From positions 279,321 to 343,320 of the forward strand of contig NZ_JAVDDV010000003.1 in assembly GCF_030848565.1 (NCBI RefSeq): a stretch of 64,000 nt of DNA, read 5' to 3'. The notes beneath the pieces are model-generated. The model ran no database searches. It saw only the letters and a list, made by a program, of their open reading frames with translations, and was not told the DNA's origin. The translations under genes were made by a program, and so were the position numbers. Shown in pieces: positions 1 to 64,000 of this stretch (its first letter is position 1; every line of letters begins with the position of its first letter). The stretch is from Natronolimnohabitans sp. A-GB9. Its GTDB lineage: Archaea > Halobacteriota > Halobacteria > Halobacteriales > Natrialbaceae.

Positions 1-2
1 CG

Positions 3-35
3 GACGATCGACCATCGGTTCCGACACGACTGTGA
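3..35 (+). CDS. possible C-terminal end of a truncated upstream gene
   Basis: The first bases read in one frame as DDRPSVPTRL followed by TGA. The only real support is that the TGA coincides with the 3-bp target duplication of a MITE, the arrangement seen at the ends of confirmed genes elsewhere in this window. Ten codons are too few to name a product. Confidence 0.3.
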   Translation, partial: DDRPSVPTRL

Positions 36-143
36 TACTGCCGGACAGCAGTCAGTAACCCGTCGGTCGCGAATCCGCGGCCGTCACCGTCGGGAACGGC
101 CGCAGCCGTGCGACCGATCGGTGAATCGTGCTGTCCGGCAGTA
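36..143 (+). mobile_element. MITE, full-length copy (family 1)
   Basis: The element has perfect 15-bp terminal inverted repeats, TACTGCCGGACAGCA at the left and its reverse complement at the right. It is flanked on both sides by TGA (33-35 and 144-146), a 3-bp target-site duplication of the form TNA. The interior holds a second nested hairpin (CGGTCGC pairing with GCGACCG, GCGGCCGT with ACGGCCGC). There is no coding capacity. Near-identical copies occur at 8117 and 56202. Confidence 0.85.
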
Positions 144-350
144 TGAGCCATCTCGTGTGTCGACGACTCCCGTCTGCTGGTTCACGTTCTCGTCAAATAC
201 CTCGCTGCAAACGATCGTGAATAGTGAAAACAGTGCCCATTAATCGGGAGTACGAATTCCGCTGTCGAGACGGCAGTAGCCACACCACCGTTCGGTGATG
301 TACTCATTCGAACGGACATACCCACCCCGTAAAACCGTTCGACGGACGGT

Positions 351-397
351 TTCGAACCGATTGAACGGTTCGAACGAAGGTCAGTCTTTTTAGTATG
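351..397 (+). promoter_or_regulatory. promoter with 9-6-9 inverted repeat
   Basis: A perfect inverted repeat TTCGAACCG-ATTGAA-CGGTTCGAA (351-374) lies directly upstream of a T-rich TATA-like box (TTTTTAGTA, 387-394). The box is about 27 nt before the ATG at 418, so the mRNA is probably leaderless. A further half-site CCGTTCGA lies at 335-342. The palindrome is well placed to act as an operator; the binder is unknown. Confidence 0.5.
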
Positions 398-417
398 TTC
401 GCTCTAACGAAGGGATA

Positions 418-1173
418 ATGACCACTCGGTCGGTCGTCATCATCGCGTTGATCGCCATCGTCGGATTACTTGGTGCACCCCTCGTGAGTGGTGCCGTCGT
501 CGGCGTCTTCGACGACGATCCTGCCGAATCGACCGCTGAATCGAACGGCGAACCGAACGCGTCCGTGTCGGCACACATGCAAGCCAGTGCCGCCGACACC
601 GAGACCACCGTCGAGTCCGAACTGTTCGACGCACAGTACGAGCGCGCCGACAACGACAGTCAGGTAGCGATGATCGCCGATCGGACGGGCGACCTCGAGG
701 ACCGGCTCGACGCACTCGAGGCCGAACGCGAAACGCTCCGTGAACAGGATGACGATCTCCACCGCGGAGAGTATCAGTCTCGAATGGCGACGCTGACCGT
801 CGAGATTCGGTCGCTCGAGCGCGAAATCGAGCACACTGAACGCCGAGCGAACCACCACGGCGTCGACGTCGACGGACTCGAGGAACTCCGCGAGAACGCC
901 GCCGAACTCGACGGACCCGACGTCGCCGCGATGGCGCGTGGACTCGGCGTCGACGGAGCCCCGGGCCAGGGTCCACCTGCCGACCGCGGCGGCGACGGGG
1001 GCAGTCAGGGCCCACCCGCTGACCGCGGCCAGCAGGCTCCGTTCGACGACGATGGCGACGGGGCCGTAACCGACCGACAGCCGGACCGCGAGGAGGTCGA
1101 CGATCCTCAGGCCGACCACGCCGACAGCGACTCCACGACGGCGTCGAACGAGAGCGAGACGCCGGCGCAGTAG
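418..1173 (+). CDS. secreted or membrane-anchored coiled-coil protein, haloarchaeal hypothetical
   Basis: The 251-residue product starts with a hydrophobic signal or anchor (about residues 5-27, VVIIALIAIVGLLGAPLV). A charged helical region with heptad-like leucines follows (about 85-160, including DLEDRLDALEAERETL), suggesting a coiled coil. The last 70 residues are a G/P/D-rich low-complexity tail containing two GPPADRG repeats. I do not recognise a catalytic domain. It is followed by an ArsR-type regulator 97 nt downstream on the same strand, so the two may be co-regulated. It probably works outside the cell or at the membrane surface; function unknown. Confidence 0.75.
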   Translation: MTTRSVVIIALIAIVGLLGAPLVSGAVVGVFDDDPAESTAESNGEPNASVSAHMQASAADTETTVESELFDAQYERADNDSQVAMIADRTGDLEDRLDALEAERETLREQDDDLHRGEYQSRMATLTVEIRSLEREIEHTERRANHHGVDVDGLEELRENAAELDGPDVAAMARGLGVDGAPGQGPPADRGGDGGSQGPPADRGQQAPFDDDGDGAVTDRQPDREEVDDPQADHADSDSTTASNESETPAQ

Positions 1174-1270
1174 CGATCGAACCACGGCAGTCGATTTTCC
1201 TCTGGTCGCCGACCCGACGCAGACCTCCGAGCAGACACGCTTTTCAGCGGCGACCCCCAACCGTCACTCG

Positions 1271-1963
1271 ATGGACTCCGCCGCATTGCTTGATTTGCTG
1301 GGGAACGAGAACCGGAGACGCATTCTCCGGTTGCTCGCCCGCAAACCCTGTTATGTCACCGAAATATCCGACTATCTCGGCGTGAGTCCCAAGGCGGTCA
1401 TCGAACACCTGCGGAAACTCGAGGAGGCGGGACTGATCGAGAGCCGGGTCGACGACCAGCGCCGGAAGTACTTTCACATCGCCCGTCACGTCCGCCTCGA
1501 GGTCAACGTCTCACCCTACGGCTTCGCGAGCAAGAGCGCCTATCCCGCAAGCAGCAGCTTCGACATCACGACCTGTCGACACCTCACGCTCGACGTCAAC
1601 TGGGACGAAAACGAGGAGCTCGACGAGCTCCTCTCGGCGCTCGAGGACTTAGAACAGCTCGAAAACGAACTCTCACTCGCCCAACGGTGGGTACAGGGGC
1701 GGCTCTGTGACGTGCTCGATCAGATCTCCGAGACCGTCGGGTCCGGCCCCGAGAGCCGGATCTACGCCGACGTGCTGGGGAGCATCCGAACCGAGCCGAA
1801 ATCGGTTGGCGAACTCAGCCAGGACGTCGACGCACCCCGCGAAGTGGTCGCCGACCTCCTCGAGTCGATGGCCGACGAGGGAATCGTGCGCCGGACCGAA
1901 CGGGGCTGGGAGCTGACGACGGGAACGGAGTCGGAGTCGGGGTCCGGGTCCGAGGCGGAGTAA
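1271..1963 (+). CDS. ArsR-type winged-helix transcriptional regulator with two wHTH domains
   Basis: The N-terminus (residues 5-75) is a typical ArsR-like winged helix: LLGNENRRRILRLLARKPCY, then the recognition segment VSPKAVIEHLRKLEEAGLI and a wing with DDQRRKYFHI. The middle (about 80-160) is acidic and partly helical. The C-terminus (about 163-215, LGSIRTEPKSVGELSQDV to GIVRRTERGWELT) looks like a second small wHTH, ending in an S/E/G tail. No obvious metal-binding cysteine pair is present, so metal sensing is not implied. It may regulate the adjacent secreted protein. Confidence 0.85.
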   Translation: MDSAALLDLLGNENRRRILRLLARKPCYVTEISDYLGVSPKAVIEHLRKLEEAGLIESRVDDQRRKYFHIARHVRLEVNVSPYGFASKSAYPASSSFDITTCRHLTLDVNWDENEELDELLSALEDLEQLENELSLAQRWVQGRLCDVLDQISETVGSGPESRIYADVLGSIRTEPKSVGELSQDVDAPREVVADLLESMADEGIVRRTERGWELTTGTESESGSGSEAE

Positions 1964-2014
1964 CCGTTAGGAACCCCTCGAGTCTCGCGGATCTCGCCCC
2001 GCTACCGGTTTCTC

Positions 2015-2662
2015 TCATACGGATTCGACGTCCTGGAAGAGTCCGTTTCGCAGGTCACGACCGAAGTAGTAGCCGAGCACACATCCGACCAGTCCCGTCG
2101 CGACGCCGACGGCGATGACGGCCTGGAAGGAACCGGCGACCGCGAGCATGGCGTGACCCGCCAGCGCGGAGATCGCCCCGACCGACGCGCCGGCGACACC
2201 CATCTCGAGGTAGTGGCGGTTCGACGCGACCAGCCCGACGGCGAAGGCGACGCCGAACATCCCGATCGTCCGGCCGGCGATGGGGAGTACCGTCCCGCCC
2301 GCGAGCAGCCCCGCGCCGATCAGCAGGAGGAAGACGAAAAACAGCCGCGGCGAGAAGTACCGCTGTGGCGAGAGCCGCGACGTGAGCCCGCCGAGGCGCG
2401 ACCTGGATCGCGACGACGTCTCGGACGAGGGCTCGGACGAGGGCTCGGACGCGACGACGTCGTCAGGCTCGTCGGCCGACCACCACGAGCCGCGCTCGCT
2501 CGAGTCGTCGACCGCGGTGTCGCGTCGGTCGTCGACGTCTCGTGCGGTCGACGGAGAGCTCGAGTCGGTCCCGACACCCGACTCCGAGAGGAGGTCCTCG
2601 GTCTCGGACAGCAGATCCTCGGTGTCGCGGCTCTCGGTCACCTCGTCCGAGCGGTCGCTCAT
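2015..2662 (-). CDS. haloarchaeal integral membrane protein with disordered acidic N-terminus
   Basis: The 215-residue product has an S/D/E-rich, probably disordered N-terminal region of about 90 residues with a repeated SEPSS/DLLSE pattern. Three or four transmembrane segments follow (FFVFLLLIGAGLLAGGTVL, then a Gly/Ala-rich pair) and a short cytoplasmic end. I chose the ATG giving MSDRSDEV; a start nine codons upstream is also open. No functional motif is recognised. It is convergent with the ArsR regulator. Confidence 0.7.
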   Translation of the reverse strand: MSDRSDEVTESRDTEDLLSETEDLLSESGVGTDSSSPSTARDVDDRRDTAVDDSSERGSWWSADEPDDVVASEPSSEPSSETSSRSRSRLGGLTSRLSPQRYFSPRLFFVFLLLIGAGLLAGGTVLPIAGRTIGMFGVAFAVGLVASNRHYLEMGVAGASVGAISALAGHAMLAVAGSFQAVIAVGVATGLVGCVLGYYFGRDLRNGLFQDVESV

Positions 2663-2794
2663 ATCGATTCCTTCGGCGGCCGGCAGCATGGGCTTTTCCC
2701 TGTCCGGTCACAGGTGGTCGTTTCGAACTACCCATAGTGCTATCGCCGAACACAGGGCCCCCCTTTTTGATCACAGGCAGGGTATCGGCGAGCG

Positions 2795-2992
2795 ATGAAC
2801 GCCGAACTGCTCGCGTTCGGTGTCGGTGCCATCGGCCTCGGCATCGCGATACTGGCCGCCGCGCGCCGTCTCTACCCCCGACTCGACGTCCCCGAGGACG
2901 CAGAAGCGTCGCTCGAACTCCTGACGGCGATGCTCGTCGGGATCCTGCTGTTGACCGGGCTGGGACTCGTTTTGCTCGCGCTGTTTGCGTGA
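2795..2992 (+). CDS. small two-helix membrane protein
   Basis: The 65-residue product has two predicted transmembrane helices (about residues 5-24 and 42-64) joined by a polar, acidic loop (RLYPRLDVPEDAEASLE). Codon usage and acidity match the neighbours, and it sits alone in the gap before gatD. No family recognised; it could be an accessory membrane subunit. Confidence 0.6.
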   Translation: MNAELLAFGVGAIGLGIAILAAARRLYPRLDVPEDAEASLELLTAMLVGILLLTGLGLVLLALFA

Positions 2993-3071
2993 CCGGGCAG
3001 GTAGGTAGTCTCGAACCGAGCACGACTCGAGAAAGCGTGCCTTCAAGTCTTCCGGTGCGCAACGCCCACGC

Positions 3072-4322
3072 ATGAATCCAGGCGATCGCGTTCGCGTCGA
3101 CCGCGCGGATCGCACGTACGAAGGCGTGTTACTCCCCTCGAGTACCGACGATCACCTCGTCGTGAAACTCGAGGGCGGCTACAACGTCGGCATCGACCGG
3201 GACGCGGCCGACGTCGAGTTGCTCGAGGAGGACGTCTACGAGATCGACGGGAACGGCACGGCCGAGGGTGAGACCGGCTCCGAGATCGAGTTCGACGAGG
3301 ATCTGCCGACGATCTCGCTGATCTCGACGGGTGGGACGATCGCGTCGACGGTCGACTACCGCACCGGCGCGGTGACGGCACAGTTCGACGCCGAGGACGT
3401 CCTGCGCGCCGTCCCCGACCTCGCCGGCCGCGCGAACTACCGCGGACGGGTCGTCGCCAACATCCTCTCGGAGAACATGGAGCCGCCGCTCTGGCAGGAC
3501 CTCGCCCGTGCCGTCTCCGAGGAGATCGAAGCCGGTGCCGACGGCGTCGTCGTCATGCACGGCACCGACACGATGCAGTATTCCGCCTCGGCGCTTTCGT
3601 TCATGCTCGAGACGCCCGTTCCAATCGTCTTTACCGGCTCCCAGCGCTCGGCGGACCGCCCGTCCTCGGACAACGTGATGAACGCCGTCTCGGCCGTCGA
3701 GGCCGCAAAGAGCGACTGCGCGGAGGTACTTGTCTGTATGCACGCCACGGAGAGCGACGACCGCTGTGCGCTCCACCGGGGCACCCGCGTCCGGAAGAAC
3801 CACACCTCGCGACGGGATGCCTTCGAGACCGTCGGCGCGGAGCCACTGGGTGAGGTCGACTACGAGACGGAGACGGTCGAGTTCCGCCGAGAGTACCGCG
3901 AGCGAGACGAGGCCGACGTCGAGTTGGTCGACGACCTCGAGGACGACGTCGAACTGCTGAAGTTCACGCCGGGGATGGACCCCGAGTTCCTCGACGTCGT
4001 CGAGGGAAGCGAGGGGCTGATCATCGAGGGAACCGGTCTGGGCCACGTCCACACCGATCTGATCCCCCGGATCGAGGAGCTAATCGACGACGGCACGACG
4101 GTCGTCATGACCAGCCAGTGTCTCGAGGGCCGGGTCTGTGACCGGGTCTACGATACGGGTCGAGACCTACTCGAGGCCGGCGTCGTCGAGGCCGGCGACA
4201 CGCTGCCCGGAACGGCGAAGGTGAAGGTGATGTGGGCGCTGGCAAACAGCGAGGACGTCGAAGAAGCGATGGGGACGTCGCTGGCCGGCGAGATCCAGGA
4301 GCGGTCGGTGCCCTGGGAGTAG
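3072..4322 (+). CDS. gatD: glutamyl-tRNA(Gln) amidotransferase subunit D
   Basis: GatD is the archaeal asparaginase-like subunit that releases ammonia from glutamine or asparagine, passing it to GatE so that Glu-tRNA(Gln) becomes Gln-tRNA(Gln). The 416-residue length fits the family. An N-terminal GatD-specific SH3-like barrel (about 1-55, NPGDRVRVDRADRTYEGVLL) precedes the L-asparaginase domain with its first catalytic threonine motif LISTGGTIAS and the second motif VVMHGTDTMQ. GTKS-type variations are absent. Cytoplasmic; gatE is not in this window. Confidence 0.95.
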   Translation: MNPGDRVRVDRADRTYEGVLLPSSTDDHLVVKLEGGYNVGIDRDAADVELLEEDVYEIDGNGTAEGETGSEIEFDEDLPTISLISTGGTIASTVDYRTGAVTAQFDAEDVLRAVPDLAGRANYRGRVVANILSENMEPPLWQDLARAVSEEIEAGADGVVVMHGTDTMQYSASALSFMLETPVPIVFTGSQRSADRPSSDNVMNAVSAVEAAKSDCAEVLVCMHATESDDRCALHRGTRVRKNHTSRRDAFETVGAEPLGEVDYETETVEFRREYRERDEADVELVDDLEDDVELLKFTPGMDPEFLDVVEGSEGLIIEGTGLGHVHTDLIPRIEELIDDGTTVVMTSQCLEGRVCDRVYDTGRDLLEAGVVEAGDTLPGTAKVKVMWALANSEDVEEAMGTSLAGEIQERSVPWE

Positions 4323-4422
4323 CGTCGCCGCGGCGAGACAGTCGGCGAAACGTGGCGTCGTCGCCGTCGTTCGCCGGATCGGGGAGTGAATTCTTTGTCA
4401 GCGCGTGCCAAACACTCGGGCG

Positions 4423-5418
4423 ATGACCGACGCGTTCGACCTCGAGATCCGCCGTGCGACACACGACGACTACGAGGCCGTCGTCGAATTCACCAGCGAC
4501 ATCTGGCGCGACCGCGGCGGCGACTACATCCCCGATATCTACCATGACTGGCTCGAGGACGACGACGAGGAAGGGCGGAAGACCTTCCTCGCGACGGTCG
4601 ACGGCGAGGCCGCAGGTATCGTCCAGGCGGTGATGGTAAGCGACGACGAGGCCTGGTTTCAGGGAATGCGCGTCGCGGCCGAACACCGGCGCAAAGGCGT
4701 CAGCCACCGGCTCAACGAAGCCTGTTTCGACTGGGCCCGCAGGCGAGGCGCGACGATCGGTCGCGTCATGATCTTCTCGTGGAACCAGGCCTCGCTGGGC
4801 GCCGCGCGAACCGGCGGCTTCGAGCCCATCACCGAGTTTCGCTTTGCCCATCCCGATCCCGACCCGGACGCCGAGAGACCGGTCTCGGTCTCGGTCTCGA
4901 GCGATCCCGCGATCGCCTGGCGCTACTGGACCCACAGCGACGCACGCGAGCACCTGTCCGGTCTTGGACTGGCCCCAGAAGAGTCGTGGGCCGTCCGGGA
5001 GCTCACGCGCGCGGATTTCGAGCAGTTCGCCGACGAGAGGGTCGTCTTCGCCGTCGCGAGCGAAACAGGGCCCGCTGGCGCGGCCTACCGGTGTCGGACG
5101 TTCGAACGGACGGTCGACGCCGACGAGGTCGACGATCCCGAGCAGCCGGACTCGAACGCCGAATCGGCGCCGGAGACCGAGACGGTCGCCGAGTACGGGA
5201 TCGCCGCGTGGGACGGCATCGACGCTGCCCGCTCGCTGTTCGCGGCGATCGCCCGCGACGCCGCCGACTGCGGCGCCGACACGACCCGGGTGCTGATCCC
5301 CGAAACCGCTCGAACGGTCAGTGACGTCCCGTGTGTCGGCGTCGAGATCGCCGAGGAGCCCGACTTCGTGCTCGGGATCGATCCGACGGCGGCGAGTGAC
5401 CGAATCGAAAGATCGTGA
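4423..5418 (+). CDS. GNAT-family N-acetyltransferase
   Basis: The N-terminal half carries a GNAT fold: strand-helix IRRATHDDYEAVVEF, a strand AAGIVQAVMVSDDEAWFQGM, and the acetyl-CoA pyrophosphate loop MRVAAEHRRKGVSHRLNE, followed by the NQASLGAARTGGFEPI segment typical of motif B. The C-terminal half (about 160-331) is a second, degenerate domain of unknown role. I prefer the ATG giving MTDAFDLE; another start six codons upstream is open. Acceptor substrate cannot be told from sequence. Confidence 0.85.
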   Translation: MTDAFDLEIRRATHDDYEAVVEFTSDIWRDRGGDYIPDIYHDWLEDDDEEGRKTFLATVDGEAAGIVQAVMVSDDEAWFQGMRVAAEHRRKGVSHRLNEACFDWARRRGATIGRVMIFSWNQASLGAARTGGFEPITEFRFAHPDPDPDAERPVSVSVSSDPAIAWRYWTHSDAREHLSGLGLAPEESWAVRELTRADFEQFADERVVFAVASETGPAGAAYRCRTFERTVDADEVDDPEQPDSNAESAPETETVAEYGIAAWDGIDAARSLFAAIARDAADCGADTTRVLIPETARTVSDVPCVGVEIAEEPDFVLGIDPTAASDRIERS

Positions 5419-5423
5419 GACGA

Positions 5424-5444
5424 TACTTCCGGACAACACGATAC
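5424..5444 (-). repeat. single-end relic of the family 1 MITE
   Basis: TACTTCCGGACAACACGATAC differs at only two positions from the left end of the copy at 28867. No opposite end is found within 150 bp. It lies in the 56-nt gap between the GNAT gene and the molybdoenzyme start. Confidence 0.55.
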
Positions 5445-5474
5445 TTACCGCATGACGTTGAGAGAGGAGATGGT

Positions 5475-6737
5475 ATGGTAGCCGAAGGTCCACGCGAGAG
5501 TCGACACGAGGAGATCGAGGCGATCGTCGAACGGAAAGACGGCGGCGTGTGCTCGGTCCGCGACGAGGCGGACAAGTATACGGTCGTCGGCGCCGCCGAC
5601 CGGGACACGTTCGCAAACTGGCTGACGCCGATCGAGGAGCACTTCGTCTGTCACCGAAACGACATTCCGGAGCGCGATGCCGACGCGTGGGAGATCTCGC
5701 TTACCGGCGGCCTCGAGGGGACGCTCTCGGTGGCCGACCTCGAAGACGAGTATCCGACGGTGTCGGTCGCCCACACGATGGAGTGTGCGGGGAACGGACG
5801 CGGCCAGCACGATCCCGAGACCGGCAGCGTCCAGTGGGGGTTCGAGGCCGGCGCCACCGCGTTCTGGAGCGGCGTTCCCGTTCGCTCGATCCTCCGTGAC
5901 CACGGCGTGGACGCAGCCGACGATCGGTGGTTGACGGTGGTCGGCGGCGACCAGTCGGACGGCGACGACGTGTTCGCACGGTCGATTCCCCTCGAGAAGG
6001 CCCTCGACGACTGTATCCTCGCCCTCGAGATGAACGGCCAGCGGCTCCCGCGGGAACACGGCTATCCGGTCCGGCTGATCGTCCCCGGCTGGTACGGCGT
6101 CAACAACGTCAAGTGGGTCGAGGAGCTGCGGGTCACGGACTCGATGGTCGTCGAAGGAGCCCTCGATCGACCCGGCGAGCACGCCGTCTGGCAACAGGAG
6201 TCCTATCGTATCCACCCCGAGGGCGTCGAGCCCGAGACGAACGAGACGGTCGAAGCGGTCGACACGTGGGAGCAACTCGAGGGCGCAGTCGAGCAACCGT
6301 ACACGTTCGACGCGAACGTGATGTCGGTGATCGGTACGCCGGACGGCGCGTCACCAATCACGCTGGACGACGACGGCACGGTCACCGTCTACGGTGTCGC
6401 CTGGGCCGGTGACGACGCGGTCGAGCGCGTCGAGATCTCGACCGACGGCGGCGAGACGTGGACCGATGCGGAGCTGTTCGGTCCCGACTACACCGGCGCG
6501 TGGCGGCTGTTTCGCTACGAGTGGGACGCGGAACCCGGGAGCCACACGCTGTACTCGCGAGCGACGGACGAACTGGACCGGACCCAGCCAGCCCGGATCT
6601 CTGATCCCGACGAGTGGCGCGACGCCCTCGAGGACGACGCGTACCCGTGGAACGAGGGCGGCTACGCCGCAAACGCCTACGAACCGAACGGCGTCGACGT
6701 AGACGTTCGGCCCGCCGACTCGAGTAAAAACGAGTGA
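5475..6737 (+). CDS. sulfite-oxidase-family molybdopterin oxidoreductase
   Basis: The product (420 residues from the ATG giving MVAEGPRE, preceded by a purine-rich GAGAGGAG) has the sulfite oxidase fold. The molybdenum-ligand cysteine is in VAHTMECAGNGRG, followed by FEAGATAFWSGVPVRSIL and the pterin-binding LEMNGQRLPREHGYPVRLIVPGWYG with the conserved WYGVNNVKW. A C-terminal dimerisation domain contains ISTDGGETWTDAEL. No haem-b domain and no signal peptide are seen, so it is probably a cytoplasmic enzyme of the YedY/SOX superfamily; the substrate (sulfite or another oxo acceptor) is not certain. A MoaD/SAMP-like gene lies convergent just downstream. Confidence 0.85.
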   Translation: MVAEGPRESRHEEIEAIVERKDGGVCSVRDEADKYTVVGAADRDTFANWLTPIEEHFVCHRNDIPERDADAWEISLTGGLEGTLSVADLEDEYPTVSVAHTMECAGNGRGQHDPETGSVQWGFEAGATAFWSGVPVRSILRDHGVDAADDRWLTVVGGDQSDGDDVFARSIPLEKALDDCILALEMNGQRLPREHGYPVRLIVPGWYGVNNVKWVEELRVTDSMVVEGALDRPGEHAVWQQESYRIHPEGVEPETNETVEAVDTWEQLEGAVEQPYTFDANVMSVIGTPDGASPITLDDDGTVTVYGVAWAGDDAVERVEISTDGGETWTDAELFGPDYTGAWRLFRYEWDAEPGSHTLYSRATDELDRTQPARISDPDEWRDALEDDAYPWNEGGYAANAYEPNGVDVDVRPADSSKNE

Positions 6738-6761
6738 GGTCGTCGGAACGGCGGGCTGTCA

Positions 6762-7046
6762 CTATCCGCCGCTGACCGGCGGGAACAGTGCCAGTTCGTC
6801 GCCCTCTTCGATTTCGGTCTCGAGGCCCGACTCCTCGACCAAGACGTTCGTTCCGTTCCGCAAGACGTTGATCTGGGAGCGCAACTCGCCGTCGTCGGTC
6901 AGCACGCGGTCCTCGAGGGCGGGCCGGTCGCCGACGAGTTCCTCGAGAGCGTCCCCGACGGTGTCGCCGGCGGCGGCGTCGACGGTGACGTGTTTCTCGC
7001 CCGCGCGTTCGGCGAGGTCCGCGAACAGTTTCCAGTCCGTTGGCAT
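6762..7046 (-). CDS. ubiquitin-like small archaeal modifier protein / MoaD family
   Basis: The 94-residue beta-grasp protein starts at MPTDWKLFADLAERAG and ends in FPPVSGG, the C-terminal diglycine needed for adenylation by an E1-like enzyme. Internal residues INVLRNGTNVL and DELALFPP are typical of MoaD/ThiS proteins. In haloarchaea such proteins act as protein modifiers (SAMPs) and as the sulfur carrier for molybdopterin synthase. The neighbouring molybdoenzyme favours a molybdopterin role but does not exclude protein modification. Confidence 0.88.
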   Translation of the reverse strand: MPTDWKLFADLAERAGEKHVTVDAAAGDTVGDALEELVGDRPALEDRVLTDDGELRSQINVLRNGTNVLVEESGLETEIEEGDELALFPPVSGG

Positions 7047-7144
7047 ACGTGGCGGTATCGGTGCCGGCGGCAAGTAGCTACCGCTCCGCCTCGCGCCCGT
7101 CGCAGGCGGAACGAACTTCACACCGGACGTGATACGAGCGCGAC

Positions 7145-8116
7145 GTGAGTTCCGACTCCGAGACGCCGACGGTTGCGATCGCCTGCCAAGGCGGTGGGAG
7201 CCACACCGCCTTCACCGCGGGCGTTCTCGACCGGCTGCTGGGCGATCCCACCTTCGAGCGCGAGGTCGACCTCGTCGGCTTCAGTGGCACCTCCGGCGGT
7301 GCGGTCTGTGCGCTGCTCGCGTGGTACGGGCGCGAACACCCCGACGAAACGCCCGGCGAGTTACTCGCCGACTACTGGGCCGATCTGGCCGCCGAGGAGC
7401 CGTTCGAACGGATGGTCAACGGGGTCGTTCGCTGGACGAGCCAACTCGAGCGCATGGGCGTTCCCCTCCCCGACGTCAGCCCGTACAACTCGCCGGCAGC
7501 GAGTTGGGGGCGCCGGGAGTTTCTCGCCTCTCTCGAGCGCCACGTCGACTTCGAGGCGATCCCCGGCCTGCTCGAGGGCGACGAGCCGGCGCTGTTGATC
7601 AGCGCGATCGACGTGCTCACCGGCGAGTTCGAGCTGTTCCGCGAGGACGAACTCTCCCCGGAGGCGATTCTGGCGTCGGCCGCGATCCCCTACGTTTTCC
7701 GGGCGGTGGAAGTCGACGGCAGCTACTACTGGGACGGGCTGTTCTCGAAGAACCCGCCGGTCAAGGACTTCGTGACGAACCGCGAGACGCCCGACCCCGA
7801 CGAAGTCTGGGTGATCAAGATCAACCCCGAGCGACGGGACCGTGTGCCGACGTCGGCCGACGGGATCGCCGACCGGCGCAACGAGCTGTCCGGGAACAAG
7901 GCGCTAAACGCCGAGATCAGCTTCGTCGAGCACGTTAACGAGTGGATCGAGGCGGGATATCTCCCCGAGAAGTTTACTCACACCGAGATCGAACGGATCC
8001 GGTTCGGTCGTCCGGATCTGCACTGGCGGACGAAACTCGAGCGCGATCCCGACTTCGTCGAGAAGCTGTACGCCGACGGCGAGGCGGCGGCCGAGACGTT
8101 TCTCGACGAGCGATGA
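7145..8116 (+). CDS. patatin-like phospholipase / lipid acyl hydrolase
   Basis: The product shows the patatin oxyanion loop CQGGGSHTAFTAGVLD (residues 14-29), the nucleophile elbow GFSGTSGG (residues 45-52, Ser50), and the catalytic Asp in YYWDGLFSKNPP. Length 323 residues matches bacterial and archaeal patatins. The start is a GTG; the divergent promoter region to the SAMP gene is 98 nt. No signal peptide, so it probably acts on membrane or storage lipids from the cytoplasm. Its TGA stop is shared with the target duplication of the MITE that follows directly. Confidence 0.88.
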   Translation: MSSDSETPTVAIACQGGGSHTAFTAGVLDRLLGDPTFEREVDLVGFSGTSGGAVCALLAWYGREHPDETPGELLADYWADLAAEEPFERMVNGVVRWTSQLERMGVPLPDVSPYNSPAASWGRREFLASLERHVDFEAIPGLLEGDEPALLISAIDVLTGEFELFREDELSPEAILASAAIPYVFRAVEVDGSYYWDGLFSKNPPVKDFVTNRETPDPDEVWVIKINPERRDRVPTSADGIADRRNELSGNKALNAEISFVEHVNEWIEAGYLPEKFTHTEIERIRFGRPDLHWRTKLERDPDFVEKLYADGEAAAETFLDER

Positions 8117-8223
8117 TACTGTCGGACAGCAGTCAGTGACCCGTCGGTCGCGAATTCGCGGCCGTCACCGTTGGAGACGGCCGCAGTAGTGCGACCGACG
8201 GTGAATCGTGCTGTCCGACAGTA
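8117..8223 (+). mobile_element. MITE, full-length copy (family 1) in a stop codon
   Basis: The terminal inverted repeats TACTGTCGGACAGCA and TGCTGTCCGACAGTA pair perfectly; compared with the copy at 36 both ends changed together (GCC to GTC on the left, GGC to GAC on the right). The flanking duplication is TGA on both sides (8114-8116 and 8224-8226), and the left TGA is the stop codon of the patatin gene. Confidence 0.9.
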
Positions 8224-8276
8224 TGAGAACGTTCAGAGACGGAGCCGTTAACTGATCCCGTCGCGCATCGGAGTAT

Positions 8277-9464
8277 ATGGCTGACGGCCGGTCATGGCGT
8301 GATCGCCTCCCCGACAACTGGCGTCGGATTCTTTCGACACGGGCAGCCGTCACGCTCGCGCTGACCGTCGCCCTGCTCTCGGTCGCGACGGCGATCGTCA
8401 ACATCGGTACCGACGTCGTCTACAGACCGCTCGCGCCGTATCTCCCCGATGCCGTTCAGGACGCAGCCGGGTTCACCGGGGCGCTGACGGGATTCCTGAT
8501 GGTCGGAAGCGCGCTCGCGCTCCGTCGTGGCCTTCGTATCGGCTGGTGGGCGACGTTCCTGCTTCTCCCGCTGACCGCAGCACAGGGCTTTCTGCAGGCA
8601 AGCCAGTACTCGCTGCCGCTGATCGTCGTTTCGATCGTCGCGATGCCGGTGCTGTTGATCAGTCGAAAGCGTTTCACGAAACCGCTCTCGCTGAATACGA
8701 CGCAGATCGCCGCCGGAACAGCGTTGCTCGGCGTCCAGCTGTACGGCACGATCGGCGCGTACGCGCTCCAAGATAACTTCGAGGGCGTCGACAACATCCT
8801 CGACGCCTTCTATTTTACGCTGATCACCTCGAGTACGGTCGGCTACGGCGACATCACGCCGAACCCCGAATCGACCGAAGCGATGCTGTTTACGATGTCC
8901 GTCCTCGTCCTCGGGGTGGCCAGCTTCGGTATCGCCATCGGGGCGCTCGTCGGACCGGCGATCCAGGCTCGAATCTCGAAGACGCTCGGAAAGATGACCG
9001 ATTCACAGCTCGAACTGCTCGAGGACCACATCCTCGTCCTCGGCTACGGCAAACTGACGGAACCGATCGTCGACGAACTCGCGTCCAGCGACCGGGAGTT
9101 CGTCGTCGTCACGAACGATCGCGACGCGGCCTCGGAGCTCTCCGACCGGAACATCGCGGTTATCACTGCCGACCCGAGCGACGAGGAACCGCTTCAGCGG
9201 GCGAAGATCGACAACGCTCGCGCGGTCCTCGTCGCGACGAACCACGACGGCCAGGACGCCCTCTCGATCCTCACCGCACGCCAGCTTATGCCTGACGTCC
9301 GTATCGTCGCCGCTGCGACCGACCGCGAGAACTCCACGAAACTCGAGCACGCCGGCGCGGACATGGTGATCAGTCCCACCGTACTCGGCGGCCATCTGCT
9401 CGTCCGGTCGGCACTCGGTAGCGACGATAGCGAACTGATCGAGCGGATTATCAGCGAGGAGTAA
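8277..9464 (+). CDS. voltage-gated-type potassium channel with RCK/TrkA-N domain
   Basis: The N-terminal 215 residues hold several hydrophobic helices and a pore segment TLITSSTVGYGDITP whose TVGYGD is the K+ selectivity filter. After the last helix comes a cytoplasmic RCK (TrkA-N) Rossmann domain starting HILVLGYGKLTEPIVDEL, which gates the channel by binding nucleotide or ions. It lacks an obvious C-terminal TrkA-C domain: the protein ends at ELIERIISEE. K+ flux control is central for salt-in haloarchaea. The gene stands alone, 53 nt after the MITE. Confidence 0.93.
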   Translation: MADGRSWRDRLPDNWRRILSTRAAVTLALTVALLSVATAIVNIGTDVVYRPLAPYLPDAVQDAAGFTGALTGFLMVGSALALRRGLRIGWWATFLLLPLTAAQGFLQASQYSLPLIVVSIVAMPVLLISRKRFTKPLSLNTTQIAAGTALLGVQLYGTIGAYALQDNFEGVDNILDAFYFTLITSSTVGYGDITPNPESTEAMLFTMSVLVLGVASFGIAIGALVGPAIQARISKTLGKMTDSQLELLEDHILVLGYGKLTEPIVDELASSDREFVVVTNDRDAASELSDRNIAVITADPSDEEPLQRAKIDNARAVLVATNHDGQDALSILTARQLMPDVRIVAAATDRENSTKLEHAGADMVISPTVLGGHLLVRSALGSDDSELIERIISEE

Positions 9465-9497
9465 CCGACGACCGGGCGAGCGTCTCGCCGGAGAACG

Positions 9498-10862
9498 TCA
9501 CCGGCGTCGGCCGCGGTGGACGATCGCTACGTCGGCCTCGAGGGCGTCGAGTTTCCGGAACGTCGGCGGGGAGAGAAATCGTGAGGCGGCCGACCGATCG
9601 GTGCTCGAGCCGACGACGACCACGTCGTACTGCGGGGCGACGCGAGCGAGATACGACTCGACCGGTTCGGTGACGACGTGGGTCTCGAACCGGCCATCGA
9701 ACGCATCGAGGAGATTCGCGAGCGTGTTCTCGGCGATCCGCCGTTCGGACTCGCGATCGATACAGGTACAGATCCCGGTCGGCTGCCAGGTGCCGGTCAG
9801 CCGCTGTGCGAAGTCGACCATCGCGCGAGCGGTGTCGCCTGCGCCTCGCACCGCGACGAGCGATCGGTCCCACCCTCGACTGCCGTCGGCCGACCGGAAC
9901 GCGATGACGTCGCGTTCACTGTCGAACAACCCCTTGATGAACGGCGAGAGCCCACCCCGGTCGCCTTCGGCATACGGCGCCACCACGAGGTCACAGTTGT
10001 GCTCTCGAGCGGCCCGGAGTACGAGACCAGCCGTGCGATCGCCGGCGGCCACGGCGACCTCACAGGGGACGTCGTACTCCGACTCGAGGTCGTCAGCGAG
10101 GGACTCGAGGTGGCCAACCGCGTGGCCCGGTTCGTTCGTCGTCGCTGTGGCATCGTCGACGGTCTCGAACAGGACGACTTTCCCGGCCTCGTGTGCGCTC
10201 GCGAGTTCGGCGGCGAAGTGGGCCACGGCCGGGTCGCCCTCGCCGAGAGGAACGAGTACGTGGTCGTCGGCATCGGTCGTCCGGTAGAGATACTGGGCGC
10301 GTTGCTCGTAGAAGCGGTCGCGCCAGACGGCGAAGGTGACCGCGACGAACGCACTCGAGACGACGATACCCACCACGTAGGCGGCCTGTGCGTCACCGAT
10401 GACCAACACGAGCAAAGCAGTCGAGAACGCGGACGGCTCCTCGAGGTCGAGGGCCACGGTCGTGACGCCGGTAAAGAAGACGCCCAGTGCTGCGGCGGTC
10501 GCGCTGACGGTGCCGGCCGCTCCCGGCCCGCCCGCGAGTTCGAGCGCGATCCAGCCACAGAGCGCCCCGGCAGTCATCCCACCGACGAACCGTCCCGGCG
10601 TGGAGTATCGCCCTTCCGGATCGGCAAAGAGCGTGTACGTACCCGACGCCAGCGGGGGAAAGAGGAGAAACGACACGATCGGCGAGATGTTCGCCAGCCA
10701 CGTGACCGCCGCGATGAGCAGCGGGACGAACACGAGCACGGAGAGTTGCAACAGGTTTCCCGTGTGTTCGATCCACCGGACGAACGCGTCGAGTTCGCGC
10801 CGCTCGACGCGCCGGAGACGAACCGCGAGTGTTCGGACGTACGTCCGAATCGCCTCGAGCAT
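9498..10862 (-). CDS. HPP-family membrane protein fused to two UspA domains
   Basis: The N-terminal part (about residues 30-185) is an HPP-type membrane domain with four or more helices and a variant of the signature (FLLFPPLASGTYTLFADPEGRYSTPGR). The cytoplasmic C-terminus (about 205-454) consists of two universal-stress-protein domains: DDHVLVPLGEGDPAVAHFAAELA to DLVVAPYAEG, and WDRSLVAVRGAGDTARAM to YDVVVVGSSTDR. HPP proteins have been linked to nitrite transport in plants; that role is only an analogy here. It is convergent with the channel gene. Confidence 0.85.
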   Translation of the reverse strand: MLEAIRTYVRTLAVRLRRVERRELDAFVRWIEHTGNLLQLSVLVFVPLLIAAVTWLANISPIVSFLLFPPLASGTYTLFADPEGRYSTPGRFVGGMTAGALCGWIALELAGGPGAAGTVSATAAALGVFFTGVTTVALDLEEPSAFSTALLVLVIGDAQAAYVVGIVVSSAFVAVTFAVWRDRFYEQRAQYLYRTTDADDHVLVPLGEGDPAVAHFAAELASAHEAGKVVLFETVDDATATTNEPGHAVGHLESLADDLESEYDVPCEVAVAAGDRTAGLVLRAAREHNCDLVVAPYAEGDRGGLSPFIKGLFDSERDVIAFRSADGSRGWDRSLVAVRGAGDTARAMVDFAQRLTGTWQPTGICTCIDRESERRIAENTLANLLDAFDGRFETHVVTEPVESYLARVAPQYDVVVVGSSTDRSAASRFLSPPTFRKLDALEADVAIVHRGRRR

Positions 10863-10918
10863 GATAGCTGGTGCTGACTACGCGGCGAACGTTATACTAC
10901 CGGGCAAAACGAGTGTGA

Positions 10919-11554
10919 TTACTCGGGAGCGCTCTCGAGGATGTCGACCCCGCTCGAGGCGCCGATCCGTTCGGCGCCGGCCTCGAGCATGGCGACGGCC
11001 TCGTCGTAGCTACCGATGCCGCCGCTTGCCTTAACGGGCAGATACTTGCTCATACGCTCGACGTCCGGGATCGTGGCCCCGCCGTCGGCGAAGCCGGTCG
11101 ACGTCTTCACCATCGCCGCGTCGGCCGCTGTGGCAGCCTGACAGGCCCGATCGATCTCGTCGTCGGTCAACAGCGCGGTCTCGACGATCACCTTGACTGG
11201 GATCGGCACCGCAGCGACGACCTCCGCGAGTTCGGTACGGACGACGTCGTCTTCGCCGGCTTGCAGCCGACCGACGTTCAGGACGACGTCGAGTTCGTCG
11301 GCACCGGCCTTCCAGGCGGTGACCCCTTCGTGGCGTTTGACGTCGGGGTCGTTCTGGCCGTGGGGGAAGCCGACGACCGTCGCGATCGTCACGTCCGGAG
11401 CGTACTCGGCGGCCATCTCGACCGCGTAGGGCGGAATACAGGCGTTCATGCCGTACTCGCTGGCCTCGTCGAGGATCGCCCGGACGTCGGCGGGCGACGT
11501 CTCGGGACCGAGTACGGTGTGGTCGATCAGCGGCGCGAGATCGCTGCGGTTCAT
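10919..11554 (-). CDS. deoC: deoxyribose-phosphate aldolase
   Basis: DeoC cleaves 2-deoxyribose-5-phosphate to acetaldehyde and glyceraldehyde-3-phosphate during deoxynucleoside breakdown. The 211-residue product begins [18 protein letters not shown] and contains GFPHGQ, the cofactorless class I aldolase core [10 protein letters not shown], the conserved KVIVETALL and the Schiff-base lysine in MVKTSTGF, followed by VKASGGIG. The start at MNRSDL was chosen because the alternative upstream start adds nine non-conserved residues. Together with the uridine phosphorylase and ribose-1,5-bisphosphate isomerase further right it points to nucleoside catabolism. Confidence 0.95.
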
Positions 11555-11711
11555 ACGTACTGACAGTCCCCCCACGGGCAAAAATCCGCCCGATCACTTT
11601 TGCCCTCAGCTATCAATTATTGGTAATACGATTTCTTTATTCAGCCGCACGTTGTATTTTTCTCGCCCGATTCATCCTGATTCTGGTGTTGCATTGGTGG
11701 CCTGTTAGTCG

Positions 11712-12617
11712 TTACTCCTCTGATTCCTGACACTGTTCGTCGAGGGGCTTCAGTCGCAGTTCGCCGAAGCCGTATCGGGAGTGAGAGCCGACTCGTTGGA
11801 GGCCGTTCTTCGCGGTCTCCACCGGGCGGTCGCCGAGGTACTTCACGACCTGGCCGTGATCGACCGTCTCCAGCCGGAACACCTCACGCTGTTCGAGGAT
11901 CTTCTCCTCGCGGAGCCGGAGATCGTCGCGGTTCTCGCCCCACCACCACGGGACGGTGCGGTCGTTCGCCGCTGGATACTCCGACTTCAACACGAACGGC
12001 GTCACCAACTCGATGAGGGACGTCTCCGCGCCTTCGAGCCGCGAGTAGTCCAGTTCGTTGAGGTCCACCATCTGCGTGTCCTTCAGCTGGACCTCGCCGT
12101 AGCCGTAGTTGCGCTTTCCGCCGAACTGGAGGCCCTCCAGCTCATCCTCGCCGAGCGGGAGTACCGCCGGGTCATCGGCGTAGAGGTACGCATGGACGTA
12201 CCACTTCGTTGTCTGCTGCTGTTTCCGCTGGTCTTCCCGGCGGCCCATGATGGTCTCGTGAGCGAGCACCGGGTGGCCGCCCTGGACGCGGAGATCGTGC
12301 GTGTTCAGCGCGTCCCGAGCGCGGGTATCCAGCAACCACGGGTGCATCGCCTCCCGCTGGAGGAAGAGGTCGTCGTACGCCTCCACGTCGGGTAGGCCGC
12401 TCCCGAGGTACGGGCGGATGCCCGATTGGCTGTGTTCCTCCGGGAAGGTCCCGAACTGGCCGGGCACGAAGATGCCGTGACTGGCCGACACCGCCACGTG
12501 CGTCTCGGGGTCGAGGTGCTGGCCGAGGGCGTGCAGGATGGCGTTCCCGCTCACGTAGTACGGGTGGCCGATGTAGTCCATCCGCAGCTCCCACAGCACT
12601 TGCTGAATCGCCGTCAT
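11712..12617 (-). CDS. Cas5-like RAMP protein (HRAMP-type system)
   Basis: The 301-residue product has no hit I can name by close identity, but it shows two glycine-rich loops of RAMP/ferredoxin-fold proteins: GGKRNYGYG (166-174) followed by a beta strand EVQLKD, and GSHSRYGFG (277-285) followed by ELRLKP. The N-terminus DYIGHPYYVSGNAILHAL resembles the first strand-helix of Cas5/Csm4-like subunits. Last gene of the operon; its ATG overlaps the previous stop in ATGA, indicating translational coupling. Cas5 subunits hold the 5' end of guide RNA in known complexes; which RNA, if any, is bound here is unknown. No Cas6-like catalytic histidine assignment is made. Confidence 0.72.
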   Translation of the reverse strand: MTAIQQVLWELRMDYIGHPYYVSGNAILHALGQHLDPETHVAVSASHGIFVPGQFGTFPEEHSQSGIRPYLGSGLPDVEAYDDLFLQREAMHPWLLDTRARDALNTHDLRVQGGHPVLAHETIMGRREDQRKQQQTTKWYVHAYLYADDPAVLPLGEDELEGLQFGGKRNYGYGEVQLKDTQMVDLNELDYSRLEGAETSLIELVTPFVLKSEYPAANDRTVPWWWGENRDDLRLREEKILEQREVFRLETVDHGQVVKYLGDRPVETAKNGLQRVGSHSRYGFGELRLKPLDEQCQESEE

Positions 12618-13354
12618 CGGTCGGGCCTCCATTCAGCGTAGTCCTCGATGTACTGGAGTGCCGCGCTCCACGACTGCATCCGCCGAAGGTTGGCGTCGAT
12701 CGTCATATCGTATTTGTCGTGGTCGGTATCGAGCGGATGCGACGTCAGGCGATTCCACGCCGACGCCCATGACCGCCACGGGCGACTCCCGAGCCGGGCC
12801 GACGGATTCCCGTCCGCGCTCTCGTCGATCCGGAGCGCGAAGCGGTTGCCGTCGAAGACGGTGCGGAACGGGACGATGTCACCTGCCGGATCGATGATGA
12901 GACGGAGATCGGCAAACTCGTGGTCGGTGCGGTAGTTGTCCAGCAGCGCCGCCACGAGCAGCGTGTGGTACTTCAGCGAGGTATACGGGTGATACACCGA
13001 CTCGTTGAACGCGGCGGCCACGTCGGATTCCAGCCACCGTTCGTGGGCCGCCTCTGAGTCCTCGATGCCGATGAGGCCCGCCACCTCGCTCTCGATGGTC
13101 GCCCGTGAGAACTCACCGGGATCGTAGGCAGTCTCGCCGGTCAGCAGCGAGAGTCGGTAGTGATCGTCGTGAGTCGGGACGGTCTGCTCCTGCTTCTGCT
13201 GCGGGCGCGAGAGCGCCGCTGCGTCGCCGTCCGCGCCCTCGGGCACCGACTGGTTCACAGGGACACCAGCGAACTCCTCACGGGCGTCCTCGTGGCTCTC
13301 GCCAGTGAACTTATGGGCGTCGTGCCGGAAAGCGGTGAGCATCGCGTCGCTCAT
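12614..13354 (-). CDS. uncharacterised conserved protein between Cas7-like and Cas5-like genes
   Basis: The 246-residue acidic protein starts at MSDAMLTAFRHDAHK, its ATG overlapping the Cas7-like stop (ATGA), and its own stop overlaps the Cas5-like start. It has a low-complexity stretch at 30-60, a helical centre (SLKYHTLLVAALLDNYR, 126-142), a strand pair FADLRLIIDPAGDIVPFRTV and a Trp-rich segment RPWRSWASAWNRL (191-203). No nuclease or helicase motif seen. Its position fits the third, uncharacterised core protein of HRAMP loci; it could stand in for a missing large or backbone subunit. Confidence 0.6.
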   Translation of the reverse strand: MSDAMLTAFRHDAHKFTGESHEDAREEFAGVPVNQSVPEGADGDAAALSRPQQKQEQTVPTHDDHYRLSLLTGETAYDPGEFSRATIESEVAGLIGIEDSEAAHERWLESDVAAAFNESVYHPYTSLKYHTLLVAALLDNYRTDHEFADLRLIIDPAGDIVPFRTVFDGNRFALRIDESADGNPSARLGSRPWRSWASAWNRLTSHPLDTDHDKYDMTIDANLRRMQSWSAALQYIEDYAEWRPDR

Positions 13355-14204
13355 ACGTCTATCACGCATTCCGCGAGCGCCTCTTGGAACTCCGGCAGAT
13401 ACTCCTCTTCCCACCGGTCGTCCTTTTCGTCCATCTTGTTCGTGTTGCCCTTCCCGCGGTCGAAGATGCGGCGGAGCTCGTGTTCCTCGTAGAGCGGGTT
13501 CACAAGGTCGCAGTCCACGATCCCACCGCCGAAGTTCCGGGCGCCACCGAGTTGGTGCATGAAGTCGGTCTGATGCTCATCGAGGAAGTCGATTGCCTCG
13601 GCGAGCAGCGCGACGAACTCGGGCTTGGTCTCCCGGAAGGAGAGATGCCAGCAGCCGTCGAGGTTCCCGACAGCGTCCAGTTCGGCGTTCCGCAGCGGTT
13701 CGCGGTTGTCTTCCTCGTTCCGGGAGACGACGTTCCGATTGATGCGGCGGTAGTGGCCTTCGGCCTGGCCGCGCGTGTAGTCCGTCGGGAGACCGGCGAG
13801 AACTGGATTGGACGGCGCATCACCTTGCCGGGGCGGTTCCCGAAGCCGCCGAAGAGGTCGAGAATCACGCACCCGTCGTCGCCATCATCGTCGAGGCACC
13901 CGCCCTTCTCGTGGTAGCCGGCGTCAAGGTCGCGGTTGTAGACGCCGTCCTTCCGGAAGTTCGCGTTGGATTCGCCGGGGTGACAGGCAGTACCGCCGCG
14001 CTTCTGGACGACCTTCTCCATCCCGTGGCGAAGCCACCCGGAGAGCGAGAACGCCGGGATGATGCCGCCGATCTGGTTCTGCGGGTCGTTGTCTTCGTAG
14101 TTGCCGTTCGAGGCGTGGTGTCTGTCCGTTATGATGCTATCCCCGACCACCAACAGGTCGGTCTGAATCCGGACGAACACGTCGTGGTCGATGTCTTCAA
14201 TCAT
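13351..14204 (-). pseudogene. Cas7-like RAMP backbone protein, frameshifted
   Basis: Two overlapping reading frames together make one Cas7/Csm3-like protein of about 284 residues. The first (residues 1-138) has IIPAFSLSGWLRHGMEKVV, cysteines at 74, 103 and 112, LDLFGGFGNRPGKV and MRRPIQFSPV, the thumb-and-strand pattern of Cas7. The second resumes with PTDYTRGQAEGHYRR and ends with the helix ALLAEAIDFLDEHQ and the glycine loop HQLGGARNFGGGIVDC. The span is 854 nt, one base short of a multiple of three, and restoring one C on the coding strand in the CCC run near 13787-13789 joins the frames. It may be a real lesion or a sequencing error. Confidence 0.7.
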
Positions 14205-14209
14205 CGGTA

Positions 14210-14347
14210 TTATCGGGTGTTCAGTGCTATTTCGAGGGCGTCAAGACTCCCGTAGCCGACGCCGTCGATCCGGTATTCTGTATAGTTCTCACCATCGTCC
14301 GTTCGAACGATTCGAGCGGTCACGCGGGTGTCACTCGTCTCCATCAT
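14210..14347 (-). CDS. 45-residue small protein in the Cas5/Cas7-like operon
   Basis: A short frame beginning MMETSDTRVTARIV directly after the TGA of the 140-residue gene and ending LEIALNTR, five bases before the Cas7-like ATG. It contains VTARIVRTDDGENYTEYRIDG, an alternating pattern that suggests two beta strands, and one helix. Tight packing with both neighbours and haloarchaeal codon usage support translation. No family recognised; it could be a small structural or anti-toxin-like component. Confidence 0.5.
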   Translation of the reverse strand: MMETSDTRVTARIVRTDDGENYTEYRIDGVGYGSLDALEIALNTR

Positions 14348-14770
14348 TCACCTCTGCTCGTTGTGCTCCTCTTCCAGCTCATCAAGCAGATCTTCGGCGT
14401 CTGCCAGAACGTGACGGGTGTGCTCGAAGTCTGAACACCCCAGGCCGCTCCCGACAGTATCGTCTTCGATGGCTCTCCCCAAGCTGAGGAACGACGCATG
14501 GATGAACCGAACGAGGTTGAAAAGACGTGTCTTCGGGCTTTGGTTGTCAAGGACACCGATCCGTTCGAGGTCATCACTCACGCGCTCGAGGTACTCATCG
14601 GACCGAGCAACCAGTAGCCAGAACTCATCTTCAACGTCTTCGCCGTGCTCAATACCGTCGCTGATTCGGTGAGCGTGCGGGGCGACCTCTTCAGTGAAGA
14701 ACGACTGGGTGTTGATGGATATCTCTCGTCTGGCGATATACTCCCAGTTCGGCCCGTTGTCGCCAGACAT
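14348..14770 (-). CDS. uncharacterised helical protein of the Cas5/Cas7-like operon
   Basis: The 140-residue product is acidic and appears almost entirely alpha-helical (for example DEFWLLVARSDEYLERVSDD and TRLFNLVRFIHASFLSLGR, then a C-terminal DAEDLLDELEEEHNE helix). Its ATG overlaps the TGA of the preceding gene. Small all-helical proteins beside Cas5 and Cas7 genes in class 1 systems are often Cas11-type small subunits; size and helicity fit, but there is no sequence-level proof. Confidence 0.55.
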   Translation of the reverse strand: MSGDNGPNWEYIARREISINTQSFFTEEVAPHAHRISDGIEHGEDVEDEFWLLVARSDEYLERVSDDLERIGVLDNQSPKTRLFNLVRFIHASFLSLGRAIEDDTVGSGLGCSDFEHTRHVLADAEDLLDELEEEHNEQR

Positions 14771-14994
14771 CAGGCGGACACCCTCGTTTCGATGGTACGT
14801 GCGAGCGGCTCGACCGGGTCCTCGTCAACGGAGTGCCCATCTAGATCGAACTGCTGGACGAGCCCCCCGTTCTGAACGACAAGAATGGTGTGAGACGCTT
14901 CTTCGGTGTCCTCGCCCAGTACGATGTGGTCTGGGCGAACACCACTTCGCTTGCGAGCGATGCCTTCAATTGAGTTGGTGTTTGAGTTCTTCAT
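14770..14994 (-). CDS. uncharacterised 74-residue protein, first gene of the Cas5/Cas7-like operon
   Basis: Starting at the ATG giving MKNSNTNSIEGIARKRSGV, the protein has a basic N-terminus (IARKRSGVRPDHIV) and then strands SHTILVVQNGGLVQQFDLDG. A longer reading to 15048 would need a TTG start and is less likely. The stop overlaps the next ATG (TGATG). The small mixed alpha/beta product with basic N-terminus might bind nucleic acid; function unknown. Confidence 0.55.
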   Translation of the reverse strand: MKNSNTNSIEGIARKRSGVRPDHIVLGEDTEEASHTILVVQNGGLVQQFDLDGHSVDEDPVEPLARTIETRVSA

Positions 14995-15096
14995 GCTTCG
15001 TCTGGTTGGCGAAGCGCGGTCGAGCGTGCTCCAACACGCCCCGGCCAACTTCTGACCGGTGTTCCACGCTGCTCATCCTCATTTCTAGCCCCTGTT

Positions 15097-15140
15097 CACT
15101 TAAGAGTTACTTCGTAACATCTAATCAAACATCTTTAGTA
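15097..15140. promoter_or_regulatory. divergent promoter with GTTAC-TTC-GTAAC palindrome
   Basis: This AT-rich gap separates the Cas-like operon (minus) from the winged-helix gene (plus). It contains the palindrome GTTAC-TTC-GTAAC (15106-15118), a second related sequence AGTAACTTAC (15135-15144) and TATA-like CTTAAG/CTTTAG boxes for both directions. It is a plausible operator for the divergent winged-helix protein. Confidence 0.45.
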
Positions 15141-15178
15141 ACTTACCTTGAGGGTTCTCCCGAAACTGTAAGTAAAAC

Positions 15179-15436
15179 ATGAGCGTATTTGCAGGCATAA
15201 TGGTCAATGAGGAATTCGAACCCGATGAACGTCAAGAAGCCATCCTAGATGTTCTCAAAGAGGGGCGAGATGAAGGATGTCCATGGGGTTACGCGAACCC
15301 GAAACGACTCGAAGAGAGAATTGATACACGGAGGCAGTACATTAACCGTGCGCTGAAGGGATTAGTTGACGCAGGGTGGATAGAGAAAGTAAACCGTGGA
15401 CTCTACCGATTCGTTGCCGATCCGCGCGAGGACTGA
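15179..15436 (+). CDS. small winged-helix DNA-binding protein (PhiH1/MarR-like)
   Basis: The 85-residue product is one winged helix: DERQEAILDVLKEGRDEG, the turn WGYANPKRLEERIDTRRQ, recognition helix YINRALKGLVDAGWI and wing KVNRGLYRFV. Haloarchaeal proviruses and islands commonly carry such mini-repressors. An internal ATG (15200, MVNEEFEP) is an equally good start. Its GC content is lower than the chromosome average, like the rest of the island. Divergent position to the Cas-like operon suggests it controls that operon and itself. Confidence 0.75.
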   Translation: MSVFAGIMVNEEFEPDERQEAILDVLKEGRDEGCPWGYANPKRLEERIDTRRQYINRALKGLVDAGWIEKVNRGLYRFVADPRED

Positions 15437-15649
15437 GAGGTTTCTATAATCCCAACCGGTATCTATCCTCTCATTAACTTCGAAAATTAGCAAGTAAGAA
15501 AACTGAGCGCAAGAATTAAAGAATTAGTTCATTATAGTGACAGACACCTGTTGGCTATTGAGTACCTAGTTTGAACGCCGACTGATTCTCGGGCCGAGCC
15601 ACTGAATGAAACCGCCGTATTTTCAACTACTGCTATGCAAGGTACTCTC
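15437..15649. other. AT-rich gap at the right edge of the island
   Basis: About 200 bases of unusually low GC for this genome with stop codons in all frames and no recognisable gene, repeat end or tRNA. A TATA-like TATTTTC near 15617 probably belongs to the following isomerase gene. The gap marks the boundary between the accessory island and the metabolic cluster. Confidence 0.5.
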
Positions 15650-16633
15650 ATGGATGACCGTGGGCCAGACGTCGATTCGGCCGTCACGTCGACTGCCGAG
15701 CGGATCGCCGCGATGGAAGTCCGTGGCGCGGCGGCGATCGCCGACGCAGCCGCCGAGGCGCTCGCGACCCAGGCCAGGGAATCCGACGCGGACCGGCCAG
15801 AGGCGTTTACGCGTGAGCTCCGCGAGGCCGCACGCACCCTCTACGAAACCCGCCCGACCGCGGTGAGCCTGCCGAACGCCCTCCGATACGTCCTCCGCGG
15901 AATGGATGGTGACACCGTCGCGGAGCTGCGTGCGGCGACGATCGCCCGTGCCGAGGCGTTCCAACACGATCTGGCACACGCCCAGACGGAACTGGGTGCG
16001 ATCGGGGCCAACCGGCTGCGCGACGGCGACGTCGTGATGACACACTGCCACTCGACTGACGCGTTAGCCTGCGTCGAGGCCGCCCTCGAGGACGGCAAAG
16101 AACTCGAGGCGATCGTCAAAGAGACCCGGCCCCGAAAACAGGGCCACATCACGGCCCAGCAGTTACGGGAGTGGGACGTCCCGGTGACGTTGATCGTCGA
16201 CAACGCGGCGCGGCGCTACCTCGATCGAGCCGACCACGTCCTGGTCGGCGCCGACAGCATCGCCGCCGACGGCAGTGTGATCAACAAGATCGGGACCAGC
16301 GGGCTGGCGGTGTCCGCCCGCGAGCGCGGCGTTCCGGTGATGGTCGCCGCCCAGACGATCAAGCTCCACCCGGATACGATGACCGGCCACACCGTCGAGA
16401 TCGAGATGCGAGACGAACGCGAGGTACTCGAGGACGACCACCGAGCCGAGATCACTGGCGATGGCGACGGTGACAGTGACGGACTCACCGTCGAAAACCC
16501 CGCGTTCGACGTCACACCGCCGCGGTACGTCGACGCGATCGTCACCGAACACGGCCAGTTCCCGCCCGAGAGTATCGTGACGCTGATGCGCGAGCTGTTC
16601 GGCGAGACGACTGGCGAGCCGTGGGAGCCGTAG
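15650..16633 (+). CDS. ribose-1,5-bisphosphate isomerase (e2b2, eIF2B-related)
   Basis: The enzyme converts ribose-1,5-bisphosphate to ribulose-1,5-bisphosphate. Family signatures are AERIAAMEVRGAAAIADAAA, the catalytic region VMTHCHSTDALACVEAAL, ETRPRKQGHITAQQL, and the C-terminal aspartate block HVLVGADSIAADGSVINKIGT, shared with methylthioribose-1-phosphate isomerases and eIF2B. Length 327-332 residues is normal. A TATTTTC box about 30 nt before the second ATG favours that start; the first ATG (15635) is possible. With the PfkB kinase and uridine phosphorylase it supports a non-carboxylating pentose bisphosphate route of nucleoside degradation known in halophiles. Confidence 0.9.
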   Translation: MDDRGPDVDSAVTSTAERIAAMEVRGAAAIADAAAEALATQARESDADRPEAFTRELREAARTLYETRPTAVSLPNALRYVLRGMDGDTVAELRAATIARAEAFQHDLAHAQTELGAIGANRLRDGDVVMTHCHSTDALACVEAALEDGKELEAIVKETRPRKQGHITAQQLREWDVPVTLIVDNAARRYLDRADHVLVGADSIAADGSVINKIGTSGLAVSARERGVPVMVAAQTIKLHPDTMTGHTVEIEMRDEREVLEDDHRAEITGDGDGDSDGLTVENPAFDVTPPRYVDAIVTEHGQFPPESIVTLMRELFGETTGEPWEP

Positions 16634-16759
16634 CTCGAGACGCCTGGATCTCGAGGTCGAGAGGAACGAGCCAGCCGCTGGCGATCGACGGTACCCGTCA
16701 CTGGATCGGATCAATAGCAATCGGAAACTGTTAGTCGCTGGTAAGTGCCACGTACTGGT

Positions 16760-17581
16760 ATGGTGTTACCCGAGGGGTTCGTCCTTCCGCCGTGGTATCT
16801 CCTCGTCCCGATTATCGTGGTACTTGCGGGGGTCGTCGCACTGCTTTGGGCGCTCGAGCCGCCGGTGGCCGACCGGACGGTTCTCGCGTTCGCGCCGTGG
16901 ATGATGTTCGGTTCGGCCCTGCACGTACTCCACCGACTCGAGGCCTACCCCGACACGGTCGAGGTGTTGTTCGCCACACCGACCGTCTATCTGGTGACGG
17001 CGATCGTCGCGGGGATCGCCTGGATTATCGGAAGCGTCCTCTATGCCGGTGGGCTCCAGCCGACGATCGAGCGGTTCGTCGGTATCTCCGGGACCGCCTT
17101 CTTCGCGGTCTTCGCGATGATCGTCCTCAACGTCGGCTGGGCCGACGGGACGTTCAGTCTGTTCTGGCCGGTTATCGCGGTCGTCGGCGCCGGGATCGTC
17201 ACCGCACTCGCCTGGCTCGTGCTCGGGCTCTGGTTTACCGACGTCGCTGCAGTGACCGGCTACACTGGTGCGCTCGTCGTCTTCGGACACACGCTCGACG
17301 GCGTCTCGACGGCGATCGGCTACGACGTTCTCGGTGCCGGCGAGGAGGTCCCGCTCTCGCGGCTCATCCTGGAGACGGCCGGCGACCTGCCGACCGCCGA
17401 GTACATCGGCGCTGGCTGGCTGTTCATCCTGGTGAAGGTCGCACTCTCGCTTGTGATCCTTGGACTGTTCAAGGAGTACGTCGAGGAACGGCCCCAGCAG
17501 GCGCGGGTGTTGCTGGCAGCGATCGCCGCGGTCGGATTCGGGCCGGGCGTTCACAACGTCTTGCTGTTTATCGCCACCTAG
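16760..17581 (+). CDS. DUF63-family integral membrane protein
   Basis: The 273-residue product has seven or eight hydrophobic helices, starting with WYLLVPIIVVLAGVVALLW. Conserved polar residues inside the membrane, such as FGSALHVLHRLEAYP and GHTLDGVSTAIGYD, are characteristic of DUF63 proteins of Halobacteria. An in-frame GTG lies five codons upstream. The family is often found next to nucleotide-sugar isomerase genes in haloarchaea as here, but its biochemical role is unknown; transport of a pathway intermediate is a guess. Confidence 0.85.
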   Translation: MVLPEGFVLPPWYLLVPIIVVLAGVVALLWALEPPVADRTVLAFAPWMMFGSALHVLHRLEAYPDTVEVLFATPTVYLVTAIVAGIAWIIGSVLYAGGLQPTIERFVGISGTAFFAVFAMIVLNVGWADGTFSLFWPVIAVVGAGIVTALAWLVLGLWFTDVAAVTGYTGALVVFGHTLDGVSTAIGYDVLGAGEEVPLSRLILETAGDLPTAEYIGAGWLFILVKVALSLVILGLFKEYVEERPQQARVLLAAIAAVGFGPGVHNVLLFIAT

Positions 17582-17582
17582 A

Positions 17583-17589
17583 TTTTTTT
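17583..17589 (+). terminator. T-tract transcription terminator candidate
   Basis: Seven consecutive T residues follow the DUF63 stop codon by one base, in otherwise GC-rich DNA. Oligo-T stretches without a strong hairpin are the usual archaeal termination signal. Confidence 0.5.
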
Positions 17590-17619
17590 CGGACGGTCAC
17601 GTCTTCCTTGTCGTATCGA

Positions 17620-18507
17620 ATGGCCCCCACCGTACTCACTGCCGGGCACGTCAACTGGGACGTGACACTTCGCGTCGATCGGCTCCCCGTCGCCGACGGC
17701 GAGGCGACGATCCGTTCTCAACGCCAGTCCGGCGGCGGCAGTGCCGCCAACGTCGCCACCGCACTCGCCGGCCTCGAGGTCGACACCGGCCTGATCGGGA
17801 GCGTCGGCGACGACGACAACGGCCTGCTCGCCCGACGCAGCCTCGAGGAGGCCGGTGTCTCGGTGACGGGCGTCCGCGTCATCGAGGACGCCGAGACGGC
17901 CGTCAAGTACCTGCTGGTCGACGACGGCGGCGAGGTGTCGATTCTCGGTAACGACGGCGTCAACGAGGCCGTTCGGCCGGAGGACCTCGATCCGGATCGC
18001 ATCCGATCGGCCGAGCACGTCCACCTCACGAGTCAGCGCCCCGACACCGCCGCCGCGATCGCACGAATCGCGACCGAGGCCGGCGTCACCGTCAGTTTCG
18101 ATCCCGGACGGCGTTTCGGTGACCGCGAGTACGGCGAGACCCTCTCGAGGGCCGATATTCTCTTCGTTACCGAACGGGAGGCGACGGCACTGGCCGACGA
18201 GTCGGGCGCCAGCCGACGCCCGGACGATCAGCTCGTCGTCGTCACCTCCGGCGCCGACGGTGCCGAGATCCAAGCCGGCGACGAGACCTACACCCACGAC
18301 GGCTTCGACATCGACCCCGTCGATACCGCCGGTGCCGGTGACGCGTTCGCGGCGGGCTTTCTCGCGGTCCGACTCGAGGGCGGCGACGTCGACCGAGCCC
18401 TCGAGTACGCGAACGCCTGTGGCGCCTTGACGGCGAGTCGGGAAGGGGCACGCAGCGCACCGACGGCGACCGTGGTCGAACGCTTTCTCGGCGATCGAGA
18501 CGGTTAA
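17620..18507 (+). CDS. PfkB/ribokinase-family sugar kinase
   Basis: The 295-residue product begins MAPTVLTAGHVNWDVTLRVD. It carries PfkB signature 1 (QSGGGSAANVATALAGLE), a lid region (GDDDNGLLARRSLEEAG) and the C-terminal signature 2 with catalytic base Asp and anion hole (DTAGAGDAFAAGF). Because it lies between the ribose-1,5-bisphosphate isomerase and a uridine phosphorylase, a ribose-1-phosphate kinase activity feeding the isomerase is the best contextual guess; ribokinase or fructose-type kinase activity cannot be excluded. Cytoplasmic. Confidence 0.88.
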   Translation: MAPTVLTAGHVNWDVTLRVDRLPVADGEATIRSQRQSGGGSAANVATALAGLEVDTGLIGSVGDDDNGLLARRSLEEAGVSVTGVRVIEDAETAVKYLLVDDGGEVSILGNDGVNEAVRPEDLDPDRIRSAEHVHLTSQRPDTAAAIARIATEAGVTVSFDPGRRFGDREYGETLSRADILFVTEREATALADESGASRRPDDQLVVVTSGADGAEIQAGDETYTHDGFDIDPVDTAGAGDAFAAGFLAVRLEGGDVDRALEYANACGALTASREGARSAPTATVVERFLGDRDG

Positions 18508-18641
18508 AAACGTTTGGGACGGCGAGTTCGACTCGTCCCGGCGTCGTCTGGTGGTTCTCACCGGGTGGTGTCTGACGGTAGTTATATGGGCGGAGACGTT
18601 GGCCACTCGAATAGAAAGTCACGGAGACGTGACGGAGAGAC

Positions 18642-18947
18642 ATGACGGAACGAAGGATCAGCGAGTCCCCAGGATGCGAGTTCGAACGGCGTATCCAGTA
18701 CGAACGAGCCACGGACGAACCGCCGAGTATCGCCACCGCAATGGCGCTGGCACAGTACTTCGACGACGACGTCGAAGCCACCAGCGTACGGCTGTACGAT
18801 TACGTCGATCCGGACGCACTCGACGCCCTGTTTGCGGAGACCAACAGGGGAGCGAGTCGCACGACGGGAACCGTCGAGTTCCAGGTCGAAGACGCGACCG
18901 TCCGAGTTACGCCCGATCGTGTAGAGGTGAGTCCGAACAACGGCTGA
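18642..18947 (+). CDS. HalOD1 output-domain protein
   Basis: The 101-residue protein is a stand-alone HalOD1 domain: SIATAMALAQYFDDDVEAT, then LYDYVDPDALDALFAE, and the strand pair VEFQVEDATVRVTPDRVEV. HalOD1 is a small haloarchaeal domain thought to be a signalling output; molecular target unknown. Its TGA stop overlaps the first base of a degenerate MITE end. It is transcribed in the same direction as the nucleoside genes around it and might modulate them. Confidence 0.8.
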   Translation: MTERRISESPGCEFERRIQYERATDEPPSIATAMALAQYFDDDVEATSVRLYDYVDPDALDALFAETNRGASRTTGTVEFQVEDATVRVTPDRVEVSPNNG

Positions 18948-18970
18948 TTCTGTCGGACGGAACGATACTC
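18948..18970 (-). repeat. degenerate single end of the family 1 MITE
   Basis: TTCTGTCGGACGGAACGATAC resembles the MITE end TACTGTCGGACAGCACGAT. It begins directly after the TGA stop of the HalOD1 gene, the same register as the intact copies. The partner end is not visible. Confidence 0.4.
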
Positions 18971-19067
18971 GGCACGAGGGTGGGCCGAGACCGGTCGCAG
19001 ATCGCCCGACGGACGTTCGGGACCCGTCCTCGAATCTTTTTTCTCGCCGCCAGGGAAAGCGAGAGGT

Positions 19068-19844
19068 ATGGCAACCCAACCGCATCTGTTAGTCGACGAG
19101 GGCGACCTGACCGACCGCGCGCTCATTCCGGGCGATCCTGGCCGGGTCGACCGCATCGCCAGTCACTGTGACGAGAGCGAAACGGTCGCCGAGAACCGCG
19201 AGTACAAGGTGGTCAACGCCACCTACGAGGGCCAGGAGCTGACGATCTGTTCGACCGGGATCGGCTGTCCGTCCGCGGCCATCGCCATCGAAGAACTCGC
19301 AAACGTCGGCGTCGAGACGTTCATCCGCGTCGGGACGACCGGCGCCCTCCAGTCGGAGATCGAGATCGGCGACATGGTCGTCGCCACCGGTGCCGCGAAA
19401 AACGAGGGGACCTCGAAACGATACGAGGCCGTCGAGTACCCTGCCGTTCCGGACTACGACGTGCTGTCGGCGCTGGTCGACGCCGCGGAGGCGCACGCGG
19501 CCCAACGGGTCGCGGATAGTGCGAACGGTGAAACCGTGAGCGGAGACGAGGAGGTCCACGTCGGTCCGATCGCCTCCGACGATGCCTACTACGCCGAGTC
19601 CGGGGATACCGTCACCGACTGGGAGACTGCCGGTCTGCTTGCCGTCGAGATGGAAGCCGCCGCCGTCTTCTCGCTGGCCCGGCGCAAAGGACTGCGCGCC
19701 GGCGCGATCTGTACCGTCGACGGCAACCTCGTCGAGGGCACCCAGAAGGGGACCGACACCGAGGACGACGAACTCCCCGAGAAGGCAAAGAACAACGTCG
19801 GCCGCGCCATCGACATCGCACTCGAGGCCGCCGTCGAACTGTAG
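19068..19844 (+). CDS. udp: uridine phosphorylase / nucleoside phosphorylase
   Basis: The enzyme splits a nucleoside with phosphate into base and (deoxy)ribose-1-phosphate. The 258-residue PNP-fold protein shows LIPGDPGRVDRIA, the phosphate loop STGIGCPSAAIAIEEL, TFIRVGTTGALQ and the ribose-binding segment AVEMEAAAVFSLARRKGL. An oligo-T stretch in the upstream gap precedes the ATG by about 25 nt. The product ribose-1-phosphate is the substrate expected for the PfkB kinase two genes upstream. Uridine preference is by family; purine nucleosides remain possible. Confidence 0.92.
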   Translation: MATQPHLLVDEGDLTDRALIPGDPGRVDRIASHCDESETVAENREYKVVNATYEGQELTICSTGIGCPSAAIAIEELANVGVETFIRVGTTGALQSEIEIGDMVVATGAAKNEGTSKRYEAVEYPAVPDYDVLSALVDAAEAHAAQRVADSANGETVSGDEEVHVGPIASDDAYYAESGDTVTDWETAGLLAVEMEAAAVFSLARRKGLRAGAICTVDGNLVEGTQKGTDTEDDELPEKAKNNVGRAIDIALEAAVEL

Positions 19845-19937
19845 GTCGACAGTTCTGTCGCAATCGACGTTCCGACTCTCGATTTCTGTGCCGTCGGTGC
19901 TTCCTCGAGCGTGGACGGGGACCACGCCGAGGCGGTC

Positions 19938-20747
19938 TCATCGCGAGCCGGCGGTCTCTCGTTCGCTCCCGGGTTGGGGATCCAGATGCGAAGCGGGCAT
20001 GAGCTCTTCGAACGGCCGTTCGTCGAGCCACTCGAGGAGGGCGACGAGCTGTTCGGTCGCCGCCTCGAACAGCTCCGCACCGATCTCGGGTGTCGCGTCG
20101 GTCTGGTCCCCGAAGACGCCGTTGGGACTGTTCTCGATCGAGTCGTAGAACGTCGTCGCGCCGTGGACCCGTTCGGCGTCGTAGTCGAAGGTCGCGCCGC
20201 CGTCACGGGCCTCCTCGAGGCGGTCCTCCCGGACGAGTTCCTCGGCGATGTGCATGATCATCGCGGTCTCCTTGGGTCCGCCGTGGGGGCCGGGGGTATC
20301 GAAGTGGTCCTCGATCAACTGGGGGATCGATTCGTCCCACATCCACTCGATCGCAAACGCGGTTTCGTCCCGGTGGAGCCGACGGCCGACCTCCCGGAGA
20401 TGATCGACGTTGCCGCCGTGGGCGTTGACGTAGACGATGCGGTCGATGCCGTGATACGTGAGATTCCGCGAGAGGCTCTCGACGTAGTCCCGGAACACCG
20501 ACGGCTCGACCCACATCGTTCCGTGGAACTGTCGGTGATGAGAGCTGACACCGATCGGAATCGGCGGGGTACAGAGGAAGCCGCTCCGTTCGGTGGCCTC
20601 GCGAGCGAGCGCCTCGGCGATCATGTGATCGGTCCCTTCGGGGAGATGAGGGCCGTGTTGTTCCGTACTGCCGAGCGGAACAACGGCGAGGGAGTCGCTC
20701 GCGACGTACTCACCGAGTTCCGGCCAGGTATGGTCTGGAAGGTACAT
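19938..20747 (-). CDS. creatininase-family amidohydrolase (ArfB-like)
   Basis: The product (269 residues from [15 protein letters not shown]) has the creatininase-family metal-binding pattern: a Glu/His in [38 protein letters not shown], the His of [11 protein letters not shown] and a distal Glu in [16 protein letters not shown]. In archaea this family includes ArfB, the formamide hydrolase of riboflavin and F420 biosynthesis, and creatinine amidohydrolases; I cannot separate these by sequence alone. A GTG two codons earlier is a less likely start. It is convergent with udp. Confidence 0.82.
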
Positions 20748-20863
20748 ACACACTGCTCACGGTGAAGCGGGAAAACAGTGGCTACCGTCCTCGACGTGAC
20801 TATTTCGCCACTCCCACCACGGAGACGATTACTATCGATACCGGCTCGAGACGCGGCTCTATG

Positions 20864-20896
20864 ATAACTCTTAATAGATTATCGACGCTGAGTTAT
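20864..20896 (+). promoter_or_regulatory. nikR promoter and palindromic operator candidate
   Basis: ATAACTC (20864-20870) and its inverted copy GAGTTAT (20890-20896) flank a TTAATA TATA box (20871-20876). The spacing of 19 nt between half-sites is like the long-spacer operators used by NikR proteins. The ATG at 20900 is about 26 nt after the TATA box, so the transcript would be leaderless and the palindrome would cover the promoter, suggesting autoregulation. Confidence 0.5.
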
Positions 20897-20899
20897 TAT

Positions 20900-21328
20900 A
20901 TGGCAGTCGTAAGCGTCTCGATGCCGGATGAACTCCTCGAACGACTCGATCAGTTCGCGGACGAACACGGCTACACCGGTCGTAGCGAAGTCGTCCGGGA
21001 AGCTTCCCGGAACTTACTCGGTGAGTTCGAAGACACCCGCCTCGAGGACCGAGACCTGATGGGAATCGTCACTGTTCTGTTCGATTACGAGACCACAAGT
21101 GTCGAAGAGCGGATGATGCACCTGCGCCACGAACACGAGGACCTCGTGGCCTCGAACTTCCACAGCCACGTCGGCGACCACTACTGCATGGAACTGTTCG
21201 TCCTGGAGGGTGAACTCGAGGACATCTCGACGTTCGTCGGGAAGATCCGTGCGACCCAGGATGCGCTGACAGTCGACTACTCGGTGATCCCGGTCGACGA
21301 CTTCAATCCGATCGCTCAGGACCACTGA
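20900..21328 (+). CDS. nikR: nickel-responsive regulator, CopG/NikR family
   Basis: The 142-residue protein has an N-terminal ribbon-helix-helix ([19 protein letters not shown] then [17 protein letters not shown]) and a C-terminal ACT-like nickel domain. The square-planar Ni site is visible: a His in the [12 protein letters not shown] stretch and the H-x-H-x5-C motif [19 protein letters not shown]. NikR represses nickel uptake when Ni is plentiful. No nickel transporter lies next to it here, so targets are elsewhere, apart from its own palindromic promoter. The TGA stop overlaps the first bases of a family 2 repeat. Confidence 0.92.
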
Positions 21329-21393
21329 TACGGACCGTTGGAGATCGGTTTCCCCGCGGTCGTACCGATGGTGACGTACAGCCGTCGGTATAC
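21326..21393 (+). repeat. family 2 palindromic repeat, degenerate copy
   Basis: It starts TGATACGGACCG exactly at the nikR stop codon and ends near GCCGTCGGTATACC. The inner part CGATGGTGACGTACAG matches the right half of the copies at 41012 and 62107 (CGATCGGCGGGACGTAACGGCAG) with several mismatches. Confidence 0.45.
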
Positions 21394-21539
21394 CGCTCCG
21401 AAAGCGGCGTTCTCACTGTCGGGGAAGTACCACAGGTGTTTTTTCGTGTTCGACCGACCGTGCTGACGAGCAATGTGAAGCGGTTCGTTGCGCTCCACCG
21501 ATCAGTATCGTTTACTGGATGCCCGTCGAAGACAGTGAC

Positions 21540-21911
21540 ATGAGCTACCGGAAAGTCAACTACGAGGAGGTCGAGCAGGTTTCTAGCGCGATGCACTTCC
21601 TTTCGGACCCACTCGAGACCGAGCAGGTCGGAGTGACGGTCGCGCGGTGTGACCCGGGCTGGAACAGCAAGCCACACGATCACACCGACAACGACCACGA
21701 GGAGGTCTACGTGCTGATCGAAGGACAGGCGACGGTGGTCGTCGACGACGATCCGGTCGAGATGGAGACCGGAGACGCGCTGTGGATCCCGCCGGAGTCG
21801 ACCCGCCAGATCCGCAACGGAGACGAAGAGAGTGCGTTCGTCCTCGTCAGCGCGCCGAGCATCGGCGACGACGAGGGCGACGAGTGGTTGCTCTCCGGAT
21901 TCGCCGGCTAG
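21540..21911 (+). CDS. small cupin-domain protein
   Basis: The 123-residue single cupin shows motif 1 (PHDHTDNDHEEVYVLIEG, with metal ligands His, His, Glu) and motif 2 (ETGDALWIPPESTRQIRN). The last His of motif 2 is replaced, so metal binding may be weaker. Cupins of this size are sugar-phosphate isomerases, dioxygenases or ligand sensors; no substrate can be assigned. An ATG seven codons upstream is also in frame. Confidence 0.82.
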   Translation: MSYRKVNYEEVEQVSSAMHFLSDPLETEQVGVTVARCDPGWNSKPHDHTDNDHEEVYVLIEGQATVVVDDDPVEMETGDALWIPPESTRQIRNGDEESAFVLVSAPSIGDDEGDEWLLSGFAG

Positions 21912-21916
21912 TACCG

Positions 21917-21996
21917 TTCCACCCTCGGCTGCTGGGTGAACGCAGCCGACAGCCATCGATTGCACCCAGCAGTGCAGGCGTGGACCGCCACTGGAC
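21917..21996 (+). repeat. family 4 intergenic repeat, copy 1
   Basis: The segment GGGTGAACGCAGCCGACAGCCATCGAT and its surroundings are shared, with a few mismatches, with 49970-50055. It contains an inverted repeat CTGCTGGGTG...CACCCAGCAG that closes on itself. No coding capacity. Confidence 0.45.
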
Positions 21997-22020
21997 GATC
22001 CGGACGTGCGTCGAAACGTA

Positions 22021-22046
22021 CGTTCACTGACTGTTGTCCGACAGTA
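22021..22046 (-). repeat. single MITE end (family 1) upstream of a damaged gene
   Basis: GTTCACTGACTGTTGTCCGACAGTA matches the left-type end of the MITE in inverse orientation. The matching opposite end is missing. It ends 33 nt before the open reading part of a membrane-protein gene that has lost its start codon. Confidence 0.6.
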
Positions 22047-22079
22047 TTACTGTCCGGCGGCCGTCGAACCGATCGGTGA

Positions 22080-22538
22080 GCGTTCATCTACTCGAAACAT
22101 CACGCCCTTCTCTCGCTCGTTGTCGCCGGCGTTCTCGTTTCCGTTCTCCCACCCGTTACCGTTGCCGGCCACACCGTTCCCGCCGTCGCCCTCGTCGTCT
22201 ACGGCACTGCAGTCGGCGTTCTCGTCGACCTCGATCACTTCCTCATCGCCCGTCTCGAGACCGGAAACTGGGATGCCGTCCGGTTCTGTCTCGCTAACCC
22301 AGCGGCAGTCGTCGTCGACCAGCGACGGATCTTCGATCGCGGCGACGTCGGCGCCCTCTCGCGACTGTTGAGTCATCTTCTCATCGTCGGCATCGTCGTC
22401 CCAGCCGTCGCACTCTCGAGTCCCCCGCTTGCGATCCTCACCGGCGGAGTGCTCTACGTCCACCTCGTCAGTGACGTCGCCTGGGACATCAGGCGACTGG
22501 ATCGGGCCGCCGATGTCTCCGTAGACGAGGTCATATAG
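22080..22538 (+). pseudogene. small membrane protein gene without a usable start codon
   Basis: An uninterrupted 152-codon frame runs from just after an in-frame TGA to the TAG at 22536. It reads FIYSKHHALLSLVVAGVLVS near its N-terminus, later VLVDLDHFLIARLETGNWD and LYVHLVSDVAWDIRRLD near its end. Three or four hydrophobic helices and conserved-looking DLDHF and HLVSD motifs resemble YdjM-like membrane hydrolases. There is no ATG, GTG or TTG in frame; deleting one base after the GTG at 22076 would give a start. The damage lies beside the MITE end, so this is probably a recently disabled gene, or a sequence error. Confidence 0.6.
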
Positions 22539-22572
22539 GGGCCCGACAGCCTGTTGCTATCGAGTTCCGGGC

Positions 22573-23457
22573 CTACGATTCGTCGTCAGTCGCCGAGCTC
22601 TCGTCGGCGTCGTCGTCCCCGTCGTCACCGTCATTGTCGTCGCCAGCGTCGCTATCGTCCTCCTCGCTGGCTTCGTCGGCCTCGTCGTCTTCGTCGGCCG
22701 GAACCTCCTCGACAGCGACGTCCTCGCCCGCGACGCCGCTTTCCGAGATCACGGGCGTCAAGTTGTAGTCGTTGCCCTGTCCACGTTTGACCACGTTGAT
22801 GTCGAACACGAAACTGACGGGCTCGTCGCCCTCGATCTCGAAGGAGTGTGTAATCTGGAGTTTCTCGCTGGGAACCTTCACGTTCGCCTCCTTGCCGTCG
22901 ACGATCCCCTCGACGTCTTCGACGTGGAGTTCGATCTTCTCGTAGGTCCCCGGCGACAGTTCCCCGTCGAAGACGGGCGTCGCTTTGTCGCCGATCACGG
23001 TCGTGAGGTCGACCGTCGCCCCCTCGAGATCGAGGACGTAGAATCCACGTCGGCGATCGATCCCGTCGTTTGCCCCGTCGCCCGGTTCGGGGACGTCTTC
23101 GTCGTCCGATTCGGGGTCGGCGTCGCTATCGTGCTCACCGTCAGCATCGTCGGTATCCGGCTCGCTTGATTCGCCGTCGAAGACGCGAGCGGAATCGAAG
23201 CTGACGTCCAGTCGATCGAAGTCACCGATGTCGGCCGGCATGTCGCTGATGAGCAGTCGGAAGTTCCCGTCGGCGGTCGAACCCGTCTGTGTCTCCTCGT
23301 CCGTGGGTTCGCCGTCGGTCGATCCGTTCTCCGATACACAACCGGCAACCGCCATCGCACTCAGGCCGCTCCCAGCGGCGAGAAACGTTCGCCGGCCGAC
23401 GTCGTCCAGGAGGTCAGTGGTCCGCTCGTAATCGCCGTTGGTCTCTCGGTTTGTCAT
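22573..23457 (-). CDS. DUF4382-family lipoprotein
   Basis: The N-terminus has a twin-arginine signal (GRRTFLAAGSGLSAMAVAGC) whose AVAGC is an archaeal lipobox, so the mature protein is anchored outside the membrane by its cysteine. The DUF4382 domain follows: NFRLLISDMPADIGDFDRLDV, then after an acidic insert the segment GFYVLDLEGATVDLTTVIGD and LSPGTYEKIELHV. The C-terminal 50 residues are a D/E-rich tail. The 294-residue length is typical. Function of DUF4382 proteins is unknown. Confidence 0.88.
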   Translation of the reverse strand: MTNRETNGDYERTTDLLDDVGRRTFLAAGSGLSAMAVAGCVSENGSTDGEPTDEETQTGSTADGNFRLLISDMPADIGDFDRLDVSFDSARVFDGESSEPDTDDADGEHDSDADPESDDEDVPEPGDGANDGIDRRRGFYVLDLEGATVDLTTVIGDKATPVFDGELSPGTYEKIELHVEDVEGIVDGKEANVKVPSEKLQITHSFEIEGDEPVSFVFDINVVKRGQGNDYNLTPVISESGVAGEDVAVEEVPADEDDEADEASEEDDSDAGDDNDGDDGDDDADESSATDDES

Positions 23458-23550
23458 ACTCGCTGCGTCGAACTCGAGTCACAAAACAACCGAACGTCGT
23501 TTTGAGTATTCAGAACCGTTTATAACTGTTTCAGTAGCGACTGTCACGGC

Positions 23551-23585
23551 TGATTACCGGGACATGACGACAGGAGACCGTATCA
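23551..23585 (+). repeat. short derivative of the family 2 repeat
   Basis: TGATTACCGGGACATGACGACAGG...GACCGTATCA keeps the outer TGAT/ATCA ends and the right half of the family 2 unit (compare GGGACGTGACGACAGGAGCCCGTATTG at 62161). The left half and the central hairpin are missing. Confidence 0.45.
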
Positions 23586-23639
23586 GTGCTTGCACAGTTG
23601 CCCCGCGGCTATATCCACCGTGCCACCGTATGCCAGTAC

Positions 23640-24791
23640 ATGGAACTGCTCGACGACAGCATCGTTCCGGAACACGCCCGCGACATCAAGTCCGAAGCCC
23701 GGGAGTTCGCACGCGAACACATCGAACCGAACGCACAGGAGTACTTCCAGGCCGGGGAGTACCCCGAGGAGATCCTCGAGGCGGGCCGTGAAGCCAACCT
23801 CGTCGCCCAGGACATCCCGGAGGAGTGGGGCGGTCGCGGACTGGACCTTCCGCAGTTGCTCGCGCTCACCGAGGAGTTCTACCGGGCGGACGCGGGTATC
23901 GCGCTGACGCTTCAGTTGGCCAGTTTCGGCTGTGAGATGACCTACGAGTACGGAACCGACGAGCAGTGCGAGGAGTACATTCGACCGGTCGCAGAAGGCG
24001 AGATGCGCTCGGGACTGGCCGTCTCGGAACCGGACACCGGCAGCGACCTCACGGGGATGGAGACGACGGCGGAGAAAGACGGCGACGAATACGTCCTCGA
24101 CGGCGAGAAGTACTGGATCGGCAACGGCGTCGAGGCCGACTGGATCACCCTCTATGCGCGAACCGACGACGACGAGACCAACCGCTATGGCAACCACTCG
24201 TTGTTTATCGTCCCGACCGACACCGACGGCTACGAGGCCGAACACATCCCCGAGAAGATGGCGATGCGCGCCTCAAAGCAGGCCCACATCGAACTCGAGA
24301 ACTGCCGAATTCCCGAAAAGAATCTGATCGGTGCGGAGGGGGCCGGCTTCTGGATGCTCGCGGAGTTCTTCAATCACGGCCGCGTCGCCGTTGCTGGCCA
24401 CGGGCTGGGGCTTTCGGCTGCGGCCATCGAGACGACCTGGGAGTTCGTCCACGACCGCGAGGAGTTCGGCCGAACGATAAACGAGTTTCAGGCCGTCCAA
24501 CACGGGCTCGCGGACATGCTCCTGGATTTCGAACGCGCCCGAGCGCTCACGTGGCGAGCCTGCGAAAAGGTTGCAAACGGCGAGAACGACGGCTACTGGG
24601 CAGCGCTGGCGAAGACGTGTGCGACGGAGGCGGCCGTCGACGTCTCCGAGCAGGGGATGCAGTTCCACGGCGGCCGGTCGGTGCTCGACGAACGACGGAT
24701 CGCTCGCGTCTACCGTGACGCTCGCGTTCCGGTCATCTACGAAGGTGCAAACGAGATCCAGCGGAACCTGATCTACGGGCAGGCGCCGTAA
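23640..24791 (+). CDS. acyl-CoA dehydrogenase
   Basis: This flavoenzyme makes the trans-2,3 double bond in acyl-CoA, the first step of beta-oxidation. The 383-residue protein begins MELLDDSIVPEHARDIKSE. It shows the FAD/substrate loops [18 protein letters not shown] and KYWIGNGVEADWITLYAR, and the catalytic glutamate in VIYEGANEIQRNLIYG. It forms part of a beta-oxidation cluster with the bifunctional enzyme and second dehydrogenase to the right. Chain-length preference unknown. Confidence 0.93.
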   Translation: MELLDDSIVPEHARDIKSEAREFAREHIEPNAQEYFQAGEYPEEILEAGREANLVAQDIPEEWGGRGLDLPQLLALTEEFYRADAGIALTLQLASFGCEMTYEYGTDEQCEEYIRPVAEGEMRSGLAVSEPDTGSDLTGMETTAEKDGDEYVLDGEKYWIGNGVEADWITLYARTDDDETNRYGNHSLFIVPTDTDGYEAEHIPEKMAMRASKQAHIELENCRIPEKNLIGAEGAGFWMLAEFFNHGRVAVAGHGLGLSAAAIETTWEFVHDREEFGRTINEFQAVQHGLADMLLDFERARALTWRACEKVANGENDGYWAALAKTCATEAAVDVSEQGMQFHGGRSVLDERRIARVYRDARVPVIYEGANEIQRNLIYGQAP

Positions 24792-24861
24792 GCGATCTGC
24801 TGACGACGACTCGTCGAAAGCGCTAAACAGATCGCCTCGAGTTCGACAGTGTGTCTCGCGG

Positions 24862-25434
24862 TCAGTTCGTGGACTGCAGATCCTGAAACGCTCCGACGAA
24901 CTCCTCGTGTGTCGAGAGGTCGGCGACCTGCTCGTCGACACAGGTCTCGAGTTCGCTGATGCGATCACGGAGGTCCAGATACTCCTCGTTGTCCGCGAGT
25001 TCGCGGTCAGTCTTTTCGGATTCCAACAGCGCCTTCTTCGAGACGAGCGCGTAGTACTCGCGGATGTCCGACTCGTACGCCGATCTGGCGGCGACGTCGT
25101 CGACGATGTCGACGAGTTCGTCCTTCGAGACCGGCTTGACCAGGTAATCGTCGAACCCCATCTCGATGATATCGAAGTCGGGGTCGACCGCCGTCACCAT
25201 CACGATCCGCGAGTCGTACCCCAGCTCGCGGATTCGCTCGAGGACCTCGTCGCCGGACAGCCCCGGCATCCGGCGATCGAGCAACACGACGTCGACCGAA
25301 TCGGACATCTTCTCGAGGGCCTCTCGACCGTCGTAGGCCGTCTCGACGGCCCACTCTCCTCGAAGCCACGCCGCGAAGAGATCCGCGAGACGCGTCTCGT
25401 CGTCGACGACGAGTACTTCGCGGTCGTCACCCAT
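24862..25434 (-). CDS. response regulator with HalX output domain
   Basis: The receiver domain (1-120) has the acidic pair VVDDET, the phosphoacceptor Asp in DVVLLDRRMPGLSGDEVL, the Thr in IVMVTAV and the Lys in YLVKPVSKDEL. The C-terminal HalX domain (about 125-180) is helical (ALVSKKALLESEKTDRELADN). No DNA-binding domain is present, so it probably acts through protein contacts. No histidine kinase is adjacent. Confidence 0.92.
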   Translation of the reverse strand: MGDDREVLVVDDETRLADLFAAWLRGEWAVETAYDGREALEKMSDSVDVVLLDRRMPGLSGDEVLERIRELGYDSRIVMVTAVDPDFDIIEMGFDDYLVKPVSKDELVDIVDDVAARSAYESDIREYYALVSKKALLESEKTDRELADNEEYLDLRDRISELETCVDEQVADLSTHEEFVGAFQDLQSTN

Positions 25435-25577
25435 CGGTCGCCCCCTCCGTTCTTTTCATCGTTACAGCCACGGATCAGCAATGGTGCTTCCGGATGATAA
25501 ATCTCGCGCCCACCATTATTTACTAACAGTATAGTAAATAACACGATCAGATCGGATAGCGGTCGCCGATCGAGCGA

Positions 25578-27551
25578 CTACGTTCCTTCGAACTCCGGTT
25601 CGTCGTCACCCATGAAGGCCGTGATCCCCTCCATGAGGTCGTCGGTCGCCATCAGTTGGCCGAAAGCAGAGGCCTCGTACTCGAGGCCAGCGTCGGTATC
25701 GTCGCGGCCGGCGAGCATCGCGCGTTTGGTGTATCGGTGGGCGATCGGCGGACCGCCGGCGAGGTCGGCCGCGAGCTCGAGTGCGCGATCCTCGAGTTCG
25801 TCGTTGTCGACGACCTCGTTGACGAAGCCGTACTCCGCCATGGTCTCGGCGTCGAAGCGGTCGGCCGTGAGGATGATCTCTTTTGCGCGACCTTCGCCGA
25901 CGATGTTCGGCAGTCGCTGGGTGCCGCCCCAGCCGGGGATGAGACCGAGGTCGAGTTCGGGCTGGCCGAACTCGGAGCGTTCGCTGGCGATACGGAGGTC
26001 GGCACACATCGACAGCTCCATCCCGCCACCGAGACAGTAGCCGTCGATACCGGCGACGACCGGCATCTCGCAGGCTTCGAGCTTCCCGAAGACCGTCTGA
26101 CCGGTCTTCGAGAGCTCCGTCGCCTCGATCGGATCGGCGCCGCCCGCGGCCATGCTCTGGATGTCCGCGCCCGCGGAGAACGCTTTCTCCCCGGCACCCG
26201 TAAGCAGGATCGACCGAACCTCGTCGTCCGCTTCGAGGAGGTCGATCGCCTCGGAGAGTTCCGCAAGCAGCTGGCTGCTGATCGTGTTCATCCGGTGGGG
26301 GCGGTCGACGACGATGTGGCCGACCATCTCATCGGGGTACTCGATGCGGATCGCCTCGAACTCGGTCGCCCCTTCGTCGGCGTCGGTCTCGTAGAAGCCG
26401 CCTTCCTCGGCGCGCTCTTCGAGGTAGTCTGCGGGTTCGTAGCGCTCGTGGCCCGTTTCCTCGTAGGCTTCTTCGAGGGTCTCGAGGGCGTCTTCGATGC
26501 CGAACTCGTCGACCAGCTTGACGGGGCCGTCGGGGAAACCGGCGCCGAGTTTGGTCGCCTCGTCGATCGATTCCGGCGGGGCGACGTCGTTGCCGATCAG
26601 TTTGGCCACCTCGTTGGCCATCGAGGCGACGAGGCGCCGCTCGACGAGTTCGGACTGTTCGTCGGAGGGGATCTGGGCGCCGTCCCCGTCCTCGTAGTCG
26701 TAAAAGCCCTTCCCGGTCTTCTTGCCGAGCTCTTCGTTCTCGACTTTCTCCTCGAGGAGCGGACACGGCTCGTAGGCGTCGCCCAGCACCTCGTGCATGT
26801 ACTCGAGGACGTGGTAGCTGACGTCGTTGCCGACCTGGTCGCCGAGTTCGAAACTGCCCATCGGCAGTCCCATGCCGTATTTCGTCGTCGAGTCGACTGC
26901 GGCGATCGTCGCCTCGTCCTCGTGGACGAGCCAGCAGGCCTCGTTCATGAGTGGAACGAGTACGCGATTGACGATGAACCCGGGCGAGTCCTTGTGGACA
27001 CGGACGGGCGTCTTGCCGACGTCCTCAGCGAGGGCTTCGATTACCTCGAGGGTCTCCTCGTCGGTTTCGGCGCCCGAGATGACCTCGACGAGATCCATCC
27101 GGACCGGCGGGTTGAAAAAGTGCATCCCGCAGAACTGGCCGGGACGCTCGGTGACGTCGGCGAGCTCCGAGATCGAGAGACTCGAGGTATTGGTCGCGAA
27201 GATCGCCCGATCGGGGGCGACGTCCTCGAGTTCAGTATAGACGTCTTTCTTGATCTCCATCTGCTCGGGAACGGCCTCGATGACGACGTCGGCGTCGCCA
27301 CAGGCCTCCCCCATGTCGACGAACGGTGTCACACGCTCGAGGGCGGCGTCAGCTTCCTCCTCGGAGAGCTGGTCGTTCTCGGCGAGTTTGTTCAGCGACC
27401 ACTCGATCTGTTCGTAGCCGTTCTGGACGAACTCCTCTTTGATATCGCGCATGTTGACGTCGTAGCCGGCCATCGCGACGACCTCCGCGATACCGTGGCC
27501 CATGTTTCCTGCGCCGAGAACTGCGACGGTGTTGATATCTTCCAGTTCCAT
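25578..27551 (-). CDS. 3-hydroxyacyl-CoA dehydrogenase / enoyl-CoA hydratase fusion
   Basis: The 657-residue enzyme covers two beta-oxidation steps. The N-terminal part (1 to about 390) is a hydroxyacyl-CoA dehydrogenase: NAD-binding [19 protein letters not shown], then [14 protein letters not shown] with a downstream HADH dimerisation domain ([18 protein letters not shown]). The C-terminal part (about 400-657) is a crotonase: oxyanion and catalytic regions [17 protein letters not shown] and [20 protein letters not shown]. This order is opposite to bacterial FadB. It is divergent from the acyl-CoA dehydrogenase at 27667, with a shared promoter region of 115 nt. Confidence 0.94.
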
Positions 27552-27666
27552 GATTACAGTACCAATGGGAACGGGTTTGAACGTTTCCCTCGCGGAACAT
27601 GAAACTGGAGTTCCGTTTACTTCAGGTTACAAACTTCTTTATCGCTGGGGGTCGCAACTCGTTCCC

Positions 27667-28866
27667 ATGGAATTCGGTCTCACCGACGAGCAAGCGCAAA
27701 TCCGTGACGAGGTCGCCCGGTTCGCCGAGAACGAAATCGTTCCGGTCGCCGAAGAGTACGACACGGAAGAGAAGTACCCACACGACGTCGTCGACAAAGC
27801 CGCCGAGATGGGACTGACCGGCCCGTACATTCCGATCGAGTACGGCGGCGCTGGCTACTCCATCCTCGATACCGCGATCATCACCGAGGAGTTGTTCTCC
27901 TACGACCCAGGAATCGCGCTCTCGATCGTCTCGGCGTCGTTCGGCTGTGAGGCGATCATGAACTTCGGGACCGAAGACCAGAAAGAGCGGTTCCTCGAGC
28001 CAGTCGCACTCGGCGAGAAGGTCTCCGGTGCCGCGATCTCCGAACCCGACACTGGATCGGACGTCTCCTCGGTCTCGACGCGTGCCGAGAAACGCGAGGC
28101 CCAAGACGGCGCGGAACTGAGCGGCGCAGCCGCGGAGAAAGACGGCGACGAATGGGTGATAAACGGCACCAAGATGTGGATCACCAACGGGACCGTCGCC
28201 GACTTCCTCGTCGTGCTCTGTGAGACGAATCCCGACGCCGAGGGCCGCTACAACGGCTTCAGCCAGATCATCGTCGAGACCGACCGCGACGGCGTCAACA
28301 CGGAGAAGATCACCGGCAAGCTCGGGATCCGCGCTTCCGACACCGCCGAAGTCGTCTTCGACGACGTCCGCGTCCCCGAGGAGAACCTCGTCGGTACCAG
28401 AGACGCCGCGTTCATGCAACAGATGCAGTTCTTCGACGAGACCCGCACCGCAGTCGCCGCACAGGGCGTCGGCATCGCAAAGGGCGCGACGCGTGCCGCC
28501 CTCGAGTACGCCCAGGACCGCGAACAGTTCGGCCAGTCGATCAGCGAGTTCCAGGCCATCCAGCACAAACTCGCCGACATGGAGACTCGGACCGAAGCCG
28601 CCCGTAACCTGACCTACAAGGCCGCCTGGAACGTCGACCAGGGCAAGGACATCACGAAGCTCGCCTCGATGGCCAAGGAGTACGCCTCGCGTGTGGCCGT
28701 CGACGTCGCCGACGAGGCCGTCCAGATCCACGGCGGCGCCGGCTACGTCAACGACTTCCCCGTCGAGCGGCTCTACCGCGACGCCAAGATCACGCAGATC
28801 TACGAGGGCACCACCGAGATCCAGAAGAACATCATCGCTCGCGAGATGCTCGGCAAGGGCTTCTAA
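27667..28866 (+). CDS. acyl-CoA dehydrogenase
   Basis: The 399-residue protein starts at [19 protein letters not shown]; a CTTTAT TATA-like box at about 27637 supports this ATG. Motifs: [34 protein letters not shown], and catalytic Glu in [19 protein letters not shown]. It is close to butyryl/short-chain dehydrogenases. Paralogue of the gene at 23640, and divergent from the hydratase/dehydrogenase fusion, so all three probably serve fatty-acid breakdown. Its TAA stop is part of the duplication of the MITE downstream. Confidence 0.94.
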
Positions 28867-28944
28867 TACTGCCGGACAACACGATGCACACACCGATCGC
28901 ACTCGAGACGCGATTGGGTGGGTAGTGACTGTTGTCAGGTAGTA
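28867..28944 (-). mobile_element. MITE, internally diverged copy (family 1) in a stop codon
   Basis: Ends TACTGCCGGACAACA and TGTTGTCAGGTAGTA pair with two mismatches; the pair A/T in ACAACA/TGTTGT replaces the G/C of other copies on both sides. Flanking duplication is TAA on both sides (28864-28866, the stop codon of the acyl-CoA dehydrogenase, and 28945-28947). The 78-bp length and different interior show internal replacement or deletion. Confidence 0.85.
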
Positions 28945-29066
28945 TAACCACCGCTTGTCCAGCTGAGGCATAGCCGACCCTCGCTTTGCTTTCCGTTTTC
29001 GTTCTGTTCGGGCACTCGACTCGCAGCCGTGTGGATCGACGGTGTCGTGTCTCATCGGTAGAACGG

Positions 29067-29152
29067 CTATAGTAGCCACTGCAAGTCATTGCACACCTGA
29101 TCGCCAGACGGATCGGCGATCAGTGTGTAAACCGTTGCAGTTGTTACTATAG
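29067..29152 (+). repeat. 86-bp palindromic intergenic element (family 3)
   Basis: CTATAGTAGCCACTGCAA at the left pairs with TTGCAGTTGTTACTATAG at the right (two mismatches), and inner segments CACACCTGATCGCC and GGCGATCAGTGTG pair as well. The whole unit folds into one long hairpin. It sits in a 340-bp gap before the convergent gamma-glutamyltransferase gene, and only one copy is seen in this window. Confidence 0.6.
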
Positions 29153-29283
29153 AAATCGCCGAGTCGTCCCTCGATCGTCGGAGCGGCTATCGAGGTGATG
29201 TACGGTTCCCGAGCGGAAATTCGGTGGGACGTGTCGGGTTCACAACACCGGCGACGTACCGGTTTCCACCGGGCGCGTCGCTC

Positions 29284-31146
29284 TCAGTCGGACCGGCCGC
29301 GTCCCTGGCCGGCGCCGCGAGCCCGGTCGAGACCGCCGCGGTCGTAGCCGACAGCCTGACCGTCGCGGCTGGGGTCGGCGGCACCGACCAGTTCGTCGTC
29401 CTCGACGCCGATGGCCTGGACGTTGCCGATGGTGCTGGGTGATTCGTCCAGATCGTGGCCCCAGTCTGCGAGTGTCTCTCGAGTCTCGGTTGGGACGCCT
29501 TCTTCCCACTCGACGCCGCCGAAGTGGTGCGTGTACACCTGCGGCTCGGTGATCGAACCGAGCGGGTCGAGGTCGTAGACGTACCGGTGGAGGATGGTCT
29601 GGAACGTCGCACTGACGATCGCCCAGCCGCCCGGCGAGCCCGCCGTAAACTCCGGCGTCCCGTCGCGCATCACCATCATCGGACTCATACTCGAGAGCGG
29701 GCGCTTCCAGGCGTCGGGCTCGTTCGGTCCGCCCGGCTCCGCGTCGAAGTCCGTGAGTTCGTTGTTGAGCAGGAATCCGCGCCCAGGGACCATCTTGCCC
29801 GAGCCCATGAACTGCTCGATAGTCGAGGTGTACGAGACGGCGTTGCCCCACTTGTCGATCACGGAGAAATGGGTGGTTTCACCGGCACCACGTCCGTCCG
29901 GCGTTGGGTCACCCGGCGGCATGGTCCCATCGTCGGGGAAGACCGTGTCGCCGAACTCGATCTCGTCGGCGCGCGACTGGAGGTAGTCGTCCGAGAGCAG
30001 TTCGTCGACTGGCACGTCGACGAACTCGTCGTCGCCCATGTACTCCATCCGATCGGCCCAACAGGAGTACAGCGACTCCGCGATCAGGTGGTACTTTTCG
30101 GCCGAACGGACGTCGTACTCGTCGACGTCGAGGAACTCGAGCACCCGAAGGACCATCGCCGCGACCGTCGGTCCGGAGCTTGGCATCGGCTGACCGACGA
30201 GTTCGACGTCGTACCACTCCTTGCGGACCGGCTCGTCGAGCGTCACGTCGTAGTCGGCGAGGTCGCGTTCGTCGACGACCTGATCGGGATCCCGAGCGTA
30301 GGACGCGATCGTCTCGGCGACGTCCTCGGCGACCGGCCCCTCGTAGAAGCCCTCGGCGCCCTCGCGTCTGATGATCTCCAGGGTGTCCGCGAGGTCCGGG
30401 TTCGTCATCGTGTCCCCCTCCTCGTAGAGGTTCCCCTGGGCGTCGCTGTAGGCCCCGAGGGCCGCGTCGTTGAACTTGTTCGTGTTCTCGTGGATCTGCT
30501 CGGCGAGGAACCAGTCGACCGTGAACCCGCGGCGTGCGAGGTCGATCGCCGGGTTGATCAGCCGCTGGCGGGACCTGGTCCCGAACAGTTCGCGGGCGGT
30601 TTCGAGGCCGGCCACGGTACCGGGTGTCCCCATCGCCTCTCCGGTCTGGATGTCCTGGTCGTACTCCCCCTCGTGGCGGTAGAGGTCCGGCGTTGCAGTC
30701 TGAGAAGCACGTTCTCGGCTGTTGACCACTTCGACCGAGTCGGACTCAGCGTCGTAGATGACCATGAAGCCACCTCCGCCGATGCCCGAGCCGTGAGGCT
30801 GGGTGACGGTCAGGACGTACTGGATCGCGATCGCCGCGTCGATGGCGTTCCCGCCCTCACGTAGGACCCGCGCGGCGACGCCACCGGCGATCGGATCGAC
30901 CGTCGAGATCATCCCGTCGGCGGCTCGCACCTGCCGACCGCAGGTGAACTGCGGGTGGTCGCAACTGAAGCCGGAGACGTCGGTGACGTCCTGGTACTCC
31001 GGCCCGGCAACCGCCGGCGTCGATCCGATCGCCAGCGCGCTGGCACTCGCTCCGGTCAACGCGAGGAACCGACGGCGATTGAGATCGGATCTAGTCGCGT
31101 CGCTTCCGTCTCGTTTCTCTTTCGATGGGTTGTATTTTCTTCCCAT
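29284..31146 (-). CDS. ggt: gamma-glutamyltransferase, Tat-exported
   Basis: The enzyme hydrolyses or transfers the gamma-glutamyl group of glutathione-like compounds (gamma-glutamylcysteine in haloarchaea). The signal has a twin-arginine core (NRRRFLALTGASASALAIG). The proenzyme shows MISTVDPIAGGVAARVLREG, SGIGGGGFMVIYD, and the autoprocessing threonine in GAGETTHFSVIDKWGNAVSY that begins the small subunit. The later segments GFLLNNELTDFD and PLSSMSPMMVMRDG are standard. Length 620 residues is slightly long because of acidic inserts. Exported folded, it probably works at the cell surface on peptides. Confidence 0.93.
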   Translation of the reverse strand: MGRKYNPSKEKRDGSDATRSDLNRRRFLALTGASASALAIGSTPAVAGPEYQDVTDVSGFSCDHPQFTCGRQVRAADGMISTVDPIAGGVAARVLREGGNAIDAAIAIQYVLTVTQPHGSGIGGGGFMVIYDAESDSVEVVNSRERASQTATPDLYRHEGEYDQDIQTGEAMGTPGTVAGLETARELFGTRSRQRLINPAIDLARRGFTVDWFLAEQIHENTNKFNDAALGAYSDAQGNLYEEGDTMTNPDLADTLEIIRREGAEGFYEGPVAEDVAETIASYARDPDQVVDERDLADYDVTLDEPVRKEWYDVELVGQPMPSSGPTVAAMVLRVLEFLDVDEYDVRSAEKYHLIAESLYSCWADRMEYMGDDEFVDVPVDELLSDDYLQSRADEIEFGDTVFPDDGTMPPGDPTPDGRGAGETTHFSVIDKWGNAVSYTSTIEQFMGSGKMVPGRGFLLNNELTDFDAEPGGPNEPDAWKRPLSSMSPMMVMRDGTPEFTAGSPGGWAIVSATFQTILHRYVYDLDPLGSITEPQVYTHHFGGVEWEEGVPTETRETLADWGHDLDESPSTIGNVQAIGVEDDELVGAADPSRDGQAVGYDRGGLDRARGAGQGRGRSD

Positions 31147-31320
31147 ACCAACAAATAAAGTATTGATAGCCTGTAATGAGCGTCTCGTCTGACATCACGT
31201 ACTGAAAACGAAACGATAGCGAATCGACAGATCGGACCGTTCGAGATCGTTCTCGTAGTGACTACTGTTCGTGATGCGATAACCGGGACTCCTATTCAGG
31301 ACGGCCACGTCGACGCTAGT

Positions 31321-32073
31321 ATGAGAAAGTTCGTCTTCGCCCTCGAGTACGAAGCCGGGACGAACCCGGTCGCCGACGTCCTCGCCGACTACCCCGAGGC
31401 GTCGATCCGCTCGCTGTCGTGTCACGTCACCAGCGACAGCCTCTGGCGGGTCGATCACGCGGAGGGGCCGGCGGAAGCACTGGAAGCCCTCGAGGAGGCC
31501 TACGAGACCAGCGAGTTCTTCGCGGACTGTCTGGTCAAGGACGACTGCGGCGCGGATTGCGAGGTGCAGGTACTGGACCGATCGAGCGACACCCTGGTGG
31601 TCTATACCTACTGGGACCGCACCGACGTTTGTACGTCGGTCCCCCACGTCGCGCTCGAGTACCTCGGCGAGGGGCTGCTGTTCGAGACCTACCGCGAGGG
31701 CCGGCGCTACCGCTGGCGAATCGTGCTGGGAAACGACGCGCCGATTCACGACTTTTTCGACGCGCTGGGTCAAGAGGTCGGCGACTGTACGGGGATGGAG
31801 ATGTTGCGACTGACGGAACTCGATCCCGATCACGGTGACGTCGACGTTGGTCCTGAGACCTCGTTGCCGAGCGAACAACGAGAGGCGCTTCACGCGGCCG
31901 TCGAACACGGCTACTACGAAACGCCGCGGCAGATCGAACTCGGCGACCTCGCCGACGACCTCGGCGTGCCGCGATCGACGCTCTCCTATCGGCTCCGCCG
32001 GGCCGAGGAGAGCCTCGCGACGGCGTTCGTCGCGGAAGACGACTCGATCGAGGCACTCGCTGCGGAACGCTGA
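31321..32073 (+). CDS. HTH-10 (bacterio-opsin-activator-like) transcriptional regulator
   Basis: The 250-residue protein starts MRKFVFALEYEAGTNPVADV. The N-terminal 180 residues form the sensor-like domain (cysteines in DCLVKDDCGADCEVQV could bind metal or sense redox). The C-terminal HTH-10 domain reads LPSEQREALHAAVEHGYYE, TPRQIELGDLADDLGV and PRSTLSYRLRRAEESLATAF. Divergent from ggt across a 174-nt gap, which suggests it might control that gene. Confidence 0.88.
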   Translation: MRKFVFALEYEAGTNPVADVLADYPEASIRSLSCHVTSDSLWRVDHAEGPAEALEALEEAYETSEFFADCLVKDDCGADCEVQVLDRSSDTLVVYTYWDRTDVCTSVPHVALEYLGEGLLFETYREGRRYRWRIVLGNDAPIHDFFDALGQEVGDCTGMEMLRLTELDPDHGDVDVGPETSLPSEQREALHAAVEHGYYETPRQIELGDLADDLGVPRSTLSYRLRRAEESLATAFVAEDDSIEALAAER

Positions 32074-32110
32074 ACTGTCGAGTGTGGTTGAACAGGAAGC
32101 AACTGACAGA

Positions 32111-32558
32111 CTACAGGAAACGGCCGACGACGTCGATTGCGCCGGGGTATCGCCACACCGAACCGGAGATCGCCCTCAGGGTGGCGACGACAGCGTACGC
32201 GAACGTGGCGAACACCGCGACCATAGTTGCGAGCAACGCGAGTAAGCCGACGACTGTAAACACCGTATCGACCGGTGACGGGAGCAGTGATAGTTCGGTT
32301 GCTGCTCCGCCGACGGTGATCTCGTCAGCACCGAGAAGGACCGTTGTGGCTGTAAGAATCACCAACGCAACCACAGTGACGTGCCAGTTGAGGGCGTGGC
32401 GGGCGTTCTCCCGGGTGAACTCGTCGTCCGAAACGGCGTACACGACGGCGGGACCGACGAAGGCAGTGAAAAGCGCCAACGGGTGGACGAGAACGCCGGT
32501 GACCGTTCGTTCGTTCGTAAGGGTGTTCAGGGCCAGGCATAGTGGATGTCGTCTTCAT
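32111..32558 (-). pseudogene. DUF4870 membrane protein, frameshifted at an ACGA repeat
   Basis: The main frame (…ALFTAFVGPAVVYAV, FTRENARHALNWH, three helices) is a DUF4870 protein but has no ATG. The ATG at 32558 opens another frame reading MPGPEHPYERT, and then a run of ACGA units (about 32505-32519) shifts the frame; removing one 4-bp unit joins MPGPEHPYERT to VTGVLVHPLALF. The total of 448 nt is one more than a multiple of three, as expected for a 4-nt addition. This may be slippage that switches the gene off, permanent or reversible, or a sequencing error. TTG at 32479 could give a shortened product. Confidence 0.65.
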
Positions 32559-32617
32559 GATACTTGTATGTGAGTTTAAGTATGGGGAAAGAGGGATAAA
32601 AGTGTGCTGTTATTCAG

Positions 32618-33282
32618 TCAGAACTCGAATTCGATACTCATATCGTCGCACTCTTCAATTCTCCACCCACCGACACAGACTTCTCCAGTCAATCGGAGAC
32701 CATCTTCAAAGAAGGTTCCACTTAGCGGCTCAATAGTGACTTCGACGTCCGCAACGATAACGTCTACTCCAAGTGAATTTGATCCCTCGCAATCGACTCG
32801 GTCACCACTGCCAGAGTAAATTCCCGTCGAGATTGTGATCCCGTAGTTACAAATCGGATCATCCATATCGTAAATCGATAGTGTAGCTTCGAACTCTCTA
32901 CCCCCTGCCTCAAAGTCGAACCCCTTTTGCCACTCAGGATCAGGGGTCTGTATCTCGAAATCGTTACTGTCGTTTGACGGCTGACTCTCGGCGTCTATGA
33001 GTTCTACTTCGTTCTCCGGCGTTTCATTTATCCAATCAGGGAGATCATCATCTACACTTTTGTTAGACTTATCCCCACCACCTCTCCCATTATTTCCCCT
33101 TTTATTAGATTTATTTCCCCTATCTTCTCCATTATTTTTCTTTATGTTGGACTCGTTTTCGTCGTTTGCTGCAGCAGTCGGAATGACGAAGGTGGTTGCC
33201 CCGATCCCGGTAATCGTTCCGAGCATTCGTCGCCGGGTCCGATTACATTCTAGTCCATCTTCCGGTTGACTTTTTCTTCCAT
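32618..33282 (-). pseudogene. secreted protein gene with damaged N-terminus, AT-rich
   Basis: An intact frame of 202 residues is open from an ATG at 33226 (MLGTITGIGATTFVIP). Upstream codons in the same frame read CNRTRRR, which would complete a twin-arginine signal, but no start codon precedes them. An ATG at 33282 opens MEEKVNRKMD and then stops; the 665-nt span is one base short of frame, so a single deletion would explain it. The mature part is rich in N/K/G then has a cysteine-containing domain (DDPICNYGITISTGIYSG, VCVGGWRIEECDD). GC content is well below neighbours, suggesting transfer. Function unknown. Confidence 0.55.
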
Positions 33283-33680
33283 CGCAATTATATACATAGG
33301 GAATACAGTGTTAAATTTCAACCAACCAGATATGTTATCTGCTTTATGAAGATGTATAATGTTCAGATAATGCCACTACATTAATTATGGTAGTGGAGTA
33401 ATAATACACAACTATTTGCCAAGGATTCTTGTCGGTATGGCTATAATATCTGTGAAGTCTCACTCCATCTCTTGAGACGAAATGTATATTTTAACTATAC
33501 AAAATTATTGCTATAAATCATTGGTCGATATCTGGTTTTCGTATTGGAGTATAGGTCAGGTATCCGCTCCCTTCTCGAGGCTGTCGTCCGATTGATTGGA
33601 GTATCACCGATATGTCGGTACTATTCATCTCCTTGAGACTACTACCTTCATTTCTGCACTTATATATGCCAAGTTTGATG
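33283..33680. other. AT-rich intergenic stretch without recognised gene
   Basis: About 400 bases of low GC with many stop codons in all frames. Nothing coding or structured is convincing. Together with the damaged secreted-protein gene it forms an AT-rich patch between the HTH-10 regulator and the metal ATPase, likely the remains of acquired DNA. Confidence 0.5.
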
Positions 33681-33720
33681 TTTTATATGAGGCATCATCT
33701 ATTGTTTGGCGCACGCCAAA
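33681..33720 (+). promoter_or_regulatory. metal ATPase promoter with TTTGGCG-CA-CGCCAAA operator candidate
   Basis: A TATA-like TTTTATATGA (33681-33690) is followed by a perfect 7-2-7 palindrome TTTGGCG-CA-CGCCAAA (33705-33720). The palindrome would lie at or just after the transcription start, where a metalloregulator would block transcription. The ATG is 37 nt further on. Confidence 0.55.
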
Positions 33721-33756
33721 TAACCCGTAAGGTTTCGCCCCGACTAGTGGAGAGCG

Positions 33757-36309
33757 ATGAGCGAGTCGTCACCCTCCACGTCCCCCGACTCGAGTCGGAC
33801 CCTCGAGCTTCGGGTCCCGGAGATGGACTGTCCTTCCTGTGCCGGCAAGGTCGAGAACAGCGTCGAGCGCCTCGAGGGAATCGACGGGATCGAACCGCGG
33901 GTCACGAGCGGACGGCTCGTCGTCACCTACGATCCGACACAGACGAGCGACGCCGAGATCCGCGAGCGCGTTCGCGCGGCCGGCTACGAGATCGAAAGCC
34001 GGGCGGCCGAACGCACGTTCTCGGTGCCGGATATGGACTGTCCCTCCTGTGCCTCGAAGGTCGAGAACGCCCTCGAGGCCACCGACGGCGTCGACGAGAT
34101 CGAGACACGGCCGGCGTCGGGCCGGGTGACGGTGACCGTAGCCGAGGGAACCGACTCCGAGCGGGTAACCGAGGCGATCGAGGGTGCCGGCTACGAGGCG
34201 TCACCGATCGCCGACGGCGATCCGGTCGGCGACGAGGAGTCGGTCTGGAAGAGCCGCCGGGCCGTCGGGACCGCGGTCGGCGGCGTCGTCGTCGCAATCG
34301 GGATGGCCCTCGAGTTCGTCGTCCCGGGTCTCGATCCCGCGCTGTGGACCGTCGCCGGCCGGACCTACGCGCTCTCACACCTGCTGTTCATCGCGGCCGT
34401 CGTCGTCGCAGGGACCCCGATTCTACGGAACGGCTACTACTCTGCACGCAATCGGAGTCTCGACATCGACTTCCTGATGAGTCTCGGTATCGTCGCCAGC
34501 GTCGCGACCCACCACCCTTTCGAGGGGGCGATGCTCGCCGTCCTCTTCAGCGTCGCCGAACTCTTAGAGCGGTTCTCGATGGACCGGGCGCGGGACTCGC
34601 TGCGCGAACTGATGGAGCTCTCGCCCGACACTGCGACCGTCAAGCGCGAGGACGGCAGCGAGGAGACCGTTCCCGCCGAGGATCTCGAGATCGGTGACGT
34701 GGTCGTCGTTCGACCGGGCGAGAAGATCCCGGCCGATGGGGTCGTCATCGAAGGTGAGAGTGCAGTCGACCAGTCGCCGATCACCGGCGAGAGCGTCCCC
34801 GAGGACAAGCTCACAGGCGACGAGGTCTACGCCGGGACGATCCCCGAGTCGGGCTACCTCGAGATCGAAGTCGAGAGCGAAGCCGACGATTCCACGCTCG
34901 CCCGAATCGTCCGTATGGTCGAAGACGCCGAACGGGAAAAGACCGAACGCGAGCAGTTCATCGACCGCTTCGCGAGCGTCTATACGCCGATCGTCGTCGT
35001 CCTCGCGGCCGCTGCCGCGTTCGCGCCGCCCCTGCTGTTCGGCGCGTCCTGGAGCTACTGGTTCGTCGTCGGACTGACGCTGCTCGTGATCTCCTGTCCC
35101 TGTGCGCTGGTCATCTCGACGCCCGTCAGCGTCGTCTCCGGGATCACCAGCGCGGCCCGCAACGGCGTCCTCATCAAGGGCGGACGCCACCTCGAGGCCG
35201 TCGGCGACAGTGACGTCCTCGCGGTCGACAAGACGGGGACGCTGACCGAGGGTGATCTCTCGGTGACCGACGTGATCCCGCTCGAGGGCGCCACCGAGGA
35301 CGACGTCTTGCGCCGTGCGAGCGCCCTCGAACGGCGAAGCGAACACCCGATCGGGCAGGCGATCGTCGGCTACGCCGAGGCGGCAGGCGTCACGGACGAT
35401 TCCGACGAGCCGGCCGTCTCGAACTTCGAGGCCCTGGCGGGCAAAGGCGTCCGCGGCGAGGTCGACGGCACCACCCACTACGTCGGAAAGCCGGACCTCT
35501 TCGACGGACTCGCCGACCTCGAACACGTCCACGCGACGACCGACGGCGGCGTCTCGCTGGCCGACATGGGGTACGGCGAGACTGGACAGTGCGACCGCGA
35601 GGGCTGTCTCGACGTCCTCGCCGAGGTCGTTCCCGATCTCGAGGCCGAAGGGAAGACCGTCGTGGTCGTCGGCTCCGAAGACCGGCCGATCGGCCTCATC
35701 GCAGTCGCGGATCGCGTCCGACCCGAGGCGGCGTGGGCCGTCTCCAGGCTGCAAGACCAGGGCGTCCGCGTCGTCATGCTCACCGGCGACAACGAAGGCA
35801 CCGCCCGCGCCATCGCCGAGGAAGTCGGTATCGACGAGTATCACGCCGAACTGCTCCCCGACGAGAAACTCGAGTGGATCCGCCGACTCGAGGCGGAATA
35901 CGGCGACAGTGACGAACCCGCTCACGTCGCCATGGTCGGCGACGGGATCAACGACGCGCCCGCGCTCGCGACCGCGACCGTCGGCGTCGCGATGGGCGCA
36001 GCGGGAACCGACACGGCGCTCGAGACGGCCGACGTGGCGCTGATGGGCGACGACCTCACCCGGCTGCCGTACCTCTACGAACTCTCGGGGAAGGCAAACG
36101 GCGTCATCCGCCAGAACGTCTGGTCGAGCCTCGCGGTGAAGGCGGTCCTCGCTGTGGGCGCGCCGTTCGGGATCGTGACGGTGATCCACGCGGTCGTCAT
36201 CGGTGACATGGGAATGAGTCTCGGCGTGACGGGCAACGCGATGCGACTCGCGAACGTCGAACCAGAGACACCCGAAGTCGCCGATACGAGGGCAACGACG
36301 GAGTCATGA
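33757..36309 (+). CDS. heavy-metal P1B-type ATPase, Zn2+/Cd2+ exporter type
   Basis: The 850-residue pump has two N-terminal HMA domains, each with MDCPSC (Cys25/28 and Cys95/98). The transport site CPC (447-449) is in SCPCALVISTPVSVVSGI, with the phosphorylation motif DKTGTLT (Asp491) and the hinge GDGINDAPALA. The STPVSVVSGI context and an Asp in the last helix region (VVIGDMGMSLGVTGN) point to the P1B-2 Zn/Cd/Pb class rather than Cu. A cysteine insert GQCDREGC in the nucleotide-binding domain is unusual. It probably detoxifies the cytoplasm; the palindrome upstream suggests metal-dependent control. Confidence 0.93.
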   Translation: MSESSPSTSPDSSRTLELRVPEMDCPSCAGKVENSVERLEGIDGIEPRVTSGRLVVTYDPTQTSDAEIRERVRAAGYEIESRAAERTFSVPDMDCPSCASKVENALEATDGVDEIETRPASGRVTVTVAEGTDSERVTEAIEGAGYEASPIADGDPVGDEESVWKSRRAVGTAVGGVVVAIGMALEFVVPGLDPALWTVAGRTYALSHLLFIAAVVVAGTPILRNGYYSARNRSLDIDFLMSLGIVASVATHHPFEGAMLAVLFSVAELLERFSMDRARDSLRELMELSPDTATVKREDGSEETVPAEDLEIGDVVVVRPGEKIPADGVVIEGESAVDQSPITGESVPEDKLTGDEVYAGTIPESGYLEIEVESEADDSTLARIVRMVEDAEREKTEREQFIDRFASVYTPIVVVLAAAAAFAPPLLFGASWSYWFVVGLTLLVISCPCALVISTPVSVVSGITSAARNGVLIKGGRHLEAVGDSDVLAVDKTGTLTEGDLSVTDVIPLEGATEDDVLRRASALERRSEHPIGQAIVGYAEAAGVTDDSDEPAVSNFEALAGKGVRGEVDGTTHYVGKPDLFDGLADLEHVHATTDGGVSLADMGYGETGQCDREGCLDVLAEVVPDLEAEGKTVVVVGSEDRPIGLIAVADRVRPEAAWAVSRLQDQGVRVVMLTGDNEGTARAIAEEVGIDEYHAELLPDEKLEWIRRLEAEYGDSDEPAHVAMVGDGINDAPALATATVGVAMGAAGTDTALETADVALMGDDLTRLPYLYELSGKANGVIRQNVWSSLAVKAVLAVGAPFGIVTVIHAVVIGDMGMSLGVTGNAMRLANVEPETPEVADTRATTES

Positions 36310-36519
36310 GCGTCTGAATCGCCGGACGTACCGGTAGACGGTGAGCGCGACGGCCGTATTCATCGTGATGCTCGAGAGGAGAACACACAGGTTGCGTCTG
36401 TTCGTCCATCTCGTTTCGGTCGGTTCCTCGTCGGCCCTGAGCGCCGCGAGCTGTGAGACGAGCGCACCGATCCAGCCCGCAAGCGCGACCGTGACCAGCG
36501 TCCGTCGAACACGAGGCAT
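36304..36519 (-). CDS. small two-helix membrane protein
   Basis: The 71-residue product (MPRVRRTLVTVALAGWIGAL...) has two predicted helices (about 8-27 and 45-62) with a charged loop ADEEPTETRWTNRR between. Its stop overlaps the end of the ATPase gene by six bases on the other strand. A start at 36567 is possible but adds basic residues without hydrophobic pattern. Unknown function. Confidence 0.55.
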   Translation of the reverse strand: MPRVRRTLVTVALAGWIGALVSQLAALRADEEPTETRWTNRRNLCVLLSSITMNTAVALTVYRYVRRFRRS

Positions 36520-36566
36520 GCGCCGAGTTCCACTTGGGATCGCATAACGTCGGGCGGACGTTCGCA

Positions 36567-37100
36567 TCATCTGCTGAGCGCGCGGCGGATCACGTCGGTT
36601 CCCGGCCGGCCGTCGGCCCACCACAGCGCGACCCCGGCGACGAGGATGACAGCCTCGAGCCACAGCGTCGTGACCGTCACCTCCAGCCCCGGCACTGTCC
36701 CCAGTGGCTTCGTTCCGGTGTAAGCCGGCATCGGCGTCAGCGGCCAGAAGAGAAAGCCGAGTTCGTCGACGTCCCCCGAGATGACGTGCCACGGAACGTC
36801 CGTCGCGATATGCGAGAGGTACCCGATGGCGAAGGCGATACCGAGGACGGGACGATCGCGAGCACGTGTAAGCAGCCAGACCGCGATGACGACCGGAATC
36901 GCAAACAGCAGCGAGTGACCGATCGTTCGGCCGACGGCGACGAGATCGGCGAGCCAGATCGGCTTGTCGATCAGATCTGGTAGCGCGGCGCCGACGATCG
37001 CCGCCAGCGCGGGAGCCTCGTCGGGTGTGCCGTCTCCGTGCCAACGCGTATAGCCCGCATAGCAGAGATAGCCGACCGCGAGATGGACGACCGGTTGCAT
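36567..37100 (-). CDS. membrane-bound metal-dependent hydrolase, YdjM/DUF457-like
   Basis: The 177-residue protein starts MQPVVHLAVGYLCYAGYTR. The family pattern is visible: His near the start, AALPDLIDKPIW, HSLLFAIPVVIAVWLL and YLSHIATDVPWHVISGD. Four or five membrane helices; conserved His/Asp residues would bind a metal. Substrate unknown. Divergent from the flavoprotein gene with about 100 nt between. Confidence 0.8.
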   Translation of the reverse strand: MQPVVHLAVGYLCYAGYTRWHGDGTPDEAPALAAIVGAALPDLIDKPIWLADLVAVGRTIGHSLLFAIPVVIAVWLLTRARDRPVLGIAFAIGYLSHIATDVPWHVISGDVDELGFLFWPLTPMPAYTGTKPLGTVPGLEVTVTTLWLEAVILVAGVALWWADGRPGTDVIRRALSR

Positions 37101-37203
37101 TCGCCGTCGGTTACGTCCTCGAGCGTCGTAAGCGCCGGGTCGAACGACACCGTTGCATCGTTTGGAACGCGACCTAAATGCGCCCGGCACTAACGTAACG
37201 TTG

Positions 37204-39075
37204 ATGACAGGAAAACGCTCCGGCGGCGACGGATCGACGACAGACCGGCGAGAGCCGACCCACGTCCGCGACGCCGCGGGCGTCGAGGACCGACTCGAGT
37301 ACGAGACCGCCACGTCGACGGATCTCGAGTACGAGACCGTCAGAACACCCGTCCTCGTGATCGGCGCAGGTGCAGCGGGCGCACGCGTCGCCATCGAACT
37401 CGCCGAGTCCGGGGTCGAATCGCTGGTGATCGGAAAGCGCGATCACGGCGACGCTCACACGACGTGGGCGGCCGGTGGCGTCAACGCGGCGCTTGGCTCG
37501 CTCGACGAGGAGGACGACTGGACGATTCACGCGGCGGACACGCTCGACGAAGGCCACCAGCTGAACGACCCCGAGGCCGTCGAGTTGACGACGCGGGAGA
37601 TGCCCGCCCGTATCCGCGAACTCGCCGACTGGGGAATGCCCCTCGATCGCACCGAGGACGGAACGATCAACCAGCGCTACTTCGGCGCACAGTCGTACCG
37701 CCGCACCTGCTTCGTCGGCGACCGAACCGGCGAAGCGATGCTCGAGACGTTGATCGAGCGAGCGCGGGATCTCGAGGTACCCTACCGCGAGAACGTGATG
37801 ATCACGCGGCTGCTCTCGGACGGCACCCGCGTCGTCGGCGCGGTCGGCTTCGATATGGAGACGGGACAGGGGCTGTTGTTCCGGTCGAATCACGTCGTGC
37901 TCGCGGCCGGCGGGTTCTCCGCGCTCTACGATCGGCACTCCTCGAGAGACGACGAGAACAACGGCGACGCCCAGGCGCTGGCCCTCGAAGCCGGCGCCCG
38001 ACTGCTCGACCTCGAGTTCGTCCAGTTTCATCCGACGGGGATGGTCGGCGAACGGTACGGCGAGGAGTGGGACGGCCGACTCGTCACCGAGGCGGTACGC
38101 GGCGAAGGTGGCCGCCTCTACAATACGGAAGGCGAACGGTTCATGGAACGCTACTCGCCGAACCAGATGGAACTCGACGCCCGCGACGTCGTCGCCCGTG
38201 CTATCGGTCGTGAACTCGAGGAAGGTCGCGGAACCGAAAACGGCGGCGTCTACCTCGACATCTCACACCGCGACGACGACTACGTCCGCGAGCGACTGCC
38301 GACAATGGTCGAGCGCTTCGAGTCACTCGGCGTCGACATCACCGAGAAGCCGATGGAAGTCGCCCCGACGGCCCACTACACGATGGGCGGCGTCGACATC
38401 GACTTCCGAACCGGCGAGACTGGCGTCGGGGGGCTGTACGCCGTCGGCGAGGCGGTCGCCGGCGTCCACGGCGCAAACCGGTTGGGCGGCAACTCGCTGG
38501 CCGAGACCGTCGCGATCGGTAAACTCGTCGGCGAACACGTCGCCACGGTGATCGGCGAAGCCGATACGGACCCCGACGTAACCGCCAGCCAGCGGACGCT
38601 GGCGGAACGGGAGTTTCGCGCACTCGAGGCGCTTGCTGACGCCGACGGCGACGTCGCGCCGCAGACGTTGCTCGACGACCTCGGGGAGCTACTGTGGAAC
38701 CACGCCGGGATCCTCCGTGACGAGGCAGGGCTCCGGGCGGGCCTCGAGGAACTCGAGGCGTTGCGAGCGCGGACGGCCGATCTGGACGTCGACGGCGGGC
38801 TCACCTCGAAATCATTCGAGTACGCCGTCGACCTCTCGGCCAGCCTCACTGTCGCCGAGGCGATGCTTCGCACAGCCCTCGAGCGGACCGAATCTAGGGG
38901 CGCACACTACCGGACCGACTACCCCGAGACGGACGGAGAGTGGCGTGTCAACCTCCTCGTCTCCGTCGAGGACGGGGAACTCTCGATTCGACGACGCGGC
39001 GTCGGCGACCCCAGTCCACCCGTCCAGGAGGCCCTCGAGGAGGGGTACGAACTCGACTACCACCACCTCGAGTAG
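37204..39075 (+). CDS. FAD-dependent oxidoreductase of the SdhA/NadB family
   Basis: The 623-residue flavoprotein has a 45-residue acidic lead, the FAD-binding VLVIGAGAAGARVAIELAES, the flavin-region HTTWAAGGVNAALG and the active-site region EFVQFHPTGMVGERYGEEW, then GGRLYNTEGERFMERYSP and the HYTMGGVDIDF and GANRLGGNSLAET motifs. In SdhA the corresponding loop has the covalent-FAD histidine RSHT; here it is DAHTTW, still with His. It resembles L-aspartate oxidase and fumarate reductase subunits, while a true sdhA occurs at 60245. No partner iron-sulfur subunit adjoins, so L-aspartate oxidase (NAD synthesis) or a soluble fumarate reductase is likely. Confidence 0.82.
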   Translation: MTGKRSGGDGSTTDRREPTHVRDAAGVEDRLEYETATSTDLEYETVRTPVLVIGAGAAGARVAIELAESGVESLVIGKRDHGDAHTTWAAGGVNAALGSLDEEDDWTIHAADTLDEGHQLNDPEAVELTTREMPARIRELADWGMPLDRTEDGTINQRYFGAQSYRRTCFVGDRTGEAMLETLIERARDLEVPYRENVMITRLLSDGTRVVGAVGFDMETGQGLLFRSNHVVLAAGGFSALYDRHSSRDDENNGDAQALALEAGARLLDLEFVQFHPTGMVGERYGEEWDGRLVTEAVRGEGGRLYNTEGERFMERYSPNQMELDARDVVARAIGRELEEGRGTENGGVYLDISHRDDDYVRERLPTMVERFESLGVDITEKPMEVAPTAHYTMGGVDIDFRTGETGVGGLYAVGEAVAGVHGANRLGGNSLAETVAIGKLVGEHVATVIGEADTDPDVTASQRTLAEREFRALEALADADGDVAPQTLLDDLGELLWNHAGILRDEAGLRAGLEELEALRARTADLDVDGGLTSKSFEYAVDLSASLTVAEAMLRTALERTESRGAHYRTDYPETDGEWRVNLLVSVEDGELSIRRRGVGDPSPPVQEALEEGYELDYHHLE

Positions 39076-39081
39076 CGTCCA

Positions 39082-39160
39082 TACTGCCGGACAGCAGTCA
39101 GTGCGCCGTCGGTTGCGAATTCGCGGCGTCTCCGCAGAGACGGCCACAGTCGTGCGACCG
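39082..39160 (+). repeat. family 1 MITE lacking its right end
   Basis: The left end TACTGCCGGACAGCAGTCAGTGC and the inner hairpin up to GTGCGACCG match the copy at 36, but the sequence then diverges and no right terminal repeat is found. It starts six bases after the TAG of the flavoprotein gene. Confidence 0.7.
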
Positions 39161-39203
39161 AGACGCCTTTGACGCGTCGGCTTCTGTTTTTCGGTTCGGA
39201 CAC

Positions 39204-39806
39204 ATGAACGAGGAAGCACTCGAGGTGTTACGTCAGGACCCGGTCATGGCGGACCTCGTCGAGAAACACGACCCGTACGCCGAACGCGACTGGGACGAGT
39301 TCGAGCGGCTCTGTATCTCCATCATCAACCAGCAGCTCTCGACAGCCAGTGCCGCGGCGGTCAGAGAGCGCGTCTTCGAACTGTTTCGAGACGGTGTAAC
39401 TCCGGCCGCCGTCCTCGAGGCGGACGACGACGCCCTCCGGGCGGCCGGCCTCTCCCGGAGCAAGATCGAGTACATGCGAAACGCTGCTCGTGCATTCCAG
39501 GAGCAAGATCTCACGCGGGAGGGGCTGGCCGACCACTCGGACGAGGCAGTCGTCGACCGCCTCACCGAGATCACGGGAATCGGTGCCTGGACGGCACGGA
39601 TGTATCTGCTGTTCGTTCTCGAGCGCGAAGACGTACTCCCACTCGGTGACCTTGCGATTCGCCGTGGTATCGAGCAATTGTACGGAAACGGAAACGAACC
39701 AGATGAGATGACACGTACGGAGATGCGTGAGATTGCCGAGACGTGGCGCCCGTACCGGAGCGTCGCTACGCGCTATATCTGGGCCGAATACGAGGCCGAC
39801 GACTGA
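39204..39806 (+). CDS. DNA-3-methyladenine glycosylase II, AlkA/HhH-GPD family
   Basis: The 200-residue protein removes alkylated bases from DNA. It has the pattern RLCISIINQQLSTASAAAV, a helix-hairpin-helix (LTEITGIGAWTARMYLLFVL) and the catalytic Asp in LPLGDLAIRRGIEQLYG followed by the WRPYRSVATRYIW motif. There is no FeS cluster, consistent with AlkA. Cytoplasmic repair enzyme; alone in its transcription unit. Confidence 0.93.
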   Translation: MNEEALEVLRQDPVMADLVEKHDPYAERDWDEFERLCISIINQQLSTASAAAVRERVFELFRDGVTPAAVLEADDDALRAAGLSRSKIEYMRNAARAFQEQDLTREGLADHSDEAVVDRLTEITGIGAWTARMYLLFVLEREDVLPLGDLAIRRGIEQLYGNGNEPDEMTRTEMREIAETWRPYRSVATRYIWAEYEADD

Positions 39807-40305
39807 TCCGGTCGGTCGCGTCCAACCGACCTGTAAGCCCGTCGGTGCAGACTGCGGACCGAAAGAAATTGCCATTACTCTGGTCTGCTGAATGACGATC
39901 GCGTTGAGACCTCACAAAACGAGTTAGCAGACCGACGAAATTGGCTCTTACCGTTCCTCTGCTGACAAAAGCGCAGATTTCCCGCGAAATGCCGGTGTTG
40001 ACCGCGAAAACAGTCATCGGGGCATATACACGGTTGCCGTCCCCGTTTCGGGGCGTTCACGGCCGTGCTGGCGGGATATCGACTCGTCACGGCGCGGAAG
40101 TCGAGCAGCAGCCGTCACAGAAAACCAGTCCCCGGTGGCAATTCTCCTTTTATGGAATGAGAATGAGCTGAAAGCAGGGCCGAACGCGACTGCACACCTA
40201 GTTTCGAAATTAACGCTCGAAATGGTTGTGTTGGATTACGAAACAGCCGGCGCTATTTATGGATATTATCGGCCTACTACCGGTGCCCAACAGGGCGTGA
40301 GAGAA
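39807..40305. other. about 500 bp gap with no recognised gene
   Basis: Frames are short and lack family resemblance. The right part contains TATA-like sequences (CTATTTATGG near 40252) before the secreted protein gene at 40306. A possible relic frame around 39941-40060 (LLTKAQISREMPVLTA) has no start and no match I recognise. Confidence 0.4.
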
Positions 40306-40899
40306 ATGAGTGAAAAAGATCAGCTCGGAGATTCGCGGCGCGAGTTCATGAAGAAAGGGACACTGGCTGCGACCGCACTCGCGGTCGGCGCTGGCGCTAC
40401 TGCAGGCAGCGCTGCAGCCCAGGAAGAAGACGACGGAGAAGCCGTGGTGCACGCACACGACTTCTACCCGAACGCAAGTTTCGAGGTGCTTACCGAGTTC
40501 GACACGCCGACGCGTGACAGTTTCCTCGAGAACCTCGACGAAGAGGAAGACGTGTTCGACGATCCGGACGACTGGAACGTGCACGCGATCCAGATCGATA
40601 CGGACGACGATTCGCCCGGGGGGCCGCTGGCCTACATCATGGAAGAGGAGACCCTCAACCTCACCGAAGGCGACATGGGGACGTTCAACGAGTCCGCGTC
40701 CTTCCGCTCTCCGGCGCTCAACCTCCTCGAGGTCGACGTCACGGCCGAGGAGGCCGAAGAAGAGCCCGAAGAGGAGGAAGAGGACGACGAAATGATCGAC
40801 GACGAGGAAGACGACGAAGCGGTCAACGACGAGGAAGACGACGAAGAGGTCGACGACGAAGAGGTCGACGACGAAAACAACAACGGCGTCTTCGGGTAA
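40306..40899 (+). CDS. Tat-secreted acidic-tailed protein, paralogue 1
   Basis: The twin-arginine signal SRREFMKKGTLAATALAVGA ends near SAAAQ. The mature domain (about 45-145) has the shared signature HDFYPNASFEVLTEFDTPTR, FLENLDEEEDVF and DDWNVHAIQID, found also in the two genes at 47811 and 48344. A long D/E/V tail (about 150-190) ends in ENNNGVFG. There is no transmembrane anchor, so it is probably released or bound to the surface. It lies on the other side of the ABC/RND transport genes from its paralogues. Function unknown. Confidence 0.8.
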   Translation: MSEKDQLGDSRREFMKKGTLAATALAVGAGATAGSAAAQEEDDGEAVVHAHDFYPNASFEVLTEFDTPTRDSFLENLDEEEDVFDDPDDWNVHAIQIDTDDDSPGGPLAYIMEEETLNLTEGDMGTFNESASFRSPALNLLEVDVTAEEAEEEPEEEEEDDEMIDDEEDDEAVNDEEDDEEVDDEEVDDENNNGVFG

Positions 40900-41011
40900 C
40901 CAGATCAGCGCCGCTTCGGGTCCGGACGGACCTACGGCGTCATCCGGAGTCGGCCCGCCGTGACCCTCCGGCGGGTCGTGGCGAGATCGGACCCTCTTCT
41001 ATAATCGTCAC

Positions 41012-41095
41012 TGATACGGACTGCTGTCCCGATCTCCCGCTGATCGCCAGCGAAGAGGCGGCGATCGGCGGGACGTAACGGCAGGGACCGTATCA
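41012..41095 (+). repeat. family 2 palindromic repeat, complete copy
   Basis: Ends TGATACGG and CCGTATCA are inverted repeats; inner halves CCGCTGATCGCC and GGCGATCGGCGG pair around an AGCGAAGAG loop. The right half GGCGATCGGCGGGACGTAACG recurs at 62152-62171. It fills the gap before the ABC permease stop and could also work as a bidirectional terminator. Confidence 0.6.
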
Positions 41096-41181
41096 CAAGT
41101 ACACCGAGCTACGACGCCATCGCTATCCGACGGTGAGACGTCTTCGATCCCGAATGCAGTCGTGACAGGTCTCGTCGGCAG

Positions 41182-41913
41182 TCACGACGACCCCCCTCGC
41201 AGTCGAATGATCGCCAGTGCGAGGAGCAGCAACACTACCGCATAGACCGCCGCTTCGATCCCGTCTCCCGTCGACAACGTCCCGTCGAAGATGGCGCTCT
41301 CGAACAGCGTGTACGGACGCTCGAGCAGGAGATAGTCGTCGATCCAGGTATCGACGGGGATGGCTCCAGTCGCGAGAAACGCGTCGAGGTCCACCAGGAA
41401 GACGAGCACGAGCGAGCCCTCGAGTTCGCGCCCGATCAGGCCGCCGATGATCACGCCCAGCAGGCCGTAGGTGACTGCGCCGACGACTAGCGCGGCGATC
41501 GCTCGGCCCGGCGAGGCAGGTTCGATGTCCGACAGCAGGAGGAACGTGCCAAAGGAGATGAGCGCGACGACGACGCCGACGAGGACGATCGTCAGGATGC
41601 GGGCCAGCAGCACCTCCCAGCGCCGATACCCACAGACTTCCAGCCTGCGGTCGGGTCCCGTTGCACCGGCGACCTGGAACACACCGACCAGGCCGGCGAG
41701 AAACGCGGCCGCGAACATCGTTCCACCGAGTTCTCCCACGGCCGCTGGCGCGTCGATCCCGGGAACCCCGACGAAGGCGTCCAGTGCGAGATCGTACACG
41801 ACGATTATAACGGGTGGGAACAAGACGAGCAACAGCGCGTTCGTCGGCTCCCGGAGGAACGACCGGATCGCGGCGATAGTCGCGACCCACTGGCGCGCCG
41901 CGATGTCCGTCAT
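41182..41913 (-). CDS. ABC-2-type transporter permease
   Basis: The 243-residue protein has about six membrane helices (LLLVLFPPVIIVVYDLAL, AAAFLAGLVGVFQVAG, ILTIVLVGVVVALISFGTFL and later ones) and the amphipathic coupling segment RRLEVCGYRRWEVLLARI between helices 2 and 3, the ABC-2 hallmark. Its ATG overlaps the stop of the ATPase by four bases. The C-terminal domain of the giant RND protein at 42811 has similar sequence and helix order. Substrate unknown. Confidence 0.87.
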   Translation of the reverse strand: MTDIAARQWVATIAAIRSFLREPTNALLLVLFPPVIIVVYDLALDAFVGVPGIDAPAAVGELGGTMFAAAFLAGLVGVFQVAGATGPDRRLEVCGYRRWEVLLARILTIVLVGVVVALISFGTFLLLSDIEPASPGRAIAALVVGAVTYGLLGVIIGGLIGRELEGSLVLVFLVDLDAFLATGAIPVDTWIDDYLLLERPYTLFESAIFDGTLSTGDGIEAAVYAVVLLLLALAIIRLRGGSS

Positions 41914-42626
41914 GGTCCGCCCTCGCTCTCGCTGCCGACCAGCTCGAGTTCCTCGCTTTCCCCCCGATGCAGGCGTCCGTCCCGGAGTTCGTAGATCGCG
42001 TCGAACCGATCGGGGTTCTCGACGAAGTGGCTGATGATCGCGATCGCCGTTCCCTCGGCTGCAAGCGTCTCGGCCAGTTCCCAGAACGCGAGGTACGTCT
42101 TCCAGTCGAACCCCGCGTAGGGTTCGTCGAGCAGGAGGACGTCGGGTTCGTGTAACAGCGCCACACTGAGGTTCACTTTCTGGCGATTCCCACCGCTGAG
42201 TCGATCGATCCGGGTGTCTAAGTACTCCTCGAAGCCGAGCCGATCAGCCAGCGACTCGAGGCGGGCCCGGCTTCGCTCGCGGTCGAGGCCGTACCCCCGA
42301 CCGAACAGTCGGATCGTCTCCCGGACCGTCAGCCGGTCGTACAGCAGCGTCTCCTGGGGACACCAGCCGATCGTTCCCCGGCGATCGACCGCGCCCGCAT
42401 CCGTGTCCAACACGCCGACGAGGATCTGCATCAGCGTCGACTTTCCGGAGCCGTTCCCGCCGACGATTCCGAGCAGTTCACCCTCGTGAATCGACAGCGA
42501 GGCACCGTCGAGGACATCTACCGACGGCGAGAACGGAACCCACGAGTCGTAGGTCTTCTCGAGGTCCGTCGCCTCGAGCACGACCGATGGTTCGCTGTCC
42601 CGTTTCGATTCGGGCTCGCTCGCCAT
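41910..42626 (-). CDS. ABC transporter ATP-binding protein
   Basis: Walker A is GIVGGNGSGKSTLMQ, the Q-loop GWCPQETLL, the signature LSGGNRQKVNLSVALL and Walker B DVLLLDEPYAGFDW, with the H-loop IAIISHFVENPDRF. The 238-residue protein forms a two-gene unit with the permease (overlapping ATGA). It probably drives export, as in other ABC-2 systems; whether it also energises the ABC-2-like domain of the neighbouring fusion protein is open. Confidence 0.92.
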   Translation of the reverse strand: MASEPESKRDSEPSVVLEATDLEKTYDSWVPFSPSVDVLDGASLSIHEGELLGIVGGNGSGKSTLMQILVGVLDTDAGAVDRRGTIGWCPQETLLYDRLTVRETIRLFGRGYGLDRERSRARLESLADRLGFEEYLDTRIDRLSGGNRQKVNLSVALLHEPDVLLLDEPYAGFDWKTYLAFWELAETLAAEGTAIAIISHFVENPDRFDAIYELRDGRLHRGESEELELVGSESEGGP

Positions 42627-42740
42627 ATGCAGTACAGTTCACGGAGCACTATAACGGCTTCACGCGGCATATCCTGTTTCTGAACGCTGGACGATATTAT
42701 ATGCGGTCACAGTTTCGGTCACTCCCGTTGCAAACACGGC

Positions 42741-42768
42741 GATCGTCGAATCGTGCTGTCCAACAGTA
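42741..42768 (+). repeat. single right end of the family 1 MITE
   Basis: GTCGAATCGTGCTGTCCAACAGTA followed by TGA is identical in form to the right end of the copy at 56202. The left half is missing. Confidence 0.6.
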
Positions 42769-42810
42769 TGAGACGACGATCACAAGAACACACAGCACAG
42801 GGATTGAAGC

Positions 42811-45800
42811 TCATCCGCGTGTGGCGTACACGACGGCTGCGACAGCGACGGCCAGCCCGAGGTAGCCAACCGCCCATCCCGCGTGGCCGATCGCCACGTC
42901 GGTCGCGAACGCGGCACTGAGCGCGAGTTCCGTCGCGTGGTGACCTGGCAGCCACGACGCCCAGTCGGGCGCGTCGGCCAGCGGGAACTGGAGGACGAAG
43001 ATGTCGATCATCGGCATGAACAGCAGGAGATACACGCCCGCCATCCGCCCGACGAGGGTGCCGGCGACGGCCCCAATCGCGCCGTAGACACCCGCGGCCA
43101 GCACGAGTGCGAGGACGAACCAGACTGGGTGTTCGGGGACGAGATGGATCGCGAGGGTTGCGGCCGAGACGGTGACGACGACAGCCACGAGCGCCGCAAG
43201 CACCCCGAAGCGGGCGGCGAGCACCTCGAGTCGACGGAAGCCGACTACGAGCAGGCGAGCGTCGACCGACCAGCTGCGCTGGACGAGAAAGAGCGCGCTG
43301 ATTCCGGCCACGAGCGCGCCCGTCACGGGAGCGACGACCGCGCCCATCAGTTCCGCGAACGTGGTGTCGACGACCTCGGTCCCGCTGCCGGCGGCCACTT
43401 CGAGCAGGAGTTTCTCGTCGGGGACGATCGCCACCCAGGCACCGATGAAGTAGGCCGGGAGGACGATCAACAGGCCGATGAGAACGGGATCGCGGAGAAC
43501 GTCCCGCCCGCCGACGAGGGCCGCGGTCCAGGTTCGGTTCAACGCCGTTCCCGCTTCGCTTCCGCCGTGGGCGCGGCCGCTCTCGACGTGGCGGTTCCAC
43601 AGGACGAGGAAGCTCGGGAGCACGAAGACGCTCCCGAGAAACGCATACACGATCGTCAGCGCGATTATCACCGCGAACTGCTCGAGCACCGCGAGGATTG
43701 CAAACGCGAGCATCCCGAATCCCAGGGCGGTCGTCCCGGCGCTGCCGAACAGTGCCCCGCCGGTCCCCGTGACGCTCCGATGCAGCGCGTCTTGCAGTGA
43801 TTCCTCGCGGCCCCGTTCGATCATGAACCGTTCGGTCATGTGGATGTTGTAGGCGACGCCGAGGCCGATCGTCAGGCTCGTGATCGTCCCGGTCACGACG
43901 TTAAACGGGATCGACAGCAGGTGCATCGTCCCGAGGATCCAGGTCACCGAGAGGACGATCGGAGCGAGGGTGATCGCACCGAGCGACGCGCTCCCGTATC
44001 GCCACCGATAGGCGACCATGAGGACGAGAAAGACCCCGATCATGCTCACCAGCAGGCTCTCGAACACCGCCTCGAAGACGTCGTCCTCGACGGCGTCGAA
44101 GACGACCGGCTGCCCGGTCGCCGTCGTCTCGAGCCCGTTCCCCTCGATCTCGGCCGCGATCGCTTGGCCGTCGTCGGCTATTTGCCCGGCATCCGCGTCG
44201 CCGTCGACCGAGACGAGTACCTGAAGTCCCTCGAACTCGCGCTCGGTGGCCGACTCCCCGTTTTCCTCGGTCCAGTCGAGGACGTCGGCAGCGCGGTCCT
44301 CGTCTGTCTCGACGAACTCGTCGTAGACCGCCTCGAGGTTCTCGTCGGGAACGCCATCGTCGGTCGTATCCGCGTCGGTGAACGTCTCGTTGAACGTCTC
44401 GTTCTGTGCGGCGACGGCTTCCATCTCCGACAGCGGGCTCGTGACGTGTGGCTCGTTGTTCGGGAGCGTGATCGTCGTCTCGAGTTCGTCCGCCAGCGTT
44501 TCGGCTTCGTCGATCCGTTCTAACGTGTCGTCTTGGGTCACGTTTCCGTCGACGACTACGTGCAGCCGCTCGTCCAGCCTGAGGAATCGTTCGTCGACGT
44601 ACGTGAGACTCTCGTCGCTCTCGTAGTCGCCGACCGCAAGGGGTTCGGGTAAGTCATGGGCCCACTCCGGGGGTTGCTCGGCGATGAAATCCTCGTCGTC
44701 GAAGGTCGTATCGATCTGAGCGGCACCGACGATCCCCCCGGCCGTAAGCACTACGACGACGACCACCACCAGCCACGGGCTCTGGTCGGACGCCTTCTGC
44801 CCGAGCGACAGCACTCCGGAGATTCGACCGCCGCCAGTCCCGAACGCCGGCTTGCGCCGATCGATGCCGAGCCACTCGAGCAGTTCGTCGAGTTCGATCT
44901 TGACCGCCGGGACGAGCGCACCGAAGATCGCGAACGCAGAGACGATGCCAAACGCGCTCACGACGCCGAACTCCTGGATCGGCTCGATCGGGCTGACGAC
45001 GTTCGAGAGAAACCCGATCGCGGCGGTCGCGGTCACCCAGAGGAACGCGACGCCGAGCCCCAGCAAAACGACGCTCATCGCACCCCTGGGCACGGCGTCC
45101 GCCTCGTCCATCGCTCGCTCGCGCTGTTCCCGGTGGCGCATGAACACGTGGATCGAGTAGTCGATACTCAACCCGATGAGCAACACCGGCACCGCGATCA
45201 TGATCTGGTTGAACGCGATCCCGGCCCAGCCCATGAACCCGAACGTCCAGACGAGCACGAGAGCGATCCCGAACAGGCCCAGCAGGATGTCGAGCAGGTC
45301 ACGATAGACGATCGTCAACACGACGAGGACGAACAACGCCGCAAGCGGCAAGACGAGCCCGAAGCTGTCGGCCATCGACCGGTCGATCTCGTCGGCCAGG
45401 ATCCCACCCCCGAACACGAGGGCGTCGTCCCCGAACCGGTCGTCGGCGAGTTCGGCCAGGGCGAGTTGCTGGTCGACGATCTCGTCGTCCGCGTCGAAGG
45501 CCATCGCCTCGGCCTCCTCGGCCTGCTGGCTCACGAACAGCATCCTGGTGTCCGTCGTCGCCGATCCAGTCTCGAACTCCCGTGGAACGAACAGGAACAG
45601 CTCACGCTGGGCGTCGTCATCGAGAACCGCTTCGGTTACGTTCTCGACCTCGGACTCGTTCATCGACTCGAGTTCCTCGACCTGTTCGTCGAGCGTCAAC
45701 TCGATGTCCGGAATCTCTTCTTCGGCCTGCTCCTCCAGATCGTCGGCCCACCGCTCTAGCGTCGCGATCCTGCTGGCGAAGACCTCGTCTTCGACGGCCT

Positions 45801-47430
45801 CGAAGCGCTCCTCGAGCTCGTCCGATAGCTCGTCGGTTCGCTGCTCGAACTCCGCCTCGGCGATCGGATCGAACTGCGCGCGGAACCCGACCTCGATCAG
45901 TTCACCCTGGACCTCGCGAGTCTCCGCGAGCAGCTCCGCGAAGGCCGCGTACTCCTCGTCGGTCAACGTCTCGCGGGCCTCCGCGTCGATGGCCTCGAAC
46001 TCGCCTTCGAGACGCTCGCGTTCGGCCTCGTAGGTCTCCTCGTCGATCTCCCCGAGTTCGAACGCCAGTTCGTTCTCCACGTAGGCTTCCTGGACGTCGC
46101 GAGTCTCGGTTATCAGCTCGACCGCCCGTTCCGACCGCTCCTCGAGTGCTGCGCTTTGCGCTTCGATATCGGCGATCGTGTCGGCGAAGACCTCCTCCTC
46201 GACGGCTTCGTAGATCTCCTCGAGTTGCGCGCTGAGGTCGGCCGTACGCTGCTGGAACGTCGCCTCGTCTATCTCCCCGCGTTCGAACTGGACGCCGGCC
46301 TGGAACAGGTCACTCTCTACCTCGCGGGCTTGTTCGAGTAGCTCCGTGAAGGTCACGTACTCCTCGTCAGTCAGCGTCTCGCTTGCCTCGGCGTAGATGG
46401 CCTCGAGCTCGTCTTCGAGGCGCTGACGCTCGGCCAGGTAGGTCACCAGGTCGATTTCGCCGGTCGCGTACGCCAGTTCGTTCTCCTCGTATTCCGCCTG
46501 CCAATCACGGATCTCGTCGAGCAGTTCGACCGCTCGCTCCGTCCGCACCTCCAAAGCGGCACGTTCTCTCTCGATGTCGTCGATCGTGTCGGCGAAGACC
46601 TCCTCCTCGACGGCTTCGTAGATCCCCTCGAGTTGCGCGCCGAGTTCGGCCGTACGCTGTTCGAACTCCGCCTCGGAGATGCCATCGAACTCGTGGCGAA
46701 CGCCGAGACGGAACAGTTCACCTTGAATCTCGCTTGCCTCTACGAGCAACTCCTCGAACGTCTCGTACTCGTCGTCGTCGAGGACGTCCTGGGCCTGGCG
46801 TTCGATCTCCGCGGCTTCCGCCTCGAGGCGTTGACGCTCGAACTCGTAGATCTCCTCGTCGATCGCTTCGAGTTCGTAGGCGAGTTCGTTCTCCTCGTAG
46901 GCCTCCCGTAGCTCGAGCGTCTCGTTGAGCAGTCCGACCGTCGTCTCCACGTCGGCTTCGAGTTCCGCGGATTCGTTCTCCAGATCCTCGAATCGCTCTT
47001 CGATGAACTCGGCTTCGTCCTCCTGGACGGACGCGGTCGCGACGACCTCGGCAAGGTCCTGGAACGGGTCGTCTTCGACGAGACTCTCGTTTACGGTCTC
47101 GTTTTCCCGGAGATCGTGCTGGAACGCAAGCGTCTCGAGCAACGAATCCCTCGAGAGGACGTCGTCGTTCCGCAGGACGATCTGTGCCGTCGTCTCGTTT
47201 GCTTCGACACCGAACCGTTCCTGGGCCTCGTCGTACTCCTCGGCCTCCTCGAGGTCGGCCTCGAACTGCTCGAGCGAGGCCTCTTCCTCGAGAAAGAGCA
47301 TCCCGTTCCCGAGTACGAGCGAGGACACGAGCATCACGGCGATCACCGTCCGACTCCATCCGGTGATCACGCCGACGAGACGGTCGCCTGCGCCGTGAGA
47401 TTCCGACTCGTCCCCTCGAGTCCGTTTCAT
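42811..47430 (-). CDS. giant RND/MMPL transporter with triplicated coiled-coil insert and C-terminal ABC-2 permease-like domain
   Basis: The 1539-residue protein has a first membrane helix at about 27-48. A long helical extracytoplasmic region (about 140-570) has three tandem 136-residue repeats. An MMPL-type membrane block follows (about 690-870, with ALFVLVVLTIVYRDLLDIL and GLSIDYSIHVFMRHRE, whose Asp is the family's proton-relay residue), then a second loop and second block (about 1125-1290, SLTIGLGVAYNIHMTERFM). From about 1307 there is an added domain of six helices (RDVLRDPVLIGLLIVLPAYF to VVYATRG) resembling ABC-2 permeases, including the coupling segment FRRLEVLAARFGVLAAL. Such a fusion is not a standard RND architecture. 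Export of a lipid or secreted molecule is plausible. Confidence 0.8.
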   Translation of the reverse strand: MKRTRGDESESHGAGDRLVGVITGWSRTVIAVMLVSSLVLGNGMLFLEEEASLEQFEADLEEAEEYDEAQERFGVEANETTAQIVLRNDDVLSRDSLLETLAFQHDLRENETVNESLVEDDPFQDLAEVVATASVQEDEAEFIEERFEDLENESAELEADVETTVGLLNETLELREAYEENELAYELEAIDEEIYEFERQRLEAEAAEIERQAQDVLDDDEYETFEELLVEASEIQGELFRLGVRHEFDGISEAEFEQRTAELGAQLEGIYEAVEEEVFADTIDDIERERAALEVRTERAVELLDEIRDWQAEYEENELAYATGEIDLVTYLAERQRLEDELEAIYAEASETLTDEEYVTFTELLEQAREVESDLFQAGVQFERGEIDEATFQQRTADLSAQLEEIYEAVEEEVFADTIADIEAQSAALEERSERAVELITETRDVQEAYVENELAFELGEIDEETYEAERERLEGEFEAIDAEARETLTDEEYAAFAELLAETREVQGELIEVGFRAQFDPIAEAEFEQRTDELSDELEERFEAVEDEVFASRIATLERWADDLEEQAEEEIPDIELTLDEQVEELESMNESEVENVTEAVLDDDAQRELFLFVPREFETGSATTDTRMLFVSQQAEEAEAMAFDADDEIVDQQLALAELADDRFGDDALVFGGGILADEIDRSMADSFGLVLPLAALFVLVVLTIVYRDLLDILLGLFGIALVLVWTFGFMGWAGIAFNQIMIAVPVLLIGLSIDYSIHVFMRHREQRERAMDEADAVPRGAMSVVLLGLGVAFLWVTATAAIGFLSNVVSPIEPIQEFGVVSAFGIVSAFAIFGALVPAVKIELDELLEWLGIDRRKPAFGTGGGRISGVLSLGQKASDQSPWLVVVVVVVLTAGGIVGAAQIDTTFDDEDFIAEQPPEWAHDLPEPLAVGDYESDESLTYVDERFLRLDERLHVVVDGNVTQDDTLERIDEAETLADELETTITLPNNEPHVTSPLSEMEAVAAQNETFNETFTDADTTDDGVPDENLEAVYDEFVETDEDRAADVLDWTEENGESATEREFEGLQVLVSVDGDADAGQIADDGQAIAAEIEGNGLETTATGQPVVFDAVEDDVFEAVFESLLVSMIGVFLVLMVAYRWRYGSASLGAITLAPIVLSVTWILGTMHLLSIPFNVVTGTITSLTIGLGVAYNIHMTERFMIERGREESLQDALHRSVTGTGGALFGSAGTTALGFGMLAFAILAVLEQFAVIIALTIVYAFLGSVFVLPSFLVLWNRHVESGRAHGGSEAGTALNRTWTAALVGGRDVLRDPVLIGLLIVLPAYFIGAWVAIVPDEKLLLEVAAGSGTEVVDTTFAELMGAVVAPVTGALVAGISALFLVQRSWSVDARLLVVGFRRLEVLAARFGVLAALVAVVVTVSAATLAIHLVPEHPVWFVLALVLAAGVYGAIGAVAGTLVGRMAGVYLLLFMPMIDIFVLQFPLADAPDWASWLPGHHATELALSAAFATDVAIGHAGWAVGYLGLAVAVAAVVYATRG
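45740..46963 (-). repeat. three tandem 408-bp repeats inside the RND-fusion gene
   Basis: The motif encoding EAVEEEVFAD recurs at 408-bp spacing (near 45773, 46181 and 46589), giving three repeats of 136 residues each. Repeats 1 and 2 are most alike; the third is more diverged (EAVEDEVFAS). They encode antiparallel helices with YEENELAY-like caps, likely forming a long rod outside the membrane. Confidence 0.8.
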
Positions 47431-47810
47431 GCGTGTGTGGTGTCAAACGGGCGTCGCGAGACGAGGGTCCCGGACGACGATTCGGTCAGTGGGTGACTCG
47501 TTACGTCTAGACGTCTCTGAACCGCTGGTAGTCGCCCGCGCGACGATCGGGCATCCCGTCGGTCTCGGCCGGTCTGGACCGTCGGCGATCCCGACGCGGT
47601 CGACGACCTCGTGGTTGTGACTCGTCCATCGACGTGTCCGGGACTCGACACCGGCCTCGCTCCGTCTGCTATGCTCGACGGCACGACCGGCGGTCACTCC
47701 ACCGACGAGGTTCATAACTCCCCCTTGTTTGTCAGTCACAGGGGTCGGTGTCGAACCGCAGTCTCGCTGGCGAGTGCCACGGACGGAATCGGCCACCGAA
47801 AACGGCGCCG
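47431..47810. other. 380-bp gap, no gene recognised
   Basis: No frame has codon usage or acidity typical of neighbours, and no repeat end is found. It should contain the promoter of the RND-fusion gene and the end of the secreted-paralogue genes. Confidence 0.4.
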
Positions 47811-48341
47811 TCAGCCCAAGATCCCGTTGTCGTCGTTCTCGTCGTTCTCGTCGTCGTTGTCGTCGTTGTCGTTGTTGTCGTTCTCGTCGTTGTCGTCGTC
47901 GTTGAACGTGGCTTCGACCTCGAGCAGGTCCCACTCGGAGTCCCAGAACGATGGCGAATCGCCCATCGTTCCTCGATCACCGGGGTCCGGATCGACGTCG
48001 TTGTCGATCATGATGACTCCCAGCTCGCCTGCCGGCTCGCCGACCTCGACGAGTATCGAGTAGACCTCCCAGTCGTCGTGATCGGAGAACGCGTCTTCGC
48101 CGTCGTCGTACTCCTCGAGAAACTCGACCCGGTTTCGTTCCTCGAAATTCGTCAAAACGACGAACTCCTCGTTCGGGTAGAAATCCCTCGATTTGATGAC
48201 GACGTCCTGGGTTTCCTGGGCTGTAGCAGTGCCTGCGGTGGCCGAGATACCGGCCCCCGCCGCGAGCGCGGTCGCCGCAGCCGTCTCCAGTTTCCCGTGG
48301 CCTGTCGATTCGTCCGTGCTGTTTCGGTCGTTCGACGTCAT
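47811..48341 (-). CDS. secreted acidic-tailed protein, paralogue 2
   Basis: The 176-residue protein has an export signal KLETAAATALAAGAGISATA but, unlike its paralogues, no twin arginine, so it may use Sec or have lost efficient export. The mature part shares RDFYPNEEFVVLTNFEERNR, FLEEYDDGEDAFSD and HDDWEVYSILVEV. The tail is a D/N/E tract encoded by a GTC/GTT trinucleotide run on the plus strand (about 47821-47905) and ends NDDNGILG, like the NGVFG end of paralogue 1. It follows paralogue 3 by two bases. Confidence 0.78.
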   Translation of the reverse strand: MTSNDRNSTDESTGHGKLETAAATALAAGAGISATAGTATAQETQDVVIKSRDFYPNEEFVVLTNFEERNRVEFLEEYDDGEDAFSDHDDWEVYSILVEVGEPAGELGVIMIDNDVDPDPGDRGTMGDSPSFWDSEWDLLEVEATFNDDDNDENDNNDNDDNDDENDENDDNGILG

Positions 48342-48343
48342 GA

Positions 48344-48787
48344 TCAGAGATCGACCTCCGTTTCGATCAAGTTCCGCTCGCGGCTGCGAAACGAACCGAT
48401 CTCGTCCATCGAGCCCGAGTCGCCGGGATCGACGTCCGGATCGTCGTTATCGACGTCGATCATCAGATGCCCCAGCTCGCCTTCACTCTCGCCGATATCG
48501 ATTCGGATTACGAATACCTCCCAGTCGTCCGGATCCGTAAACACATCTCCGTCCGGATCGTACTCCTCCAGGAAGTCGTTTCGTGTTCCCGTACCGAACT
48601 GGGTTAGGATGTCGAAATCGACGTCTGGATAGTAATCACTCCCGTGGAGGACGCCGTCTTCGTCGGGGGCCGCGGTGGCGGTGGTAGTCGCGCCAGCCCC
48701 GACCGCGAGAGCGCCCGTCGCGAGTGCTCCCTTCTTGATGAACGCTCGCCTCGAGTCACCTGCTGACTCCTGTTTGTTTTCTCTCAT
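48344..48787 (-). CDS. Tat-secreted protein, paralogue 3 (tailless)
   Basis: The signal SRRAFIKKGALATGALAVGA is nearly the same as in paralogue 1. The 147-residue protein has SDYYPDVDFDILTQFGTGTR, FLEEYDPDGDVFTDPDDWEV and ends at LIETEVDL, without the acidic tail and NG(V/I)(F/L)G terminus. It forms an operon with paralogue 2. Similar signal peptides but different mature ends suggest duplication with tail loss or gain. Confidence 0.8.
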   Translation of the reverse strand: MRENKQESAGDSRRAFIKKGALATGALAVGAGATTTATAAPDEDGVLHGSDYYPDVDFDILTQFGTGTRNDFLEEYDPDGDVFTDPDDWEVFVIRIDIGESEGELGHLMIDVDNDDPDVDPGDSGSMDEIGSFRSRERNLIETEVDL

Positions 48788-49170
48788 GTCTCTCGTAGCG
48801 TATGATTGCTGGTCGTTCGCTCGGCTCGTCTACTGTCGCCGCTCGTTGCGTCCCGCCTGCAATATCACCGATTACTGCCTCGTTGTGAACCTCCGTACAC
48901 TGAATGAACGGATCCCAGCAGTAGACGTAAACCCCCACAGACAGTCCCGAACGGGATGTGTTCGCCAATACGTCTCACAACTGAACGGCCAGTTCTCTCT
49001 CCGTCCGGAACTGTGGTTCACAGCTGAACGGCCTTTGAAAACACTGTTCGGCGACGACCGTTCGCTGGTGTCCTGACCCGGAGAGTTCGCATGGACACCG
49101 TCCGTCGATACGGGCACAGCCCCACACGCACGGGTCGGGACTCGCCGAGAAATCGGTACAGCAGTCCGTA
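48788..49170. other. upstream region of the secreted-paralogue operon
   Basis: About 380 bases without a supported gene. It separates the secreted-protein operon from the HTH-10 gene; both are on the minus strand. No inverted repeat strong enough to call an operator was found. Confidence 0.4.
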
Positions 49171-49173
49171 TCG

Positions 49174-49223
49174 TACTGCCGGACAGCACGATTCGACGAG
49201 TTACTGACTGCTGTCTGGCAGTA
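49174..49223 (-). mobile_element. MITE, minimal 50-bp deletion derivative (family 1) in a stop codon
   Basis: It consists of the two ends only: TACTGCCGGACAGCACGATTCGAC and GTTACTGACTGCTGTCTGGCAGTA, inverse to the copy at 36 and lacking its central hairpin. The flank is TCG on the left and TCA on the right (49224-49226); the TCA is the TGA stop codon of the HTH-10 gene read on the minus strand. Confidence 0.85.
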
Positions 49224-49916
49224 TCACTCGTGGGGCGGATTACCGAGACCCTCTTCGTCGAGGAGTGTCCGCTCGATCAGGCTCGCGGTGGCGCGGCGAA
49301 GCCGCTTCGACAGCGCGCTATCGCTTACCTCCTCTTTCGACGCGAGGTCGGCGAGTTGGCACTCCCGTGGTGTATCGTAGTAGCCGTTTTGATAGGCCAG
49401 TAACAGCGTCTCTCGATGGTTCGGCGGGATCGAGCGCTCGGGTTCGCCGTCGCCGGATTCCCGCTGAACCGTCGAACTGGAGAGTTTGCGCAACGTAACC
49501 GGAATCCCGTTGTTCGTGACGATCATGTTGAACTCCGAAAGCGACACGTGTGAGTCGAAAAGCAGGGTAAATTTCCAGTGGTTTGCCGTCCCTCGGGCGG
49601 TGAGGATCCGTCCTCCGGTGTCGAGAAGTGGCTGGACGATCCCGTCGAGATCGTCGCCCCACTCGAGTTTCAACAGGACGTCCTCGTCGACGGTTGCGAG
49701 CCGCTGGACGGCTTCGACGTCGTCAGTCTCGCGTAAGACCGGGAGGACACGCTCCGGTTCGACACCGTTGACCCAGACGAGCGGGCTATTCGTCTCTCCA
49801 TTGCTCTGTAACGGTATTACCGGCTCGAATTCGACGACCGCGTTAGGGAACGCATCGAACAGGCTGCCGAGAGCGAACGTGTCGGTCGAGACTGTGATTT
49901 CGGCCGTTAACACCAT
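49224..49916 (-). CDS. HTH-10 (bacterio-opsin-activator-like) transcriptional regulator
   Basis: The 230-residue protein has an N-terminal sensory part (MVLTAEITVSTDTFALGSLFD, about 1-150) and a C-terminal HTH-10 domain: IPPNHRETLLLAYQNGYYD, TPRECQLADLASKEEV and DSALSKRLRRATASLIERTL. It differs from the regulator at 31321 in having no cysteine cluster. It may control the secreted-paralogue operon downstream. Its stop codon is embedded in the MITE flank. Confidence 0.87.
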   Translation of the reverse strand: MVLTAEITVSTDTFALGSLFDAFPNAVVEFEPVIPLQSNGETNSPLVWVNGVEPERVLPVLRETDDVEAVQRLATVDEDVLLKLEWGDDLDGIVQPLLDTGGRILTARGTANHWKFTLLFDSHVSLSEFNMIVTNNGIPVTLRKLSSSTVQRESGDGEPERSIPPNHRETLLLAYQNGYYDTPRECQLADLASKEEVSDSALSKRLRRATASLIERTLLDEEGLGNPPHE

Positions 49917-49969
49917 AGTAGCGCTTACGAGTCAATGGGCGTTGCCACCCGCGTCGCCATCGGGTATCG

Positions 49970-50055
49970 TTTCACCCGTCGACTGCGGGGTGAACGCAGC
50001 AGACGACCATCGATGGCCGGCTTTCGGCCTGGACGGGTTCATCGCGGTACTGGAG
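49970..50055 (+). repeat. family 4 intergenic repeat, copy 2
   Basis: TTTCACCCGTCGACTGCGGGGTGAACGCAGCAGACGACCATCGATGG aligns with 21917-21965, and CTGGACGGGTTC/CGGTACTGGA with the following part. Divergence is greater than between MITE copies. Confidence 0.4.
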
Positions 50056-50299
50056 TCTGTATCTCCGCTAACGTGGCTATCCAGCGAGTGCTGGTAGTCA
50101 GTTCGCTCTACGCGCCGTTAATTGTTGGCATCAGCCACTCTTCCAACAGAACGGTGATTGATATGCGAACCGTCACCCGCCTCGGGGTCAACTCCCGTGG
50201 CATCCGCCTCGGTATTCTGTAACCCGACTGATAGCTACTGTTCGGACGTGGGATTCGTCCGGCCGGGACGGCAGTTGTGCCGTCCCCACGGACGTCGTA

Positions 50300-50340
50300 T
50301 ACTGTCGGACAGCCGTCAGTACATCGGCGGTCGCGATCGT
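50300..50340 (+). repeat. family 1 MITE left end, truncated
   Basis: TACTGTCGGACAGCCGTCAGTAC followed by CGGTCGCGATCG corresponds to the left end and first inner arm of the copies at 8117 and 56202. The right end is absent before the katG stop at 50371. Confidence 0.6.
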
Positions 50341-50370
50341 TCCGGAAAACGAGACGGCCGATCGACGACG

Positions 50371-52548
<2,178 letters not shown>

Positions 52549-52559
52549 CTAAGTCGGTA

Positions 52560-53012
52560 AGGAGTACTTCGCTGTGCACCAACAATTCTTGTCGATCCAT
52601 GAACCACACCAGTGGCTGATTCCCGTGGCGTGTGCGACACGATCACCGAGGCCGATCACTACGGGCGAACGGAACACTGACTCGAGGGAGTGGGGCTCGT
52701 CCACCAGGGGGACCGTTCGGAGCCATACTACGGGATTTTTGCTCGTCCGGCCGGAGTTCGCCGGCGTTCGTCGGTACGCTTTGCGAGCGACTTCGACTTC
52801 GATACCGGTTGCGGCGTGCCACCGGACCCGTGTTTCGGGACGTCGCCCGACAGCCCTAATTATCGTTGTCGTTCTCCGATTATTTATTCGTGTTGGCGAA
52901 ACCCGACGACCGGCGGCGCCGACCGTCCCGAGACGAATCGATGCCGACTCGAGCCAGCCGACGTCGGCCGTCCGGACGTTCGCGGTAACGCTCGAGGTCC
53001 ATCGCTGCGACG
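52560..53012. other. 450-bp gap with no recognised gene
   Basis: Both strands have frames of 130-180 codons here, but they are rich in R and S, have none of the acidic composition of haloarchaeal proteins, and match no family I know. I regard the stretch as the katG upstream region and the end of the ATP-grasp gene unit. Confidence 0.5.
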
Positions 53013-54356
53013 TCACTCCTCTTCTTCCGGCGTATCGGGAGCATCACGGTCGGCACGTCGGCTCACGTCGACCTGGTAGTTCTCGAGGATGTCCCGACCG
53101 AGGATGACTGGGTAGTCCATGTGACTACGGTCCTCGACGCTCGCGGTGACGGTATGTTGGTTGCCACCGACACCGACGACGACGTCGACGACGGGGCGGC
53201 TCTTGGCAGTCTTACTGCTGCCCGAACGAACCCGGGTGATCGATTTGATCGGTCCGGCACCGATATCGGCAGCGAGGGCCGTGTCGATGCTCGTTCGCGT
53301 GGCTCCGGTGTCTGCTTTGGCGAGGACGGACTTCGAGCCGCTGGTTCCCGAGAGGACGATCTCCTCGGTGTAGCCGATGGTGCTCGGCTCCGTGGCCGGC
53401 TCCGACGTCGTGACAGGCTGGGCCGTCGGCCTGGAGTCGTCGAGCACGTTCGAGAGGTCCCGGACGCGGTCGTCATCAACGTCGCCGCCGACACGTTCGA
53501 TCGCGAGTTTCGCGATGTAGGGTGCGGGACTGATCTGGGTCGCTTCGTAGAATCCCTTGAAGCCAGCCGTCGGGTTGACCTCGAGGACGAACCAGCCGTC
53601 GTCGCCTTCGACGAGGTCGACGCCAGCGTAGTCGAGTCCGATAGCCGTCGCCGCCCGCCGTGCCATGTCGCGGGCCTCCTCGGGGAGGTCGTCGGTCGCG
53701 TCTTCGACGCTGCCGCCGAGTGCAACGTTGGTCCGCCAATCGTTGTCAGGCGCGTAGCGGTACATCGCGCCGACGATCTCGCCGCCGACGACGTAGACGC
53801 GGGCGTCGTGGTGGCGCACGTCGTCGCGCTCGATGAGGTCCTGTAGGAAGGCGTATCGGTTGCCGACTTTCGCATTGACCGGATCGTCGGGGCCGACCTT
53901 CCACGTCCCACCACCGTGGGTGCCGATCGCCGTCTTGTAGACCGCTTCCTCCCCGTACTGATCGCGGGCGGCAGTCAATCCTTCGGCGTTGAGCGCGAGG
54001 GTCACGTCCGGTGTCCGGACGTCGTCGGAAGCCAGCGTCGTCGCCGTCGAGAGCTTGTGCATCGCCGTCAACACCGTCGACGGCTCGTTGAGCATCGGTA
54101 CCAGCTGCGAGAACGTGTTTGCGAGCCCGAGTTCCTCGGCGGGTTGCTCCGTGTTCGAGAGCAGCATCCGGTTGGCGATGACGTCGACCGCCGGCTCGAG
54201 GACGACACTGCCATCGGTGACACTGATCGACGTGTTCTCCGCACGGAGCCACTCGGTGTCGTGGCCCAGCGCCTCGACGGCGTTCAAAATCGCTTTCGTT
54301 TCCTTGCTGGTGTGAAGACTCAGTACCCCGACGGTGACAGGATCGGCAACGGCCAT
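53013..54356 (-). CDS. RimK-type ATP-grasp ligase fused to an aspartic-protease-like domain
   Basis: The first 300 residues are a RimK/LysX-type ATP-grasp ligase: TVGVLSLHTSKETKAILNAV, AVYKTAIGTHGGGTWKVGPD (ATP-binding loop) and VEGDDGWFVLEVNPTAGFKGF. The last 140 residues are a retropepsin-like RimB/PF05618 domain with KADTGATRTSID and MDYPVILGRDILENYQ. RimK proteins add amino acids to proteins or cofactors; in this family the protease partner is usually separate. The fusion suggests that ligation and removal of the tag are linked. Cytoplasmic. Confidence 0.85.
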   Translation of the reverse strand: MAVADPVTVGVLSLHTSKETKAILNAVEALGHDTEWLRAENTSISVTDGSVVLEPAVDVIANRMLLSNTEQPAEELGLANTFSQLVPMLNEPSTVLTAMHKLSTATTLASDDVRTPDVTLALNAEGLTAARDQYGEEAVYKTAIGTHGGGTWKVGPDDPVNAKVGNRYAFLQDLIERDDVRHHDARVYVVGGEIVGAMYRYAPDNDWRTNVALGGSVEDATDDLPEEARDMARRAATAIGLDYAGVDLVEGDDGWFVLEVNPTAGFKGFYEATQISPAPYIAKLAIERVGGDVDDDRVRDLSNVLDDSRPTAQPVTTSEPATEPSTIGYTEEIVLSGTSGSKSVLAKADTGATRTSIDTALAADIGAGPIKSITRVRSGSSKTAKSRPVVDVVVGVGGNQHTVTASVEDRSHMDYPVILGRDILENYQVDVSRRADRDAPDTPEEEE

Positions 54357-54425
54357 ACACCAGAGGACGACGAGTCGAGAGAAAAGGGTACTGTTGGAAA
54401 CGGTATACGGCTTTTTCCGGGATCG

Positions 54426-55895
54426 TCACGTGATCGCCGCCCGCACGTCGTTCGGATCGACCATCCCGCTTGCGACCGCGAGGACGGCCCACATTATCCC
54501 ACCCAGTCCGATCACACCGATCAACGTCAGGAAACTCGAGACCAGCGGTGTCACGAGCAAGACGGCAGCGGCCATCACGCCGGAAATCGCACAGACGAGC
54601 CCCATCGATCGCGCGAGCCGCCCGACTCGAAGATCAAGTTCCAGGTGGACGATATAGAGGTTGACAGCAACGTACACCGTATGCGTCGCGACCGTCGCGA
54701 GCGCGGCGCCGACGACGCCGATGGTCGGGATGAGCGCGAGGTTCAACGCGAAGTTGGCCACCGACGTCCCTCCTTTCGCGATCGCCCGATGACGGGCGCG
54801 ACCGAGGTAGTCCAGACTATCGCTTGTCAGATTTGTGATCGCCTGAAGCACGATGAAGCCGGCCAGGATCTGGAGAACCGGCACTGCACCGGCGTAGCCG
54901 GCGCCGAACACCATCGTCACGAACGGATCAGCGACGATGGCGAGGCCGACGGCTGCCGGAATGTACAGCAACATCGTGTTCGTCAGTGCCGTCTCGTAGA
55001 TCCGTCGTGCTTCCTCGAGTTGACCCGCGGCCTTCTGCTCGCCGAAGTTCGGCGAGATCGTAAACCCGAGCGATTCGGCCGGTGCGAGCACGAAGTCAGA
55101 GATCTGTTTCCCGAGCGTGTAGAACGCGACCGCAGTGGGCGTAAGGAAAACGCCCACCAGCACGGTGTCGACCTGTTTATCGAGAACGTTTGCGCTGCGG
55201 GTCGCCGTCAGCGGGACGCTGTACTCGACCAGTCGCCGTGAGAGTCCCGCCTCGTACCGCTCTGCCGGTTCGTATCGAGCGTAGAATCCATAATAAAGCA
55301 GAACTAGTCCAACGGCAGCCGAGACGGCGTAGCCGACGACGTACCCGAAGAAGGCACCGAGCGCGCCCAGCCCCGCGAGGACGAAGCCGACGGCGAACCC
55401 GAGCCGAGCGACGCCGCTGATCGCCTGTACGGCAGCGCTGTAGACGAGGTGGTTGAATCCCTGGAAGAGGATCTGTGCGAACGTGCTAAACGAGCGTGCG
55501 ATGATATAGAGCACGCCGGCTACGAGAAACGGAGCGGCCGCCGGCTCGCCCAAAAGCACCGCGATCTGCTCGTGAAACAACACGAGCACGTACGAGACGA
55601 CCGCGATGACGACGATCTTGAGCGTCAGCGTCGACTCGAGGAGATGTGGAATCTGGCCCGGATCCGCGTTGCCGTACTCGGAAACGTATCGCGCAGCCGA
55701 CTTTCCGATCCCCAGATCAGCGACCAACTGGACGATCGCCATGATCCCGATCACCCAGTACAGCGTCCCGTAGCCGTCGGGATCGAGTAGGAATCGCGCC
55801 AACAGGACCATCAACAGCGCGCTCGAGACCATATAGACCGCTCGAGCGACGAGCGTTGCTTTGAACCCGTGAACGATGTGGTCGTCTCTATTCAT
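54426..55895 (-). CDS. lipid-linked oligosaccharide flippase, Wzx/MATE-like (AglR-type)
   Basis: The 489-residue protein begins MNRDDHIVHGFKATLVARAVYMV and has 12-14 helices with the pattern of MVF-superfamily flippases (GFKATLVARAVYMVSSALLMVLLAR and DLGIGKSAARYVSEYG near the N-terminus). It would move dolichol-linked glycans across the membrane for S-layer or archaellin glycosylation. No glycosyltransferases are beside it. Confidence 0.88.
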   Translation of the reverse strand: MNRDDHIVHGFKATLVARAVYMVSSALLMVLLARFLLDPDGYGTLYWVIGIMAIVQLVADLGIGKSAARYVSEYGNADPGQIPHLLESTLTLKIVVIAVVSYVLVLFHEQIAVLLGEPAAAPFLVAGVLYIIARSFSTFAQILFQGFNHLVYSAAVQAISGVARLGFAVGFVLAGLGALGAFFGYVVGYAVSAAVGLVLLYYGFYARYEPAERYEAGLSRRLVEYSVPLTATRSANVLDKQVDTVLVGVFLTPTAVAFYTLGKQISDFVLAPAESLGFTISPNFGEQKAAGQLEEARRIYETALTNTMLLYIPAAVGLAIVADPFVTMVFGAGYAGAVPVLQILAGFIVLQAITNLTSDSLDYLGRARHRAIAKGGTSVANFALNLALIPTIGVVGAALATVATHTVYVAVNLYIVHLELDLRVGRLARSMGLVCAISGVMAAAVLLVTPLVSSFLTLIGVIGLGGIMWAVLAVASGMVDPNDVRAAIT

Positions 55896-56201
55896 TCGGT
55901 ATATCTGTTAGTGTCCGACTATGTCCGCTCGATCGACCGCTCACACGCGAGGCGGCTGACGTACTCGAATCGATGAGTGAATCGGCAATTGTAATGCGGT
56001 GACAACAGCTGTATCGTTCCCCTATTCGCGCTGAAAACCAGCCTTACAATACTGTCACCGAATCGGATTCGGACGCTACAGGCGGCGACAGGCGACGGCA
56101 GTCGCTCGGTCAGGACGGCTGGATCGCCCGCTTGACCGGTATGGGCCGCATATCGTCAGCGGATAGAATAAAGTGGGCGTGTAGTATCAACGCGCAGCTA
56201 A

Positions 56202-56308
56202 TACTGTCGGACAGCAGTCAGCGAGCCGTCGGTCGCGAACGCGCGGCCGTCACCCTCGGGACGGTCGCAGTCGCGCGACCGATCGTCGACTCGTGCTGTC
56301 CAACAGTA
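56202..56308 (+). mobile_element. MITE, full-length copy (family 1)
   Basis: Ends TACTGTCGGACAGCA and TGCTGTCCAACAGTA pair with one mismatch and are flanked by TAA on both sides (56199-56201 and 56309-56311). Interior is close to the copy at 8117. It is the only intact copy not in an identifiable stop codon. Confidence 0.88.
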
Positions 56309-56379
56309 TAAAACGGGACAGTCGGACCGAAACGAGCGGTGGAAGCGTCCGAAACGGACACGACGATCGCAGGTCACGC

Positions 56380-57129
56380 CTAGAGGTACGACGCGTCCCA
56401 CCGTGTCGCCTTGCGACGATTACCACAGACGTTACACTCGATCCGACCCATCGTGTCCATCGTGTTGTCCAACGAGTCACAGTTCCCACAGAGCCAACCG
56501 TAGAGTTCCTCGCGATCGTTGGTCTCGTAGGTGCTGTAGAACGGTGCCTTGGCCCCGCGTGCAGCCTCGCCGTAACTCACGTAGACCGTTTCGTCCTCGA
56601 CCTCGAGTTCGTCGACGGCACCCCAGCCCTCGTCGTCGAGTTCACCCTCGGCGTAGACGTTCTCCGTAAACGTTTCCGTCCCGATCTCGACGTCTCGCTG
56701 CCCGGCCTGCTCGAAGCCGTGTTCCTGGTAGAACTCGTTGCCGCCCTCGTTGTCCTCGAGAACGAGCCCCTGGACCTGATCGGCACCTGTCTCGAGGAGT
56801 TTCTCGCGGGTGCGAACGAGCAGGCGCACGCCGGTCCCAGCACCGCGATGGTCGGGATCGATATGCAGCCAGAGGATTCGGCCGGTATCGTAGCGCTGGC
56901 CAACGAGGTCGCTCTGGGAGAAGCCGGCGATCTCGCCGTCTTCTTCGACGACGAGAATCAGCGAGTGTTCGTCCGCGAGGTCGTCGATGAACGCATCGCC
57001 GTACCACTGTTCGATCGCTTCGTCGACGGTCTCCTGGTCGAGAAAGTCAGTGTATGTCGACTCGAGGGAGTGTTGGGCGATCGAACGGATGGTATCGACG
57101 TCGTCCTCGGTAGCTTCGCGAATCTCCAT
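56380..57129 (-). CDS. GNAT acetyltransferase with C-terminal zinc ribbon
   Basis: The N-terminus (1-160) is a GNAT fold: MEIREATEDDVDTIRSIA, ILWLHIDPDHRGAGTGVRL (acetyl-CoA loop) and DNEGGNEFYQEHGFEQ. After a linker, the last 60 residues contain a four-cysteine zinc ribbon (LCGNCDSLDNT and IECNVCGNRRK). Zinc ribbons suggest binding to nucleic acid, ribosome or another protein. The start giving MEIREATE is preferred over one five codons upstream. Confidence 0.85.
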   Translation of the reverse strand: MEIREATEDDVDTIRSIAQHSLESTYTDFLDQETVDEAIEQWYGDAFIDDLADEHSLILVVEEDGEIAGFSQSDLVGQRYDTGRILWLHIDPDHRGAGTGVRLLVRTREKLLETGADQVQGLVLEDNEGGNEFYQEHGFEQAGQRDVEIGTETFTENVYAEGELDDEGWGAVDELEVEDETVYVSYGEAARGAKAPFYSTYETNDREELYGWLCGNCDSLDNTMDTMGRIECNVCGNRRKATRWDASYL

Positions 57130-57313
57130 GGCTGGTGGTACCATGTCTTCCTACAAAACGTATGCCCAGGGGGAGAGTTTTTCCCCGTTTTCAGTTCGGT
57201 GCAACGAGCGGTTTCGTCGGAAGATCCACACCGTCGACCCGCAGGCGTCGAGTGCGACGTCGACGGCGAGAGGGCGGGAGAAGATTCACATTGCTGCCCG
57301 CGGAGAGAGTACT

Positions 57314-58426
57314 ATGAGTGACACCATGGACGAACCGCCCGACGACGGGTCGTCCGATCGGACTGCCGAGCCGTTTACGTACAACGGCGGCCGGGTCGAT
57401 CCCGGCGAGTCGGCCAACATTCGCTACGGAATCAGCGAAACGTACCTCGGCGATCCCGTCAGAATCCCGGTGACAGTCGTCAACGGCGAGCAGCCGGGCC
57501 CGACGGTCTTTCTCTCGGCGGCGGCCCACGGCGACGAGCTCAACGGGATCGAAGTGGTCCGTGAGGTGGCCCACGACTGGGACCACTCGGAGCTTCACGG
57601 GACGCTCGTCTGTCTGCCAGTGATGAACGTTCCCGGCTTCCTCGCTCAGGAGCGATATCTGCCGATCTACGACCGGGATCTGAACCGCTCGTTCCCCGGC
57701 CGAGAGGGCTCGACCAGCGCCCGCCGGATGGCCCACCGGATCTTCACGAACTTCATCGAGCCGTGTGATCTGGGGCTCGATTTCCATACCTCGACGCGTG
57801 GCCGAACGAACATGCTCCACGTCCGGGCTAACATGGACGATCCGACAGTCGCCCGCATCGCGAAGGCGTTCAGTTCGAACGTCATCATCGCCGGCGAAGG
57901 TCCCTCGGGGACGCTCCGATACGAGGCGACACAGGCCGGCGTCCCCACGATTACGATCGAGATGGGGGAGGCCCACCGATTCCAGCGGCGACTGATCGAT
58001 CGCGCGCTGACCGGCGTCGCAAGCGTCCTCGCCGAGTTCGGCTGTCACCCCGACTCGTCGGTTCACTGGCCGGGCTGGCGGACCGTCATCGACGACGACC
58101 ACGAGAAGACCTGGATCAGAGCCGACGCGGGCGGTATCGTCGACATGAAACACGGTCGCGGCGAGTACGTCCGCGAGGGCGAAACCATCTGTGCGATCAC
58201 GAACCCGTTCAAGGAGGAAGACGACATCGTTACCGTCGAAGCACCCTTTACCGGACTCGTCGTCGGCGTCCTCGAGAACCCGGTCGTCTACCCCGGCAAT
58301 CCGCTCTGTCATCTCGTCGGACTCTCGCCGGACACCCGGACGGCACTCGAGCGCGAACGAACGGCAGAGCGTTCGCGTTCGGAACTCCGATCGGCCCGGT
58401 CGGCCGAGTCGAGTGACGCGGAATGA
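57314..58426 (+). CDS. succinylglutamate desuccinylase / aspartoacylase-family metalloenzyme
   Basis: The 370-residue protein has the zinc carboxypeptidase-like pattern of this family: AAAHGDELNGIEVV (His and Glu ligands) and LGLDFHTSTRGRTN (second His), with RDLNRSFPG and the catalytic Glu in TITIEMGEAHRFQ. The C-terminal 90 residues form a beta domain (ADAGGIVDMKHGRGEYVREG) resembling a biotinyl-like fold. Substrate is an N-acyl amino acid or similar amide; cannot be specified. Confidence 0.87.
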   Translation: MSDTMDEPPDDGSSDRTAEPFTYNGGRVDPGESANIRYGISETYLGDPVRIPVTVVNGEQPGPTVFLSAAAHGDELNGIEVVREVAHDWDHSELHGTLVCLPVMNVPGFLAQERYLPIYDRDLNRSFPGREGSTSARRMAHRIFTNFIEPCDLGLDFHTSTRGRTNMLHVRANMDDPTVARIAKAFSSNVIIAGEGPSGTLRYEATQAGVPTITIEMGEAHRFQRRLIDRALTGVASVLAEFGCHPDSSVHWPGWRTVIDDDHEKTWIRADAGGIVDMKHGRGEYVREGETICAITNPFKEEDDIVTVEAPFTGLVVGVLENPVVYPGNPLCHLVGLSPDTRTALERERTAERSRSELRSARSAESSDAE

Positions 58427-58543
58427 CGTCGCCATCGGGCCCCGTCGATCGCCATCGCCCGGTCTCGTGGTAACCGCGACCCCGAACCGATTCGGTCTGA
58501 CGCCCGACCGAATTTCGTTTCGACAATTGAGTCTGGTAACAAA

Positions 58544-58566
58544 ATCTCTCCAGGAGAGATAAAAGT
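58544..58566 (+). promoter_or_regulatory. sdh operon promoter with ATCTCTC-CAG-GAGAGAT palindrome
   Basis: A perfect 7-3-7 palindrome (58544-58560) overlaps the TATA-like GATAAAAGT (58558-58566). The predicted start of transcription is at about 58590, directly before the four-codon ATG AGC GTA TGA (58599-58610) whose TGA overlaps the sdhC ATG. A regulator bound to the palindrome would occlude TFB/TBP. Confidence 0.5.
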
Positions 58567-58606
58567 AACTTCTATACCCCCGCGGTCTAACCGTCAACAT
58601 GAGCGT

Positions 58607-59002
58607 ATGAGTCAGTCTTACAATCGCGGCCTCATCGAGGACTTCGGTCGCTGGAAGGAGTTCTCGGCCGGCATGTGGGCGTGGATCTTCCACAAGTTCA
58701 CCGGGTGGATGCTGATCGGCTACCTGTTTACCCACATCGCCGTGTTGAGTAGTGCAATAACCGGTCCCGAAGCGTATACGAACACCATTCAGGGCCTCGA
58801 GTCGCTGTTTATCATCCGCGTGCTCGAGGTCGGACTGCTCGCCGTAGCAGTGTTCCACATCCTGAACGGTCTGCGGCTGCTGATGGTCGACCTCGGCGTC
58901 GGGCTCGAGGCACAGGACAAGAGCTTCTACGCCTCGCTGGTGCTGACGGCGATCATCACCATCGCTAGCGTGCCGACCTTCATGGACGGGGTGACGCTGT
59001 AA
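58607..59002 (+). CDS. sdhC: succinate dehydrogenase cytochrome b subunit
   Basis: SdhC anchors complex II in the membrane and helps bind haem b and quinone. The 131-residue protein has three helices: [20 protein letters not shown], with His in the first helix region, [21 protein letters not shown] with a second His, and [15 protein letters not shown]. First gene of sdhCDBA; a 4-codon mini-ORF overlaps its ATG. Its stop overlaps the next ATG by one base. Confidence 0.95.
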
Positions 59003-59367
59003 TGGCGGAACGCTACTCCTCGTTTGCACCCGGTGGCACGACGTGGCTGCTCCAGCGGATCACGGCCGCGTTCTTAGTCATCGTGCTTGCGTTCCACTTC
59101 TTCCTCCTGCACTTCGTCAACCACGCTGCAGACGTCACCTTCGCGGGCACGCAGGCCCGAATGGAAAACGTGGGCTACTTCCTGACGATGGTGCTGTTCC
59201 TGATCGCAGGGACGTTCCACGGCGTCAACGGCGTCTACAACGCCCTCGTCAACCAGGGGCTGAAAGGAACCCAAAAGAAAGTCGTGCTTGCAGTGCTTGT
59301 TATCGCGAGCGTGGCACTCATCGTGCAGGGTATCTACGTTGCACTCGTCATGGCGGGGTGGACCTAA
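59002..59367 (+). CDS. sdhD: succinate dehydrogenase membrane anchor subunit
   Basis: The 121-residue protein has three helices: LLQRITAAFLVIVLAFHFFL, YFLTMVLFLIAGTFHGVNGV and VVLAVLVIASVALIVQGIYV. Histidines in helix 1 and helix 2 are candidates for haem ligation together with SdhC. It is translationally coupled to sdhC (TAATG overlap) and separated from sdhB by one base. Confidence 0.94.
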   Translation: MAERYSSFAPGGTTWLLQRITAAFLVIVLAFHFFLLHFVNHAADVTFAGTQARMENVGYFLTMVLFLIAGTFHGVNGVYNALVNQGLKGTQKKVVLAVLVIASVALIVQGIYVALVMAGWT

Positions 59368-59368
59368 A

Positions 59369-60241
59369 ATGAGTACTCAACAACAGCAACCCGAAACCCA
59401 GGAAGCACCGGAAGACCCGGAGATGAAAGGCGCGGAGTCGCCGGTCGACGAGAAAGAAAAAGAAGGCGGCGACATCGACCAGCAGACGACTCCCGAACCC
59501 GAACTCGAGGGAGAGACGGTACACATCAAGGTGTTCCGTTACGATCCCGAAGTCGAGGGCAAACAGGAACCACGGTTCGACGACTTCCACGTGCCCTTCA
59601 AGAAGGGGATGACGGTGCTGGACGCGGTAATGTACGCACGCGACACCTACGACTCGTCGCTGACCTTCCGTCACTCCTGTCGACAGGCCGTCTGTGGCTC
59701 CGACGCCTTCTTCGTCAACGGCAAGCAGCGACTGGGCTGTAAGACCCAGATCGCCGACCTAGAGCAGCCGATCCGTATCGAGCCACTGCCCCACCAGGAG
59801 GTCGTAAAAGACCTGGTCGTCGACATGGACCACTTCTACGACCAGATGCACACCGTCGAGCCGTACTTCCAAAACGAGGATACGCCCGACGCAAGCGACC
59901 TCGAAGAGCAGCGCCAGTCCCGCGAGAACCGCGAAAAGGTCAAGATGTCGACGCGGTGTATCTGGTGTGGCGCGTGTATGTCTTCGTGTAACATCGCGGC
60001 CGGCGACAACGAGTATCTCGGCCCGGCGGCGATCAACAAAGCCTACAAGTTCGCGATGGACGATCGCGAACCCGAAGACGTCAAAGAGCACCGACTCCGC
60101 ATCCTAGAACAGGAGCACGGTGTCTGGCGCTGCCAGACCCAGTTCTCCTGTACCGAGGTGTGTCCGAAGGACATTCCGCTCACCGAGCACATTCAGGAGC
60201 TCAAGCGGGAAGCAGTCAAGAAGAACCTGAAGTTCTGGTAG
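59369..60241 (+). CDS. sdhB: succinate dehydrogenase iron-sulfur subunit
   Basis: SdhB carries electrons from FAD to quinone. After a 50-residue acidic lead it has the 2Fe-2S motif CRQAVCGSD...C, in which the third ligand is Asp as in several characterised SdhB proteins, and the cluster motifs CIWCGACMSSC and CQTQFSCTEVCPKDIP for the 4Fe-4S and 3Fe-4S centres. Length 290 residues is at the long end because of the lead. Confidence 0.96.
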   Translation: MSTQQQQPETQEAPEDPEMKGAESPVDEKEKEGGDIDQQTTPEPELEGETVHIKVFRYDPEVEGKQEPRFDDFHVPFKKGMTVLDAVMYARDTYDSSLTFRHSCRQAVCGSDAFFVNGKQRLGCKTQIADLEQPIRIEPLPHQEVVKDLVVDMDHFYDQMHTVEPYFQNEDTPDASDLEEQRQSRENREKVKMSTRCIWCGACMSSCNIAAGDNEYLGPAAINKAYKFAMDDREPEDVKEHRLRILEQEHGVWRCQTQFSCTEVCPKDIPLTEHIQELKREAVKKNLKFW

Positions 60242-60244
60242 ACA

Positions 60245-62083
60245 ATGTACGAACACGACGTTATCGTGGTCGGCGCCGGCGGCGCCGGCCTCCGTGCTGC
60301 GGTCGCAGCGGACGAGGCGGGTGCAGACGTCGCACTGGTCTCGAAACTCCACCCGGTTCGCAGCCACACGGGTGCAGCCGAAGGGGGCATCAACGCCGCT
60401 CTCCAGGAGGGCGACGACTGGGAGCTCCACGCCTACGACACGATGAAGGGGTCGGACTACCTGGGCGACGCCCCGGCAGTCGAGACTCTCGCACAGGACG
60501 CTCCCGAAGACACGATGCGTCTCGAACACTGGGGGATGCCGTTCTCCCGCGAGGAAGACGGAACGGTCTCCCAGCGACCGTTCGGCGGTCTCTCCTACCC
60601 ACGTACCACCTACGCCGGTGCCGAAACCGGTCATCACCTGCTGCATACGATGTACGAGCAGGTCGTCAAACGTGGCATCGAGGTCTACGACGAGTGGTAC
60701 GTCATGGACCTGGCGGTCACCGACGAGGACGATCCGAACGACCGCGAGTGCCACGGTGTCGTCGCCTACGACGTCCAGTCGGGCAAGATTGAAGGGTTCA
60801 AGGCCAACCGAGGCGTCGTCCTCGCGGCCGGTGGCCCCGGCCAGGCCTTCGATCACACCACCAACGCCGTCTCCTGTACCGGCGACGGTCACGCGATGGC
60901 CTATCGGGCGGGTGTGCCGCTGGAAGACATGGAGTTCATCCAGTTCCACCCGACCTCGCTGCCGTCGACGGGGGTCCTGATCTCCGAGGGTGTCCGTGGC
61001 GAAGGTGGCATCCTCTACAACAACGAAGGCGAACGGTTCATGTTCGAGTACGGGTACGCGAACAACTCCGGGGAACTCGCCTCCCGCGACGTCGTCGCAC
61101 GTGCTGAACTCACCGAAGTCAACGAAGGACGCGGCGTCAAGGACGAATACGTCCACCTCGACATGCGCCACCTCGGTGAGGAACGGATCATGGACCGCCT
61201 CGAGAACATCCTCCACCTCGCGGAGGACTTCGAAGGTGTCGACGGCCTCATCGAACCGATGCCGGTCAAGCCCGGTCAGCACTACGCGATGGGTGGCATC
61301 GAGACCGACGAGAACGGCCAGACCTGTATCGACGGCCTCTACGCGGCCGGCGAGTGTGCCTGTGTCTCCGTCCACGGCGGTAATCGCCTGGGCGGCAACG
61401 CCCTGCCGGAGCTGATCGTCTTCGGCAAGCGTGCTGGCTACCAGGCTGCCGGCAAAGACCTCGGAGAGCCCGAGATTCAGACGGGATACGGCGACGACGT
61501 CGAGGACGAGACCGAGACCGAACTCCCCGTCCAGCCCGGTGCGGCCGGCCTCGATACGTCCGACAGCGTCGCTGCAGACGGCGGTGTCACGGCCGACGCC
61601 GAAGGCGTCTTAGAGCAGACGGTCGAACGCACCCGCCAGCGCGTCGACCGCCTGATGGACAAAGACGACGGCGTCCAACACTCCGAGATCCGCCAGAAGC
61701 TCCAGAACGCGATGACCGACTACGTGAACGTCTTCCGAACCGAAGACGGGATCAAGAAGGCGCTGCGGATCATCCGCGAGTGTCGCGAGGAGTACCAGGA
61801 CGTCTACGTCGACGACCCATCGCGGACGTTCAACACCGACCTCCAGCAGACCATCGAAACGCGAAACCTGATCGACGTCGCCGAGACGATCGCACTCGGT
61901 GCCCTCGTGCGCAACGAGTTCCGCGGTGCCCACTGGCGCCAAGAGAACCAGGTGCGTGACGACGAGAACTGGCTCAAGCACACGCTCATCTCCTGGGACG
62001 ACGGCGAACCGAAGATCTTCTATCGCCCGGTCATCCTCGAGGGCGAGGACAAGACCTACGAGCCCAAAGAGCGCAGCTACTAA
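60245..62083 (+). CDS. sdhA: succinate dehydrogenase flavoprotein subunit
   Basis: SdhA oxidises succinate to fumarate using covalent FAD. The 612-residue protein has MYEHDVIVVGAGGAGLRAA, the covalent-flavin His in HPVRSHTGAAEGGINAAL, the active-site EFIQFHPTSLPSTGVLISEG, and the HYAMGGIETD and GNRLGGNALPEL motifs. The start lies three bases after sdhB. Complete operon order C-D-B-A. Confidence 0.97.
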   Translation: MYEHDVIVVGAGGAGLRAAVAADEAGADVALVSKLHPVRSHTGAAEGGINAALQEGDDWELHAYDTMKGSDYLGDAPAVETLAQDAPEDTMRLEHWGMPFSREEDGTVSQRPFGGLSYPRTTYAGAETGHHLLHTMYEQVVKRGIEVYDEWYVMDLAVTDEDDPNDRECHGVVAYDVQSGKIEGFKANRGVVLAAGGPGQAFDHTTNAVSCTGDGHAMAYRAGVPLEDMEFIQFHPTSLPSTGVLISEGVRGEGGILYNNEGERFMFEYGYANNSGELASRDVVARAELTEVNEGRGVKDEYVHLDMRHLGEERIMDRLENILHLAEDFEGVDGLIEPMPVKPGQHYAMGGIETDENGQTCIDGLYAAGECACVSVHGGNRLGGNALPELIVFGKRAGYQAAGKDLGEPEIQTGYGDDVEDETETELPVQPGAAGLDTSDSVAADGGVTADAEGVLEQTVERTRQRVDRLMDKDDGVQHSEIRQKLQNAMTDYVNVFRTEDGIKKALRIIRECREEYQDVYVDDPSRTFNTDLQQTIETRNLIDVAETIALGALVRNEFRGAHWRQENQVRDDENWLKHTLISWDDGEPKIFYRPVILEGEDKTYEPKERSY

Positions 62084-62106
62084 CGCTGCCGGGCCGTTCC
62101 AGCGAC

Positions 62107-62188
62107 TGATTCGCACTGCTGTACCGATTTACGCCGATCGTCGACCCCGTTGGCGATCGGCGGGACGTGACGACAGGAGCCCGTATTG
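62107..62188 (+). repeat. family 2 palindromic repeat, diverged copy
   Basis: TGATTCGCACTGCTGTACCGATTTACGCCGATCG and CGATCGGCGGGACGTGACGACAGGAGCCCGTATTG form the arms; the right arm is shared with 41064-41095 and with 23551-23585. It follows sdhA by 24 bases and may mark the end of the operon. Confidence 0.55.
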
Positions 62189-62253
62189 TGGCCTCGACTT
62201 TCGTCGACCGGTATCGGTAGCGGTATACGTGCGGTTCGACTGACTTCGACTAG

Positions 62254-62442
62254 ATGGGTCTCGAGCGATTCATTCGAGTGAACCTGATCCTCGTGCCGTT
62301 GCTCGTCGTCGGCACCTACCTGTTCTGGGAGTCGCTACCGATACTCGTGTTACCGCTTCTCGTTGGATACGTCACGTTCACTGCGCTTCTCACCGGCGCA
62401 TGGGTGCTCTCACACGTGTCGATGTCGATCCGATCGTCGTGA
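62254..62442 (+). CDS. small two-helix membrane protein
   Basis: The 62-residue product MGLERFIRVNLILVPLLVVG has two helices (about 8-26 and 28-54), with almost no loop between. It stands between sdhA and the amidohydrolase, too far from sdhA (171 nt) to be surely part of that operon. Unknown function. Confidence 0.55.
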   Translation: MGLERFIRVNLILVPLLVVGTYLFWESLPILVLPLLVGYVTFTALLTGAWVLSHVSMSIRSS

Positions 62443-62579
62443 GATCGTAATCCCCCCGTGGGTCGCTGTCGGTCAGTGCCGGCGACCCCACGAACCGCCT
62501 GTGGGGTCGCCGTGACATCGGGACCGCGGACCGTATCACCCACAGAAATAAGGTTATCGACTGGGTATCGTGGGTCGGT

Positions 62580-63884
62580 ATGTTGTTGTCGGGGACGGTC
62601 ATCGTCGACGCCGAAACCGTGATCCACGACGGCGCCGTCGTCGTCGAGGCCGATCGCATCGTTACCGTCGGGGATCGATCGACGTGTCTCGAGCAGTATC
62701 CGGACCACGAACACCACGCATACGACCTGCTCGCACCGGGGACCGTCGGCGCACACATCCACTCCGTACAGAGTCTCGGCCGCGGCATCGCCGACGACAC
62801 CGCGTTGCTCGAGTGGCTGTTCGACTACGTCTTGCCGATGGAGGCCTCGCTGTCGGCCGAGGAGATGCGAGTCGCAGCCGAGCTCGGCTACCTCGAGTTG
62901 ATCGAGAGCGGGACGACGACGTGTATCGACCACCTCTCGGTTTCCCACGCCGAGGAAGCGTTCGAGGCGGCCCGCGAGTTCGGAATTCGCGGCCGACTCG
63001 GAAAGGTGATGATGGACAAGGAGGCGCCGCCGGGCTTGCTCGAGGACACCGACGACGCACTCGCCGAAAGCGAACGGCTCATTCGGCGCTATCACGGCGT
63101 CGACGGCGGCCGGATTCGGTACGCACTGACGCCACGGTTCGCCGTCAGCTGTACCGAAGCCTGTCTCCGCGGGACGCGAGCGCTTGCAGACGAGTACGAC
63201 GGCGTTCGCATCCACACCCACGCCAGTGAGAACCGCGACGAGATCGCGACCGTCGAGGAGGAAACCGGGCTCCGGAACGTTCACTGGCTCGACGAGGTCG
63301 GGCTCACCGGCGAGGACGTCGTCCTCGCCCACTGTGTCTGGACCGACGACAGCGAACGCGAGCGACTGGCCGAGACCGGAACGCACGTCACCTACTGTCC
63401 GTCGTCGAATATGAAACTCGCGAGTGGCGTCGCGCCGATCCACGACTACCTCGAGCGTGGAATCAACGTCGCGCTGGGCAACGACGGCCCGCCATGTAAC
63501 AACACGCTCGATCCGTTCACGGAGATGCGACAGGCCAGCCTACTCCAGAAAGTCGACCGACTCGAGCCACAGGCCTTGCCCGCGCGGACGGTCTTCGAGA
63601 TGGCGACGATAAACGGCGCCCGCGCGGCCGGCTTCGACCGCGTCGGCGCGCTTCGAGAAGGGTGGAAAGCCGACATCATCGGCCTCGAGACCGACGTCAC
63701 TCGAGCGACGCCGATTCACGACGTCCACTCGCATCTGGTCTTCGCCGCCCACGGCGACGACGTGCAGTTCACGATGGTCGACGGCGACGTCCTGATGCGT
63801 GACGGTAAAGTACTCGTCGTCGACGCCGAATCGGTCCGCCGTCGCGCTCGAGAGTACGCAGCGACGTTCGAATCCGCTTCCTGA
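62580..63884 (+). CDS. amidohydrolase, 5-methylthioadenosine/S-adenosylhomocysteine deaminase-like
   Basis: The 434-residue metal hydrolase has HxH in TVGAHIHSVQSLGRGI, a metal His in RIHTHASENRDEI, the His in VVLAHCVWTDD, and the catalytic Asp in ALGNDGPPCNNTLDPF. SSNMKLASGVAPI is typical of the MTA/SAH deaminase and chlorohydrolase (AtzA/TrzN) group. It probably deaminates an adenosine derivative or guanine-like base; the exact substrate is uncertain. Single-gene unit. Confidence 0.87.
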   Translation: MLLSGTVIVDAETVIHDGAVVVEADRIVTVGDRSTCLEQYPDHEHHAYDLLAPGTVGAHIHSVQSLGRGIADDTALLEWLFDYVLPMEASLSAEEMRVAAELGYLELIESGTTTCIDHLSVSHAEEAFEAAREFGIRGRLGKVMMDKEAPPGLLEDTDDALAESERLIRRYHGVDGGRIRYALTPRFAVSCTEACLRGTRALADEYDGVRIHTHASENRDEIATVEEETGLRNVHWLDEVGLTGEDVVLAHCVWTDDSERERLAETGTHVTYCPSSNMKLASGVAPIHDYLERGINVALGNDGPPCNNTLDPFTEMRQASLLQKVDRLEPQALPARTVFEMATINGARAAGFDRVGALREGWKADIIGLETDVTRATPIHDVHSHLVFAAHGDDVQFTMVDGDVLMRDGKVLVVDAESVRRRAREYAATFESAS

Positions 63885-63934
63885 TACTACTGCTCTCGTG
63901 TGACGAATCCCGGTTCGTCAGTCGACGTAATCGG

Positions 63935-64000
63935 TCAAAATCCGAGCCAACCCGCAACGTCGACGCTTAGTTCCAGTGTCTGGACGAGTTTGTACCCCAG
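63935..64000 (-). CDS. C-terminal end of a gene continuing beyond the window
   Basis: Read on the minus strand the last 21 codons give LGYKLVQTLELSVDVAGWLG followed by F and TGA. The gene is convergent with the amidohydrolase. Too little is visible to name it. Confidence 0.5.
   Translation of the reverse strand: MGYKLVQTLELSVDVAGWLGF

Follow-up and report, generated by a model that had tools for sequence, protein, structure and literature searches.

The window, by which is meant the whole 64,000-nucleotide stretch of Natronolimnohabitans sp. A-GB9 DNA that was analysed, contains six closely packed minus-strand genes at 11712-14994, as the earlier note on this DNA had recognised in describing a tightly coupled operon, together with the divergent winged-helix gene that it had placed next to them. 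The whole operon and the divergent gene are located inside a transposon insertion of 4,019 bp (11614-15632) with 30-bp inverted ends and CTAT flanking both sides. The features of the locus are as follows.

10919-11581, minus strand: host flank, DeoC-type aldolase gene (Pfam PF01791, E 1.4e-7)
11610-11613, no strand: target-site duplication CTAT, low side (identical 4 bp at 15633-15636)
11614-11643, minus strand: right-end inverted terminal repeat, reading outward on the minus strand TGAATAAAGAAATCGTATTACCAATAATTG (E 6.7e-7)
11712-12617, minus strand: Cas5-like RAMP protein of the Cmr3/Csm4 type, 301 aa (PADLOC Cmr3, E 2.6e-8)
12614-13354, minus strand: HRAMP-core conserved protein, 246 aa, DUF8168 family (PF26506 label on homologues)
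13351-14204, minus strand: Cas7-like RAMP gene of the Csm3 type, frame broken near 13780-13790
14210-14347, minus strand: 45-aa companion ORF (similar ORFs in some relatives)
14348-14770, minus strand: 140-aa companion ORF, rare (9 matches including itself)
14770-14994, minus strand: 74-aa companion ORF, without Pfam match
15179-15436, plus strand: divergent winged-helix regulator within the element, 85 aa (HVO_A0261_N and MarR matches under the cut-off)
15603-15632, plus strand: left-end inverted terminal repeat, degenerate, TGAATGAAACCGCCGTATTTTCAACTACTG, with the matching duplication alongside
15633-15636, no strand: target-site duplication CTAT, high side (matches 11610-11613)
15650-16633, plus strand: host flank, IF-2B family gene (Pfam PF01008, E 2.2e-79)

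The left end of the window element scored 29.8 against 8.4 for the next candidate, the CTAT duplication agrees with it, and over its outermost 58 nt it shares 81% identity with the left end of L130, an element that bears a transposase. In G001, which was the one further genome of the genus to be searched, the site is uninterrupted and normally spaced, and the aldolase gene adjoins the IF-2B family gene. No transposase gene was found within the window element, and for either transposase type its own genome has nothing closer than remote matches (at best 46% over 77 aa and 53% over 56 aa). The earlier note had overlooked both the transposon and the break in the Cas7-like gene. Copies of the winged-helix regulator with 80-83% identity occur at four related loci (L029, L033, L036 and L037). 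The 74-, 140- and 45-aa companions, which had been regarded as unusual members of the system, are present as ORFs and look like variable passengers; the size and helical look of the 140-aa protein led to its being considered as a candidate Cas11-like small subunit.

HRAMP (haloarchaeal RAMP) was reportedly described by Makarova et al. in 2019. RAMP-type glycine loops had been noted in the 301-aa product and in a product of 284 aa; they are indeed found in the 301-aa Cas5-like product (GGKRNYGYGEVQL and HSRYGFGELRL) and in the Cas7-like product (LGGARNFGGGIVDC), but the "284-aa" product does not exist as one open frame. Of the Cas5-like family, 28 of 29 members match PADLOC Cmr3 models (best E 6.9e-9), and comparison with unannotated genes in the Csm4 position by hhalign gave an E value of 6e-4. 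One PADLOC Csm3 model is matched at E ≤0.1 by 22 of the 25 intact Cas7-like relatives, the best E value against all PADLOC Csm3 models being 2.6e-6; the hhalign agreement with Csm3 is modest (E 0.005-0.008, probability 5-7%), with colinear Csm3 motifs at E 0.005 and a probability of 7%. Sequence searches of the PDB with the core proteins returned matches at chance level, one of which paired the Cas5-like protein with Csm4 at the glycine loop (E=1), and the AlphaFold2 models of the DUF8168 protein (pLDDT 46) and the Cas7-like protein (pLDDT 43) were both unusable. Segment by segment, the core genes are about 41-64% identical to nuclease-armed haloarchaeal loci. Homologue searches with core proteins yielded 529 and 906 sequences. 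The DUF8168 protein, which sits between the Cas7-like and Cas5-like proteins in both clades described below, appears to correspond to the uncharacterised partner expected of HRAMP, and is putatively identical with the partner in the 2019 paper. Judged from these sequence comparisons, the window operon is real and related to HRAMP through its Cas5-like, DUF8168 and Cas7-like genes, an identity already proposed from the letters of the DNA.

The Cas7-like gene of the window is divided over two frames (13500-14204 and 13351-13872), since the window is about 4 bp shorter than three relatives near 13780-13790; the frame is continuous, encoding 285-296 aa, in 25 relatives. Because this frame is broken and a transposase is absent, the window copy is probably inactive. 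An intact HRAMP-like copy (L004) is present elsewhere in the same genome, and two named complete elements are at hand, that on pNATPE01 of N. pellirubrum being intact and that on pNRC200 of the laboratory model H. salinarum NRC-1 having a decayed core, in which DUF8168 is split and a Cas7-like match was not found. The three core proteins of the N. pellirubrum element are WP_006180980, WP_006180978 and WP_006180977, and its transposase is WP_006180988.

The haloarchaeal family divides into two clades, the transposon-linked clade of the window and a nuclease-armed sister clade, which was sampled by 20 loci (L101-L120). Both have the gene order Cas7-like, DUF8168, Cas5-like, and the Cas5-like proteins of the sister clade are 43-54% identical to that of the window. 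In 53 of 56 loci of the window's clade, one and the same transposon right end adjoins the Cas5-like gene; as a right-end score of at least 20 was reached by these 53 of 56 unique relatives and by only 2 of 1007 control windows, the transposon ends are beyond chance. The right end lies 101-105 nt past the aligned end of the Cas5-like gene in 37 of 47 strong loci, and right end and Cas5-like protein diverge together (Mantel 0.755, n=37). Fourteen complete elements with both ends and exact 4-bp duplications were identified by script. Among the 26 loci with a left candidate scoring above 19, the script found no exact duplication at 12; reading by eye recovered two, L021 and L047, whose duplications have one-base indels, and the other ten do not match, including the strong candidates L019, L028, L052 and L135. 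In the phylogeny, 43 transposon-linked Cas5-like proteins fall within one group of 44 (support 98). The sister clade, in contrast, lacks such a transposon end within 600 nt in all 20 loci, and carries downstream of the Cas5-like gene an RNase H-fold gene in 18 of 20 and an HNH gene in 16 of 20, with a 241-aa gene of no recognised family in three other loci. The HRAMP-like module occurs on chromosomes and plasmids; 13 pattern matches were obtained on viral contigs, none of which encodes a relative.

The earlier note had seen no nuclease at the locus, and no nuclease family was recognised among the eight ORF pieces scanned in the window. The three downstream gene clusters of the sister clade are absent (tblastn, E 1e-5) from 70 loci of the window's clade except L024, in which the matches belong to a second, sister-clade copy. 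This clade-wide check covered the nuclease families of the sister clade; other families were sought in the window and, among the remaining elements, in a selection of genes. A lineage of HRAMP lacking its nucleases has thus joined a transposon family.

An absence of CRISPR arrays had likewise been claimed, and no array-like repeats were detected at 11000-16000; the ordinary CRISPR array of the host genome is found on contig C1 and the window on contig C23. Host spacers gave no more than short matches to the window and to the L004 and L005 loci, the best of them (19 of 41 nt) falling outside the L004 element, in the adjoining host DNA. Neither the element nor its right end yielded a guide RNA or guide source, and no Rfam family reached its gathering score. 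The proposal that the right end is an OMEGA-like guide RNA was unsupported, as no consensus structure emerged over 39 sequences, a weak test in which shuffles also gave 0; folded individually, two sequences gave -21 and -23 kcal/mol. The finding that L147, an element of 264 bp that belongs to the same end family without HRAMP and without a matching duplication, consists of two right ends suggests that this stretch functions as a DNA end. Nor was there support for a sequence encoded in the element guiding its insertion, the identity between element and flank in the 14 complete elements not being above chance (mean 11.5 versus 11.56 nt). The only common feature of the insertion sites is a TA core, seen in 39 of the 47 right flanks, and no motif was found at a fixed distance from them.

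Median dN/dS values of 0.13 (Cas7-like), 0.25 (DUF8168) and 0.20 (Cas5-like) indicate that the core genes are under purifying selection. All three core frames are intact in 35 of 56 loci; in the other 21, one or more of these frames is not intact, in some cases because the contig ends. The core often outlives the transposase: 25 of the 35 core-intact loci have no transposase match of at least 400 aa, so that a linked transposase does not explain the selection on the core. Some elements of the window's clade contain an ISH3-like DDE transposase, of which the protein of L021 matches DDE_Tnp_1 (E 6.6e-10) and the ISH3 model NF033541 (E 4e-23, 82 bits versus a cut-off of 225). The transposase of L123 is 92-93% identical to that of L134, whereas the Cas5-like proteins are just 73-74% identical, and the same holds for L024, whose left end is undefined; from these identities the transposases seem to swap partners among elements. 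The end family further includes L146, an 884-bp element without HRAMP and with a TTAA duplication, and also carries toxin-antitoxin-type genes, which fits a persistence cargo.

As a tentative explanation, to which we would give slightly less than an even chance, the transposon carries a nuclease-less, HRAMP-derived operon whose predicted complex would bind nucleic acid and likely silence, rather than cut, competing mobile DNA. The Cas7-like, DUF8168 and Cas5-like proteins would assemble into one complex, which would carry an RNA guide from some source and act through binding, likely silencing without cutting; its target would likely be competing mobile DNA and the benefit would accrue to the element, which ISH3-like transposases likely mobilise in cis or in trans. 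It is less probable, and on balance rather unlikely, that the transposon is a mere vehicle and the module a host defence in which binding to the nucleic acid of an invader is followed by recruitment of a nuclease from the host, a step that the earlier note had suggested. The presence of the module on both plasmids and chromosomes, the purifying selection on core genes frequently without a transposase, and the treatment of HRAMP as a distinct defence system on account of its nucleases in the review PMC8730458 are all consistent with such a role. However, the nucleases that stand beside the Cas5-like gene in most sister-clade loci are missing from the window's clade, which would not be expected if the defence role were undiminished, and the right-end linkage is tighter than a vehicle requires.

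That nuclease absence coincides with the transposon, as in CRISPR-associated transposons, and that the Cas5-like gene is fixed beside a right end with which it diverges, would also agree with a nuclease-less complex controlling the movement of its own transposon, by picking target sites or limiting copies. We consider this unlikely, given that the sites share the TA core only, that element-flank identity is at chance, that transposase partners are apparently swapped (L123 and L024 versus L134) and that the end family includes elements without HRAMP (L146, L147). An equally doubtful form of the idea is an independent, archaeal kind of CRISPR-associated transposon (CAST), in which an array-less type III-derived complex, having shed its nucleases upon capture by an ISH3-like DDE transposon, would control transposition or copy number via guides supplied in trans, for example from the host array. 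The broken Cas7-like frame of the window, the 21 loci with one or more core frames not intact and the decayed pNRC200 element could point to a hitchhiking relic without a present role; against the family-wide purifying selection, the 35 loci with three intact frames and the intact L004 copy in the same genome, this is very improbable. The role of an array-less, nuclease-less effector becomes testable through the exchange or deletion of three genes.

Nucleases described as associated with HRAMP are of the HNH and PD-(D/E)xK types (reviews PMC8730458 and PMC12669027). The window cassette shares with HRAMP a Cas5-like and a Cas7-like protein of type III affinity, the conserved uncharacterised partner, the haloarchaeal hosts and the array-less locus. 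It differs in that none of the associated nucleases was seen and that it lies within a transposon that has ends of its own; an ISH3-like transposase accompanies some copies. The literature searched, judged by titles, the openings of abstracts and the available parts of PMC8730458, PMC12669027, PMC4158269, PMC3119063 and PMC10264941, contained no link between HRAMP and a transposon, although the 2019 HRAMP paper and the ARAMP paper may mention one. HRAMP has presented the puzzle of CRISPR effector parts without an array, and one lineage of it is now placed in a transposon family. With the ISH3 family this lineage shares the NF033541 match of the L021 transposase and the short duplications, but the L021-type protein is larger (609-626 aa) and falls below the model cut-off, and the cargo comprises several genes. 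In OMEGA systems (TnpB/IscB), the gene of a guide-binding protein is located near the right end of the transposon; by analogy, a gene of putatively guide-binding type lies close to the right end here, but no such nuclease occurs among the ORFs of the window element and the conserved right-end RNA structure was not found in the weak test above. Tn7-like CASTs contain a CRISPR effector without its nuclease near one end of a DDE transposon. The present transposase, as scanned in L021, is of the ISH3/IS4 type and not Tn7-like, no array or guide was found in the element, and insertion is not visibly guided; nevertheless, CRISPR effector genes without a nuclease are likewise carried near one end of a DDE transposon with defined ends, and provided that the nucleases disappeared here and were not an acquisition of the sister clade, these elements would represent another, separate case, with a different transposase, of a nuclease-less CRISPR effector in a mobile element.

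Downstream of the Cas5-like gene, a stretch of about 30 nt is common to nearly all relatives, the sequences beyond being unrelated, and the same 30 nt are found again, inverted, at the opposite side of the locus. The two copies are positioned in the window as follows:

11614-11643, right end of the transposon, CTAT outside
15603-15632, left end of the transposon, CTAT outside

The left-end candidate reached a score of 29.8, the next best 8.4, and the element differs from its flanks in GC content (0.597 versus 0.66). G001 was the one other genome of the genus to be searched; there the DeoC-type and IF-2B family host flanks adjoin each other at the same short distance (81% identity over 596 nt). 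The window's own genome, a haloarchaeal draft of 4.3 Mb in 72 contigs, also carries a second HRAMP element, which is intact (L004, G000:C12; 4,071 bp, TTAT duplication), and, at L005 (G000:C72), part of a Cas5-like gene accompanied by a right end.

Both the six genes on the minus strand and the divergent winged-helix gene claimed in the earlier note are present in the window. Its 284-aa product was not borne out as one gene product, the Cas7-like gene being frame-broken: near 13780-13790, where the frame shifts, the window is about 4 bp shorter than the related loci L009, L130 and L134, and 25 relatives encode a continuous Cas7-like protein of 285-296 aa. The 301-aa Cas5-like protein matched the PADLOC Cmr3 model with an E-value of 2.6e-8, as did 28 of 29 members of its family, and one Csm3 model was matched by 22 of 25 Cas7-like family members (E <= 0.1; best E over Csm3 models 2.6e-6). 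Profile comparison with 8 Csm3 and 7 downstream proteins, readable from 15 loci, gave matches that are weak and agree in pattern, namely of Cas7-like with Csm3 (E 0.005-0.008, probability 5-7%) and of Cas5-like with genes that lack annotation and occupy the Csm4 position (E 6e-4, probability 28%). The motifs in the Cas7-like/Csm3 comparison are colinear (IPAFSLSGWLRHGME / IPGSSLKGKMRSLLE, the LFG block and the C-terminal LGG loop). Cas5-like and Cas7-like may be regarded as putative RAMP proteins, with sequence signals of Cmr3/Csm4 and Csm3 type, respectively. The 246-aa protein, whose family homologues are labelled PF26506 / DUF8168, gave no profile-comparison match to Csm3 or to the genes in the Csm4 position.

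The ends were sought in 70 loci (the window, L004, L006-L053 and L121-L140), 65 of which retain the Cas5-like 3' end; 56 were left once duplicates identical in right end and flank start had been removed. The right-end score was at least 30 in 47 of the 56, 20-30 in six and below 20 in three (L028, L032 and L036), while only 2 of 1007 control windows reached 20. A left candidate scoring above 19 was found in 26 loci, with an exactly matched 4-bp duplication in 14 of them (element size 1.7-10.1 kb); in L021 and L047 the duplications match by eye, with one-base indels. No matching duplication was found in L019, L028, L052 and L135 despite strong left candidates, nor in L007, L015, L017, L032, L042 and L045, where the candidates are weaker. 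A left candidate was absent in the remaining 30 loci, many of whose contigs end early. TA forms the core of the duplicated 4-mer in 39 of 47 right flanks. Another locus, L147 (G078:C1:1884100-1885500, about 547-810), has a 264-bp element composed of two HRAMP-transposon right ends in inverted orientation, with no matching duplication, which suggests a DNA-end function for the segment that separates Cas5-like from the terminus.

Matches to the Cas5-like profile (E <= 1e-20) occur in 80 of 292 genomes of the class. From 35 matches listed with E-values of about 2e-122 to 4e-94, 20 sister-clade loci (L101-L120; L101 and L102 near-copies) were fetched, and none has a right end within 600 nt of Cas5-like. 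Instead, 18 of the 20 have an RNase H-fold cluster gene after Cas5-like (Pfam RNase_H_2, 2.1e-5, in L119, the only cluster member scanned) and 16 an HNH-cluster gene, with an HNH match in all four scanned (L104, L108, L116 and L118); three further loci carry a 241-aa gene without Pfam match, and L111 has neither of the latter two. These three downstream clusters had no match in the 70 loci of the window's clade except in L024, where the matches come from a second, sister-clade copy. L024, from Halosimplex pelagicum, has a transposon-type and a nuclease-armed HRAMP within about 11 kb (about 8361-10945 and 14483-19470).

A quick tree built from 67 Cas5-like proteins placed all 43 that are transposon-linked in a single group of 44 members (support 98), the additional member being L028, and the linkage label requires 2 changes versus 20 when shuffled. 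The tree is midpoint-rooted with many forks open, so that the nucleases may have been lost in the window's clade or gained in the sister clade. L036 and L032, where no end was found, branch just before this group; these earliest-branching clade members have neither the sister nuclease genes nor a recognisable end beside Cas5-like.

The L021 transposase (609 aa) is encoded directly inside the left end, matches DDE_Tnp_1 (6.6e-10) and scores below the ISH3 cut-off. Of the 56 loci, 12 contain a match of 400 aa or more to this protein or to the L134 transposase, and the window's genome contains only distant matches to either type. Compared with the transposase-bearing L130, the window element is 81% identical in the outer 58 nt and 91% in the part from core to right end, and the middle differs; the element therefore appears to be a derivative from which the transposase was lost. 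Movement in trans would have a haloarchaeal precedent in ISH2, which, according to PMC10264941, has no transposase gene and is mobilised by the ISH8 transposase. In L123 and in L024, the latter without a recognised left end, an L134-type transposase (92-93% identical) occurs together with a different Cas5-like subclade (73-74%); an exchange of transposase and HRAMP halves seems to have taken place, suggesting recombination between related transposons.

Of the 56 loci, 35 have an intact frame for each of the three core genes, and 25 of these have no transposase match of at least 400 aa; some of the frame losses are contig ends. Median dN/dS, over all pairs with dS 0.15-1.2, which are not independent, was 0.13 for Cas7-like, 0.25 for DUF8168, 0.20 for Cas5-like and 0.155 for the transposase (7 loci). 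The right end and Cas5-like diverge together (Mantel 0.755, n=37), the correlation of Cas5-like with the transposase being lower (0.40, n=12).

Genes of toxin-antitoxin type also occur as cargo in this end family. The complete element of N. pellirubrum pNATPE01 (6,569 bp, GTAT duplication), of which L134 was taken as the genome copy, contains the transposase, an adjoining ParE-like (below cut-off) and RHH pair (L143, 4378-4960), the wHTH gene and an intact core. Two short elements belong to this end family, L145 (723-1607, 885 bp), without duplication and with a MazE-type antitoxin gene (PF04014, 9e-13), and L146 (626-1509, 884 bp), with a TTAA duplication; L145 also has a 179-aa ORF that is PIN-like by eye, without Pfam match. 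Another complete element lies on pNRC200 of the laboratory model H. salinarum NRC-1 (L142, 1998-8005, GTAA duplication), with transposase VNG_RS11545, Cas5-like VNG_RS11520, a split DUF8168 and no Cas7-like match found. Its annotation also includes an internal IS6 family transposase gene.

Guided insertion was not indicated, since the longest element-flank match averaged 11.5 nt, versus 11.56 nt for the flanks of other elements; the insertion sites share the TA core only. A weak test found no consensus RNA structure at the right end. Because the host has an ordinary CRISPR array of about 136 spacers on the same contig as a Cas1 gene (L144/L148, G000:C1), guides could in principle come in trans. 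One host spacer has 19 nt in common with the host DNA that adjoins L004. Given the negative guided-insertion tests and the toxin-antitoxin-type cargo, we tentatively favour a binding-only complex that would be retained as persistence cargo, likely acting against competing mobile DNA. The same evidence places below it a role in host defence, which appears rather unlikely, and control of transposition, which appears more unlikely still.

A connection between HRAMP and a transposon was not found in the partly accessible literature searched, the 2019 HRAMP description lying outside the search. The element differs from CAST in two features, the Tn7-like transposase genes and a guide or array directing insertion. 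The module in the window is HRAMP-derived, but departs from HRAMP as presented in PMC8730458 and PMC12669027, where associated nucleases are given as a feature.
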